Assembly (NCBI RefSeq): GCF_000711695.1
Contig: NW_013547000.1
Location: forward strand, 1-64,000
DNA length: 64,000 nucleotides
From: Tilletiaria anomala UBC 951
Lineage: Eukaryota; Basidiomycota; Exobasidiomycetes; Georgefischeriales; Tilletiariaceae
Reading direction: 5' to 3'
The position numbers and the translations under genes were made by a program. The notes beneath the pieces are model-generated. The model worked only from the letters and a program-made list of their open reading frames with translations, was not told the origin of the DNA and made no database searches. This document shows positions 1 to 64,000 of this stretch, piece after piece (within the stretch, counting starts at the first letter, position 1; the number at the start of each line of letters is the position of its first letter).

Positions 1-3000
1 GGCTGCAGTTGAACTTGTATTCAGAGTACAGCTACTTTCGCCATTGCAAACGCTTCGGGATCAGTGTCGACTCAGGACTCCCGAATGACAGTCTGCCTAA
101 ACAAAGTCAGTGTAGCGGAGCAGGATGTGTACATATCGTCGGGGCTTTGCTTCAACTGCACACCGTGTAGTTACTACACATCCCACCCCCAGGCCTGCAT
201 GTTTCAGAGCAAAGTTAAGGAGTCCGGCAGTGGCGTCCTCAGCAACGCGGCGTACACGTTCTCATCGTGAAAGCAGACTAAAGGTGTGCCACGGGTTGCG
301 ATACATCAGACTGTGAAACACATGAGTACACTACCATTAAGGACTGTCATGTGCTGTTCGTGTGACCACGCGACTCATCTACCCGGAATGTGAATGATTT
401 GACAGGCAGCACTGCTTTCTCTTCGAAATGTGAAACCTTAAGTTGGAGAACCAATTTGGTTCATTCCTGGAAGCGGCTCCAGGAACAATTGTTATATCAA
501 CTGCTCCCATGACGCGTGAGCACCTGTTCCTTCGGGTTTGCAGATTGAAATGTCAACCTCCAGGCGGACAAGTGTGGGAGCGGCGCCTATAATATCTACT
601 GTACGCCAGGCCTGCGTTGAGAATTATGACCCGAGCGTGTGTGATTGACCATTCACCGGCATCAATTTCAAGGCGGCATTGGAAGAAATGCACCCGATTC
701 CCAGAGATTGCCATTTGATGCCGTACGCTTGCTCCTCGCAAAAGGGTTGTCTCGACGCCGTTCGCTTGCTCCTGAGCTCTCAGGCCTAAGTTCTTGCAAG
801 AAGTGAAAAGGGGTTCAAAAACAAGCTGCATCCTCACGACACTAACGACTGTTGACAGATTCACTTGAAAGGGACCGCGTCCTGCGCGCATGGACAGGGG
901 CCTTCAGACTAGGTTGAGAAGGCTCTTTGTGTGACGATGAGATGGCGGAAGAGGAGTGTCTTTTGAAGGAACACACACCATTCATCTCCACCCACGATCG
1001 TCCGCTCCTGATGGCCAATGCCAAAAAGAAAACTTGAACGGCGAAGGGCGTATACAAGCTTGCAGCTTCGTTACACAATGAGGAGACAAGCCCAGAGTCG
1101 GACCGCGGTGTTGGCTGACTGGTTTTGGGATGCATGTCCAGCTCGAACAACTCCATCATCGACTGTTACCGCCAAGCGAGCAATTTGCAGCACGTCTAAT
1201 AATGCGCAACTATTTGACACGCACGAATGCTGCCACTCGCAGCGATACCCGCTAGCCTTGTTGCTGGTACAGCCCCCTTCCGCATGCGTCCATGCTCTTG
1301 CCGCTTGATCCAAACACCCCAACCGTCAAGACCTTCTCTATTCCTTCAAGCAATGTACGTATCGTACGATCCTCCACCAATGTTCGCCAGCAAGATAGCG
1401 CTTCGTCGGCTCGGCGGCTCAGTGGGCGGCATGGCGTGTGGCTCAGCGGGTGGGCGATCTTTATTGTTGGGTAACACGGGCTGGAAGAGTCCATTTGCCT
1501 TGTTCTGGAATGTCGTGGGGGACATGTCCTCGGCGCTGTGTAGCGCATCGTGGTTGGGCTTATCTTAATGACTAGTGAAACTAGAGCTGGTGAGCTTTTC
1601 GGTTTGCAGCTGATGTATGTTCTTTCCACCGGGTCCTGTAGGAGCGGGTGAGAGGAAAGGGCATCTGTCAGTGCTGATGAGCTTTTGACAGAACGTGTGC
1701 ATATGCGATCCACGATAAAAGTGGCGCTTTCAACCTCATATAGCAGCCGATGTAGTTGCTAGTGCCTTGCTGCGCGGGGACCTTGCCGTCTGGACCGACG
1801 GGCCCCACAAGATGTAGGCGGCTGAGAATTGCGACATGCGTTGAGAGTGTCAATATAAGAAAGGGAAGAGCAGCGAAAGGGCAAGGTACGACAATCCATG
1901 GTGGACGATGCATGAATATCGATGATGACGCATGACGATGATGAGATCCATGCCATAGACTGTGCAAGGACTCACAGCTTGGGAACAGCCTAGCTAGCAT
2001 GTCCGACTCAGAAAATGGGAGGAGCAAATGCACCGGCGCACCAGACGAGGGCGCAGAGCCACAACAGGAGAAAGACACGCTAGTTCCTCGAGGCTTTGAC
2101 CGACGGTATCTTGCAAATACGGGCTTTGTGGGCAAACTGGATCAGCCAGCAACAGATGGACGGAATAGGGAACGAGGGGACGAGAGATTGAGGTGTGCAG
2201 GGTAGAACAGCCCGGCGGGTAGCTGCTTCTGGGAAGGCAAGCTTGGATCAAAATGGTTTTCGGGAAGGGGGTTAATGAATATAGAAAATCAGACTGACGC
2301 CTTATGTATGTGCTTTTGGGCAGTCCACTGGCAGACCTTCAACTTTCCATCAAACCACATCCCCGAGTCGTGCAGGCAATGCTCCTGCATCAAGAGAGCT
2401 GGCCGAAGTTCAGCCCCAGCGCGTTGCTGCTGCTGTGAGACTTTGGACGTAAAGGGCACATCATGCCAACTTTGGATAATCAAGCATCCCATGGGGAGAC
2501 AGTTTGGAGCTCCATCCGCGTCTCCCGCTCAAGGACGGCCGGAAGCACAGAGGACAAAGAGAGACGGACGGTCCATTTCGCCCTGACTTTACTTCTGTCA
2601 GTTGGATTCCAATGTTTTCTACTCTCTTCTCTCTAGTGCTGTTTGGACCAATGCAAGGTCCACATTTTCGATGCGGAAGCTGAGACCGTCTTGGTGCATC
2701 TGCGATAGCAAAAAGCGAGATGGATCACCCTCTTTGTAGCACACGCTACTTGCATGTTGTGATGAACATCCGATCCACATTGAAATGTAGAAACACGTTC
2801 AGCATAATAGAAAAGGAAACATGTTCGCATCGGAAAGGAAATACTGGAAATACTCATTTGCATTTCTAGTCTGCATCAAGAAATTATAGATCTCTGCCAC
2901 TTTCCGGTTCCTTGATGCTAGACGGCTCAGTAGTGTTCACTTTTCGTGTGACAGCACTCGTTGCCACCACTCGTCCGGTGAGCATCAAGTGGCGCAGGAG

Positions 3001-3042
3001 CTAGCCATCTTGCAGGAACCATCGCTGGGCGCATCGCTCGCA
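1..3042. other. Gene-poor left flank
   Basis: No open frame here shows a recognisable domain, and the overlapping short frames on both strands look like chance. The best-looking small frame starts with ATG at 1999 (plus strand, 68 codons, beginning MSDSENGR). It has a plausible hydrophilic start but no partner exon or motif that I recognise, so I do not call it a gene. The last few hundred bases must hold the promoter of the TRM732 gene that starts at 3043. Confidence 0.5.
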
Positions 3043-6000
3043 ATGACGTCCGTTCCAGATGCCAATGGCGACCAGCCGACCATTCATGGCGATCGGCGAT
3101 CAAAAAAGGCTCGTGGGAAGCAAAAAGGCGCAAGGGCTTCTACGCAAGTACCTGAAGACATCAAATTGCTCGTACGATCGTTGGAAACCGCAGGGTGGGT
3201 CTTTCGGTCACGCTAGGATGGGGGCAACATTAACCAACAGAGGGCAACGTTTCTTTTTGTAGATCTGTTTCGGCGCTCCGAGCTCAGCTAGGATCTTGCA
3301 TAGATTTGATCAGCAGTGCTTCTGATCTTGCCTCAGCCCTTCAGGCCTTGGTAACATGGGCAAATCGAATGAAAACCTACGCCGTCGAAGGGCTTCTCAC
3401 GGACGATGAGCAAGAGCGATTGTGCGACGTTATTTGGGAAGCATTCGACGCGCCGCAACCTTACATCGCCCCTCTCGCCAAAAGCCTCTTGGTTGGCTTG
3501 CTAGATTCAATTCTCTCATCTCCTGATGCTGAGCCACCTCGTTGTCGCTTGCTGGACCTGATCATATCGCGGAGTCTGACCAATATCTGGCGCAAGAAGG
3601 CAATCTTCGCGTTTGAGACGTTGCACGAGCGCTACGGCACTGGCTTTTTCTTCAACAAAGAGCTCATGGGACTTGACTCGATCGGTAACATCTACTCAGG
3701 GCTCATGCAGGCGCCTAAGGGCCTAGAGAGTAGCAGCAGACGTAGAGCAAATATCGCCATCGCCATCTTGCAAGAGGATGCAAAAAGACTAGGGCTCATT
3801 CATTGCAAGGGCAATCTTGTCTGTGAAGGAACGGAGAGATCTGTCCTACAGAGAAAATGGGATATATGGTGCAGTCACTGGGTTGAGCCGTTGAGCTTCG
3901 TGCTTCGGTCCTCCACGACAAGACAGAGGGCGACGATGGGCGCGCATCACCTGGTTGACCTCTTCAACTTTTCGCATTCAGCCTTGCAGGCTCTGCTTCA
4001 TCATCTTTGCCGAGGAGAGACGATGCCACCCTCGGACTCATCATCATATGGAAATGAGGAACGTTTCATTACCACGCGGGCTCCAGCGATTCTGAGTGTT
4101 CTCAAATTCGGCAAGGACCTTGGGCTGATCACTACGGTCGAAGGAGGACATCACAGGCGCGTAGTACCTCTTGGAGAACCAGTCGACCTCACGATAGGCG
4201 CAGACTCAGGCGCCCTCGTATCTGTTCCGGCACTCATCATGTCCATGTGGCTCAACACTGCGAATCAGGAAGTGCAGCTCGGTACGCTAGGGCTGATCAT
4301 ATCGTCCAAGCAACCCACTCTGCCTCTATCCAAGGCGGAACTCGACATCATTGCCACCTATTTAGGCTCAACATTCGAAGGCCTTTCTCCAGAAAGCAGG
4401 ACTGCCGCGCGCGGCTGCGTATGCCATCTGCTCACTCGACTGCAGGCAAGCACTTACGCAGCCAATAGGACCTTGGAAGGGAGGAGCGGGAAAAAGGACG
4501 CCCAGGCTCTTTCAACACAACAGCGCATCATTGCCGATGCCCACACGTTTTTGAGGGAAGTGGAGACAATGATACGTCAACATCTGCGGTTGGGCTCTTC
4601 GTTCCCCGCAGCATCGCAGGCGCTCACGTATCTCGAGATCTTTTTTGACGCTAAGGTTGACGCGCGATTGCGCAGTGCTGCAAACCACCCTGAGGGAAAG
4701 AAAGATGCTTTCCCTTTTACAGTGGTCCTTACAGATTGTGACATGGTCGACAGATTGCTGCAGATGGCACATAGCACATATGACGCCTTGTCCGAGCGTG
4801 CAATCAAGGTACTAAAGCGCTTCCCAGGACCGCTGCCCGGTATGGAAAACAAAGACGATGTCGAACAACGCATCTTATTCCCGGCAAAAAGACTGCTATT
4901 GAGCACCAAAGAATTCGAAGGCATCAATGGAGCCGCACTATTAGACCTCTATCAGTACATGTACGTCAAAGGCTTGGGATGGCCGGCCCTATCTTTCACG
5001 CCTAATGTCGCCGTCGATACTGCTATAGCCCAACCGATGGGCCGATGCATTGCCGCTTTGCTCGGTAGCTTGGAAGAAGGCATCCATGTCGCTGAGATCG
5101 GCATGCTGAAAGATGTCGCCATCACCCATCCTTTGCACGGAACGTTGACTGCCCTGCAGCATATGTTCAGCAAATTCAAACTCGACGAAGACACGGGCCA
5201 TCACGATGAAATGCGCGCCCTATCAGAACGTGCGTTCCAAGCCATCGATCGCATTTGGGTCATCGTATCCCCCGTGCTGTGTAGTGCTGCACCAGAGGGA
5301 AATCTAGGAGAAGTTGACGAGCGAACGACCGCGATGGCGCAAATGACAATCGAGGACGGAGACCGCATGGCCTCGACGGATGTAAGCCCAGAAGCGGACG
5401 GAGAGGCTGAGCCCAAAACAAATGGGACAGGGTACCAAACCGTTCTGTCTTATGCATGGCGAGCCATCAAAGAATCGTCCGCTCTCGTTAGTTCTATTTC
5501 TGCAGCTACATACACGCCCTCGCCTCGGCCTCTGTGGAACCTTGCGGAAACAGATGCACTAGGACAACGCTTCATTACTTGGTTGATGCATGTGCGTCAT
5601 CGCGGCGCCTTCAGCACGATTTATCCGGCATTTGCAACGACCAGCGGCGCCATTATTCGTTTTGGCGATGCGGAACAAAGTCTGCTCCCACAGAAATGGC
5701 TTCAATATTTTATCGGAGCCATTGCTGGACCTTCTGGTGCGCTCACTATCACACGGCGCAGTGCAGGCCTGGCCTATTCTGTCGTGGCTCTGCTCACAGC
5801 TCACGTTCACGAGCACGCCATCATTGAACGAACAATTGTTCGCCTCATCGAGGTCTGCGAAGAAGACCAGAAGGACAAAAGTTCAATGCAGAATACACCA
5901 CAAATCCACGCATTCAACACACTGAGGTACATCGTCGCAGATGGCATGTTAGCCCCAGCTTGCAAGCCGTTTCTTTCCACCCTCATCTCTCTTGCCATAT

Positions 6001-7853
6001 CTCGCTTCTCTTCTAGCTTATGGACTTTGCGAAATGCAGCTTTGATGCTCTTTTCTGCAGCCTGCATCCGCATCTTCTCGCTCCAGATGGTCAACAAGCG
6101 GGATGCCAGGCTCATGCTCACTTTTCGCGAGTTCCTCACCCGTTTCCCTGGGCTGGACGACTTTTTCGCCAAAGAGTTGCGACAGTGCAATGCTGCGCTG
6201 CAGGGCATTTCTGGCGAAGCCGGCGCGGATACTAGAGCGTTTGCGATCCTGATCTTTATATCTAACGTGAGATCGGCGGAGATGCAAGATCTGCCAGAGA
6301 CTGTCGCTCTCGTCAAAGCTGTCAAAATGTGCCTTGAGAGCTCTATTTGGAAGGTGAGAAGCACAATACGAGGCCACACTGATTGTCGAGCCGTTTTTCT
6401 GACCCCTGCATGCCTTCAGATTCGAGAAATGGCAGCATATGCCCTTGTTGCTCTGACGCCGGAGAGTAAAAGGATGGAAGCCGCACATTGTCTCTGCGCC
6501 GCGCCTGTGCATGGCACCAACTGGTTGCACGGCACTTGGCTTGCCATCTGGCATCTGCTCAGAAGTACCGTCAATTCAGACTCCCTCGGCACAACTGGAG
6601 ATGCCGAATCTGTGCTAGAAGCCTGCAAGGGTCAAGCGCAGGCTTCCTCAACAGTGCCAGCCTCCATTTTAACCCTCGTCAATCTGTCTCTGAGCAAGCT
6701 ATCACAAAGTGTCGACCGTCCAGGCAACGCCGAGTCTCACTACCAGCTTGCGGGAAGTCTGCGAGAACTCATCGCCATCCTGGACATCACACAATGCGTC
6801 CCACAAAAAGAAAATTTGCTTCTCTCGCTAGGATCAACATTGAATGCGGGCGCTGGTAACGACATACAGGCTATCACAGCAGCGATGCAGCGCATCGCAG
6901 CCGCATCCGATGAGCATGAGGTACATAGTGGCACGCTTCGCCCATGCTCACTTACCGTGCTGACGCTTTGTCTTTGCAGGCCGAGACGACGCGCGCTGCC
7001 GCTTTGCGAGCCCTGCGCCGCGTTCCTTTCGAAAATTTCGCGACGTCGACGCACGTGCTAGGGTTTGTTGCGCTGCTGAACTTTTTGCAGGACGATGATG
7101 AGACATTGCGCGACGAAGCAGCGGGATTGACAGCAGAGTACCTCGCATCGCAAACACAGGCCGCTCAGACGTATCATGGGCCTTATGACCTGCTCTTTGA
7201 AGAGAGTCCGCGATTGGGCTCCAGCCCATCCCGCTGCATTATCCTACTACATGCGCGACTAAATCTACTTCTGAAGTTCCGAATTCCCTGGTCACGCTAT
7301 CTGCTAGAGCAGTTGCTGCCTGACGATGAAGAATTTGGTGAGGATTAACTGCAAAAAATAACGGCGACAGCTGCTGACATGGCCTCTCTGTGGTGCTCTT
7401 TCTCTAGAACATCAATTTCTGCGCGCATTCCCGGCGCAGACTCGGCTGTTCTCCGAGGAGAGGCCGAATCTTCACAAAGATCGCGTAGCCGACGTGAAAC
7501 GACTTCTCCAGTCGGCATCGAAAATGCATTTGCTGTCTCTACCGGAGGCTCGCGAACAGGCCGGGCGGATACAGAAGCATCTCGGACGTGCCTTTTCGCT
7601 CGTCAAAAGCACACAAGTCCGCAGTCTTTCGGGGGAAGCGGAGCTGCTCGTAACGCAATTGCTCGCCGCAGCAATGCTTTCCTGCACCTCAGACAGTGCC
7701 TCGGATGCCACCGAGCTGACAGGCTTGAGGCAAGCCATTGAATGGGCAAAAATGGACCTGGGAGTCCACATCGACACACCATCGCATCCTTTCAGTCGGC
7801 AAGCAGCGACTCGGGACGACAAGGCACTCTTACGCCCCCATCGAATAGCGTAA
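3043..7853 (+). CDS. TRM732: TRM732/THADA-family tRNA 2'-O-methylation subunit
   Basis: Exons 3043-3194, 3263-6353, 6420-6920, 6980-7337 and 7408-7853 give 1515 residues, close to yeast Trm732 (about 1420). The family is the non-catalytic partner of the Trm7/FTSJ1 methyltransferase that modifies position 32 of the tRNA anticodon loop, and is an alpha-helical repeat protein. The DUF2428 signature is visible around residues 930-990 (HAFNTLRYIVADG, then SSLWTLRNAALMLFSAA), followed by IREMAAYALVALTP across the third intron. That intron (6354-6419, 66 bp) is divisible by three and open, so retention would insert 22 residues. The C-terminal LFSEERPNLHKDRV block fits the THADA end. Start chosen as the first ATG in the exon 1 frame, since the upstream extension begins with GTG. 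The stop TAA (7851-7853) lies inside a consensus donor, GTAAGA at 7850, and splicing there would fuse this frame to GPI3. Confidence 0.85.
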
Positions 7854-9465
7854 GAGACTGCCGCCAGGCGAAGAGTGTATTGTAGCTTCTCACTGAGCTA
7901 CGCTCGCTGCCCTTGAACAGAATGATTTCAGACTTCTTCTTTCCGAATGTGGGGGGCGTTGAAGGGCACATCTACATGATCAGCCAACGGCTGCTGGCCC
8001 GAGGACACAAAGTTATTGTCATCACGCATGCGTACGATCCAGATCGGGTTGGCGTGCGCTTTCTTGCCGGCGGCCTCAAGGTTTATTACGTCCCATATGG
8101 GGTCATCGCGCAGCAGGACGCACTGCCGAACTTCCTGGCTCTCTTAGCACCGCTGCGCACCATCTTGATTCGAGAACAGATCCAGATTGTCCACTCGCAC
8201 CAAGCCTTATCCTCTATGGGCCATGAGGGGATCACACACGCGAAAACGATGGGTATCAAGGCGGTTTTCACTGACCATTCTCTCTTTGGTTTCGCGGATG
8301 CGGCTGCGATCATGACCAACAAGCTACTCAGGTTTGCATTGAGCGACATTGACCATGTGGTCTGCGTGAGCAATGTCGGGTGAGTGTCCTCGCGGAAATC
8401 GCCTCCATGGCGTTCTGACAATGACCGTACTGGCCTGCAGAAAGGAAAACACGGTTCTCAGAGCCCACGTGGATCCTTCGATCGTGTCGACAATTCCAAA
8501 TGCTGCAGTCACTTCACAATTCTTACCAAGGCCAGACGCAGCCGGCCTTGGACTGCGTGAGCTCCGAGTGCATATACTAGCGTTGGAAGAAATTCTTACA
8601 CAAATCCGCCTTGCAACCTTTAGTGACCATAGTCGTTCTCAGCCGACTAATGTACCGCAAGGGCATTGATCTACTCATCGCTGCGATTCCGCGCATCTGC
8701 AGTCTTCATCCGGACGTGCATTTCGTCGTGGGAGGTGACGGTCCAAAAAGAGTGGAGCTTGAGCAGATGCGCGAGCGCTTTTTTTTGCAAGATCGTGTCG
8801 AACTCGTGGGGGCTGTCCCTCGAAGCAAAGTAAAAGAAGTGCGTCCCTTTAAACGGCAGGTGGTTTCGACAAGGATAGGTGGCTAAGATCGCTCTACCTT
8901 CCTGCACGTTCTTCCTCAGCATCTGACACGCGGGCAAATCTTCCTCAACACGTCACTGACCGAAGCGTTCGGTACGGGCATTGTCGAAGCTGCTTCGTGC
9001 GGACTCTTCATCGTGAGCACACGCGTAGGCGGTGTGCCTGAGGTGCTACCTGCGGCGATGATGCAGCTGGCCGAGCCGCACGAGGAAGACATCGTCAGCG
9101 CAACCAGTGCCGCCATCACATACGTGCGCAGCGGGCAACATGACCCAAATCAATACCACGAGGCTGTCAAAGAGATGTACTCGTGGAGTGATGCTGCAGA
9201 GAGACTTGAGAAGGTCTATGACCATGTCATTGTCAAAGAAACTGTAGACCCTGTCACGCGGCTGCGCAAGTGAGTCCGGTGCACTGAGACGTTGCTTTTT
9301 AACCACAGAGCTGACCAACACCAACTTTGTATGACCAGCTATTATTCGTGCGGTCCCATTGCCGGCTTTGTCTTTTGCATCATTGTTGTCGTCGACATGC
9401 TGCATCTGAAGCTCTTGGAGTGGCTGCTTCCGGCCGAAGAGGTGGATAGGGCAATCAACGTTTAG
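7752..9465 (+). CDS. GPI3: GPI-GlcNAc transferase catalytic subunit (PIG-A)
   Basis: This is the catalytic subunit of the ER complex that moves GlcNAc from UDP-GlcNAc to phosphatidylinositol, the first step of GPI-anchor synthesis (GT4 family). Exons 7752-7849, 7921-8379, 8441-8556, 8624-8838, 8920-9269 and 9339-9465 give 454 residues. Visible features are HRIAMISDFFFPNVGGVEGH at the N-terminus, SRLMYRKGIDLL in the nucleotide-sugar domain, the EX7E catalytic motif (EAFGTGIVE, about 311-319) and a C-terminal membrane segment (about 417-435). The HRIA residues come from an exon shared with the end of TRM732, joined by intron 7850-7920. ATG 7752 (MDLGVH) is the nearest upstream in-frame start. 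ATG 7922 would give a shorter protein lacking HRIA. With no stop between the two genes, the spliced product may be a 1936-residue TRM732-GPI3 fusion. Identity is sure; the 5' end is not. Confidence 0.9.
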
Positions 9466-9512
9466 GGATTCCGACTGACTATAGTCGACAATGCAACTGC
9501 GAATGCATTAAT

Positions 9513-10131
9513 TTATTTTTTGCCAGGTGGCTTCGCTTGCGCTTTGTTCGGGTCATACACTTCCTGAGTAGCTTGCATGAGCTCATGCAGCTGGTACAAT
9601 TGCTCCTCCGAAAGCTGGAAGAATCAACGTCTGTCAGATAAATCATGGTGATATTGTCATAACCATCATTCTACACACCTTTTCCATCATGTCTGGGTCT
9701 AGCCGTCTTCCTTCGAAGCATTTCCGCTTAGCTGATCCTACCGAGGGACTGCTTCCAACTCCACCTGAACTATCAATTGCTTCAAGCTCTAGCGTGTCCA
9801 AATACATCTTCCAGGAACTCAAGAAGCCGACGATCTGGAGCGGGTTGTCGATCGCCCGATGGCGCCTGAACTCGTCTTTGACATAGTTGTCACCCAAACT
9901 GCGCATCTCGGGATTAAGCCCTTGGCGATGCGCCCTAAACAAACGACGGTAGAGCTGTATTGGTGGTAATAAGGACTGTGCGGCTGTGCTAACCGCTGCG
10001 CTGGGCGCGTCCGAGGCGACGGACGATGGAGGTGAACCGGAGAACGCCGTGGCAGCGCCGCGACGAAGCATGGGTTGCAAAAGGATGAATGCAGATGTTC
10101 CGCGTTGGATTAGGGAAGATGAGAGCCACAT
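9513..10131 (-). CDS. SDHAF3: Succinate dehydrogenase assembly factor 3
   Basis: An LYR-family mitochondrial matrix chaperone (yeast Sdh7/Acn9) that helps mature the iron-sulfur subunit of complex II. Exon 1 is 10131-9679 and exon 2 is 9614-9513, with intron 9615-9678. The LYR core is seen as [10 protein letters not shown], then [16 protein letters not shown] and [12 protein letters not shown], all typical of the family. Exon 2 supplies [20 protein letters not shown] and ends PPGKK. I prefer ATG 10131 because it opens a basic, serine-rich mitochondrial presequence ([11 protein letters not shown]). An in-frame ATG at 10203 adds 24 less presequence-like residues. A serine/glycine insertion ([13 protein letters not shown]) sits between the core and the last helix. 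Its stop lies 47 bp from the GPI3 stop, so the two 3' ends face each other. Confidence 0.9.
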
Positions 10132-10711
10132 TTTGCGTGTCGAGGTGCAAATGGCTGCTTTGAAAGGACCGGTCTCCGCGGGGGAGCCATGCACGGTGTG
10201 CATAGATCACCGAGAGCCCCCAGATGCTGCTAACAAGAATACGGATGACCATCTCGATGTGTTCAGCTGTTTGCATGCTGAAGGGGAGACTTGGAAGGAG
10301 CGTTTCTTACGTTACGAGTAGAAGCCCACGGGCGGGCCGAGGAAAGTAGGGTTTTCCCAGTAGCCATCCTTCTACACTCTAAACATATTGGCTCTACGAG
10401 TACGGATGGCAGCACAACGATCCTGTGCTCCACATGCCAAAACCACCATCTTTAAAGGGGGAGAGAGGAGATATCGGTTATGTCTCGCAGCCGCTGCACG
10501 TGGATGCGCCTAATGAAGCATAGGCACTCGATGCTACCGTGAATACACTTGCGTCTTTGGCGGCAGTTCATCCACCATCTGAACTCCCGCTCTCAAGGCG
10601 GCACGTTAGCAGCATCACCACAACCACTCCGAGCATGCCACGGTGATCCAGTGATCTACTTGCAAGAGGCAAGGAGTGTAAGCGCCCACAGAAGCGGCAG
10701 GATTGGCCAGC
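10132..10711. promoter_or_regulatory. Shared SDHAF3 / LRR-gene divergent promoter
   Basis: About 580 bp separates the two divergent starts, or 508 bp if SDHAF3 begins at 10203. No other gene is evident. No clear TATA box stands out. Confidence 0.4.
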
Positions 10712-13474
10712 ATGGACCCAGGAAGCATTAATGGGGACGAGTGGCTTACGCAGCTGGTAAGGCGCGTCAAGCTTGACGAGTTGCAACTGATTGGACCCAA
10801 GGTTGCTACTCAAACGAATGGTGGGCTCTCCAGCTGGGCCACCGCACCGCTCTCGTGGGTCGGTATTGCGTCCGTTGGCAGCTCCAGGCAAACAACTGCA
10901 GCGCCTGCCAACGGCAAATCAGCTGGTCCTCTGATCAAGACGAGCCCATTAGTCATCAATCCCCATCACCTCTTTTACCTGCTGATCCGATTTGAAGCAC
11001 TCGGTCTTCCAGCTGGATCTCTCGATACGTGTCTCAGCAACCTGCCCGCGCCGCGGCCAGTCTCTTATTATGTATTGCCTGATGTTCAAGTGAGGCGCGA
11101 AGGCCCATCCGGCCTTGGTCATGGTAGGCGCTCGGACAAGAGCGACACGATGAGCTTCACTTCCCTTCGCTCTGCGTTCGGCAGTTCGAGTGTCTCAGCA
11201 GCGAGCTGGTGGACCGCGCCCAGGCATCCGCAGCAAGATATAACGCGCGATCTAAAGCTACTCTTCTCGCTCTTGACAAAGCTTCCTGCGCTCAGGATCG
11301 CTCCCACTCCCGGCACGAAGTTGATCAAGGATTTCGAAAATGATTGCCCCGGGAGGAACGGGATTCCCATGGATGTGTTTAAGTCATTGAGCACGTTGCA
11401 GATGGATGGCACAGATCCGCGGGGCCTTTTAGGCTGGGACAGACTTTGCATTCAGCTGGTCGCGCTAAGCATACACCACAGCGGGCTGGAAGACCTTAGC
11501 GACTTGCTCATCGATGCTGTCGTGCACGACTGCAAAAGACGCAAGGGCGAGAATGTCGATGATGGGCGGAGAAAGGTGATTTATTCGCCGAATGGCAGCG
11601 CTGGCAACGATGATTCCTCTTCGCCGCTCAAACACGAAGCTGCTCATGCGACCGATGCCGCGTCGAATGCACCGCCAAGTCAAACGCCCTCTCTGGCATG
11701 GTACTTCTTGCGACATTTGTCACTCGCCAACAACTCCCTCACTTTTATACCCGAGGAACCTTTGTCGCAGCTCTGCAACCTATCCTCTCTCGACTTGTCT
11801 TCAAATTTGCTCAACTCGGTTCCACCCTCGCTCCACTTGCTGCCTCGCCTTGTCTCCCTCAACGTCTCCGACAACCTGATTGACTCGGTCCTGGGCATCT
11901 CTTCTACCATTCCGACCATCCGCACGCTAATCATTTCGAAGAACCGCCTTGAATCGCTCTGCGGTCTCGAGCGCCTGAAAAACCTGACACGCATCGACCT
12001 GCGTCACAACTACATTTTTGATGTTGGCGAAGTGGGTAGGCTTGCGCAGATAACGCCCATCGAGGAAGTCTACGTAGAAGGCAATCCCATCGTCGAAGAG
12101 CTGCCGGACTGGCGCATCGACCTTTTCCTTCAATTCGCAAGAGAAGGCCAGCGAATCAAAATCAACGGAAGCGAACCGGGGTACTTCGAAAAGCAACGCA
12201 TCACCGAGCGCTTGCCGGACGTTGGCAGACTGCGCTTTACCGACTCTCCAGAGAGTATGCGAAAGGCACCACGGCACAATGCGTCGCACATGCCACTGTC
12301 AGCGGACGATGAGAGTCGCGAAGGCCTCATCAAGGTCGCCCTTGTGAAATCGGTGCATCGCTCAAGAATTGCATCGAGGCGCCGAGCAGAGTCGACAACC
12401 GCGAGGGATTCGTCCAAAGAACGCCCACGTTGCACTAGCCATGCCGCGGACGACGAGTTCAAGGGGGATCGCAGAAGGAACGGGAGCGATACCAGCTCCA
12501 CGCGGAGTGTCGCTGTCAAGATGCTTGCAGACAGAAAGCGCAACAAGCGCATCGTCGAGCTCGACTCTCCAAACTCTGATTGGAAGCAGAATCCAAAAAC
12601 GCGGTTAGCGGCGACAAGGGCAGAGAATGGGCCTTCTCATATGATTACAGAGTCCACTAGTGCTGCAGAGTCACATTCGATGCAACCGAAGGCCGAGGGA
12701 TCGGATTACGCGGCAATGTCCGATTCGGAGGCAATCAAAGCTGCGGTCCATGCCGGACAGAAGTCGCTGGCCGCCAGTCCGCTCATCATGGCTGTTGATG
12801 GCAAGCCGACCGAGCGAGGAAGACCCACAGGAATGCCGAAGCTTGCCACCAAAGATGCTCTCAGCAAGAAGGCAGATGCTCAGGCTGGCGTGTCCTCAAG
12901 CGCAGTCACAACGCAAGTCGATACGCCTGGTTACAATCTCGAAAACGGACCTTTAGGCTCAGACGTTGATCTCGCAAAGGCCGTGCTCCAGAACTTGTCA
13001 TCGGTTCCTTCAACTGCCAGCGTCGGTATCGCCGACAGCAGCGGGACGACACCCAGCAGCCCTCTCAGGCCTCCGCGCACACTCTCGCGCACTGTCACCA
13101 CAGACGACGACGTGATCTACCATGTAGATCAGCTGCGAAGTCCGAAGGGCCAGGCCAGTCGGAGAAATAGCGGCGCAAGTGGTGTGCTATCTGCCCAGAG
13201 AGCCGTGGTAGCTACCGCCTCGATGCATGAAGCGCCTTCGCTTCAGCATCGCAACGCTGACTTCTATCGCAGATCGTCCATGGAACATCCAGAAGATCTG
13301 GATCCATCGCACGAAGCCCTTGCGTTCCGAAAGGGGATTGAAGCCCTCAAGGGAGAGATGGGTGACGATTGGCTCACAATGTTGGCAAAAGGGGTCTACA
13401 ACCCGAATGGGATACCGACGCTGGGCCGGACTAGCGGCAAAGCTGCTGCCGCGGAATACAAAACGAAGAGATGA
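10712..13474 (+). CDS. SDS22-type leucine-rich repeat protein
   Basis: A single uninterrupted frame of 920 residues, starting at ATG 10712 (MDPGSINGDEW). The longer frame upstream starts at TTG. Residues about 333-460 hold at least five short LRRs of the SDS22 class (LRHLSLANNSLTFIP, LSSLDLSSNLLNSVP, LVSLNVSDNLIDSV, IRTLIISKNRLESL, LTRIDLRHNYIFDV), followed by an LRR-cap-like VYVEGNPIVEE. An N-terminal helical region and a long polar, low-complexity C-terminal half flank them. The C-terminus regains order in the last 60 residues (GIEALKGEMGDDWLTML). This architecture recalls STK11IP or nischarin, which bind kinases or membranes, but that is only an inference from layout. The lack of introns over 2.7 kb is unusual beside its neighbours. 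Its 3' end is 75 bp from that of SNU23. Confidence 0.78.
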   Translation: MDPGSINGDEWLTQLVRRVKLDELQLIGPKVATQTNGGLSSWATAPLSWVGIASVGSSRQTTAAPANGKSAGPLIKTSPLVINPHHLFYLLIRFEALGLPAGSLDTCLSNLPAPRPVSYYVLPDVQVRREGPSGLGHGRRSDKSDTMSFTSLRSAFGSSSVSAASWWTAPRHPQQDITRDLKLLFSLLTKLPALRIAPTPGTKLIKDFENDCPGRNGIPMDVFKSLSTLQMDGTDPRGLLGWDRLCIQLVALSIHHSGLEDLSDLLIDAVVHDCKRRKGENVDDGRRKVIYSPNGSAGNDDSSSPLKHEAAHATDAASNAPPSQTPSLAWYFLRHLSLANNSLTFIPEEPLSQLCNLSSLDLSSNLLNSVPPSLHLLPRLVSLNVSDNLIDSVLGISSTIPTIRTLIISKNRLESLCGLERLKNLTRIDLRHNYIFDVGEVGRLAQITPIEEVYVEGNPIVEELPDWRIDLFLQFAREGQRIKINGSEPGYFEKQRITERLPDVGRLRFTDSPESMRKAPRHNASHMPLSADDESREGLIKVALVKSVHRSRIASRRRAESTTARDSSKERPRCTSHAADDEFKGDRRRNGSDTSSTRSVAVKMLADRKRNKRIVELDSPNSDWKQNPKTRLAATRAENGPSHMITESTSAAESHSMQPKAEGSDYAAMSDSEAIKAAVHAGQKSLAASPLIMAVDGKPTERGRPTGMPKLATKDALSKKADAQAGVSSSAVTTQVDTPGYNLENGPLGSDVDLAKAVLQNLSSVPSTASVGIADSSGTTPSSPLRPPRTLSRTVTTDDDVIYHVDQLRSPKGQASRRNSGASGVLSAQRAVVATASMHEAPSLQHRNADFYRRSSMEHPEDLDPSHEALAFRKGIEALKGEMGDDWLTMLAKGVYNPNGIPTLGRTSGKAAAAEYKTKR

Positions 13475-13549
13475 TCACCGCAGAATGAGATGTTTGTTGT
13501 ACAGCACTGTAGCCTAGCCACACCATTTGCTTCCAGAAGAGGAAGGAAT

Positions 13550-14350
13550 CTACCGCTTCTTGGTAGATCCAAAACCCCCAAAGCCCAACATGGCCATGGC
13601 ATCTTGATCCATATCCATAGCCACATCCGCCGCCCCTTTCCTTCGGGCATCTTCTTTCGCAGCTTTCTTCTTGGCTTTTCGTTCCTCCTTTTCCTTCTGC
13701 TTCTCTTCTGCTATTTGCCGCAGACGCGCTTCAAAATCGTAGGATCGCGCTTGGCTGCCATTGGCCCTGCTTTCTCGAAGCGCCGCGATCTTGGCACGCA
13801 CGGCCTCTAGTGACGACCTCACAACTTGCGTCGTCATCCCCATCATTCGCAGATCTTCCAGGGTAGATCATAGAGTATTTAGCGCTTGGTCCATGATCTG
13901 ACGATATGCGACGAGTGGAATAGCACTCACGCATTCGGCCGTTGATGTGATCGAGATAGCGACCGCTGTCCTTGCATATGCGATTGCACAGCTCGCAGTA
14001 AAACCCCGGGCCCTTCTTGCCTTCGACCATCATGGACTTGCCTTGATTCTTGTCCAACGCAAGTGGTTCCACCCTCGCCTCGAGCATCTTGGTCGGTTTT
14101 GGCATCTCTTCCTTCTTTCGCTTGTTCGGTTTCAGTCCTGTAATCGCGATGAGACAGCGTCAGAAAGATCTCTCTCATGGCAGCGGCTTGGACGCAATTC
14201 ACCTTTTCGCATTCGCTCCTCATTCTCGACAGCCCGCTCCTTCTCTTCACGATCCCTCTCCCTGGCTTTGGCAGTAAATTCTTCCACGTCCCATGAGCGC
14301 CGCGAGGGTCCCACCCCCGCGCCACCCGAGGCAGTCTGCTTGCCCGACAT
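13550..14350 (-). CDS. SNU23: Tri-snRNP zinc-finger protein Snu23/ZMAT2
   Basis: A small component of the spliceosomal U4/U6.U5 tri-snRNP and B complex. Exons 14350-14203, 14137-13931 and 13854-13550 give 219 residues. The U1/matrin-type zinc finger reads FYCELCNRICKDSGRYLDH and is completed across the second splice by NGRMH (Cys-X2-Cys and the two His are present). The conserved RMMGMTTQVVRSSLE follows, where Snu23 homologues are most alike. The N-terminus (RRSWDVEEFTAKARERDR) matches the family, and the C-terminus is a charged helix ending GFGSTKKR. Length agrees with human ZMAT2 (199). The histidine of the finger is created only by splicing (C from exon 2 plus AT from exon 3), which fixes intron 13855-13930. 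Confidence 0.93.
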
Positions 14351-14763
14351 GGCTACGGTCGTAAGTGAGTGCCACGTTCGAGGTAAGTAATTGCCGTTCA
14401 CGAGATGTCGGAGTCAGATTGCTTTTGCGTGGCTCCAGAGGTCTGCACCCTGGCGTATCCCGCGATCAATGCTGGTAAAGAAGAGCAAGAGAGAACCTAC
14501 ACGGCTGCACAGCATACGATGAACGGATGGCATCGATCCCACTGAGGCTAAAGAGCGGTGATTTCATTGAACAGGCGAGGGGAGTTCAGCGAGTTTCTAC
14601 TTCCGTGCTGGACGGGTGACTACTCCATCAACCTCTCCCAATCTCGCTATCAGCATTTCTTGGAGTGCATTTGTTCCATCCCCCACATAGGTCTTGTCTT
14701 TGACACAACGGCATACGTGCACTAATTACCTAAGCTGCTCCAATACTTTCCTTTGCTTCTAGA
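14351..14763. promoter_or_regulatory. Shared SNU23 / CINP-like divergent promoter
   Basis: 413 bp between divergent starts. I see no other gene. A pyrimidine-rich stretch (14730-14760) lies just ahead of the plus-strand start. Confidence 0.4.
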
Positions 14764-15587
14764 ATGAGTGGCGGTGGCGTAAACCCGTGAGTTTCAAATG
14801 CATCGGACCAGGGGATGGAGCTTGCGAACTGACGGTGTGATCTGGCTCGTTCGTAAACGTAAATTGCAGTGTTCTGTCGCTCGTCAGCCGGACAGATACG
14901 TTAGCGGAAGGTGAAAATCCAATTGGGGACCTATCTGAACACCCCTTTCGAGTCTGATATAATGCCTGCAACACTTCCCGTAATGCATTACAGGTTTCCG
15001 ACAAGTACATCAGGCGTCACTTCCACTCATTCCGAACCTTCAGCAGACATATCACCAAGTTCAAGGCAGCTGGACGCCAGAAATAGAAAATTATGCCGAA
15101 GATATATTTTCAAAGATTCGTGACATTCTGCAGCACATGGAGAAAACCGTGGAAGAAATGATGAACCTACTCTATCAAGTAGACATTTACCTCTCTGACT
15201 CAACCACACAACTCGCTGCAGGGTTCAATCCCAAGGAGGCGCTCGATCACGTTTCTGCATCTGTCCATGTAGGTGCAACTGCTGAATGCCGGGTGTGTGC
15301 CTCTGATTGTCGATAACTGATGTCTCCTCTTGCATGCTGTACGTTGTAGTCATATCAATCCGAGCTGCTGTCAAAACGAGAGCTGCTGGCCGATTTGACT
15401 TGCGAAGAGATTACCATCGAAGAGTTTTCATCTCAATGGCGTACATTGAATGAAGTGAATTGCTTGTTCCGCTCTACAGAAAGCTTCGACCACATGCACT
15501 TTCTGACATTTCAACCCCGCACAGGTCGAAGCTGGAAAGAAGCAAGATTTGGACTCGCTAGCCGACATGTTTGCCGGGTTCGGGTGA
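14764..15587 (+). CDS. Small helical protein, possibly CINP-like
   Basis: Five short exons (14764-14786, 14870-14910, 14994-15268, 15350-15454, 15525-15587) keep one frame and give 168 residues, from MSGGGVNPVLSLVSRTDTL to DSLADMFAGFG. The donor and acceptor sites are all consensus and phases match, so the gene model is credible although no single exon is long. The middle is predicted helical (DIFSKIRDILQHMEKTVEEM). The segment HSYQSELLSKRELLADLTCE followed by a short loop and a W resembles in spacing the Y-x2-E-L-x2-K...W block at the end of CDK2-interacting protein CINP, a partner of replication and ribosome-assembly complexes. I hold that resemblance at low confidence. It shares a promoter region with SNU23. 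Confidence 0.6.
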
Positions 15588-17396
15588 TATCATGGGGACT
15601 TCGAATTGATTTTTTCATCCCTGGTTTAAGTCTCAGAGCGGCTGCTACCTGCGCAATCGTGGCCAATTCGCGCTCTTAACCGATAAGGCACCAGTCCCCG
15701 TCCCTTCCCTTTGGGATGCCCCGAGTCTGGTAGGAGGGCAACTGCATGTTCACGAGAACAGGACTCATGTCACTTCTTTGCAAAATTCGACGAAGCGCCA
15801 CGTGAACGACCCTCTCATCCATCGCGCAAAAATGTGCTCAAGGCCTTGCTCATACAACCGCATCGTGGCTGGCTCTTTCGCCCCTAATGATTGCCCTTGA
15901 AGCTGTCTGGACGCAGCCAAGGGGAGTGCTCACAATATGCGCCAGCAACGCTCTGCATATTTATCCCGGAAGGGGACAGAGCGAGAGCGTCGCGATAGCT
16001 TGATCTTGCAATCACGCCAAATTTACAATCCTACACCTCATGACTACTGCGATGCGTATCCAATTGATCGCAAGAGGTGCCTCGTGCAACAACAACAACC
16101 CTCCCCTCAGCTGCTCTTGTTCCCACATCCTTGATGAGAATGCTCGACCGATCTCGATGCCTTGCCTTTCCGCTATACCGAGAAGCCGTGGTCCAGTGAT
16201 CGAAGTCACGCTTCTCCGACGTGCGTCGGTGTTTCGATATTCCCGATATGTGGAGGATCTTGTGATATGCGCCCAAACCAAATGCGTACTTCGCTCGACT
16301 GTCCTTCCAGGAATTAAACAATTGATTCGTCACGATAGAGCTGGAGTGGGCATGCTAAGGGAAAGTAGGTGGTTGTCATGGAGGCAAGATATGCGATTCG
16401 CTGCACCTCGAGCAACTGTATGCAAACTCCTAGAAGCCCCGTGACATACTCCCTTACATTGTTAAGCCGCGAAGCCTCCAAGGCCTGGTCTAACTTGCGC
16501 TGCGAGAGACCCCCTTGTATGCAGCAGAGGTATCAACAACCTGCTTGGTTGGCTATTCGGACCCAACAGTCCGTGAATCTGTTGACGCAGCGGAGGTCGA
16601 AGCATGGGTCATATTGACGTCCAGATGCAGCCAGACCAATCCCAGTTGAAGTGTTAGCTGCGATAGCACAAAACAGTGGTATCAGACATCCAATGGAAAG
16701 TGCTTGGTCAAACTCAGTTGTGCGTCATTCAAGGAAGTGGTGTGCTTTGAAGGCCCTGAGTTTGGCACGCAATGTATTGCTTTGCTGAACAGGAAAGAGT
16801 GCACACACCCCGAGCCATCGCCTGCAGACCCGCGCACGCAACTGCTGTTGCTAGATGAGGAAGTCTTAATGAGGATGTCTTGATGAAGTGATAGCCCAAT
16901 GTTGTCACAAGACAAAGGTGGTTCCCAAATGCAATGGGTTGGAACGTTGAATGACTTCCTGTCGCTATTGAGAGCGACAAGCATGCACTTTTTCGTCCCA
17001 CCGCGCCGCCGCCTTTTCTTCCTCTGGGGATGGATGGCATCAACGCTTTCAAGATGTGAGACATGGTTCAATGCCACCACCCATTCTCTCCCTCTAACCA
17101 CTCCCTGTCCTTCAACATTGCGACCTGCCATAAGTGCGCCTGGCAGTGCATCTTCCCTGCCGTCTGCCGCCGCAGAGTAACTGAATGGTATTGCCTGTCT
17201 TGCGCCTCAATAACCACCGATTAGGGTGGGAGCAGCGCTGTTAAGCCCGAGGTTGTAACACCGCAACTCGGCATAGCCGAACGGGGTACCCCAGCATGCG
17301 CTGGGAATATGACCAAGTCATATTACATGTCTATGTTAAAAGGTAGTGTCTGGCAATTCATTCCGACTGAGAACATCCGCGTCATCGCAAACCAGT
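15588..17396. other. 1.8-kb intergenic stretch
   Basis: No supported gene. A minus-strand frame at 17131-16682 (149 codons) has no recognisable motif. The right end carries a group of inverted repeats (listed separately) just ahead of the HTD2-like gene. Confidence 0.5.
17233..17305. repeat. Cluster of perfect short inverted repeats
   Basis: Within 73 bp lie CAGCGCTG (17233-17240), TCGGC-ATA-GCCGA (17268-17280), GGGGTACCCC (17283-17292) and CCCAGC-ATGC-GCTGGG (17290-17305), with a looser GAGGTTG...CAACTC pair between the first two. All are upstream of ATG 17397. They could be dimeric factor sites or a folded leader. It is not a tRNA: there is no acceptor stem or B-box match. Confidence 0.6.
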
Positions 17397-18581
17397 ATGC
17401 ATCCCCCGTCCCCGTTCATCCGTTCTCTGTGCCTGCGCTCAATAGCGCTTGCGCTGCGTTCATGCCATGGCCCGCGCATGGCAAACCGATGCCCCTCTGT
17501 TCCTTTCCATATCACCGGATGCCCATCCTTCTCGACAAGCAGTGCTAGAGTCAGCGCTTACTCTGACTGGGCCTCGGCAGACGCACGCTCCGCCGCTGAC
17601 GGCCTGCTGTCAAAATGGACCTCGTCCTCGGGCCAGCCCGCGACTGTCTACACGCATGAAATTGGCCGTACCCAGGTCCAGCTCCTTCGCATCACGCTTG
17701 AGGAGATCCTCCCCCTTTCCCAAGAGCCAGCGCGGTATCTCCAGCAGCTTCTGCGCGAACAGCCAGAGAGAGGCACACCCTTACTCCCAGCGGAGCACCT
17801 TGTCTTCTTCACTCCACGTGTGCTCAGCTCTAACCTCGGCGAGGATGGTACCGACACATCATTCAACCCCTCTGGCGGTGTATTCACGCGCCGCATGTGG
17901 GCTGGCGGCTCTATGGTCTGGAACCTAACCGACGGCAACATCCTTCGAATCGGCGACGAAGTCACCGAGACTACGTACATCGAAAAAGTGGACATCAAGC
18001 AAAAGCGCGGAGACAAGGAAAATGAGATGTTGGTCGTTTGGCTGCGGAAGGAGTTCGCCAACAAGGATGGCCTCGCCTTGACGGATCGAAGGAGCTGGAT
18101 CTTCCAACGTGCACTTTCGTGCACAAACCCACCGCCAACACCCCTGCCGGTCGACGTCGATGCGGAGCGGCGGCAGCTGTTATCGCCCTCACTGCCGCCA
18201 GCAGCATTGGCAAGTAGGCTGCAACTCAAGCAAGCAGAGCTTTTCCGCTACTCGGCTCTCACCTTTAACGGCCACGCCATTCACCTTGATCCGGACTGGT
18301 GTCGCAAGAGGGAAGGACACGCTGCGGTAGTTGTGCACGGGCCGCTCAATTTGACGCTGCTCTTGCGCAAATGGATGCTTGAGACAGGAAATGTAGAAGC
18401 AGTCAATGGCGGGGTCACCTCGGTCGATTATCGCGCAAAGAAACCGGTTTATGCTGGCCAGACGTATTGGCTGCAGATGGAAGCTCAGAGTGGTAAGAAG
18501 GGTGAAGACGTGATGCAAGCTGTCAGGCCAGACGGAAGCGTCATCATGGAGGCACGTGTATCCGGAAGTCATAAACAATAG
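17397..18581 (+). CDS. Mitochondrial HTD2-like hydroxyacyl-thioester dehydratase
   Basis: A single-exon gene of 394 residues. It belongs to the hot-dog-fold dehydratases related to yeast Htd2, which remove water from 3-hydroxyacyl-ACP in mitochondrial fatty-acid synthesis (and to mesaconyl-C4-CoA hydratases). The signature is FRYSALTFNGHAIHLDPDWC followed by HAAVVVHGPLNLTLLL, containing the conserved Asn, His and Ile-His of the active-site loop. The N-terminus from ATG 17397 is rich in Arg, Ser and Leu (IRSLCLRSIALALRS) and fits a mitochondrial presequence. The longer frame starts at GTG, so I exclude it. An N-terminal hot-dog-like half (LPAEHLVFFTPR, GGVFTRRMWAGGSMVW) is also typical of this double-hot-dog family. 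Its stop is only 49 bp from the IleRS stop on the other strand. Confidence 0.86.
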   Translation: MHPPSPFIRSLCLRSIALALRSCHGPRMANRCPSVPFHITGCPSFSTSSARVSAYSDWASADARSAADGLLSKWTSSSGQPATVYTHEIGRTQVQLLRITLEEILPLSQEPARYLQQLLREQPERGTPLLPAEHLVFFTPRVLSSNLGEDGTDTSFNPSGGVFTRRMWAGGSMVWNLTDGNILRIGDEVTETTYIEKVDIKQKRGDKENEMLVVWLRKEFANKDGLALTDRRSWIFQRALSCTNPPPTPLPVDVDAERRQLLSPSLPPAALASRLQLKQAELFRYSALTFNGHAIHLDPDWCRKREGHAAVVVHGPLNLTLLLRKWMLETGNVEAVNGGVTSVDYRAKKPVYAGQTYWLQMEAQSGKKGEDVMQAVRPDGSVIMEARVSGSHKQ

Positions 18582-18630
18582 CATGCATTTCTTTGTCGAC
18601 AGTTGAAGGACATCCTGAACCCCTCCCCCT

Positions 18631-21600
18631 TTATACTGTGTTGAGCTTTACAAGAGAAAGGTGGAACTTGTCGTCGCCGATCTCCTGCTCTTCTTCCACC
18701 AACACGTCCACACCAGGTGCTCGCTCCTTGACAGGCTTTGGCGCCCTACGCATGTTTTTGGAGAAGAACTCAACTTCTTTCGCAAAGCACTCCTGCAGTG
18801 CCTGGCCAACGCCATCGTTGAAGCTGTAGAAGGCGTCGACATCATCCGTTTGCTGCAAACCAACCTTTTTCCGAAGGCGCTGGATGCGGTTGATGAGCTC
18901 GCGCGCGTTGCCCTGTGACTGCAGCTCCTCGCGAACCTGCTTGTCCAGCAGGACGACGACATTGCCATCCGTGTCGGCGTCAAAGTCCCCTTCCACCTTG
19001 GCAAGGTCCACCTGCTTTTGCACCTTTAGGTCACCCTCGATAAGCTCCACGCCAGCGACGTTGATCTTGCCGCTCTCAGCAAACGCCTTGCCTTGTTCTG
19101 ATGTCACATCCTTCAGCCCATTCTTGACCTTGCCAATGTCCTTACGCAGCTTCTTCCCCAGAGTCGGCCAGTCGGCTGTGAGGACGTAATGCACGCCGCA
19201 CTTGGCTTCCTCGCGAGTTAGCACGAGGGCTTGCACGTTCATTTCACTTTTGAGGTAACTTGAGAGCGCATCGACGTCATCAAGGAATTGCTGGTCACTG
19301 TGGTAGACACGCATCTCCTGCAGCGGAACGCGCACAGGGAGTTTGCTCCGGGTTCGAATCTTTCGTCCGATCTCGACGATGGCCTGGAACGCGCTGAATT
19401 GCCGCTGAAGGACCGGGTCGAGATACTCTTCTTTGATCTCGGGAAAAGACAAGAAGTGAATGGAGCGCTCGTCTTGGTCGCTGTTCGGATTTGGGGGCAT
19501 ATAAGTTCGAAGACCTTGGTAGATATTCTCGCACAGGAAAGGAGTGAACGACTGCATGGTCCGCGTGAGAGTGAAAAGTGTCTCGAACAGGGTGTTGAGA
19601 GCTGTGATGGTGTCCTCAACGCCGTTCGCGCCTTTCAAGCGATCGCGGTTGAAGCGGATGTACCAGTTTGTGAGCTCATCAATGGTGAGTAGCAATCGCG
19701 AAATGACAGTGTATAGTCGGTACGCGGAAAGCTCCTCCTGGACCATCTTAATTAGCGACTGGCATCGGGCGAGGATCCATCGATCGAACAGGTTGGTCGA
19801 CTTGGGCGCATGTACTTCGTAGACAAAGTCTTTGCATGTGTCCTTCTTGAGTAGTTGGACTTGGCCGATGAAGAAGCGGAAGGAGTTGAGCCAAGGCAAG
19901 AAAGCAGAGGTGATGACTTCGCGCACGCCATCCTCGCGGAAGCGAAGGTTCTCCGCGCGTACAGCTGGGGAGCTGACAAGGTAAAGTCGGATCGCATCGG
20001 CACCAAACTTGTTGATAAGCCCGGTCGGGTCTGGGTAGTTCTTTTTGCTCTTGCTCATCTTCTTTCCATCTTCTGCTTGGATGAGACCGGTGACGATGAC
20101 ATTCTTCCAGGGCGCTGTACCGAAGAGATGCGTGCCGAGGATGAGCATGGTGTAGAACCATCCTCGAGTCTGGTCGATACCCTCGGAGATAAAGTCGGCA
20201 GGGAACGAGTTTTTGAACTTGTCCTGGTTCTCAAAGGGATAGTGAGCTTGCCCATACGGCATGGTGCCCGACTCGAACCAGCAGTCGAATACCTCTTCGA
20301 TGCGCTTCAGCTGCCCCTTGCCCTTTTGTGACGGGATGGTGATGTGGTCGATGTTGTCTCGGTGCAAGTCTGTGATGCCAGTCACGCCCGACAGCTTCTC
20401 GAGCTCGGCGACTGAACCGATGCACACTATCTCCTCGTAGTCGTCTGAGACCCACAACGGAAGCGGTGTTCCCCAGTAGCGATTTCGCGAGATGTTCCAG
20501 TCCCTTGCGTTCGCAAGCCAGTTGCCAAATTTGTTCTCGCTTACGCTGCCTGGAACCCAGTACGTGTTCTCGTTGTTCTGCATCAGCTTTTCGGCCGCTG
20601 GCTCGACACGCACGAACCAGGAGGGGATGACCTTATAGATCAAGGGTGTGCCGCTACGCCAGCAGTAGGGATAGCTATGCGTGAGTACAGATTGGACGAT
20701 GAGTCTGCCTTTCGCTTTTAGGTCCTTCTGAATCTGCTTGTCGGCATCTTTGACGTTTTGTCCCTGATAGTCTGGAACCTCAGCAGTGAAGCAGCCCTTC
20801 TCATCGATCGGGCAGGGCGGCGCTTCATCATTTGCGATGACACCGTTCGCAACGGCAATGCGGTGATCATCATCACCAAAAGCAGGCGCTTGCTGGACAA
20901 TCCCGGTGCCGGCATCTGCGGTGACGTACGTGTCACACAGAACGCGGAACGCTTTTGGATACTTCTGAGTGAAAAAGTCGAAGATGGGTTCGATCTTCCA
21001 TCCTTCCATTTCTTTTCCTTTAAAGGTTTGCAGCTTCTTGAACTTTGCCTTCTTTGGGTCCTTGTAAAGTGTAGAGAGGAGTTTTTCGAGGATGATGAAA
21101 TTCGTCTGCCGCTCCTCGTCAAAGATTTTGATGTAGTCAAAGTCGGGATGCACGCAAACAGCCAAGTTTGAGGGTAGCGTCCACGGTGTTGTTGTCCATG
21201 CGAGCAGTGCAGTGCCCGGTTCATCGATGAGCGGGAAGCTGATCGTAATGGCAGGATCTTGCACATCGCGGTAGTCGAGGTTGGCTTCGAAGTTGGACAG
21301 CGGTGTGGTGCAGCCATTCGAGTACGGCATGACCCTGTTGCCCCGGTAGATGAGTCCCTTTAAGTGCAGCTGGGAGAAGACCCACCAAACCGTCTCCATG
21401 AAGCTCAGATTCATCGTCTTGTACCCAGCGTCAAAGTCTATCCATCTCCCCATCCGCTCTACTGTCTGTTTCCATTCGTTTTGATAGCGCATGACAATAG
21501 ACCTGCATTCGGCATTGTACGCGGCAATGCCCATCTTCATGACATCTTCCTTGCCTGTGATACCAAGTTTTTTGTCGATCTCGTGCTCGACTGGTAACCC

Positions 21601-22176
21601 ATGGCAGTCCCAGCCGAAGCGTCTGTCGACGTGGTGGCCGGTCGAGTGAGCGTGCCTTGTGATAATGTCCTGCAAGGCACGGGTTCCGGTTAGTCAGAGA
21701 ATTTGCGATGAGGGGAGAGGCATCTGAAAATTCACCTTAACGGTACCAGCGAGCAGATGGCCATAATGAGGCAAACCGGTAGCGAATGGCGGGCCATCGT
21801 AAAAGCTAAATGGCTTCTTCCCTTCGCTCTGCTTGAGAGAGGTCTTGAATGCATCAATCGCCCGCCAGTATTCCATGACTTTTTCCTCTTCTTGAGGAAA
21901 TGAAAAGTTAGCAGTGGCTAATGAGTAGTGAGGGAAAGATGTCAGTGTACTGATCTCATCTACCACATGTCCCAGGATCATCGCAAAATACATGCACGGG
22001 ACATGTGTAGCGGATGACAGCATGTCGCAACGCGGCGATACAACCTCTCTTCATTACCGCACAGGTTTTGCTGCTACGACGTGCGAGTTGGCTCCGATGA
22101 AAGGCCTTTGCCACTCACCATCGTGCGCTGGGAATACAGCAGCCGCAACCCCATTGACAAGCGGTGTCGCCGCCAT
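18631..22176 (-). CDS. ILS1: Cytosolic isoleucyl-tRNA synthetase
   Basis: A class I aminoacyl-tRNA synthetase charging tRNA-Ile. Exons 22176-22119, 21917-21736 and 21669-18631 give 1092 residues, near yeast Ils1 (1072). The HIGH-type motif reads HYGH in [16 protein letters not shown] (about residue 70), the following exon gives [19 protein letters not shown], and KMSKS is exact in [16 protein letters not shown] (about 613-617). The CP1 editing domain lies between them, and the C-terminal anticodon-binding region ends [10 protein letters not shown]. The first exon codes only 19 residues ([12 protein letters not shown]) and is joined by a 201-bp intron, longer than most here. No organelle presequence is visible, so it is the cytosolic enzyme. 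Confidence 0.97.
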
Positions 22177-22854
22177 CTTGAGCGAGACCCTTGATTCCTA
22201 GTTCCCGACTCTTGTTGAAGCTAATGCTGCGCGTCCAGATGTCGAGGGAATAGACCCTTTCTGCGATCTCGCGTAACCCTTTATCAGAATATTGCCAGGC
22301 GCTGATGAACCCTGACCCGTGAGAGCTGGTAGCGTAAGATCAATGGAAGATGTGGCAACCTTGGAAGCAAGCGAATCAAATGCCCTCCACAACCAAAGGA
22401 TAGACGAGTCACAGTTTCTGTTGCTTATGCCTTCTCTCCGAATGCCGATGTTGGATTATCTTCTCCCGGGACTCCCCCGGTTCAGGCAGAACATATTTTA
22501 CAAGGAAACGACGCGGTTTGCAAACGAAACACGTCGCGTGTGCTCGAGCTGTCACCCGAGAGCAACACTTCGACAGTCCACCAATCATTACTCATCGTAC
22601 ATGTACAATGGAAGCTACACACCACATATTCGTTTAAGAGAGTCCATGCATTGCATTTTTGGCATCGCCTTGCATTGATCCAGTTCTCTTGTTAAGTGTG
22701 ACCTCCTTTTTGAACTTTTTGGCGCTGTAAGCGACGCCTCTTTCAGATACACAGAATCGGCCAAGGTTGCTGGAGCAGCAAATGCAAGCCCGTAATGGCT
22801 ACTTCCCCTTGCCACCGACAGTATCTATCAGCGCGGCAGGTCTAATCCTCTAAC
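22177..22854. promoter_or_regulatory. Shared ILS1 / RMI1 divergent promoter
   Basis: 678 bp between divergent ATGs. No open frame with family features. Nothing else is seen. Confidence 0.4.
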
Positions 22855-24538
22855 ATGGTTGACGAACGCCAACTTTTATCAGTTCGGCGCTGGATCGAGA
22901 GCCAATATCCGACTTTGGCTCTTGATCAAGCGTGGCTGTGAGTGGTAGCGCTATCGAACGCTGAACAGACGCAACTCCATCTAATTTCTGCCAATAATGT
23001 ATATTCCGCTCGCTCAGGGAGCAAGCAGCAGACTATGTCGCAGAATCTGCGCCAGAACCCCTATCTACGCCGAACTTAATCAAAGCAGTGCACTTTCAAC
23101 TCCTACATGCCGATTTGCGACAGTTCATCAAGCGTACAACGTCGACCGACGGTCGCGGAGGTGGTTTCGCCGCTGTACTTCAAGCGGCTGAGGTCAAGGA
23201 CGGAACCAATGCCAAGTATAGACGGATAGATGAGGTGATCAGCGGCAGGTTAGCTTCGGCTGGGTCTCTTGCGCAAATTTCGGGCAAGGTTCGCTCGAAA
23301 AGGACGGAGCTGTTGGTCCAAGTCGTGGGCATAACGGGTGTGTATGTCTCAAATGCACTGCTCGTGAGGGACGGTTTGTCGCATGCAAATGTTGACCCAC
23401 AATATTTTTCACCTGCTGCAGATGTCGGAATTCCCGTGCAAGGTCTGTTAGATGTCACTCTTGCGCGCCAACAAGCTTCAAAGACAGAAGCAGGGCGGAA
23501 GTTGCTCGAAAATGCTGCCGAAGTCACTGTACTCGACAACTCCTCTCGCGGGAGGAGCTGCAGTGCGAGCCAAAAAGTAGGCCGCGCTCAGGCACGTGTC
23601 ACAATCCGTAGCAACGCAGGGGCAGACAGCGAAGACGCAAGTCTGGCTGCGGAAGAGGAGGTTCTACGCTCCTCCATCATCTACCCGCGGTCCATGTTGC
23701 AGCTTGAGTTGGACGACGGGTATGTAGACGATCTAGACTCACGGCCGGTGACAGCTTTGGAGATGGCCCGGATACCCGAGCTGGCGCTCGGCAAGACGGC
23801 GCTAGGCTGCAAGCTCGCTATTCGTGATGCCGAGGTCTGCGATGGCATCGTGAGCGCGCATATAGCGGTGTTCCATGCAACATGGGCGATTTCTGACGTC
23901 ATACCTGGCCTTCGCAGATTTTACTAAGTCCTGATAATGTGACTGTGAAAGGCGGCAGCGTCATGGAGCTGCAGGATGCTGCCGAAGAGAGGCTGATCAA
24001 GCGGCTAAAGGTACATCTAGACATGGCTCAATCAGGTACCCACCGTGGGCGGGTCGGCGGTTCGAGTGGAGGAAGACAAGGGCCCCCAGCGCGTTTGCCG
24101 ATCAAATCCATTTCGCCTGTCAAGAGGGCTGCACCTACGGAGCGGAAGCGAGACAGCGAGTGGTCTGGGGCCCCAAGCCATACGACCACAAAGGACAATA
24201 TCATCGACATAGCTGATTACGATGAGGGCAAGCTGACGCGAGAAGCTCTCTGGGCTGAAGAACCTTCAAAGTCTCCAAAGCAGGGAACGGCTCCGGACAC
24301 TCATGCTTCCAGAACTCGATCCATTGGGAGACTCGCTGGCACCCATATCGATGCTTCAGAAGTCGCAAATCAACCTCAGAGAGGGAAAGGCAAGCTGCCG
24401 GCCATCGACATCATTGCGATCGACGATGACGATAACGATGAATTCGCGCATCTGGACTTTCCGTGGCCCACACAAACTCCTAAACAAAGATGGCGCGGTG
24501 AGGGCCAGCGGCACGACGATCCGATCGTGTTGGACTGA
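22855..24538 (+). CDS. RMI1: RecQ-mediated genome instability protein 1
   Basis: The OB-fold scaffold of the Sgs1/BLM-Top3-Rmi1 dissolvasome, which resolves double Holliday junctions. Exons 22855-22937, 23018-23849 and 23918-24538 give 511 residues. The N-terminal helical part (RQLLSVRRWIESQYPTLALD, then NLIKAVHFQLLHADLRQF) matches DUF1767. The OB-fold is recognised by PRSMLQLELDDG, IPELALGKTALGCKLAIRD and, across the last intron, ILLSPDNVTVKGGSV. The polar C-terminal third (from about residue 330) is low complexity and ends with two acidic patches (IDDDDNDEFAHLDF and DDPIVLD). These might bind partners or SUMO, which is inference. Its 3' end lies 72 bp from that of the phosducin-like gene. 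Confidence 0.88.
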
Positions 24539-24610
24539 TGTTGTAGCCTAATCAGCCTTCGAGCCGCCAATCAGTATCAGGCGAACAATGTTCTTCGGTT
24601 AAATGCAGCA

Positions 24611-25851
24611 TCAGTCATCGCTTCCGTCCTCATCGCTATAGAGTACATAACGCTCTTCGTTGTCTTCACGCAAGACGCCGCGGCTGCCAAGTAAATGTGG
24701 TCAACTCTGAACCCATTGCGCAATAAAGACTCCCGCAGGGACTGGGCCTCACCTTTGCAAAGCATCTCGGATATCTCTCTCTTCTCCTTTTCCCCAATCG
24801 TCGTCCAAGTCTATTCGTACTAGATTATAGAGTAGCTGACCCGCCTGGTAGACCAGTAGGGTTGGCAGCACATCAGCAGCTTGCTCGTCCATCTCCAACT
24901 CGCGGAGCCTTCGCCGTGAGCTGCTTTCCTCCCGATCCTCGTCCTCGTCATCTTCCCATTCGCCACTGACCCCATTCTCTTCTGCTGAACATCCAAATTC
25001 GATCTTCGTGGCCTGTACCTGCAGAAACTTCGTTTGTGGGTATTGCCGCGCTAAGGATGTGAGCGCTGCAGAAATCTTCGTACATGCCACAATCCGCTGG
25101 AAGGGGGACATGCGACTTATCAGTGACTCAAGGAAAGGAACATGATACGCGCTCTGCTCACCTTCGAATAGATGTGAATGACGACAAACGTGCCGTCTTC
25201 TGTACGATCTATCGCATCCACGTAGCCGCGCGCATCCACCTCCCGCAGATGACCAAACCACGTATTCGGTCCACGCACGACTTTAGACCCTCCCAATGAT
25301 CTGGCAGCCACCTGGGCTTTGATCTCGTTCATCCTTTGCTCGCGTCTCCTCTCTCGCGCAGCAAGCTCTTCGATGGACGCCTGCTGACCGCATCGATTCT
25401 CTCCACTGGGCTTCTCGGCCTGCTTGTTTGCGCCATCTGCACGGTTGCGTGCGTCTGACTTCCTTTGCTTCTCGTCTTCTTCCCAAGTATTTGTCGTCAG
25501 CGCCATGCATTCCAGGCGCCGGTTGATTGCATTTACTTGGGCCTGTCTCTTGGCCTTGTCAATAGTGTCTTGCACCTGTCTGTCATGGATCACACCTTTG
25601 GGACCGGTGCGAGTTGACGGAGCCCCTCGACGTGCACTGCCGCCGGTCCCCCCGTGCACGTCCTTGGCAGCGAATTCTCTGTCTCCCCACTCCTCGTTCC
25701 CTGAGAGATCTGATCCGAGTTCATCGTCAGTGTTGGGCACCGAGACGTCCGAGTCCTCTGAAGGGTCGCCATTGATTCGACGCTCCGGGCCGTAGCCGTC
25801 CCCCTTGGAGGCCGCTCCCTGCAACATGAGTTGTTCGAGAGTATCTGACAT
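24611..25851 (-). CDS. Phosducin-like protein (CCT co-chaperone)
   Basis: A PhLP1/Bdm-1 type protein that works with the CCT chaperonin to assemble G-protein beta-gamma. Exons 25851-25162, 25096-24753 and 24683-24611 give 368 residues. The thioredoxin-like domain is clear: FGHLREVDARGYVDAIDRT, FVVIHIYSK, KISAALTSLARQYPQTKFLQ and LPTLLVYQAGQLLYNLVRID. The N-terminal half is charged and holds the binding helix region. The short last exon adds RGVLREDNEERYVLYSDEDG, a typical acidic phosducin tail. If intron 24684-24752 were retained, translation would stop four codons later, at 24749. Its start lies 329 bp from NSRP1. Confidence 0.92.
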
Positions 25852-26180
25852 TGCGTCGTTTCTGTCAGAGCTGTCGGTACGCTATCTTGAGGTCAACGGG
25901 TGGGAAGAGAGGTTGGATCTAGGTAGGTTTGGAAAGTGAAGGTTCCAAGGGGACCTAAACGCTGAACTCAGCGTTCGACTCTTTTTGATCGGTCGTTCAA
26001 TTTCGGAGGGCTGTTATCAGGCTGACTTTCCATCGTGCATGATGCATTCGACTAATTCTTCACAAGCCGGACCCCGATCTTGAACGGTCTGCACTTGGCG
26101 AACAGTCGGGCTTCACTGGGAGATTGATGCGGGACTAAAGCTTCGAACGGGCAGCTTTTGACAGCTTTCCATCGAAAGAA
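25852..26180. promoter_or_regulatory. Shared phosducin-like / NSRP1 divergent promoter
   Basis: 329 bp between divergent starts, the shortest head-to-head spacing in the window. No other feature is seen. Confidence 0.4.
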
Positions 26181-27541
26181 ATGCAGACCGGCACTTCCAA
26201 GATCTCATTCGGGCTCAAAAAAAGCGGTGACGTGCCACCTCAGGCTGGAACTAGCAAGAAGCCATTCAAGCTCAAGCTCGGCAGCGCAGCATCATTAACA
26301 AAGGAAGAGGCCTCCTCGGCCACAAGACCACCTGCAGCACTTTCGTTGGGAGGCGAAGACTTGGAAGAGGATGTTGACGATGCGCCATCTGCCACCGCCA
26401 CCGCCAAACGAGAGCCTAAAAAGGGTGCCTCCAAGGGCAACACTTTAGGAATAGGTTCCAAAGCTGCCCCTGCATCTAGGAGCTCGCAGCTAGCACAAGA
26501 TGCTGCGCTCGTTGTTGATGCAAGTATATTTGATTATGATGCAGCGTATGAGAAGATGCAGCAAGCCAAACATGCGGTCAAGGAACGCAAGGATGCGGAG
26601 AAGGCAGAGCGAAAGGTCCGCACTCAATTATAGCCTGGGTCGAGTTGCTCCCATCAAGAACGTTAACTGACATGCTCTTTCTTCTATGACAGCCAAAATA
26701 CATCGGGAACTTCCTCGACAGCGCCGAGCTGCGCAAGCGAGATCGAGCGCGTGCCGAAGCGAAGATGATTCAACGCGAGCGCGAGCGAGAAGGCGACGAA
26801 TTCGAAGAGACGGAGGTTTTTGTAACGGACGCGTATCGAGAGCAGCTGGAGGAGATCAAGCGCCTGGAGGAGAAGGAAGCGAAAGAGGAAGAAGAGCTGC
26901 GAAATAAAGCCAAGTCTGGCGGTCCGAGTTTCTTCAAGGAGATGCTACAAGCGCAAGATCAAGACCACGAAGCGATCGTCCAGGCGGTAGAGGCGAGCAC
27001 GAGGGCGGGAGAAGCGGGGAGAAGCGATAAAGGGAAGGAAAAGGCGACAGGGAGCGACACGCAAAAGGGCAGCAAGAAGAGTGATCTGGAGCTGGCGCGC
27101 GATGCACGTGCCAAGGGCCTGCAAGTCGAGCTGAACGACGAGGGCGAGCTGGTGGATCGCCGCGACGTGCTGAGTCGAGGGCTGAACGTCATCCGGACCG
27201 AGCGGAACGCACAGGCCGACATGAACCGCGTGAGCAACCGCTCCGCCAACGCGCCGTCCTCCCAGCTGCACGGTGCTGGCTTCGATGCGCGCGTGAGCCA
27301 AAATGCGCGGCGGGACCAGCGGGCACGGCAGACGCTGCTGATTGAGCAGCAGATGCTGGAGGAGGAGCGCAAGCGCGCGGCAGAGGAGGAGCATGAGCGA
27401 GAGGAGCGCAAGAAGCGGATCATGGGTGTCGCCACGGCCGAGGACGTCGCGAAGCGAGCGGAGAAGGTCAACAGTGCACGAGAGCGCGCATTGGAGAGAA
27501 AACGCAAGCGAGAAGAGGAAAAGGCGCAGGCGGGAGCATAG
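26181..27541 (+). CDS. NSRP1: Nuclear speckle splicing regulator NSRP1-like
   Basis: Exons 26181-26615 and 26693-27541 give 427 residues. NSRP1 (CCDC55) is a nuclear speckle protein that influences alternative splicing. The hallmark order is present: IFDYDAAYEKMQQAKHA at the end of exon 1, then KYIGNFLDSAELRKRDR, KMIQREREREGDEFEETEVF and TDAYREQLEEIKRLEEKE in exon 2, a long charged coiled coil. The N-terminus ISFGLKKSG resembles the GL-x-x-KK start of metazoan NSRP1. The C-terminal third is another Arg/Glu/Lys helix (MLEEERKRAAEEEHEREERK) ending AQAGA. The extreme charge pattern produces long antisense frames here, which I ignored. Confidence 0.86.
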
Positions 27542-28262
27542 GGTGGTCCCACAAGATAGGTAGCACGCGAATGGGACTGAGTCTTGATGGCTCTATCGGC
27601 TACGCGTGTCTCGCCTATGTATTCCCGCCGGCTTTAAATTTGGTTGGGCCACTATCAACTGTGCTGCGTGCGCGTTGCCCAATGCATCATGAAGCCTTCG
27701 ATGTGGGCGAATGTGCGAAAGTTACAGCTGCATGGCAGTTAATACCATTTTTTTCAAAGCTCACGCTAGGATGGCAAAATAAGGACTCCTTAAGATCGTC
27801 AGATTATGTGACTGCTTGTATTTTAATAATTATCGAGATACTTTGGTTGCCAAAGAAAAACGATGGTGGCTGACATTTTGCTCTCTGCTATTACTTGGGT
27901 GCTCAGGATCTCTTGACATCATTGTTGGCGAGCAGTTGCGCCTCCTCTGTCTCACGCTGCTCATCGCTCGTGGCGCTACAGTAATGCTCGTTCGGTTCTT
28001 GCGCGCCACAGCCGTTGGCTTCTCGTCCGACTCAGTGGCCTCCTGCACCTTGCGCTTCTCTTGATTCGCTGCTTTGTCGAGCTTGTTCGTTGTCAGTGCG
28101 AATAAAAAAAACATGTTGAGTCGGTCAGGTGATGAAGTATAGCGGGCCAGAACTTCTGCTGGTCTGGATTTCTGACTTCCAAAAATGGACTGTTCAGCAG
28201 CCTGGTCGCTTCCATGCACCAGGCTCTCCTCCACGTGATCCGTCCTCCCTGGACCGAAATTC
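27542..28262. other. Intergenic stretch after NSRP1
   Basis: No convincing gene. Short frames occur on both strands (for example minus 28234-27830), none with a recognisable motif. It could hold a 5' exon of the small membrane-protein frame listed next. Confidence 0.4.
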
Positions 28263-28523
28263 TTGTTGAAATGTGCTCACCTTGATGCTTTTCTCGTTCT
28301 TGGAGCCCAATTTTTGGTGCGAAGTATCCTCGCCCTACTCGTGGGATGGCCGGTTGTCCTACTTCTGATCCTCGGCAGAAAGGCGCTGGTCTACGCCGGA
28401 GCTGCACGTGAGGTTAGGGCAGAAGAGAACATGGATCGGCGATATGTGGAGGCAGTGAAGAATCGCAACTCGCAGAGACGGATCACGCGACGACAAGGTC
28501 CAGTCGAGCTGTCAGACTCATAG
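28263..28523 (+). CDS. Possible small single-pass membrane protein (partial)
   Basis: An open frame that lacks an ATG of its own before its hydrophobic part. It is closed upstream by a TGA at 28236, so it would need a 5' exon that I could not fix. It encodes a strong membrane segment (SILALLVGWPVVLLLILG) and then a charged tail (EENMDRRYVEAVKNRNSQRR) ending ELSDS. This pattern of one helix plus a basic tail looks protein-like but matches no family I can name. It may equally be a chance frame. Confidence 0.3.
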   Translation: MLKCAHLDAFLVLGAQFLVRSILALLVGWPVVLLLILGRKALVYAGAAREVRAEENMDRRYVEAVKNRNSQRRITRRQGPVELSDS

Positions 28524-28983
28524 GGACTCCATGGTCTGTGATTTGGTTGCCATTGTGAAAAGAGGTAGCGTTGCTTGGAAAGCGTGTAGGGATCTTTGCT
28601 GGTGCTGAATACTTTTTCTGCTTCGCAGAGGGATGGAGCGAGTTCATGTGGGAATGCGTGCGTGGTGTGTCAGATTAGCAATGGCAATAGGAGACAAAGG
28701 AACCAAGGATCCCTTCTCCCTTGCTATATAGCTCATATGTGAACTTGCGTAGTATTTTGTGGACGCGCACACGATGAGATATTGATCGAGAACTCACCGT
28801 CGACGTCATGCGGCACCCGCATTACATAATCATCATGCATAATCGATGCCATTGGTGGCGATGTCACATACCACATACATCAAAACGGGGTGACAAGCTC
28901 ATCGCAGCTGAACTTCGCCACTTCATCCACCCGTTTCAGGCCACGCCTGGGAGTCCGCAATCGGGTGCAATGGGTATTGCAAC
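28524..28983. other. Upstream region of membrane-protein gene
   Basis: 460 bp with no gene seen. The ATG-proximal part should be the promoter and 5' leader of the gene starting at 28984. Confidence 0.4.
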
Positions 28984-31232
28984 ATGGCAGACCAGTTCAA
29001 CCTCGACTATCTTTACTCGCTGACCGAGTCTAACGACCCCGTGCCCGACGCTGCCAGCACTCGCAGCTTCGGAGCCAGGACCGCGGATAAGCAAGGCGGA
29101 ACCCAGCAGGGACGACGAGCCTGGCAGCGGCGACTGCGTCCAGATGACCAACAACATGGCCACACCTCTACCAAGAGCAATCACAGCAGCGCATTTTTCG
29201 GCGCCACCGGCCACCATAATAAACACGTAGTAGGCTCGCCGGGCGCAGCGTACTCCGCGCAGCTGACCGCATCGCTCATGTCCCGTCCGTACACCGCTCC
29301 TCTCTCGGTCCTCGTCACCGCGTGGTCAAGTCTGTACCTCGCCATCCTATGGCTATACTTTTCCCTCATTTTTGCCCTCTGCTTCAAGATCGCTTGGCAT
29401 TCCATCTTGCGAAAACCCAGCCATCTGTTTCGCAAGCTGAAGCTCTATGGCAGCGAGCGTAGCGCACTCTCCGAATCGTCCTCCTCCGCTGCAATTGATG
29501 CCCTCCACGACAAGCGCACAAGCGCACAGATACGCGAAATCGCATTCGAGCGTAGCGGAGAGGTCCTCCTCTGGCTCGGTCTAGCGGTGCTGAGCCTAGG
29601 CACAACGTGGTACCACATGATCCGCTACCTGCTTTGGTCCTACCAGACCTTTTTGCATAAGGCGAAACTCGCACAGCTTCTCCCGCCCGTGCGTCATGCT
29701 GCAGATGCGAGAGCAGGCGCAACGCTTTCGCCATCGTCGACGCTATCGACGCACATCACCCATGCGGTACATCTATCGCAGACCACGCTCGAACGCATGC
29801 ATGTCTGGCTACGCGAGACAAGCTTGTTCAAAGAAGCATGGCTGCTGGTTGTTGGCAACGAGCTGAATTGGTGGTGGAGCGCAGAGGTCTGCATTTTCAC
29901 TGTCGGCGTCTGGGCTCTTTTCCTCAGGCAAAGAGGTTAGAACCCGCTCTTCCTTGACTTTTTTGTGCTGGTGCTAACTTGACTGGACTCGATACAACAG
30001 GGGGTCGCTCGTCCATTCCTTCTGTCTGGGCGTTCATGCTTCTGGGCCAAGTCGTTGCCATCTCTTTCGCGCAGAACCTCTTCCACCTTGCCCTTGTGCT
30101 TGCGCCACCAGAGTCAGGTAGAATAAGCATCTCATGCTCCTCCGTCTCCGCGAAAGAAGACGACATGGAGCTCGTGCGAGCCATCAGCACGAACACAGAC
30201 GAAGTCTTGCGTCTGTACACCGAAACCACCGAAGTGGAATGCGAGCAGATTGACAATACGATGAGCGCCACAGGTCGGAGCAGCAGAAGTGACACAATCG
30301 GTACCACTAACACGACCCGGCGCATCTGGAAACAGACGCGCGCCATCACGCCTCCGAGCATCGGTCGCACACTAGACGTGCTCGTCATCGCGCCTGTGCT
30401 CGTATTCGCCGTGCGCGCCGTCTGGTTCGTGCCATCCACTCTGCCCCGCATCCTCATCATGCACCTCTTTCCACTCCTCCTCTCCCTCTATCCAACCTTT
30501 GCCGGGGGTCTACTTGCTCGGCTACGAAGCAAATTGAGAATCTACATCGAGCATGTCATGCCCACCCGGCATCTCTTGGCGCTGTCGATGCTCGCGCAGC
30601 CTAGCGCTGTGTACGCGCTTCTGGCACTCGCAGCGGCCATTATGCGCATCGCGAACACTTACGCAGCCTACGGCGTGCTAAAAATATCTTTGCAGCATGT
30701 CACCGGCCTCCAAAGCGCCAGGCCGGGTATCCGGATGCTTTGCGGCGCGTTATTCCAACGTACCTTCTTTTCGCATCCAGCGCAGAGCAGCATTAGCTTC
30801 GACAACGTGTGCATCGGGATCAGCAGCGCCGCGTGGATCATGATCGATATGAGCAGAAACATGGACAAGTCGCGTAGTGCGCGTTCTGCGAGAGGGGCGG
30901 GAGAAGAGCAGAGAAGCAGCTTACTTTTCAATCTCGCGTTCGAAAGTGCTGTGGTAGCGTTGATCACCATCATTGCAGGGCCTTCCGTCACCATGGCTGC
31001 ATATGTTGCTGTGGACGAGCACAGACGAGAACAGAGCATGCTTGCCGCCGAAAAGCGCTTAATAGTAGCTGGCGCTACTCCTGATGCGCCTTCAGCAAGG
31101 TCGACTACAGTTTCATGCTCGCGTCCGCGTACAGCTCAATCTGATCTGAAGGAGCGTGCGCGATACATTCTCGTGAACGAAGTGATCGAAGAGACCATTG
31201 TGCGTTCCAACCCCGGAAGGGTGCGACGTTGA
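28984..31232 (+). CDS. Uncharacterised multi-pass membrane protein
   Basis: Exons 28984-29935 and 30001-31232 give 727 residues. I do not recognise the family. About 100 polar N-terminal residues (beginning MADQFNLDYLYSLTESND) precede an estimated eight hydrophobic segments. Clear ones are VLVTAWSSLYLAILWLYFSL, VLLWLGLAVLSLGTTWYHMI, VCIFTVGVWALFL, FMLLGQVVAISFAQNLF, LVIAPVLVFAVRAVWFV, ILIMHLFPLLLSLYPTFAGG, VYALLALAAAIMRIA and FESAVVALITIIAGPSVT. A serine/threonine-rich loop containing acidic stretches (about residues 355-430) separates the two halves. The tail is cytosol-like and basic (SNPGRVRR). Donor GTTAGA at 29936 is weak but phase and frame agree. There are no transporter or enzyme motifs. 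It is probably a fungus-specific endomembrane protein (inference). Confidence 0.7.
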
Positions 31233-31337
31233 AAGGGTGCGATTGACGCTCGCAGAAGCATGCAAGCCATTTTGTATAACGGCTTCAATCGTTGCATCAA
31301 TCATGACTCGCAATCAGATGCCGTACATGGGTATATA

Positions 31338-33919
31338 CTACTGCGGCCGCTGCTGCTGATGATGCTGTTGTTGCTGCTGATTCCAAGCTAATTGCGCCAT
31401 GAGCTGACCATACTGAGCCGCCAAGTTTGGATCCATTTGCATTTGCTGAGGGCGCTGTTGTCCAGCCGGTCGCTGCATTGTCATCTGCAGGGCATTCTGC
31501 ATCTGGCCAGCCGTTATTCCATTCGTCGAACCCATGCCAATGGGCACTAGCCCCTGCGGCATACCGGCGTGCTGTGCATTCAACTGCTGCAGTCCGCCTT
31601 GGCCCAGCGGAGGCTTCATGCCCACAGCTTGTTGCGCCTGCATTTGCTGTTGTGCGGCCAGGAATGGCAACTGCTGTTGCATCGGCATACTGCCCATAGG
31701 TGCAGGTCCGGCAGCCCCAACAGGGACGTTGTTCATCCTGGCTCCCATGCCAGGCATGATGCCAAGCATATTCATACCTAGCGCACTCATGTCCGGTGCG
31801 GCAGCTTGCATTTGAGCCGCCTGCGCTTGCGCCTGTGCTGCCTGTTGTAGCTGCATCTGCAGTTGATGCGGCTGCATTTGCATCTGGAGAGGAAGTCCTT
31901 GTAAGACCTGCTGCATCTGTTGCGGCAATGGTGCCAATTGGGATTGTTGTACTTGCTGCTGCTTCCCCTGAACTTGAGCCTTTATCTGTGATGGTGATTC
32001 GGCCAGCATATGCTGCGCATTGTTCCTCCCCGCTGAACCTTTTGCAGGCACCTTCTTGACGGCTGACTTTTTCTTACCTTTTGTCGCGCTGTCAGCTGGT
32101 GCGAGCGATGCGGCTTCTGAAACAGGCGTCGCGGGCACCTCGTCCGCACCACCGAGGCTTGTATCGGCAGGAGACGAAGCGGTAGCTGTTTTTGCGGCCC
32201 CTTTCTTCTTGACGGAGCACTTCTTCTTGCTTTTGGCCTTGCTCGCCTGCTCTGCTTCCTTTCGCTCTTTCTCGGCTTTCTCTGCGGCAGCGTTCTCGGC
32301 AGCAACTTTAGCAGCCTTCTCTTCTGCTGCCTTGGCTTTCTTGCTCATCTTCTTTGGCTTCGCTGCAGATGCAGGCTCTTCCGCTAGCGGCGAGCCAGCT
32401 GTTGTGGAAGCGTCAGTGTCTTGCTGCTGTTGCGGTTGCGACGATTTCTTCTTGGTCGTTTTCTTTCCTTTCGCAGCGGGTTTGCTACTGGCATCAGCAG
32501 CGGTAACAGCAACGCTGGTGGTGCTGTCATTAGCAGCTGCAGTTGATGTAGACCGTGCTGTGCTGTTGTTCGGAGCAACGACGGACCCCGCGCCTCCGGC
32601 GCCTCCTGCAATACCGACATTTGCGCCTCCGAAACCGATACCACCGGGCCTGGGTACTCCAGCTTTATCGTTTGCAGCCTTCGCCTCTCTAAAGTGCTCG
32701 ATGAATCCAAGGCGAGAAAAAGTGGGTGCGAAGATACTGCTTGCAGTTGCGGTTAATCCTGGCACATTGCCGTCTTCGCCATTTGCACGCTGGGCCGCAA
32801 TTGCGGATGCTGCGATGCCAGCCGAGCTGATGACACCAGGCAGAGGACGTGTGATCTCTGATTGTCCGGCCGTCCCTTTCTCCATGAGCCGCATAATTAA
32901 GTCTCTACGACGGCGCTTGAATGCCTGCTCCTCAGCTTCGACGCTGTTCATCAACCCACGTTTGACGCCGCGAGAATCTCGATCACGGTAAAAGGGCGGA
33001 GTCAAGTGAGCTGGCGGATTATATGCTATTGACGGAGCAGTTGCTGCCAGCATGATGTTTGCAATTTTGCTTGCATGAGGATCCGGCGTCAAGCATAATG
33101 GCGGAGAGGTGAGTGCCTACCAGAATACGGTTGTTTTTCAATCAGGTTCAAACCGATGCAAATGCTTTGAACAGAGCATGCTCACCAGCACCTTGGCCTC
33201 GACGCGTAGAGCTTCTTCATCGGTCCATACCGGTACGCCGCCAGGGCCCAATTCGGCATCGAGGTCTTTGATGTCTTGCCATACGGTCTCCCCGGTTGCA
33301 TGCAAGACGACACGATAAATTTCGGGGCCGGTGCTGATAGACGAACCTCGAGCTTCCGCCTGTGCACGGCGTCTTGCAGAGCTGTTCCCATACAGCGGGT
33401 GCCGTGATCGGTCTAGCAATGACGAAGAGGCCGTTCCCAAAGAAAGTCGCTGTAAGGTACTAGATGGGAGAGGGTCGCTAGAGCTGCTGCCCAGACTTGG
33501 AGGTCTGTGGTCATGCACTTCGATGATGAGGCACCCTGCGAATGGGGGAACGGGTATCAGATTGGTCTCGTGAGAGGACGAGGAGGAGTGCTCGTTGCTG
33601 ACCTTCGTAGAAAGCGACGTTAGACTGGACGAGAATATCGAGGAGGTCAACGGGCACCCTTTGCTGCCGTATGCAATCTAGAAATGCTCGCGCTGGGCTG
33701 TCAAAAGTAAAGATACCGGACTGATACAAAAGGATCAAGTTTTGATCAGCTTCGGTGTCAAAGAAATTTTCTTGACCAGGCTCTCCATCCTACCTGACGT
33801 TCGAAGCGAAAGTGCCCATTGTTGAGATGCATCACTAGACTGGGAGGATCCTTGCGGTGCCGCTTGAGAACCTGACGGTTCGTACGCTGCTGGTTGTAGA
33901 TTGATGCAGACGTCGCCAT
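31338..33919 (-). CDS. SPT20: SAGA complex subunit Spt20
   Basis: A structural subunit of the SAGA transcription coactivator. Exons 33919-33794, 33720-33603, 33535-33186 and 33116-31338 give 790 residues. The Spt20 domain is spread over the first three small exons: PPSLVMHLNNGHFRFERQ, SGIFTFDSPARAFLDCIRQQ, VDLLDILVQSNVAFYEG, CLIIEVHDHRPPS and ETVWQDIKDLDAELGP. It closes across the last splice with ALTSPPLCLTPDPHASKIAN. After it come a basic KRRRRD stretch, a Lys/Ala-rich region and a long Gln/Met/Ala-rich tail with pure Q runs at the C-terminus (typical of fungal SPT20 activator-like tails). The last exon alone could be mistaken for a separate Q-rich protein, but its start lies inside the conserved PLCLTPDP block. 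Confidence 0.88.
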
Positions 33920-34436
33920 CTTGGTCCACGCAAAGCACAGCCCGCCGTGGCGGCGAGCAGCGTCTCGTAAACGGAAGGTATTGCACAGTTGAAGCGGATG
34001 TGGTCTGCGCAATGTTGTGTCTTGTTGAGTTGATTTGATGGGAAAACGACTTGGGATCAACAAAACACCATCAGCGGCCAATTGGATTGTTACGGTGATA
34101 GGCAGTTTGGAGAGCGTTCCGAATCACGCCTCACCTGCCTCCGCTCCATTCCAGATTCATCTACCTAACAGCATTGAGATTCACACTGGCTCCATTACAT
34201 CGTACAGGCTGCGTATCATATTCGCCACCAGACACTTATGGTCGGCCGTGAGATATGCTAGCCCGAGTCTAGCGAGGGCTGCGACTCCTATATCGTCGCC
34301 GGAGTCTATTGTATGCAAAGGAGCGAGAAAGTGTCGCAACCAGCAAGCGATCACATGTTACAGCTAGCAGAGCCATATTCAGAACGATGCCTTATCTCGA
34401 GTGCCATCGCGCCCTATCATGTCTTCCCGTCAGAAA
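33920..34436. promoter_or_regulatory. SPT20 upstream region
   Basis: 517 bp between SPT20 and the CutA1 remnant on the opposite strand. Nothing else is seen. Confidence 0.35.
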
Positions 34437-34935
34437 ATGAGCACCTCAAGCGAGGCAAAAATGGGAGTCATGGCCATCGTCACGACTCCCACGAGTGAGG
34501 AAGCCGAGAAACTTCCGAATCTGCTCTGTGAGTATGGATGTCAACACAGCGCTTTTGTAGCCTTGTCCTCGGATGCCGTTATAATCGTTCACGATCATTG
34601 TTTCCGACAAACTTACACCAGTGGAAAAGGACCTCGTCGCTTGCGCCCAGCTTGTGCCTCAAATCCGATCCCTATGAAACACATTTGTACCATGGTGCCG
34701 AGTTTCGATCGAACACTCGCTGACACATACGCAGCTACCGATGGAAGGGTAAGAGGTTTGCGATAACTTTGAGGTGTTCATGCTCTGCAAGGCTGTCGCA
34801 CGCGTGATGACAAGCGTAACGGAGCTTGTCTACCGCGAGGATTCTTATGACGAACCAGAGGTGGTAGCATGGTCGATTGAAAGCAGCTGAAAGGGCTACG
34901 TTAACACGGTTCGTGGGTGCACTGGCCAGCTCGGG
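34437..34935 (+). pseudogene. Decayed CutA1-like gene
   Basis: CutA1 is a small trimeric protein known for divalent-ion tolerance in bacteria and conserved in eukaryotes. Pieces occur in order: VMAIVTTPTSEEAEKL, an intact-looking intron (34528-34621), EKDLVACAQLVPQIRS, then after a second acceptor YRWKG, then FEVFMLCK and SYDEPEVVAWSIE, then a GYVNTVRGCTG trace of the usual GYLxW end. The frame is broken. A TGA follows RSL where the second donor should be and no GT is available there. The frame shifts by one base between WKG and the next block, and a TGA (34888-34890) precedes the C-terminal trace. The remaining similarity suggests loss is fairly recent. Sequencing error is an alternative, but several separate lesions make that less likely. 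Confidence 0.65.
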
Positions 34936-35150
34936 AACGCCAATGAAGGCTCGTTCGCGGGAGACGGAGTTGAATGAATGAGAGGTTGCTTTCAACATTC
35001 CTTCAAATACACTCTATCGCTACAGGTGAGGTTCAGATAGGGTCGGACGGAAATACCCGCCGATGTTCGGCTGTGATGATAGTAAGATGTGAATTAGGAT
35101 TCGAGCTGTGCTCTTTGCTTGCTTGTAATGGGAATCGACGACCGTCTACT

Positions 35151-38100
35151 TCAATTGCTTTTGTGCTTCTTCACCGCAGAGTGTTGTAGTGGCTCCTCTT
35201 CGTCGTCGTGGGGCTCCGAGCGCTTCTTGCTGTTTCCTTTGCCGCTCGCTTTGTTCGGTGGGGCATCATCCTCGCTAAGGTCCGAGTCATCGGCGCCATT
35301 TGGCTTCGTGCTCGTAGAAGGAACTGCGGAAGCCTTTTCGCCGAGAGGCTCGTCGTCGCTGTCGAAATCCGCGTTCGTGCTGGCCTTGGCAGTTGCCTTC
35401 TTCTTGACCAAGATCGACTTGGGTTTGTCAGCCTCGTCCGGCGCACCCTCCTCGATCTGCTTTTTCTGTGCGCTGTTCATCGAGCGCATTTTGGATTCTG
35501 AATTCTCAACAAAGACCTGCGGGAAAGCGAGAGGAAGGGGGCGTTAGCGCAAGGTCAGACCATGGACTGTGCATATGCGAAAGACATAAAACACACCCAG
35601 TCAGGCGAAAGGTCCTTGTCGTCGTCATCACCGGTAGCAGCCCATTTGAACTTTTTCTGCATCGTCATCGGGAAGAATTGACCGATCGACATGATCTGCA
35701 GACCAAGCTCCATCTTCTCGCTGCCGACTGCCTGGTTCTTGCGCTGATCAGGCTTCTCGTCCTTCACCTCTTTCTTGGCCTTAGCTTTGGACTTCTTATC
35801 CGAACTGGCATCCGGATCCTCCTTCTTCGTCTTGCTGCCGCTCTTCTTCTTAGGAGCACCGGCCAAATCGATTAACCGCTGGTCCCACTTCTTCAGCCAC
35901 GCCACCGTGATTCGTGGGTCAATGTAGTTCAGCTTAGACGTCCCCAACGCGACCTCTTTGGTGTTCTCTTTATTGATGCGCTCTGCCTCCTGCTTCTTGA
36001 TCGCTTCGACCTTGCCGAGAATCTTCTTGGCGCAGCTGGCAACGTTGACGTTCTCCGCAAGCGACCGGCCTGACTTGCGCTCTTTCTCCAGCTCCTTCAA
36101 GCGCTCATCGAGCGCCTTGAGCTCGTCTCGCACCTGCTCTTTGCTCTTGAGGCTCTTGTTTACCACTTCTTCCTTGTCATCTTCATTTTTCGCCTTCTTC
36201 TTGCCCTTTGCTTTCTTGTCTACTCCTTCGTCCTTCTTGGCTTTTTTTAAACCCTCGAGGTACTCTTGCTCCTTCATCGCGCGCTCAAAACTGCTCTGGA
36301 TGCGCGCCTTTTTGTCCGAGATCATCTTTTCCTCGTGCGCTTTGATCTCCTCAGGGTCCAGGTCGACGTCCTCCAAGATAGTCTTCCAGTGTTTTGCCCA
36401 GTCATGCTCCTTTGCCGGGTATTGTTTTTTCAAGTCGGCCGGCTTCCCAGCGTTTTTCAGCTTTTGCAGCTCTTTGAACCGCTCGTAGCGAAGCGCAAAA
36501 ATCTTCTCTTCGGTCCGCTGCATGCTCTTCTCGTGTACGACGGCATTGACAGTCTTCTGATGGTTGCACAAGATGGCCACCTGCCTATTCGCTTCATTGT
36601 ATGCTAATCGCAAGTTAGCAGGCGTCAGCGCGCGCTCGTCAGCCGTTATGCGGCTCGATAACCACTCCTCGGTCTTGTTGAGCAGAGCTTGGAACGTCGT
36701 CGATGCGTTGTAGGTACGGAACACCTTAGCCGACAGACCTTGCATGCCGCCATTATCGCGAGACTGCAGCCATCTGTTGATGTCGGACGGGTCGACAACC
36801 TCAAAGATCGGCTCTGTGCCCTTCTTAAGTTGGATCTTTCCCGACTTCTTGTCCTTGGCGTGACTGCGGCCGAACATCTTGAAGTTCTTAAAGACCTGCT
36901 CGGGACAGATGAGTTCGTCTTCAAACTTCATGCTGTCCTTACCGAGGAAACTCAGCTTGACGATGTTTGGCTCGATCAACGTGCAGTGCTCCGAGAGGAG
37001 GGAGCAAGCGCCGTATGTGTCCGCCTCGTCTTCCTTCTTCTCATTACCGACACGCAAAGAGTAGACATCGATGAGCCAGATGACTGTGGCGACTTGTCGC
37101 TCCTTACGCGACTTCGAGCTGAGAGCATTAGTGTAATTCTTCCTCAGTTTGGCTACTGTCTTGTCCAATCGCCGAGCTTTCTCGTACTTTTCTCGGTCAG
37201 CGTTTGTCTTGAAGTTGCTGGTGGGGTCGAGGAACATGTACTTGTGTTGAGCATTAATGTTCTCCTGCCAAAATGCGAGCCACGTGGTGTTCTTGTCTTC
37301 GACAACAGCCTTCCACTTATGCCCCTTGGGCGGTGGAGGGGGCGGGTGATTTGGATCATTGAGTGTGTGGTTGATCGTGATCTGCTCCGGCATGACCCGA
37401 GTCTTAATACGGCCCGTCTTTGGGTGTTCGCCACGGCCGAGGAAGAGCGCCGGCGGCTCGACCATCACGTTCCCTACCTTCTGCTCGATGCCATCGACAA
37501 TGCACGTCTTCATTTCTGCCTCCGCCTTCTTCCTCTCCTCCACTTCCTTCTTGCGCGCACTCGGCGCTAAAGCTTTCTTGCGTTCTGCTTCCGCGTCTTT
37601 CAAGCTTTTCCAGTATTCGTACATCGGCCTGAAGTCGAGCTTCTCGAATTTCTCGAGCTTCGGCGCGCTCATGTCCATCGGAGGGTAGTTGGCAAGAAGT
37701 TTCTTGAAGTCGCTAAAGAAGTTATTGTTGAAGATAGGGTTGCGCGCGTGCTGCGTCTCGAGCTTGACTGCGTAGAACATGGCCGCCTCTTCGCTCTCCG
37801 GCGGGAGTGCAACAGGAGTCCCATCGTATACGAGCTTGATGTGCGACGGGAGCGGCTCGTACTCAGGCGGGAAGCAAGGCCCGTTGTGGTAAAGCGTTTC
37901 CCACTTCTTCGCGCCGCGGCCAGGGGTGTAGGTTGGCTTCTTTGCCTTTACCTTCTTCCCAACTTCTCCGTCCTCGTCTTCGTCATCGCCCTCTTCCTCA
38001 CTGTCTTCCTCATCGTCGCCCTCCTCATTTTGGTCCTCGGTCTTGGTAACAATTGCCATGCTGCTGGACGCTTGGTGGACAAGCGGCTCTTCATCCTCGC

Positions 38101-38394
38101 TCAAGTCGGAGTTATTCTCGCTTTTCGCGCCGTGTCCATTCGTGTAGGAGCCGTTGGCAACCGCCTTGCGTGTGATTGCAGTCAGCAGTGCTTCGCCGTC
38201 ATCGTCTGTTTCCATGCTCTCGCCGGTTAGAGGACTGTCCTCGCTTTTGATGCGCTTACCCTGCAGTGTTTGCCACACACGGGGGTCAGTCATTTCATAT
38301 CGCCCTTCGGAGCTCAGTAAAAATAACGCACCAGCGGCATCTCATCTTCGCTGTCGTCCTCATGGATGACCTTCTTCCGAATACCGGCCGCCAT
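35151..38394 (-). CDS. TOP1: DNA topoisomerase I (type IB)
   Basis: The nuclear enzyme that nicks one strand, relaxes supercoils and reseals. Exons 38394-38332, 38260-35597 and 35516-35151 give 1030 residues. Core domain motifs are GPCFPPEYEPLPSHIKLVYD, DKNTTWLAFWQENINAQHKY, ATVIWLIDVYSLRVGNEK and KAKIQSSFERAMKE-type linker helices. The active-site tyrosine (about Y801) is in TSKLNYIDPRITVAWLKKWD. Family proteins usually end some 40 residues after it, but here about 229 residues follow. A Lys-rich insert of some 60 residues (KKKSGSKTKKEDPD...) precedes the expected last helix (FFPMTMQKKFKWA), and a further acidic/basic tail of more than 110 residues ends VKKHKSN. The N-terminus is acidic and Ser-rich. 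The third exon is fixed by SPDW joined to VFVENSESK. Confidence 0.96.
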
Positions 38395-39403
38395 CGTGTG
38401 AACTGGGCGTCAAAAATCGTTACTGCAGGCACTCTGGTTTGGGCGACACTGGCACAGCTAAGTGCATTTAGATCTATACCTTGCAGGATCTGATGGTCTC
38501 TTCAGCGAAGGCGCCTGAAGCATGCAAAGGCAACAATATCGACACCTGAAAAGCGGTTTGCTATACAGGAACACCTCCAGACCGCAAACGGTGTGGGTGT
38601 AGGCGACCTTGCGATGCGTTGTTACAGACGAGGGCCGCCAAAGATGGAGGATTCGGCGCGTCACGAGCGCCTGTCAAAAGCTTTGATTAATATGACGTGT
38701 GAGCTGTTTTTTTTTCGCGACAGATGTATGCGTCTCTCGGAGAGTTCATGCGACAGGTTGGCCCGGCTTAAGTGGCGTGTCCCGCAAATTAGCTTGCAAG
38801 GCCGGGCGCGTTGAGACAAGAGAAGCACAATTTGCTACTGTATAGTACTTCTAGGACGACGGCAATGCTTGGAGAGGTCGTTGTGATCGGCTGGAAGGAG
38901 GCTACTGGATTAGGATGAGGGACAAGTGAGCTGGATGTTTACATGGAATGTAATATCCGCTCAGAATTTTATCAAGTTTCCGTGAATGCGGCACAAGTCA
39001 CCCGAATCGAGTGCGGCGGAAGCAGCACAGATTTACAAGTGGCTTTTGACGTTCGAGGAGTGTGTAAAAACCGACGCTATCGCTGCACCTTGGGAGACGA
39101 CCTTGATACGACCATCCTCCAGCTTTGGCAGCTCATCAAAGCCTCTCCTCAACGTCGACTTGACGCAACGGCGGGGCTGGCAGAACATGAGAACTTGCTG
39201 ATTTGGAAGGAGAACGCTCGAACCCAAGGTGGGTCTCTTTGCCAGGAATTCTGCTGCGCGCTTGCACTATAACTGACACCGTTTCTGAACGCACCCCACC
39301 CTCCTTTCCCAATGGCTGCTTGCCCAACCCTTTCGTGACCCGATCCTCCCTTAAAAATTTGATCTGGCTATCCGGTTACCAGCCCTCCTCCAACCAAATC
39401 ATC
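38395..39403. other. TOP1 / NDUFB3 divergent intergenic region
   Basis: 1.0 kb between divergent starts. It contains an ATG-initiated plus-strand frame at 38943-39272 (109 codons, MECNIRSEFYQVSVN...). All three local frames look equally protein-like and no family is recognised, so I do not call it a gene. The final 100 bp are pyrimidine-rich, as expected for the NDUFB3 leader. Confidence 0.4.
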
Positions 39404-39622
39404 ATGTCACAGCTTTACCGTGACCCATGGGCGCGCTCTGAAGCCTGGCGCAAGCACCCTGTCTTCTCCAACCGCTTCCTCTTCCGCTCCTTCCTCCCCG
39501 GCTTCGGGCTCGGCACTGCCGCTTTTGCGCTGTACTATGCCATCGACACCATCACGCACCCGACCAACGTGGAGAAGATCAAGGAACAGTCACACAAGCC
39601 GATGGAGTCCAAGATTGAATGA
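39404..39622 (+). CDS. Complex I accessory subunit NDUFB3 (B12)
   Basis: A single-exon gene of 72 residues. It encodes the small inner-membrane B12 subunit of mitochondrial NADH:ubiquinone oxidoreductase. The family block is obvious: YRDPWARSEAWRKHPVFSNR, then FLPGFGLGTAAFALYYAID, which contains the single membrane helix. Start ATG 39404 is the first in frame and gives the expected short N-terminus without a cleavable presequence. Fungal B12 proteins are about this length. The C-terminus is basic-acidic (KEQSHKPMESKIE). It faces YAK1 tail-to-tail, 317 bp apart. Confidence 0.92.
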   Translation: MSQLYRDPWARSEAWRKHPVFSNRFLFRSFLPGFGLGTAAFALYYAIDTITHPTNVEKIKEQSHKPMESKIE

Positions 39623-39939
39623 GAACATCAAGCTCGCGCGAGAGGGTGCCGTCTCTTGAAGAAGCATTTCATCATTTATCACAGCACTTGTGCAGGAGCA
39701 TCAATGCCGTAAATGAAGCGTCTGTATAAGCGTCGAAGCAAATAAGCAACTGAAAACAAGCCGCCAAGCGAGACCTAAGGCGCCACATCGAGAGTGAACT
39801 CGGGCGTGATGACGACTGGATGCAATAAGAACTCACTTGCTTTGCATTTCTACTGTTACAATGTCTCGCATCTACATCACGCGCCTGCTAAGGCTGCTTC
39901 CAAGCGAACAGGGGCATAAGATGAATAGCTTTTCACCGC
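39623..39939. other. NDUFB3 / YAK1 convergent 3' region
   Basis: 317 bp between convergent stops. No gene or notable repeat is seen. Confidence 0.5.
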
Positions 39940-44604
<4,665 letters not shown>

Positions 44605-45167
44605 GCTGCCCGGATACGATGCCCAGTCAAGAGTCGATCAGGGTAATGGTATCGGATGGGATGAGACGAGGGCTGAGCGGGAGAGCCACCCGGCTCGTGC
44701 TGCTGCTGCTCCTGGTGCTGATGGTGTGGGATGCATGCATACCTCGTATGTGTACGTAGATGCGGTCTGACAGATTCAATTGCCGAAAGGTGCAGTCTCT
44801 CGAAGGGCCAATCGGTCGGTCGATTCCAGAGCTCCCCTGCGTTCTATTACCGTGTGAAGGGCACGCTTGAGTAATGCTAGGGTATTCGATGACGGATACG
44901 ACGTATGGAAGCTTACGTCGTAGGAGTGAGCAGTGCAGAACGCGAAAGGCGGGGGAGACGTTTATTTCTGTTCCCCTTGACTTATGGCGGCCAAGAGGTT
45001 GCAATGATATATGATCGCTCGCAGCTGTCCTACTCTTATAAAGGTACTTGTACATGCACCTCACCCCCGATTCCTCGTTCTCAGGTAGAGTACAGGCGCG
45101 CCCTGTCCTTGTCAACATCAGCAGGCAAACGGCAAACGCCAAGCTCCCTCCCTGAGCATAGCGCACA
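44605..45167. promoter_or_regulatory. Shared YAK1 / CSN4 divergent promoter
   Basis: 563 bp between divergent ATGs. A TATAAA (45037-45042) lies about 125 bp ahead of the CSN4 start and is the best TATA candidate here. No other gene is seen. Confidence 0.45.
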
Positions 45168-47027
45168 ATGTCCACTGCAGCTGGACATCCGCAGCAGGAG
45201 CTGTTGGCGCCATCCGGGCTCGCCGCGCACCTCCGCGCGCTGACGTCGTCGACGGCGTCCCCGGCACGCGCGAGCGCGTACTCTGGTGTGCTCGTGCAGC
45301 TACTCGCATCCCCGCGCGCCAAGGTGTCCCCCGCGGAGCTGCAGCAGCTGCTCAACGTCTACATCGATGCGACGGCCCTCGCGGACGTCAACGCCTCCGG
45401 CGGCGGACTCGTCGTAGGGCGCCAGGTCCTCGCCGACTTTGACCATGCCATCCGGCAGACTGCCGCCGCCGCCGGCAAAGAGAGCAGTAGCGGTGTTTCC
45501 GCCACGGCAGCAAGCGACGCAAATGCCATGAGCGTAGATGAAGATAGCCCGAACACTCCAGCCATTGCAGAACTCGAGACGCGGCGCCAAGTCATTCAGA
45601 GCGTCGTCGACAGACTCCAACAGCGTACGCAGGCGTTCGAAGAGCAGGTTGGTCCGTTTGTCACTCTGCCACAGGTGGCAAGCTCTTGATGTGCTCTTTC
45701 CCCTCCTGGTGCAACGCAGATCACACGATTGCGAATTTATCTCTGCACTTTGCTAGAAGCAGAGGAGGACTGGCTCGAAGCGGCCAAGGCGCTGTCGGGC
45801 ATCCCGTCGCTCGACGCCTCGAGCCGGTCCATGACGGACCTGAGCCGACTGGACACGTACGTGCACATCGCGCGCCTCTACCTTGAAGCGGACGACACGG
45901 TCCAAGCGGACGTGTACCTCAAGCGCGCTTCACATCTCCTCACCGCCGCGCAGGACGCAGCGCGCTCCGGCGATGCGGCCCACGGAGCGCAGGCGAAGGT
46001 TCTGCTGCTGTCGTACAAGCTTAGCCAGGCGCGCATCTACGACGCGCAGCGGCGCTTCCTCGAAGCTGCAACCCGCTTCCACGAGCTGAGCTACGTGGCC
46101 GACATAGACGATGAGGAGCGTATGCAGATGCTGTGAGTCCACAAGCAATAGCTGTAGCTAGCATGTCTGCTACTTTGGCTCTGACACTCCCCTTTGTCCT
46201 GAATCCATCTGCCTTGCGGTTCGCACAGCTCTGCAGCAGTGACGGCAAGCATCCTGGCGCCCGCGGGCCCGCAGCGCTCGCGCATCCTCGCAGCGCTGGT
46301 GCGCGACGACCGGACGACACAGCTGCCGCAGCGCACAATCCTGTCCAAGGTCTTCCTCGACCACATTGTCCGCCAGGCGGAGATTGGCGAGTTTGAGAAG
46401 CTGCTCGCGCCACATCAGATGGCGCGCATCGTGCCGAGCGCAAACGACAAGGCCATGTTCGCCATGGCTGATGCCGAGCAGGAAGCAGCAGTGGGGGCTG
46501 AGGGAGGAATCGAGAAGAAGCGGCACGGTCCCTCGACGGTCCTCGACCGCGCGATGATGGAGCACAACGTGCTCGCCGCCTCGCGCCTGTACACGACCAT
46601 CACCCTTGCCGGGCTCAGCAGCCTGCTGGGCGTCAGCATGATCGGAGCTGAAACGATTGCCCGCCGCATGATTCTGCAGCGGCGTCTCGCGGCCGAGATC
46701 GACCAGAGCGAAGCCGTACTGACATTCCGTGAAGAGGCGCGTGTCATCGGCGGCGCGAGCTTCGGCGAAGGTAGCGAGATGACGAACAACGTCGCGGCCA
46801 GCGCCGGCGCCGGCGAGGACAAGAAGGAAGACGGCGCCGGTGCACTGGGTGCTGGCGCAGGCGGGGTCGACGAGTTGGTCGACGACGACTTGGACCCGGA
46901 TGCTATTTGCACAAAGCGGTGGGACGCGCACATCGCCCGCACTGCCGCCCGGCTCGAGGATGTGTACCAGCGCTTGCTCAAGCAGGGTGTCATTAACGCC
47001 GCTGCATCCACCAAGGCAGCCGCATGA
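45168..47027 (+). CDS. CSN4: COP9 signalosome subunit 4
   Basis: A PCI-domain subunit of the COP9 signalosome, which removes NEDD8 from cullin ligases. Exons 45168-45647, 45720-46132 and 46229-47027 give 563 residues (metazoan CSN4 is about 405). Family segments: RQVLADFDHAIRQ, RLRIYLCTLLEAEEDWLEAA, VHIARLYLEADDTVQADVYL, YKLSQARIYDAQRRFLEAAT, LAPAGPQRSRILAALVRDDR, FLDHIVRQAEIGEFEKLLAP, and the winged-helix end TITLAGLSSLLGVS with EAETIARRMI-like spacing (GAETIARRMI). The extra length comes from an Ala/Ser-rich insert near residue 105-130 and an acidic Gly/Ala insert (GAGEDKKEDGAGALGAGAGG) before the last helix, which ends DAHIARTAARLEDVYQRLL. Start ATG 45168 gives MSTAAGHPQQELL and no better ATG is nearby. 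Confidence 0.93.
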
Positions 47028-47732
47028 GCGTAAGCTTGAGCGCACGTATGCGCACACAGCGGCGGCGGTGGCTGTCGCCGCTCGTTCCTGCTCCCCAGCG
47101 AGCGTCAGTATACGACCGCACCTTTAACACACCTATGTAGCAACACCTTCCAACGATGCACGATACAGCATTGCACAACACACTCACACGCCACTCTGTA
47201 TTATACCATCAGCACATGCTCATATACGTATCCGGCTCTGTACTTTCATCTGTTACACGCAGGTAGTCAGGCAGGCGCTCAGAAACAGTACTTGTCAGCG
47301 CCGTTGCTTGTTGTTGGACATTTCTCGATTGCTAGCGAATAGAAAACAGGCGCAATGTGTGAAGCTTCGAAGTAGGCCAGTAGAGCCAGAGGGAGACGAG
47401 GGAGACTGGCGCACTCGCTTGCCGTGTAGAGTCGAGTCTCGAATCGTCTGCTACCCTTCATCATCTCTCATTGCTTCGCTTTTGGGAATGTGTGAGCTGT
47501 GAGATGAGGTGGGCGCAGGTAGAGAGTAAAGGCTCTGATGTATGTGCTTGGTTGCGAGCAGGAGCAGGTATGATGATGTATGTCGAGTGATAGCAAGGTG
47601 CTGCAGGAGAGGAAAACGCAGCACGCTTTCGTCCGCCGCCGCATCCGCCACTAGCGTCGCATCTATCTATTCTTCTTTCTTCATGTAATTAAAGCCGAGC
47701 CGAGTCGACCAGGCGAGCGCGAGTGCGTGCAT
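47028..47732. other. CSN4 / aldo-keto reductase convergent 3' region
   Basis: 705 bp between the two stops. No gene is seen. It probably holds both 3' untranslated regions. Confidence 0.45.
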
Positions 47733-49514
47733 TCAGCTGGTGCTCATCGCGAGCTTACCCCCCGAAAAGCCGTTGTTCTGCGATCCGCGACGCGATCCAG
47801 CTTGCGAGCCGCGCCTGGAGCCCGGCGCGGATGTGCCGGCAGGGCCGAGCTTGCCCATCTTCATGCCCTCGTCGAGCGAGTTGAGGAGATCCATACTGAG
47901 AGGGAAAGAAAGAAAAGGAGAATAGGTTAGTGGGTCAGCTTGGATGCTTGGCTACATGTGGCGCGGCGCATCGCGGCCGATGGAGGCTGTACGAACTCGT
48001 CCTGGTCCAGTTCAAAGTCGAACAGGTCGGCGTTGGCCACGATACGGCACTTGGTAAGGGACTTGGGGAGAATGATGTTGCCGACGTTCATGCCCCATTT
48101 GAGCAGGACCTGTGCGGAGGACTTGTCGTGTTTCTTGGCAATCGCGACAATCTCTGGGCGCTCGAGCGCGGCGCCCTGCGCCATGGGCGAGTACGCCTGC
48201 ACGTGGATGCCGCGGGCGATCGTCGCTTCGCGCAGCTCCTCGTGCTGAAAGAAGGGGTGCGACTCGATCTGGTTGACCGCCGGCTTGATGCGGCAGTTGG
48301 CGAGTAGGTGGTCTAGCTCGTCGACGTCGAAGTTGGAAACACCGATCGAGCGAATCTTTCCGGCGTCGACGGCGGCCTCCATGTCTTTCCACGCCTTGAG
48401 ACGCGCCTCTGTACCAAGATTGCCGGGCGAGTGGACGAGGTAAAGGTCCTGAACATGCGCCAAGGAGAGCGGATTATGCGTCAATGCTGCAACTTTCACG
48501 AGATGCAGCGAGAAAGCAGTCCAAGCCTCACCATCTGCAGCCAGAGAGAAAAATTGAGCAAGCGAAGGCAAAGGAAAAACCAAAGTGTCGCGTCAACAGA
48601 CAAGCCCTTGCAGGAGCAAACAGATCCCTAGGAAATTAAAAGAGGAACGACTCACGTAGTCAAGCTGCAGCTTCCTGAGCGACTCGTCGATCGCCTCGGC
48701 CGCACGCTCGTGGTCGGCATCCCAGAGCTTGGACGTGACGAAGATATCCTCGCGCGGGACGCCCGATTTGGAGGTGAAGTCCTTGATTGCGCGGCCGACG
48801 GCTTCCTCGTTGGCGTAGCGGGCCGCTACAGGCGATAAACAAATTGTATTATCAGCAGGGATGACAGCGGTGAGAGTGCAAGTGGTATAGTCAGCAAGCA
48901 GATTTCCTATGATGATTGTTTTTGCTGCGAACCCCGAAAACCCAAGTTTGCACCGCTCACCGTCGGCTACAAAGCTGAGGGCGCATATATCCACCATATA
49001 TGCACCAATCTGGCGGCAAGGGCATCGCCCGTCGACGGTTCAAAGCCCTTTCCCCCTTCTGCTGCTGATCAGGGAACACTGATTAAAGCACAATCGGATT
49101 ACCAATAAGACGATCCAGCGTAGGTAATACCCAAGAAGGCCAGCTGTGTCGCCATTAACCCTCCTTTTTGCCTTTTCTATTCTCCCCTGTTCATGCCCAA
49201 GAAAGAGGGTAATAGCATGATCCCGGTAACTCACCGCCATCGACGTGCCTGTAGCCAGCCTCGAAGGCCCATTTGACAGCGTCCTCGGTAGTAGCGTCAT
49301 TGGGCGCCTTGTAGACGCCGAGTGCGACCTGGGGAATGTAGTGGCCGCTGTTGAGCTTGATCTTGGCGTCGCTGACGCTGGAGCGGCGGCGCTCGCCATT
49401 GAGCAAGCCGGCGGCGCTCTGCTTGCGCTCTCCGTTGGGGGCGACCTGCGCCTTCACGTCAGCGACGGACATGACACCGTCATCGGCTGCGACGTTCAGG
49501 GCGTCGATCGACAT
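47733..49514 (-). CDS. Aldo-keto reductase
   Basis: An NADPH-dependent carbonyl reductase of the Gcy1/Gre3 class. Exons 49514-49235, 48825-48656, 48448-47997 and 47895-47733 give 354 residues. The catalytic tetrad is visible: Asp in HVDG, Tyr in [10 protein letters not shown], Lys in [10 protein letters not shown] and His in LYLVHSPGN. Cofactor-site blocks [45 protein letters not shown] and [17 protein letters not shown] also match. An unusual 50-residue N-terminal extension contains [11 protein letters not shown] fourth exon gives [17 protein letters not shown] and a repeated SRRGSQ tail. Its donor (GTTCGT at 47996-47991) is weak. If unspliced, the protein would instead end at 47927. The first intron (409 bp) is the longest in the window. 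The substrate cannot be told. Confidence 0.88.
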
Positions 49515-51848
49515 TTTGTGTGAAGTGCGGCTGCTGCTGCGGATGGTGCTGCGAAGGAAAAGTGAGAGGGTGGGTTGCGAAAGGGCAGATTGCCAGGAAT
49601 TTAAAAAAATGTGTTTACTGCAGCGGAAGCGAAGCAAGCAGGAGCACGAGAAAGGAAGGATGGGTTGAGATGGCGGAGTCTCTTATATACAGGTTTCCAA
49701 CCTCACACACACATCATACAGCCATCTATCACACGCGTATTATCACAATAGCAAGATTCGTCAGCGGTCTTTGTGACGGGACGGAGATCATCGCGAGTCG
49801 CATGTCTCAATCGCGCTGTGTCTGTTTGTTTGTTATTGAAGCGCGCAGATACATGTAGGATGAGGGGGCTGCACACGTGCGTGTGCGCAATCACATCCTC
49901 TCGTTCACTGACGCTCCTCACTCGGACCGTCGACACGGCCCTCAGAGTTGCAAGGAAACAATTTGTTGAACCGAACAACCAACGATGAACGCGGAACATC
50001 GCCGATATCGCTCACCAGAGAGGGAAGGAGAGGAGACAACGAGAACAATTACACTCACAACCAGCCTGGAAAGTGCAAAGGAACTGTCGATGTGACCAGG
50101 TTGCAAAGGTTAGCGGGTGGTTGGCGTCGCTGGTAAAAGCTGTACAAATGTACACTCATACATACAATTGCAGAGACGTGGGGCGGTAAACGGTGGGGTA
50201 GAGCACTGCACTAGTGTCTCCCCAGGCTCCTGCAGCCGTGCAGCGTGGGGCGCAGCATGACGTAATGCGCACCCCGGTTTCACCGATCGCGTTCTTCAAT
50301 CTGACCACACAGTGTTGTCACTGTGGCTCACTGGTGGGCAGGCAGGTCAGCACCTCCAGAGAACAGGGCACCGGAAATAGAGGGGTCCGATGCAAAGTCA
50401 CTTTCGGGAGAGAGACTGTAGTGAATTCGTTGGGAACATACGTACCTACGTGGAGGGAATGCGATGAGATGCGTGTGGCTCCCATGTATGTCATGCGAGA
50501 AGGATGTTGCACACACAAGTGGTGCTATGCATGCCAAACAGCGATGCTATTTGATGGAAGCTGATCCCGATCTGTATTTGCTACACTCGCCGCTGCGGAC
50601 GAACGCTTCGATGGCTACTGGTGACGACCGACCGTCGGCTGGTGACAAAGATGATTATGGTTGCGAGATCTGCAGCTGAGGTCCGAGCGGCAGACGCACA
50701 GACCAGGCAAGCCGAATCAGGCCCGAAAGCCGAACTCTGGCTGCTGGCTCTCCCAGTGCCCCTTGCCAACGCAGCCAGAGTCACCTCTTCGCCCCTTGCC
50801 CCTCGGCAGGCTGCCACCATGCGCACCAACCATTGCTGACATCATCGCTTCCATGGGATGAACCCCAAGGGCCATAAGCGTGGCCCATGAAGGGAAAGAG
50901 CACCAAACGAGGGATGCGATCCAGCTTTCCTGCAGCATGTCTCACCAGCGTTTGCCTGTTATAGCAAAGTCAAAAGCTTGGGCATCTGCGAGCAGCGAGA
51001 CACGACAACTCACCTGCCGTGGGTGCGTTCGCTTCGCGTTCAGAGGCGCAGACCCATCGAAATCCACATGTCGCGGGGAGATCCATGCTCCATCGACGGA
51101 GGCGCCCGCTGGCGGATGTTCATGAAATGAACTTTATGAAGTGACCGATGAACCCGCATTGACCCACAGCCTCCCTCGGCACGCAGGCCGCCAACTCCAT
51201 GGCCATACAATCATTTTTTTTACTTTCCTTTTCTCCACCTCACGCGAAGAAGCAGTCTGGCGTTCCGCTTGGGGTTTGCGGACTGCGACCCTTCGTCATC
51301 ACTCATCGCAACCGGGGATACCTTTCGAAATGTTGGCTTGAGGCTATTGATTACAAAGCATGTCAACTGTCTATCCTTGTCAGCCCTTGTCCATTCATGA
51401 TGGGACTGTACTGAGTGCGCCTAGTAAATAGCTGATTGCCCCCAAGTCGGAAGCTCGACAGCATTTGATGAGATGAGGCTGTGTCAATACTTCATTGTGC
51501 ATTCCCTGTGCTTGGGCCTTGGGCCAGTGGTCAGCTGCAGCAGTTGAGGTCAAGCATACTACAGCCCTGTTAGTCGGCTTGCCCACCGGCATTGCCAACT
51601 TCGCGCTTCCTTTCATGGTGAACGTCTTCGGTCTTCACGCTTCACGCGCTTCACCGTTCATACATTCATCCCCAGCTGATGGTGCTGCTCGTGGGTGGTG
51701 CCTGTGCGAGCTTCATCAGAGCAAAGGTGCCACCGCAGAGGCCATCACCCTGTAATCAGAAAGAAGCCCTGAAAGCGCGTGATCCGCAAGGGAAGCTTTT
51801 CCAAGGCACCCATATGTATTGACGACTCCATTTTGAATTACATCGTTA
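49515..51848. other. 2.3-kb stretch without a supported gene
   Basis: Frames here are short (longest 116 codons, plus 50214-50564) and show no motifs. The left part should be the aldo-keto reductase promoter and the right part the ATG22-like 3' region. The 2.3 kb is long for this compact genome, so an unrecognised non-coding RNA or fast-evolving gene is possible, but nothing supports one. Confidence 0.45.
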
Positions 51849-54051
51849 CTACTCTTCCAAACCTCGCTTCAAATCTACCTCTGCGGAGTGCGTCTGGCGT
51901 GCTGTCCATGAGGACGGGGCAGCAGCCAGCGTGCCATCAGCGACGAGGGCCGTGTCGGCGGCGCGCAGCCCCTTAATGGCGTTACCCTTTTGCAGAAACA
52001 CCTGCTGCTGTAGCTTGGCCTTGCGCAGGTCAAGAAAGAACAGGCCTGAGCAGCTGGCGACAGTGAGCGCGAGGAGGAACGCGAACGGCATCCGAGGGTT
52101 GTTCACCCGGCTTGCGATGGCCGAGCTGATGAATGGGCCCATGAAAGCGGACGTCTTGCCGACCAGCGAGAACAAGCTGAAGAAGAGGAACTCGTAGCCT
52201 TTCGGCGAGAACTCGCTGATCATCGTAAACGATACTGCGTACCACGGACACACGAAGAGCCCGTAGAAGGCCTGGTACGCGTACGCCTCCCACACGCGCT
52301 GAAAACCAAAGCGGTCCTGATGCCCAATGGCACCTATCAACCCCCAGATTTGCAAAAGGATGATCCCAGGCACGATCAGGTTGAACAACGTCAGAGTCGA
52401 CAGCTTGAACCGCTTCTGGACCAGCCAGCTGTGAGTTTCGAAAAAAGGCGCTGGGTCAGATGCGTACAGCCTAGCCTCCATCTGGACTGCTGCAGAGGTG
52501 CACTCACAATCCATAGATGCCGATGCCTTGCGCGGCGATGCCGAGGATGAGTTGCAGGTTGAGCTGGGTGGTGCTAAAGCTGACTAGGTCGTTAGTGATC
52601 GTGCTGATCACCGTCGTTGTCGTGACGAGCGCATCGCTGAGAAAAAAATACACGATCAGGTAGATCAGGCTCTGCTTCAGCTCCCAGATCACCTTGATCG
52701 TCGTCCAGGCCTGCATGGCGCCCGCAGTGATATAGTTCGTCCCCCGCGGCAGCGGCTGTCCAGGTCGGTGCTTCTCCAGCAGGAACCACGGGAGTGCGGT
52801 TAGGGTCCAGGCACCGCCGGAGAAGGCGATGATGATGGACAGCGCGCGTGTGTTGCTCTCCTGGTCCGCGTCAGCGCGGATGCCGATTAGAATGCCCTGG
52901 ATGATGGCGAGTAGGACGAGCTCACCGAGCGAACTAACTGCGAACGAGATGTTCGAGATCCGGTTGCGCATCAACTGGTCCGTCTTCTCCAGCTGCTCGG
53001 GCGAGCTCTCTCCGGCTTTCAGCTTGCGCTCCTCCTCGCGCACCTCGCGGCTGCACCGCGCCATGCCAGGGAACGCAGCGGCCCAGAAGGACAGCGAAAG
53101 CTGGTAGCTGACGAGGCCCATGATGTACAGCGTCGTCCCTGTCGGGTCCCACTTGGACGGAGAGGTAGCGCCAAGCCAGGCGAAGGAGACAGCTATGCCG
53201 AGCGCAGAACTGACGATCAGGATGTACGGCCGAAACGTCCCGTAGTCGGCCATGCTACCCAGCAGGACGAAGAGCACGGCTTGGATAACAAATGAGATTC
53301 CATCTGCACATCCACAGAGCGTGTGTCCATCAGATTTGCGGACCTGGTCCACACCATTGGGGAAGGCAATGACTCTACTCACTGACGAGCAGGACGATCG
53401 AGGTGGGCGAGCGCATCTGCCCCGCCCAGAGGAGTTTGCATACATCTTGACCAATTCCCCCGCAGAGTTGGTTCCCCGAAGCGTCTAGCGGGGCGAGGTT
53501 ATTTGCACGGATGGTGAGCAGGTTTTGATATTGTGTCGGTGCAAAATTGAAGACGCCAAGACCAGAGTTGCCGCTTCATATGTGTGTGTAGCATGCGAAC
53601 GTAAGCTTCAAGTCTGTCGTCTCCAGTATCGGCAGCAGAGGTGCAAGGTAGGTAGTTCCAGCACTGACCAAAAGAAAGTAAAAATTCACATGTAATAAAT
53701 ATAGTACGCCCAAAGCTCGTTCCGGGTCAGGTCGTATTGGGGGTCGGCAATGGCAGTCGATGTAGCGCTGGACAGCAGTGCCGCGGTGAACTCCTTTTTG
53801 TATGTCGACGGCGCTGTGAAGGAGGTGCGGGGGGTGCGCGAGGTTGTGGAAAGCCTCGGCCGTGGCACGCCTGCCTGTTCCTGTTGATGGTGATGGGCGT
53901 CGCCTTCGTCTATCCTCATACCGGCGCTTAGCCCATCCACATCGGGCTTGACAGAGAACGAGCCAGTATCCTGTCGGGCGTGCTTTGGCCTCTTGCCGAG
54001 CGAATGGAGCGGCAGCTCCTCCGTGGACGGCATGGCTTTTCGCTCGTGCAT
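51849..54051 (-). CDS. ATG22-like vacuolar transporter
   Basis: A major-facilitator protein of the Atg22 family, which exports amino acids from the vacuole after autophagy. Exons 54051-53690, 53573-53383, 53303-52508 and 52428-51849 give 642 residues. The polar N-terminus (about 105 residues) leads to LTRNELWAYYIYY joined to GNSGLGVFNFAPTQYQNLL, the usual first membrane segment with its long loop (CGGIGQDVCKLLWAGQMRSP). Then come ISFVIQAVLFVLLGSMADYG, ILIVSSALGIAVSFAWLG, LSFWAAAFPGMARC, ITAGAMQAWTTIKVIWEL and FFLSDALVTTTTVISTI. The last exon gives SFTMISEFSPKGYEFLFFSL and FMGPFISSAIASR, which are strongly family-like. I estimate 11-12 helices. The first ATG of the frame was used, and MPSTEEL six codons later is an alternative start. 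The transported substrate is inferred from family only. Confidence 0.87.
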
Positions 54052-54673
54052 GAGCTTTCAGCAATGATACACCGAAGAGCTTTAACGCAGCGAAATAATG
54101 AAGATTCTATGCCTGTTTGCACCTGTCCTGGGGGTGATTAGGCGCTGAGGTCGCAAGCGCGTTTACAACAGTGAACCAAATGGAACAAGGTGGAGCGAAG
54201 TGTGAAACTGGCGGAGATAATGATATTTGCCGGAGAAATGGAAAGGCCCCGGGGTTCTGTGAAACGTCCCGGCCTCCTGGGGGTTTCACCCGCAGATTTA
54301 TGGGGATGGGTCCTTGTAAGCTCCACCAGAAACAGCATGTACATATTGTGTAAAACCCGCCGGTTGAAAGCAGTGCTTTCGGCAATGACACCGGAAATGC
54401 AACCGATGTCCCGGATGGAGACACGACGTCCATGTAAATGGCGAGGACGAGTTTGACGAGAGCTCGTCCAAGAGATGACGGTGCATTGGTCTTTGTATGC
54501 CTTGCTGTGGATATATAGCCCTCTCTCGACCTTTATCTGTTGGTGATCAGGAACTCGTCCCGGGGCAGCAGAAACTCCCAGCCTCAACACGGAGGCAGAC
54601 ACCGACTTGTCGCTTTCATCCTAACACCCGAGCATCAACGCTCGACAGGCTGGCACGTGGCTGCTGCTCGACC
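54052..54673. promoter_or_regulatory. Shared ATG22-like / SPS19 divergent promoter
   Basis: 622 bp between divergent starts. A TATATA element (around 54513-54519) lies about 155 bp ahead of the SPS19 ATG, followed by a pyrimidine-rich stretch. No gene is seen. Confidence 0.45.
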
Positions 54674-55907
54674 ATGGCAGACCCGGTTGTGCTCCCGTAT
54701 GTTCCCAGCACCTCCATCTTCAAGAATGACATATTCAAGGGAAAAGTCGCCTTTGTGACGGGCGGAGGAAGTGGAATCTGTGAGCTGGTGCTTGGCGAAT
54801 GGAATTACGATCATAGATCAGCTTGTCTGGCAAGCCCATTGCCGCTGATAACATACATACTCTCGCTTCGCTTATGCCCGAGCAGGCCAGACGATGACAC
54901 TCAACCTGATGCAGCACGGCTGCAGCGCAGCTATCGTCGGCCGCAAAGCGGACCGCTTGCAAGCATCCGCTGACTGGCTCCAGAAGCAAGCAGGCAACGG
55001 CACAAAGTGTATTGCAACGCCCGCCGACGTCCGCACACCCACTGACCTGAACGAGGCTGTCAGAAAGGTGAGAGCCTCGTCCCTTCCATTGGGGCAAGTT
55101 GGTGTGCTGATAGTGTCGCATCTTATGCATGAATGCCTTCTAATAGACGGTAGAAGCGTTTGGCCGCATCGACTTTGTCATCTGCGGTGCCGCCGGCAAC
55201 TTCCTTGCTCCCATGGATGGTCTGTCGGAAAACGCGTTCCGGACGGTGATCGAAATCGACCTGCTCGGCACATACAACACCTTCAAGGCGACTATCGACG
55301 AGCTCAAGAAGAGCCACGGCGCGTACATCCATATCTCCGCGACGCTCCACTACAATGGCCTTCCGTGGCAGGCAGCGGCGAGCGCCGCCAAGGCCGGCAT
55401 CGATGCGCTCAACCAGTCGATCGCAGTGGAGGTGAGAGTGACTTATCCTTTGCTATGCGCTCAGTTTTTGCTTTCTTAACTCTTTTATCTGTGCTTCCCT
55501 GTGCGAAATTGAAGTACGGTCCATTTGGCGTGCGCTCCAACGTCATCGCGCCTGGCCTGATCGCCGACACAGAAGGCGCGGACCGCTTGACTCCCAAGGG
55601 CGCGGAAGACTTTATGAGTATGCGCATCCCCCTCCAGCGATCAGGCCAGAAGGGAGATATCGGCAACATGGCAATCTTCCTCTTCTCTGATGCCGCTAGC
55701 TACATCTCTGGCTCGAGGTTCATCGTCGACGGTGCCAACTGGCACAACGGCGGTTTCTGTGAGTGTCACTTTGTATGCTACCACCGTCAAAGAACCCGGA
55801 AGGTTGACAAGACAAGATCCTTGTGATGTTTTCCAGGGCTCCCGTACCCTGATTCGCAACTCGACCCAAAGAGTATCAAGGATCTTATTTCAGGCAGCAA
55901 GCTCTGA
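54674..55907 (+). CDS. SPS19: Peroxisomal 2,4-dienoyl-CoA reductase
   Basis: An SDR-family enzyme that reduces 2,4-dienoyl-CoA with NADPH so that unsaturated fatty acids can enter peroxisomal beta-oxidation (yeast Sps19, human DECR2). Exons 54674-54779, 54886-55067, 55147-55431, 55515-55758 and 55837-55907 give 295 residues. The cofactor loop is [11 protein letters not shown], followed by [54 protein letters not shown] and [15 protein letters not shown] fit DECR2, and [20 protein letters not shown] is the hallmark after the active site. The last exon, only 71 nt, ends in Ser-Lys-Leu, a textbook PTS1 signal, which both confirms the terminal splice and places the enzyme in the peroxisome matrix. 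Confidence 0.93.
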
Positions 55908-56203
55908 ATACTGGCGAAGAAGCTCAATTCTGGTCATACCCCGTATCTTATGATATGCATGTATTTCGGTGCCCTCGAAGCGGAAAAAGAAGCTAGATGG
56001 ATCCGAAGGAAAAATGTTTGCATCGCCCGATTACGATCACGTACAAATACATATCACCACTTGGTTGGCGACACACGACTGAGAGAGTAAGGATGTCTAT
56101 GACCAAATAGATAGCCGATGCTGTTGGAGCATCGGTTCTGAATTCCGTGCGACCTTTCCCAAAAAAATGCTCTGCCAAATGCGCTACAGCTTGACTCGAC
56201 CCG

Positions 56204-58308
56204 TCAGTCGAGGCTCAGTCTGGATGCCGCCATTGGCGGAGAGAGGATGCTGGCGCTCTGTCGGCGTATGTTGCTACCAGCGACGTTCTCTACCATCACG
56301 CTAGCCATCTCGTCCGGCGACCCGCCGGCCAACGAAGCACGGCTCTGCGATTTGGCGTGCGCGTGCGCCGAGACGTGGCGTGTGGTGCGCACAAAATTGA
56401 ACATGCCAATCGACTCGTGCGCGACGCGCAGGCCCTTGCCGAAATTCGCAAAAACGAAGATGCCGATGACGATCGTACATAAGAGCGTGCCGATCGCGAA
56501 GCACGACATGAACGTCAGGCTCAAGCGGACGTAGCGGTAGTCCTGCTCAGAGTCCGGCATGTAGATCCGGCTCAGCTTCCAGACAAAGTACGTGAGACCC
56601 GTGACGAGCATGATCAGGCTGCTGCCCATGAGAAAAGGCTCTTCTTTTCGCGCGGCAAAGGCGGAGAGAACCAAGACCAGGACAGCGATCGGGATGGCCG
56701 CGATGGTGACGCCGTATGCCCAATCGCGCTCGTCTGCGATTAGGATGAGGTACGCGCTGGGTAAGAAAGGACGCACCAATACTTGACAGTCAACGAAAAG
56801 GGACTGAGAAAGCGACTACGGAGCAAAGACTCACACCGTGAAGAAGATGCCAAAGATGAAGCATAACTTGAGAAAGACGACGTAGAGCTGATAGACAAGG
56901 TAGCGGTTACGCAGCGTGCGGTCCGCGCCAATGTTGGTGTATATGCTCCACGCAAACTCCTGCCACAGGCGGAACGCGATGCTCGCAAGGACAAACTCGG
57001 CGATCCCGATGACGGCCGGAACAACTATGAGGAACGAGCGGACCTTGGGCTCGAGCGTGGCCAATGCACGACAACCCGCAAAGCTGTCGGCCGCTCGGCA
57101 CTTTACACCGTCGCCGAATCGGTCTTGCGCGTCCAGCGCGTCACGGACTTGCGGTATCTCAAGCGCCGCTGCGACGCAAAGGGCAATATTGAAGACGAGT
57201 ACACCGATCACCTGCGAGCGAAAGCGTCAGCTCGAAGAAGTGAAGAGCAGCAGGCGCCTTTAACGTGATATTGTAAGCTCACCTGTAGTGTGTTCTTTAG
57301 TCGCACAGCGTCGAGTGCGATGAGAAACTGGAAGAACATGCCGACGACGAGAAGCACCAGGTAGACGCTCATCGTCTTGAGGTCCTGCACCTTGTGGTCC
57401 GTGCGTGCCTGGATGTAGCCGAACGCGAGTGCAGCCATGACGATGCAGATGGCGCTCTCGACAAAGATGGCGATCATCCATGCACCGGCCCAGCGGTTGG
57501 GTAGGAGCTTCTCGCGCTTGCGCGACGAAATGGTTGCGACGGACAGGCCCGTCTCGCGTGTCAAGGCCGACGCGCGCGATCGCTTCGTCTTGCTACTCTG
57601 TACCATGTCGCCTGCTGGGTTGAAGCTGGTGCTGCCGCTGCCGTTGCCGCTTACCGGGGAAGCGGCGAGCGGAGGCGACGTGATGGGCGAGCGATACGGC
57701 GGCGAACCGTTGGCTGCTGTGTGGCCTTCGATGGAAGAATGTGGGTTGGGCATTGGCGGTGAGGTCATGCTTTGGGCAGGATAGCCTGCGCCGGCAGGCA
57801 TCGCGCCGGACAGGCTGCCAGTGGCGTAGTGCCTCGAGTGCGACTGCCGCATCTGGGCTGCATCGGGGGAGAGCTGACCGAACTGGTTGTATGGCGTGAT
57901 ACCCGTCGCGAGCGCCATTTCGCCGCTGCGACTCGATACGCTGCTTATCCTCGCCTGCGGATGGCCCATTGCCCCCGCTGGAGGATACGACGATTGGGAG
58001 GCGGCAGAGAACGGGGGCGAGGGTGAAGTAGCGGGCGATCCTGCGAGAACCTGAGAGTGGGGCACAGTCGCTACTGAAGAGGACGAGTACAAATTTGCGA
58101 TAGGCGCTTGCACACTTGCTTGATGGGCACCAGCAAAAATCGAGCCCGGAGACGCTGGCTTGGCTGCGCCGGGTGGTAGGTGGCTATGTTGCGAGCCAGG
58201 AGAAGGAAGAGAAGGAGGTGAAGCAGCGAAAGCATAACCGGCGCCTGCTGCAGGTTGCTGCTGGTAGTATTGTGAGGCCGCCTCATACTGTTGGTAAGGG
58301 GACGCCAT
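56204..58308 (-). CDS. UPF0658 Golgi-type membrane protein
   Basis: Exons 58308-57283, 57211-56835 and 56756-56204 give 651 residues. The N-terminal 245 residues are Pro/Ser/Gln-rich and disordered. After a basic stretch (TKRSRASALTRETG) come about seven membrane segments: AWMIAIFVESAICIVMAALA, VYLVLLVVGMFFQFLIALD, VIGVLVFNIALCVAAAL, FLIVVPAVIGIAEFVLAS, YQLYVVFLKLCFIFGIFF, YGVTIAAIPIAVLVLVLSAF and a last pair containing FMSCFAIGTLLCTIVIG. The YVRLSLTFMSCFAIGTLL block and the overall order match the fungal UPF0658 family, placed in the Golgi in fission yeast. Function is unknown. The C-terminal tail is Ser-rich. The short second-intron join gives FFTV followed by AYLILIAD. Confidence 0.86.
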
Positions 58309-58909
58309 GTCGAAAGCGAGCTTGTCAGCACCTGCCCGCTAGTTACCGACCCTTCCGCGATCTACGTCCGCGCAGCGCGGTGGTCCGGACAGCGGTGCTC
58401 GATGTGCCCAGCGGCCTTGCTATGTTGCGAAGAAGAGAATTCAGGGTCACTCGCCGCCGAGGTGGGAAGGAGCTGCTCGAGGTACGACACGATGCGATGC
58501 GTTGAAGGCAAACTTAAGGATCATTGTCATTCAAGAGATGCATCGCTTGCGATGACGGGACTGTCTCATGCATTTCATTTCCTGCAGCCGCTCTATACGG
58601 GGAAACCTCATACACTCCCGGGGTAAACTGCACAATTCGAACATGAATAAGAAGGGAATCCCCGGATACAGACTCTGCTTCCCGGCTTGGCACAGCATTC
58701 GGGAGATGATTTGTTGGAGTTGATCGGCTTGTCCGGAAGAAGCAAAGTGATGGCGAGGATGATGATGCTTCTTGCTTTTTCGGAGGTGGTATTGCGAGGT
58801 GCGCACTCTAGAGACAAAGTTACAGTCCGCTAATTGGTCTACGACTGCATCTGTGCATATTGGAACGGTTTGTTTACGGTGTCCGCATACCTAACGAGAG
58901 CGATTGGGG
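58309..58909. promoter_or_regulatory. Shared UPF0658 / EFM6-like divergent promoter
   Basis: 601 bp between divergent starts. No gene or strong motif is seen. Confidence 0.4.
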
Positions 58910-60036
58910 ATGGCAATGGCGGTGGCAGCACAGACCTTGCTGGCGGCCGAGCCAGGGGCAGAGGCGCACGGACGGCTTTCGCTGCGACAGGCAAGCGTCT
59001 TATCGCATCCGCAAGATGACGATCGACCCCTCTTGAACCTCTTCTCTGGGAACGGTAGCGAGGCTAACATCAGCGACGACGAAAACTCCGATGAAAGCAC
59101 CGACGCTGCAAGCCCGGTCGCTGGGCCGTCAAGCCGCAAAGCGGTTGCACAAGGAGCAGCAGAGTCGGAACTCGTTCCGGCGCAACGCCAGAGCATTCTT
59201 AACCGGCGTGCAGTCGTGCGCTACTTTTCAGACGCAACCAAGACGCCCGAAGTACACGACATCACGCCGCCCGCCGCGAGCTCTTCGTCCTCGCCTACCT
59301 CGACATTGCCGATCGCCCGCACCCTGGGCGCAACCGACGCACGCGGCACCCAGTACGATGTCTTGCTGAAGCTCGACGTCAGCACCGGCTGCGGGGGGCG
59401 GATCTGGCCTGCTGCGGAGGTGCTCGGCGCGTATCTTGCTTCGCATGGCCCGGACCTGCGCGAGCGCTGGCGTGGTAGGACCATTGTCGAGCTCGGCGCC
59501 GGCACCGGGCTCGCTGGCCTGCTCGTCGCGCGTATGGGCCTTGGCGTGCAAGGCGTGTGGATCACGGACCAGGACGCGATGATGCAGCTGATGAGGGAAA
59601 ACTTAGCGCTCAACCAGACTCAGGCGCAGGCGCCGCTGCCGGATCCGTGCCATGTCGAAGAGCTCAACTGGTGGGTCCCTGTGCAGAAGCTGTGCAGGCT
59701 CCGCCTACACAGAACGCTGATGATGACCCGTCTCGCTGCAGGGGCGAGCCGATACCAGACACGGTGCCATCGCAGCCGGATGTACTGCTGCTCGCTGACT
59801 GCGTCTACCTCGAGATAGCGTTCCAACCGCTGGTCGACACGATGGCCGCGCTGAGCACGCCGGCGACCGAGATTCTGTTCTGCTATCAGAAGCGGCGCAA
59901 AGCGGACAAGCGATTCTTTGCGCTGCTGCGCAAAAAGTTCACCTTCGACAACGTCGACGACGATGATCCGGTGCGCATGGAGCGCTATAGGCGCGAGGGC
60001 ACGCAGCTGTTGCGAGTGCGGCGCAAGCAAAGCTAA
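58910..60036 (+). CDS. EFM6: EFM6-type protein-lysine methyltransferase
   Basis: A seven-beta-strand methyltransferase of family 16. Yeast Efm6 methylates elongation factor 1-alpha, and the METTL21 proteins are human relatives. Exons 58910-59670 and 59742-60036 give 351 residues. The intron (71 bp) joins ELNW to GEPIPDT, restoring the LNWG motif. Motif I for S-adenosylmethionine is VELGAGTGLAGLLVARMG. VWITDQDAMMQLMRENLALN, PDVLLLADCVYLEIAFQPLV and LFCYQKRRKADKRFFALLRK follow, the last being characteristic of Efm6. The first 120 residues are a polar extension not needed for the fold. ATG 58910 is the first true start, since the longer frame begins with TTG. The true substrate is inferred from the family. 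Confidence 0.87.
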
Positions 60037-60289
60037 GGAAAGAAAAGCCAGACGAGCACATCTTTTTTGTTGTACTACAAATCTCTTTTGCATTTATTCC
60101 AGACAATTACGCCTCACCATTTGATAGAAGAAAGGTGGCGAGTGCGAATAGGTGCCGAAACGAGCGCAATTGGATTGGGGATTCGGCTCGAGAATAGAAG
60201 CAGAGGGGGAAATGAAGGGGTATCTATTCGGCGACGAGCCGAATGGAGAGGTCGGGTCGGGCAGGGGCGTATCTCCGCACGCCACGTAG

Positions 60290-62475
60290 TCAGCTGAGCG
60301 ACCTGAACTTGTCCGTCGCCTCGAGGAGGAGATGGGCGATGCCAGGCTCGCGCGCCGAGTGGCCGGCATCGGGGACGAGGTGGAACTGCGCCTCCGGCCA
60401 GCGCTCGTGCAGGTTCCACGCGGTCGCCGCGGGGCACACGACGTCGTAGCGCCCTTGCACAATCACCGCAGGAATTGAGCGGATGCGGTCAATGTTGCGC
60501 GCCTCGAGCAGTTGCCCGTCCTTCATCCAGCCATTGTTGATGAAGAAGTGCGCCTCGATGCGGGCGCTTTGAAAGAAATTAGGAAAAATGGCCAATGTCG
60601 TATCAGCGCACCTTCACTTGTATGAGACTCAGGTTAATCGGAGCGCGGTACTCACAATTGGAGCGCCCACTTTGGCAATCAAAGCGAAAGAAAAAGGGAA
60701 AAAAGATAGACTCGCACAATGTCAGCACCGAAACATAAGGGCATCTGTGTCGACCTGTCATGCCGCGCCATACGCACCTGATCGTCGTCACCCCTGGCGA
60801 TGGCGTCGGGGTCGACGTACAGATTGGACGTGGCGTTTTCCCACGTGCTCCACCTCCTTGCGGCGTCAAGGCGAACTTGGGGGTCCTTGTGCGTGAGGCG
60901 CTTGTAGTACGCCTTCATGAGGTCTGCGCGCTCACGCTCGGGTATGTACTCGCGGTATGCCTGGAACATCTCTGGGAACATGTGGCCTGCGCCGTCCTGG
61001 TAGAAGAAGCGGAGCTCGGCCTTACGCAGCGTGAAGATGCCGCGCAGGACGAGCGCCACGACGCGGTCCGGGTGCTGTTGCGCGTAGGCGAGCGCAAGCG
61101 TCGAACCCCAGCTGCCGCCAAAGACAAGCCAGCGGTCGATGCCGAACTTGGCGCGCAGCTTCTCAATGTCTGCCACGAGGTCCCACGTCGTGTTATTCTT
61201 GAGCTCCGCTGGCGGCGTGCTCCGCCCGGCGCCGCGCTGATCGAAGCACAGAACCCGGTAGTGCTGCGGGTCGAACCACCTGCGGTCGCCCGGCCCGACA
61301 CCGCCACCGGGCCCGCCGTGGAGGAAGACGACGGGGACGCCGCCCGGCTTGCCGCACCACTCCCAGTACAGCTCGTGCGTATCGTCGACCTTAAGCCGCC
61401 CGCTTTCGTACGGATCAATGGGAGGGTAGAGCTGGCGTAAGGCCTTTTTGTGCCCTTCGAGACTGCGGGCTGAAGCGGCGTAGTCCGGCATGGATTTGTC
61501 CGTTGACAACAGGGGCGGGCGCATGGGAGCTGCATCGGCAGCAGTGGCGGTGGCAGCAGGAGCACCGGAAGACTTCTTGGTCGTGGACTTGCGACTGCCC
61601 ACGCCGTTGAGGATCCCCGAACCTAGTCCGTCTTTTGTGGGGACGGCAGGCGGGAGGCCGTTCGCCCCTACACCAGCCTCGTCCTTGGTCTTATCCTTGT
61701 CAGACGCATTCTCCTTGTTCATAGTCGTCGTCGCGGTCGATGCGTCGAGAACGATTGGAGCGACGATTGCGCTGCTGGCCGATGCGCTCGCTGACTGTGT
61801 CGAGAGGACCGACTTCGTCGGTTTTTCTGGAGTAGCTGGCGCCCCCGCTGCTGCGGTTGTCGTTGCGTCTGCTTCTTTTGCAGCCTCGGTGGGCTTTATA
61901 TCTGCCAGTGGAACAGTAGCTAGACCAGGCTTTGCAGCGTCCGCCTTTGCGCTGCCGGAAGCAGCGGCATGGCTCTTGTCTGCTGCGGATGCCAACACTA
62001 GTGCAGGTGCCTCCGCTGTCTTCTGCTCCTGCTTCTCCTTCTCGACCGGCTGAGGCACGACGGCAGGCTCGGCAGCAGTGCTGTTGGCTTTGGCCGTGTT
62101 TTCTGCGGCGGGTAGGGCAGCGCTATCCTTGGCAGGGGCATCTGCCGCTGCCGCTGTGGGTGGTGCATTCTTGCCAGGTTGCGGTGTCTCGTCGACCTTG
62201 CTCGCCGCCGTCGCAGCAGCAACCACGGGGAGCTCCGGCAGCCGCGCATTGCTCTTGACGCTGCTGATGGTGCCTTTGTCTTTGGCAGGCGCAGCCGGCG
62301 AGGCTGTGCCTGCCGTGTTGCTCGCGTCGGGGGTTCCTGCGTGTGTGGTAGACTTGGCGGGTTTGTCTGTCCTTGAGGCGAGAGCGCCGAGCACGCTGAA
62401 GCGCTTCTTGAGCTTTCCGAGAGCGTTGGAAGGCTGCTGCTGCGGCGTTTCCTTCGCCTGGTCGTCGCTGGCCAT
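60290..62475 (-). CDS. Proline iminopeptidase with long N-terminal extension
   Basis: A serine peptidase of family S33 that removes N-terminal proline from peptides. Exons 62475-60778, 60669-60656 (14 nt) and 60566-60290 give 662 residues. The alpha/beta-hydrolase part starts near residue 329 and has normal length: oxyanion loop VVFLHGGPGGGVGPGDRRWF, DQRGAGRSTP, nucleophile elbow VFGGSWGSTLALAYAQQHPD, RGIFTLRKAEL, then acid in QGRYDVVCPA and histidine in PDAGHSAREP. The micro-exon supplies the conserved WALQF, linking DDDQ to ARIEAHFF, and without it the frame breaks. The first 328 residues are Ala/Lys/Pro/Thr-rich low complexity beginning MASDDQAKETPQQQ. A Met at the domain edge (MPDYAAS, codon 61490-61488) could start a normal-sized enzyme. 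Confidence 0.93.
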
Positions 62476-64000
62476 ACTGGAGAAGGAGACGGTGCCTGTG
62501 TGTGTTACTTGCGAGCGCGGTCGAAGGTCTAAGCGCCGCGCGCGTGCTCTCTCGATCGCGCTACTTGACTAGAGGGAGGCGCGAATAGCACAACGACAAA
62601 GTCCTGCTGCCAGTGCTCTTGTTTTCTCTGCAGAGAGCGGGCGTGGGGCGACGGTGTAAGGTTGGCGTGCGGTGTAGGTAGCATGTGTCTAGCGAGTACC
62701 ACTAAAAGTGGACAGGAGGAGGGGGCTGCGCCATGTGTCGGCTTGGCTGGGGTGTGGCCGGTGCACTGCAGCAGTGTATATGTATGTGACCGACATCCCG
62801 AGGGGAGAAGCTATCTGTGCTCGCAAATCAGTCGATCTCGCCATCAAAAGGGACTTGTTTCTGGGTATTAATTTCATGTCGAGTTTATGTACATGAAGAC
62901 GAGACCATTTCAGGCCGATGGGATGAGCTGGTCCCTGCCAGCATTCAGCATGGGCGATGAGACGATGATAGAGGGAAGCGCAGCGGCGAGCGCATGGCGG
63001 CTTTCCTTGGCCATTTCCTTTCGCTATCTACACAGGAGAACGAGAGTAGTAGTAGCTGCTACCGATAGCAGTAGTAGCAGTTGAAAGGGAGGAGGCGGGA
63101 GAAAGTGATTTGCGTGCCCCGTCCAAGGCCGCTGCAGCCGGCCATCCTGACGTCAATTGATCCATTTTGGAAATGAGGGGGAAGAGCTACCCGGAGCGAC
63201 CATCTCTTGCGCTGCCAAAAGCACTGAGCCTCGGCCCCAGTCCCAACACTTGCGCGCGTTTGCCTCAAGTCTCCCTTCTTTCGTGGGCATAGCAAGAGGA
63301 GGACACAATGCTCGCCTCGCAAGTCGCACGCACGCACGCATCCTCTGCCGCACTCGCGGCCGGTGGGGGCGGGCGGCTGGAACGGGCTGAGGTAGCGGCT
63401 GTCAACGTGTGAAAGTGCGGGGTTGCGCGATGAGGACAAGAGGCGAGATGGGACGGATCCTGTGCTCTACCTCTGTCGTTCGCATCACGTGATTGTGATA
63501 ACATTTGCTCTGCTTGATAAGCGTTCCGCCTCGTTTCTAAGCTGGGTCCAGGTCTGGGTGTGGGTGTGGGTCCCGTCCCACTCTAGCTGTGTGCCTGTGA
63601 TTCAGACAGGCACCCCTCCAGAAGCGGGAGGGGGCTCATCTGCAGATGAGAGCAATGTGCCATGCTGCCTGCTCATATGCAGGGACTCTATCTGCATCTC
63701 GTTTCAGCACCAGCACTGCACAGTATAGCACAGCAGAAGACCCGGACCACCATCATCAGAGCGGTGCCATTTCAACTGCACTCCACCCCCTTGGAGCGTC
63801 TACATAGTCTGACTCCAGCTCGGAGCCGAGGCCGCCTGCTCCCCTCTCCCCCACCCTGTACGCTCCTTTCTTCGCTCGCCTGCTCTGCCACCCGCCGGCT
63901 AAGCCCACCGGGTTTCTGCTCTGCTCTGTTTTGCGCTGCATTGCTTCGCGTTGCTTTGCTCTGCTCAGCCTTTTCCAGCCCTCTACTCTGGCGTACACCG
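62476..64000. other. Right flank, upstream of an out-of-window gene
   Basis: No supported gene. It holds the iminopeptidase promoter, a run of TAG/CAG triplets (about 63047-63080), a GT-rich patch (63548-63575) and, from about 63830 to the end, a strongly pyrimidine-rich strand with CTCTGCT-like units. Such strand asymmetry is common in fungal core promoters and leaders, so a plus-strand gene may begin just beyond the window. Confidence 0.45.

What the first reader, a model, noticed from the sequence alone, without database searches (positions are those of the whole stretch)
7408..8379. TRM732 and GPI3 form one continuous spliced frame
Seen: the last TRM732 exon has no stop before a consensus donor (GTAAGA, 7850). 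Splicing to the acceptor CAG at 7920 keeps frame and builds HRIAMISDFFFPN, the normal PIG-A N-terminus. The HRIA residues therefore sit at the end of what otherwise reads as TRM732. The TRM732 stop TAA (7851-7853) exists only if that intron is kept, and it overlaps the donor. So intron retention gives TRM732 alone, splicing gives a 1936-residue fusion, and an internal start (ATG 7752) gives GPI3 alone. One donor may choose between a tRNA-modification partner and the first enzyme of GPI anchors. I know of no described link between the two.
Basis: partly seen in the sequence, partly recalled or inferred. Interest (0 to 1): 0.75.

Follow-up and report, generated by a model that had tools for sequence, protein, structure and literature searches.

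The report
Conserved TRM732-GPI3 fusion gene
In this smut-like fungus the gene for a tRNA-modification helper runs without a break into the gene for the first enzyme of GPI-anchor synthesis; relatives from smuts to skin yeasts share the arrangement, so it is probably one real double-headed protein that would sit on the endoplasmic reticulum.

Summary
The window is Tilletiaria anomala; its public model (1850 aa) is an exact suffix of mine and uses the same junction. It is not peculiar to this genome: TRM732-GPI3 proteins are annotated in 12 Ustilaginomycotina species, and of 17 further TRM732-only models that reach the junction 15 end exactly at the shared ...IA, i.e. at an unspliced intron. 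The standalone GPI3 start has gone: a Met lies within 10 residues upstream of IA in 1 of 29 such proteins, against 61 of 69 other GPI3s. All six fused Malassezia also lack the Met of AM(V/I)SDFF. TRM732 and GPI3 are single copy here.

Best reading: an old gene fusion giving one bifunctional protein, TRM732 tethered to the cytosolic ER face by GPI3. The 'one donor chooses' switch is not supported: a stop in the donor is what a phase-2 intron with a GTRAG donor gives (3 of 4 phase-2 introns in this gene). Not every lineage has the fusion. Junction-specific RNA evidence is lacking. No paper describing the fusion was found in the searches named.

The parts
3043..3194 (+). exon 1 of the fused gene (TRM732 N-terminus); missing from the public model
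   Evidence: in frame through intron 3195-3262; the first 130 residues match the N-terminus of 1 of 6 relatives compared, Acaromyces P0132, E 7.5e-8
3263..6353 (+). exon 2: TRM732 repeats and the DUF2428/THADA core
   Evidence: PF25150, PF10350 in P0121; PF10350 at 5220-6026
6420..6920 (+). exon 3: TRM732
   Evidence: identical in P0121
6980..7337 (+). exon 4: TRM732
7408..7849 (+). junction exon 5: TRM732 C-terminal part, linker, and the first residues of GPI3 (HRI plus two bases of A)
   Evidence: strand 1 of the GT fold spans the junction in the model of M. furfur P0130
7752..7754 (+).
7850..7920 (+). junction intron, 71 bases, phase 2, GTAAGA...CAG; branch-like CTCAC at 7889
   Evidence: used in P0121
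7851..7853 (+). TAA that ends the frame only if the intron is kept
7921..8379 (+). exon 6: GPI3 (PIG-A) N-terminal domain; ATG 7922 is a second possible start
   Evidence: PF08288 at 8027-8299
8441..8556 (+). exon 7: GPI3
8624..8838 (+). exon 8: GPI3
8920..9269 (+). exon 9: GPI3 glycosyltransferase C-terminal domain with EAFGTGIVE (the EX7E motif name is recalled)
   Evidence: PF00534 in P0121
9339..9465 (+). exon 10: GPI3 C-terminal hydrophobic stretch; stop TAG 9463-9465

Best explanation
This is one gene whose main product is a single bifunctional protein: TRM732 (the partner of the Trm7 tRNA 2'-O-methyltransferase) joined at its natural C-terminus to GPI3, the catalytic subunit of the GPI GlcNAc transferase. 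The fusion arose early in Ustilaginomycotina when the last exon of TRM732 was joined to the small first exon of GPI3, losing the TRM732 stop and the GPI3 start and keeping an intron inside the IA codon. GPI3's catalytic domain faces the cytosol and its C-terminal helix anchors it in the ER membrane (recalled biology), so TRM732 is displayed on the cytosolic ER face, where it can still bind Trm7 and tRNA. Shown here: the frame, its recurrence in relatives, the loss of the GPI3 start, and single copies of both parts. Inferred: how and when the fusion arose, that the protein is made at this length, its membrane placement, and that both activities survive in it.
For: Exact frame and splice sites; the public model has the same junction. 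Of 29 long proteins matched by the GPI3 part, 27 carry the PIGA domain, and 12 of these also carry TRM732 domains: Tilletiaria, Thecaphora, Testicularia, Kalmanozyma, Violaceomyces, Acaromyces and six Malassezia, all Ustilaginomycotina (lineages of seven of the species looked up). 15 of 17 TRM732-only models that reach the junction end exactly at IA, the other two read 5-7 residues further. M. furfur shows the intron most directly: P0130 reads LCIALLSDFF, and P0215 (99% identical over 748 aligned residues) reads LCIAYADPTHP and stops. NQxRD-to-IA stretches have 23 lengths (86-180) in 29 proteins, all open. Met within 10 residues upstream of IA/IC: 1 of 29 against 61 of 69 other GPI3s. 6 of 6 fused Malassezia read IAL/VAL. 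Outgroup TRM732 ends where the fused linker begins. One match each to DUF2428 and PIGA in the genome, with GPI1, GPI2, PIG-H and FtsJ-family proteins elsewhere. 93% of T. anomala models are supported by transcripts over more than 75% of their length (PMC4056295, passages).
Against: No junction-specific RNA read or peptide was seen; the 93% figure is genome-wide. Fused rows are gene predictions, and some of the 29 rows are near-duplicates (M. furfur twice). The fused label does not form one clade on the GPI3 tree (8 changes, at least 5 forced), partly because annotation splits some relatives. Some relatives look unfused: Tilletia GPI3s (P0004, P0005, P0012, P0020) and two Exobasidium/Acaromyces-like GPI3-only models (P0007, P0026) have their own N-termini of 31-44 residues before IA; Microstroma P0165 and its relative P0166 end without IA, and Sympodiomycopsis GPI3 is joined to a kinase. 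Of 24 Ustilaginomycotina-like TRM732-only models in the list, five (P0150-P0152, P0174, P0190) stop before the junction, for the last two (Malassezia-like) for reasons not determined. The fold model rests on 12 sequences (mean pLDDT 69, pTM 0.48). In T. anomala itself a GPI3 starting at ATG 7922 is possible: 25 of 101 other GPI3 rows start at that Met, a Schizosaccharomyces one included. Only proteins, no relatives' DNA, could be compared (searches found none).
Confidence: 0.78

Rival explanations
1. Two outputs from one gene: splicing gives the fusion, and retention of the junction intron (or polyadenylation inside it) gives TRM732 ending in HRIA. The ratio may be regulated. This can coexist with the best explanation.
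For: A stop follows the split codon at once if the intron is kept. The intron appears at the same codon in Tilletiaria, smuts and Malassezia. Precedent: one SKI7/HBS1 gene makes two proteins in fungi; for U. maydis the authors suggest that an annotated intron is not a true intron, giving a truncated protein (PMC3597508, abstract and one section read).
Against: The stop in the donor is mechanical: 3 of 4 phase-2 introns of this gene have it. The donor is ordinary for the gene. That 25 of 101 other GPI3 models start exactly at the next Met suggests an intron there older than the fusion (inference), so it need not have evolved as a switch. No RNA evidence.
Confidence: 0.22
2. Two overlapping but separate genes: GPI3 has its own promoter inside the last TRM732 exon and starts at ATG 7752 or 7922, and gene callers have chained neighbours.
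For: ATG 7752 has A at -3 and G at +4; ATG 7922 gives MISDFFFPN, a start seen in 25 of 101 other GPI3 rows. GPI3 models joined to other partners exist and some look chained. Six GPI3-only models within the subphylum have their own N-termini.
Against: An open TRM732 frame runs to IA in 29 junction proteins with 23 different lengths, which separate genes would not need. No conserved start Met; all six fused Malassezia lack the AM Met. In M. vespertilionis about ten residues lie between the point where outgroup TRM732 ends and GPI3. A start at 7922 would drop HRIA, part of the first strand of the GT fold. Of five other chimeras with a readable junction behind an upstream partner, 3 keep a Met within 7 residues, as chaining would.
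Confidence: 0.1
3. A dead or decaying junction: an accidental read-through of no consequence in this one genome.
For: None beyond the lack of RNA data.
Against: Found in smuts, Malassezia, Acaromyces and Tilletiaria; GPI3 is single copy and its domains are intact.
Confidence: 0.01

Closest known systems
TRM732 / THADA (DUF2428)
   Same: PF25150, PF10350 and PF25151 all over cut-off; sequence match of P0121 to human THADA 8Y2O, E 6.3e-48
   Different: C-terminus runs on into GPI3 instead of ending after the last helix
GPI3 / PIG-A
   Same: PF08288 and GT4 domains over cut-off; glycosyltransferase matches for the M. furfur model; C-terminal hydrophobic stretch
   Different: no start codon of its own close to IA; about 1500 residues precede it
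Single-gene, two-product SKI7/HBS1 of fungi (PMC3597508)
   Same: one locus carrying two functions, with an intron whose fate could set the product
   Different: there alternative mRNAs are reported; here only the spliced model is annotated, and the two halves belong to unrelated pathways
Other chimeric GPI3/PIG-A models (kinase in Sympodiomycopsis, acyltransferase in Tremella, PIP5K in tapeworms)
   Same: GPI3 joined to another protein
   Different: scattered partners, one or a few species each; several look like chained annotation

Membership tests
TRM732/THADA | DUF2428 core with Trm732 repeats on both sides | tested here: met
   PF25150 104.2 bits, PF10350 207.2 bits, PF25151 95.5 bits in P0121
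TRM732/THADA | binds Trm7/FTSJ1 and supports Nm32 on tRNA | not testable with these tools
   FtsJ-family proteins are encoded in the genome; binding not tested
GPI3/PIG-A | PIGA domain plus GT4 glycosyltransferase domains | tested here: met
   PF08288 126.8 bits, PF00534, PF13439
GPI3/PIG-A | the only GPI3 of the genome, with other GPI-GnT subunits present | tested here: met
   one PIGA match; GPI2, PIG-H, GPI1 one match each; other subunits not searched
GPI3/PIG-A | own start codon a few residues before IA/IC | tested here: not met
   nearest Met upstream is 31 residues away in P0121; 61 of 69 other GPI3s have one within 10. A start at the M after IA (ATG 7922) is not excluded
Conserved gene fusion (one bifunctional protein) | continuous frame in several lineages | tested here: met
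   12 fused models, plus 15 of 17 TRM732-only models ending at the same IA
Conserved gene fusion (one bifunctional protein) | one transcript and one polypeptide | not testable with these tools
   no RNA or peptide data at hand; genome-wide 93% transcript support only
Conserved gene fusion (one bifunctional protein) | single origin on a gene tree | tested here: inconclusive
   GPI3 tree poorly resolved, label needs 8 changes, at least 5 forced; annotation splits mix in
Alternatively spliced two-product gene | a stop reached only when an intron is kept | tested here: met
   TAA 7851-7853, but also stops at 8381 and 9271 in ordinary introns, so not diagnostic
Alternatively spliced two-product gene | both transcripts present | not testable with these tools
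   needs RNA reads

The most novel reading that the evidence does not exclude
Across Ustilaginomycotina the junction intron sets the share of free TRM732 and of ER-tethered TRM732-GPI3. The Cm32 tRNA methylation step is tied to the ER membrane and to the first step of GPI anchoring, so decoding of secretory mRNAs and anchor supply are adjusted together.
Probability: 0.12. Interest if true: 0.85.

Novelty: new variant of a known kind. Interest (0 to 1): 0.62.

Why it matters
A conserved fusion of two unrelated housekeeping proteins is a hint, from evolution alone, that they work in the same place or need equal amounts. TRM732/THADA has been found on the cytosolic ER face in Drosophila, where it binds SERCA (PMC5392496, passages); here much of a fungal subphylum appears to have fixed an ER placement in the gene itself, which gives a handle on why a tRNA-modification partner should be there. 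It also means that a number of public GPI3 and TRM732 models from smuts and Malassezia are halves of one protein cut at an unspliced intron, which matters to anyone deleting or tagging either gene in these fungi.

Tried and rejected
Looked for DNA of relatives as stray contigs in the bacterial/archaeal and viral collections with M. globosa GPI3: 20 and 2 pattern hits, none confirmed. No fungal relatives' genomes are held, so intron positions in relatives are inferred: from where split protein models end and start, from two M. furfur-like models that part exactly after IA (P0130, P0215), and for M. globosa from back-translating eight residues, which allows only LR(I/V)A|GTAA(A/G) under the pattern tested.

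A single-origin test on the GPI3 tree was weak: a long Sympodiomycopsis branch, ten open forks, and annotation splits within clades (Kalmanozyma fused, P. hubeiensis split). I do not use it as support.

Codon usage: the coding frame scores best but only slightly over 7752-7849 (0.05 against -0.115 and -0.084 bits per codon). Too weak to count.

No probability is given for the run of in-frame lengths, because models out of frame would not have been listed as fused; the argument rests on the fused and the TRM732-only lists together. The fold search shows glycosyltransferases and no THADA among its 50 rows; the link to THADA rests on sequence. The frame-shift test of P0174 gave no hit.

Rows left out of the 29 junction proteins, of 24 Ustilaginomycotina-like TRM732-only models among the 120 rows listed: P0150-P0152, P0174, P0190 (stop before the junction) and P0165, P0166 (no IA). 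My first count was 13 of 14; screening the remaining rows added P0215, P0235 and P0244. Exobasidium P0014 and M. cuniculi P0115 begin inside GPI3 and say nothing about the junction. The 69 comparison GPI3s include one chimera (Tremella P0091) and a few non-fungi.

Literature: Trm732+Gpi3, 0 papers; DUF2428+N-acetylglucosaminyltransferase, 0; Malassezia+enzyme name+fusion, 0; THADA+PIGA+fungi, 3 on other subjects by listing; GPI3+fused+Ustilago maydis, 1 review seen in the listing only; gene fusion+Ustilaginomycotina, 10, listing only. Only open-licence PMC papers are covered.

Full report
What was checked. Splicing nine GT-AG introns from ATG 3043 gives one frame of 1936 residues ending at TAG 9463-9465. 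The junction intron is 7850-7920, 71 bases, phase 2; the exon before it ends HRI plus GC, the next begins A-ATG, so splicing gives HRIA-MISDFFFPNVGG, while keeping it gives GCG-TAA. The window's species is Tilletiaria anomala UBC 951 (Georgefischeriales): its public model P0121 (1850 aa, 100%) is residues 87-1936 of this frame. That model lacks the first exon, whose residues resemble the N-terminus of 1 of 6 relatives compared, Acaromyces P0132.

One copy of each. Searches of the whole 18.4 Mb genome found one DUF2428 match and one PIGA match, both here. GPI2, PIG-H and GPI1 are each found once elsewhere and there are five FtsJ-family matches, so this locus must supply both TRM732 and GPI3.

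Relatives. I searched for long proteins (about 1065-3388 aa) matching the GPI3 part: 29 reached E 0.001 among 7983 scored candidates; 27 carry the PIGA domain and 12 of these also carry TRM732 domains. The 12 are Tilletiaria, Thecaphora, Testicularia, Kalmanozyma, Violaceomyces, Acaromyces and six Malassezia, that is, three classes of Ustilaginomycotina. A search with the TRM732 core listed 120 of 157 matches. By name or best match, 24 of the listed TRM732-only rows are Ustilaginomycotina-like. Of these 17 reach the junction: 15 end exactly at IA, and two read a few residues more (P0223 IAYADSR, P0215 IAYADPTHP). Five stop earlier, and Microstroma P0165 and its relative P0166 end without IA. 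The IA ends are the GPI3 first strand, so these models are the first half of the same gene, cut at an unspliced intron. M. furfur shows it best: fused P0130 reads LCIALLSDFF, and P0215, 99% identical to it over 748 aligned residues, reads LCIAYADPTHP and stops. In S. scitamineum and P. hubeiensis the matching GPI3 model begins at MVSDFF, and the longest contig listed has the same length for both halves (791457 and 270416). For M. globosa, the odd N-terminus of its GPI3 models can be back-translated only as LR(I/V)A|GTAA(A/G), again the same intron.

The start codon has gone. One search listed 120 of 4211 GPI3 matches; I assigned 19 to Ustilaginomycotina by name or similarity. Of the other 101, 69 have residues before IA/IC and 61 of these have a Met within 10; 25 begin exactly at the M of M-xSDFF; 7 lacked the motif used. 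In the 29 junction proteins the nearest Met is 5 to 321 residues upstream, median 70, and within 10 in one. All six fused Malassezia have L in place of the M after IA. Many smut rows read PRYNIA where other fungi read M-x-YNIA. The stretch from the NQxRD motif to IA has 23 lengths (86-180) in the 29 proteins. Outgroup TRM732 proteins (two Microstroma-like rows and Meredithblackwellia) end at about the helix after which the linker begins, and in M. vespertilionis about ten residues separate that point from GPI3.

Structure. AlphaFold2 of M. furfur P0130 (1176 aa, a fused model with a truncated N-terminus, alignment of 12) shows a helical solenoid, an unstructured linker (about 651-745), then a glycosyltransferase fold whose first strand is 746-750, made of residues on both sides of the junction (mean pLDDT 69, pTM 0.48, so low confidence in detail). 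The 50 Foldseek rows shown are glycosyltransferases, with no THADA among them; THADA is matched by sequence. A GPI3 started at ATG 7922 would lose part of that strand, though a Schizosaccharomyces GPI3 is annotated with just that start (P0075), so such a start may work.

How it works, and what is inferred. The simplest account is a gene fusion in which TRM732 keeps its natural end and GPI3 its intron. [quoted passage not shown] GPI3's catalytic domain is cytosolic and its C-terminal helix is in the ER membrane (recalled). An N-terminal TRM732 is therefore on the allowed side. That both activities persist is inference.

The switch. Any phase-2 intron beginning GTAAG or GTGAG places TAA or TGA right after the split codon. 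In this gene three of four phase-2 introns do so (7851, 8381, 9271). The intron may also be older than the fusion, since GPI3 models from distant fungi begin exactly at the next Met, as they would if a tiny first exon had been missed (inference). So the anatomy does not argue for a switch. It also does not exclude one: for the U. maydis SKI7/HBS1 gene a retained 'intron' giving a truncated protein has been proposed (PMC3597508, abstract and one section read).

Results against the reading. Tilletia GPI3s and two Exobasidium/Acaromyces-like GPI3-only models have their own N-termini of 31-44 residues before IA, and Microstromatales look unfused, so the fusion is not universal in the subphylum. 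Two Malassezia-like TRM732-only models stop before the junction for reasons not determined (P0174, P0190). The GPI3 tree does not show a single origin. There is no junction RNA or peptide evidence in hand; the genome paper says only that 93% of 6,810 models are supported by transcripts over more than 75% of their length (PMC4056295, passages).

Verdict. Real, shared by many relatives, and not described in the papers searched. The interesting part is the fusion itself, not the donor.

Noticed in passing
window 3043-3262: The public T. anomala model lacks the first coding exon; 86 more N-terminal residues are in frame and resemble Acaromyces P0132.
   Followed up: yes
P0165 residues 1216-1286 (Microstroma glucosiphilum TRM732): A Pkr1 (ER membrane protein) domain, nearly complete, is inserted in the TRM732 model of a lineage that seems to lack the GPI3 fusion; the related P0166 has no such insert. 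Nested gene, wrong model or a second way to the ER: unresolved.
   Followed up: partly
P0165 C-terminus: Microstroma TRM732 ends ...RLRYTPA, faintly like RYNIA; whether this is a decayed junction is unknown.
   Followed up: no
P0174, P0190 C-termini: Two Malassezia-like TRM732-only models stop upstream of the junction at about the same place; another intron, a frame change or an assembly fault.
   Followed up: partly
P0122, P0134, P0091, P0136, P0137, P0144, P0141, P0142, P0145, P0146: GPI3/PIG-A is joined to other partners in public models: kinase (Sympodiomycopsis), acyltransferase (Tremella), Utp14 behind GPI3 (three Tulasnella), PIP5K (tapeworms), EF-hand domains (Trichinella, 42 members). 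Some recur across species.
   Followed up: partly
P0164: A smut-like TRM732 is filed under Cichorium endivia, probably contamination of a plant assembly.
   Followed up: no
window 9643-10203, minus strand: LYR-family protein (PF13233) encoded tail to tail with the fused gene.
   Followed up: partly
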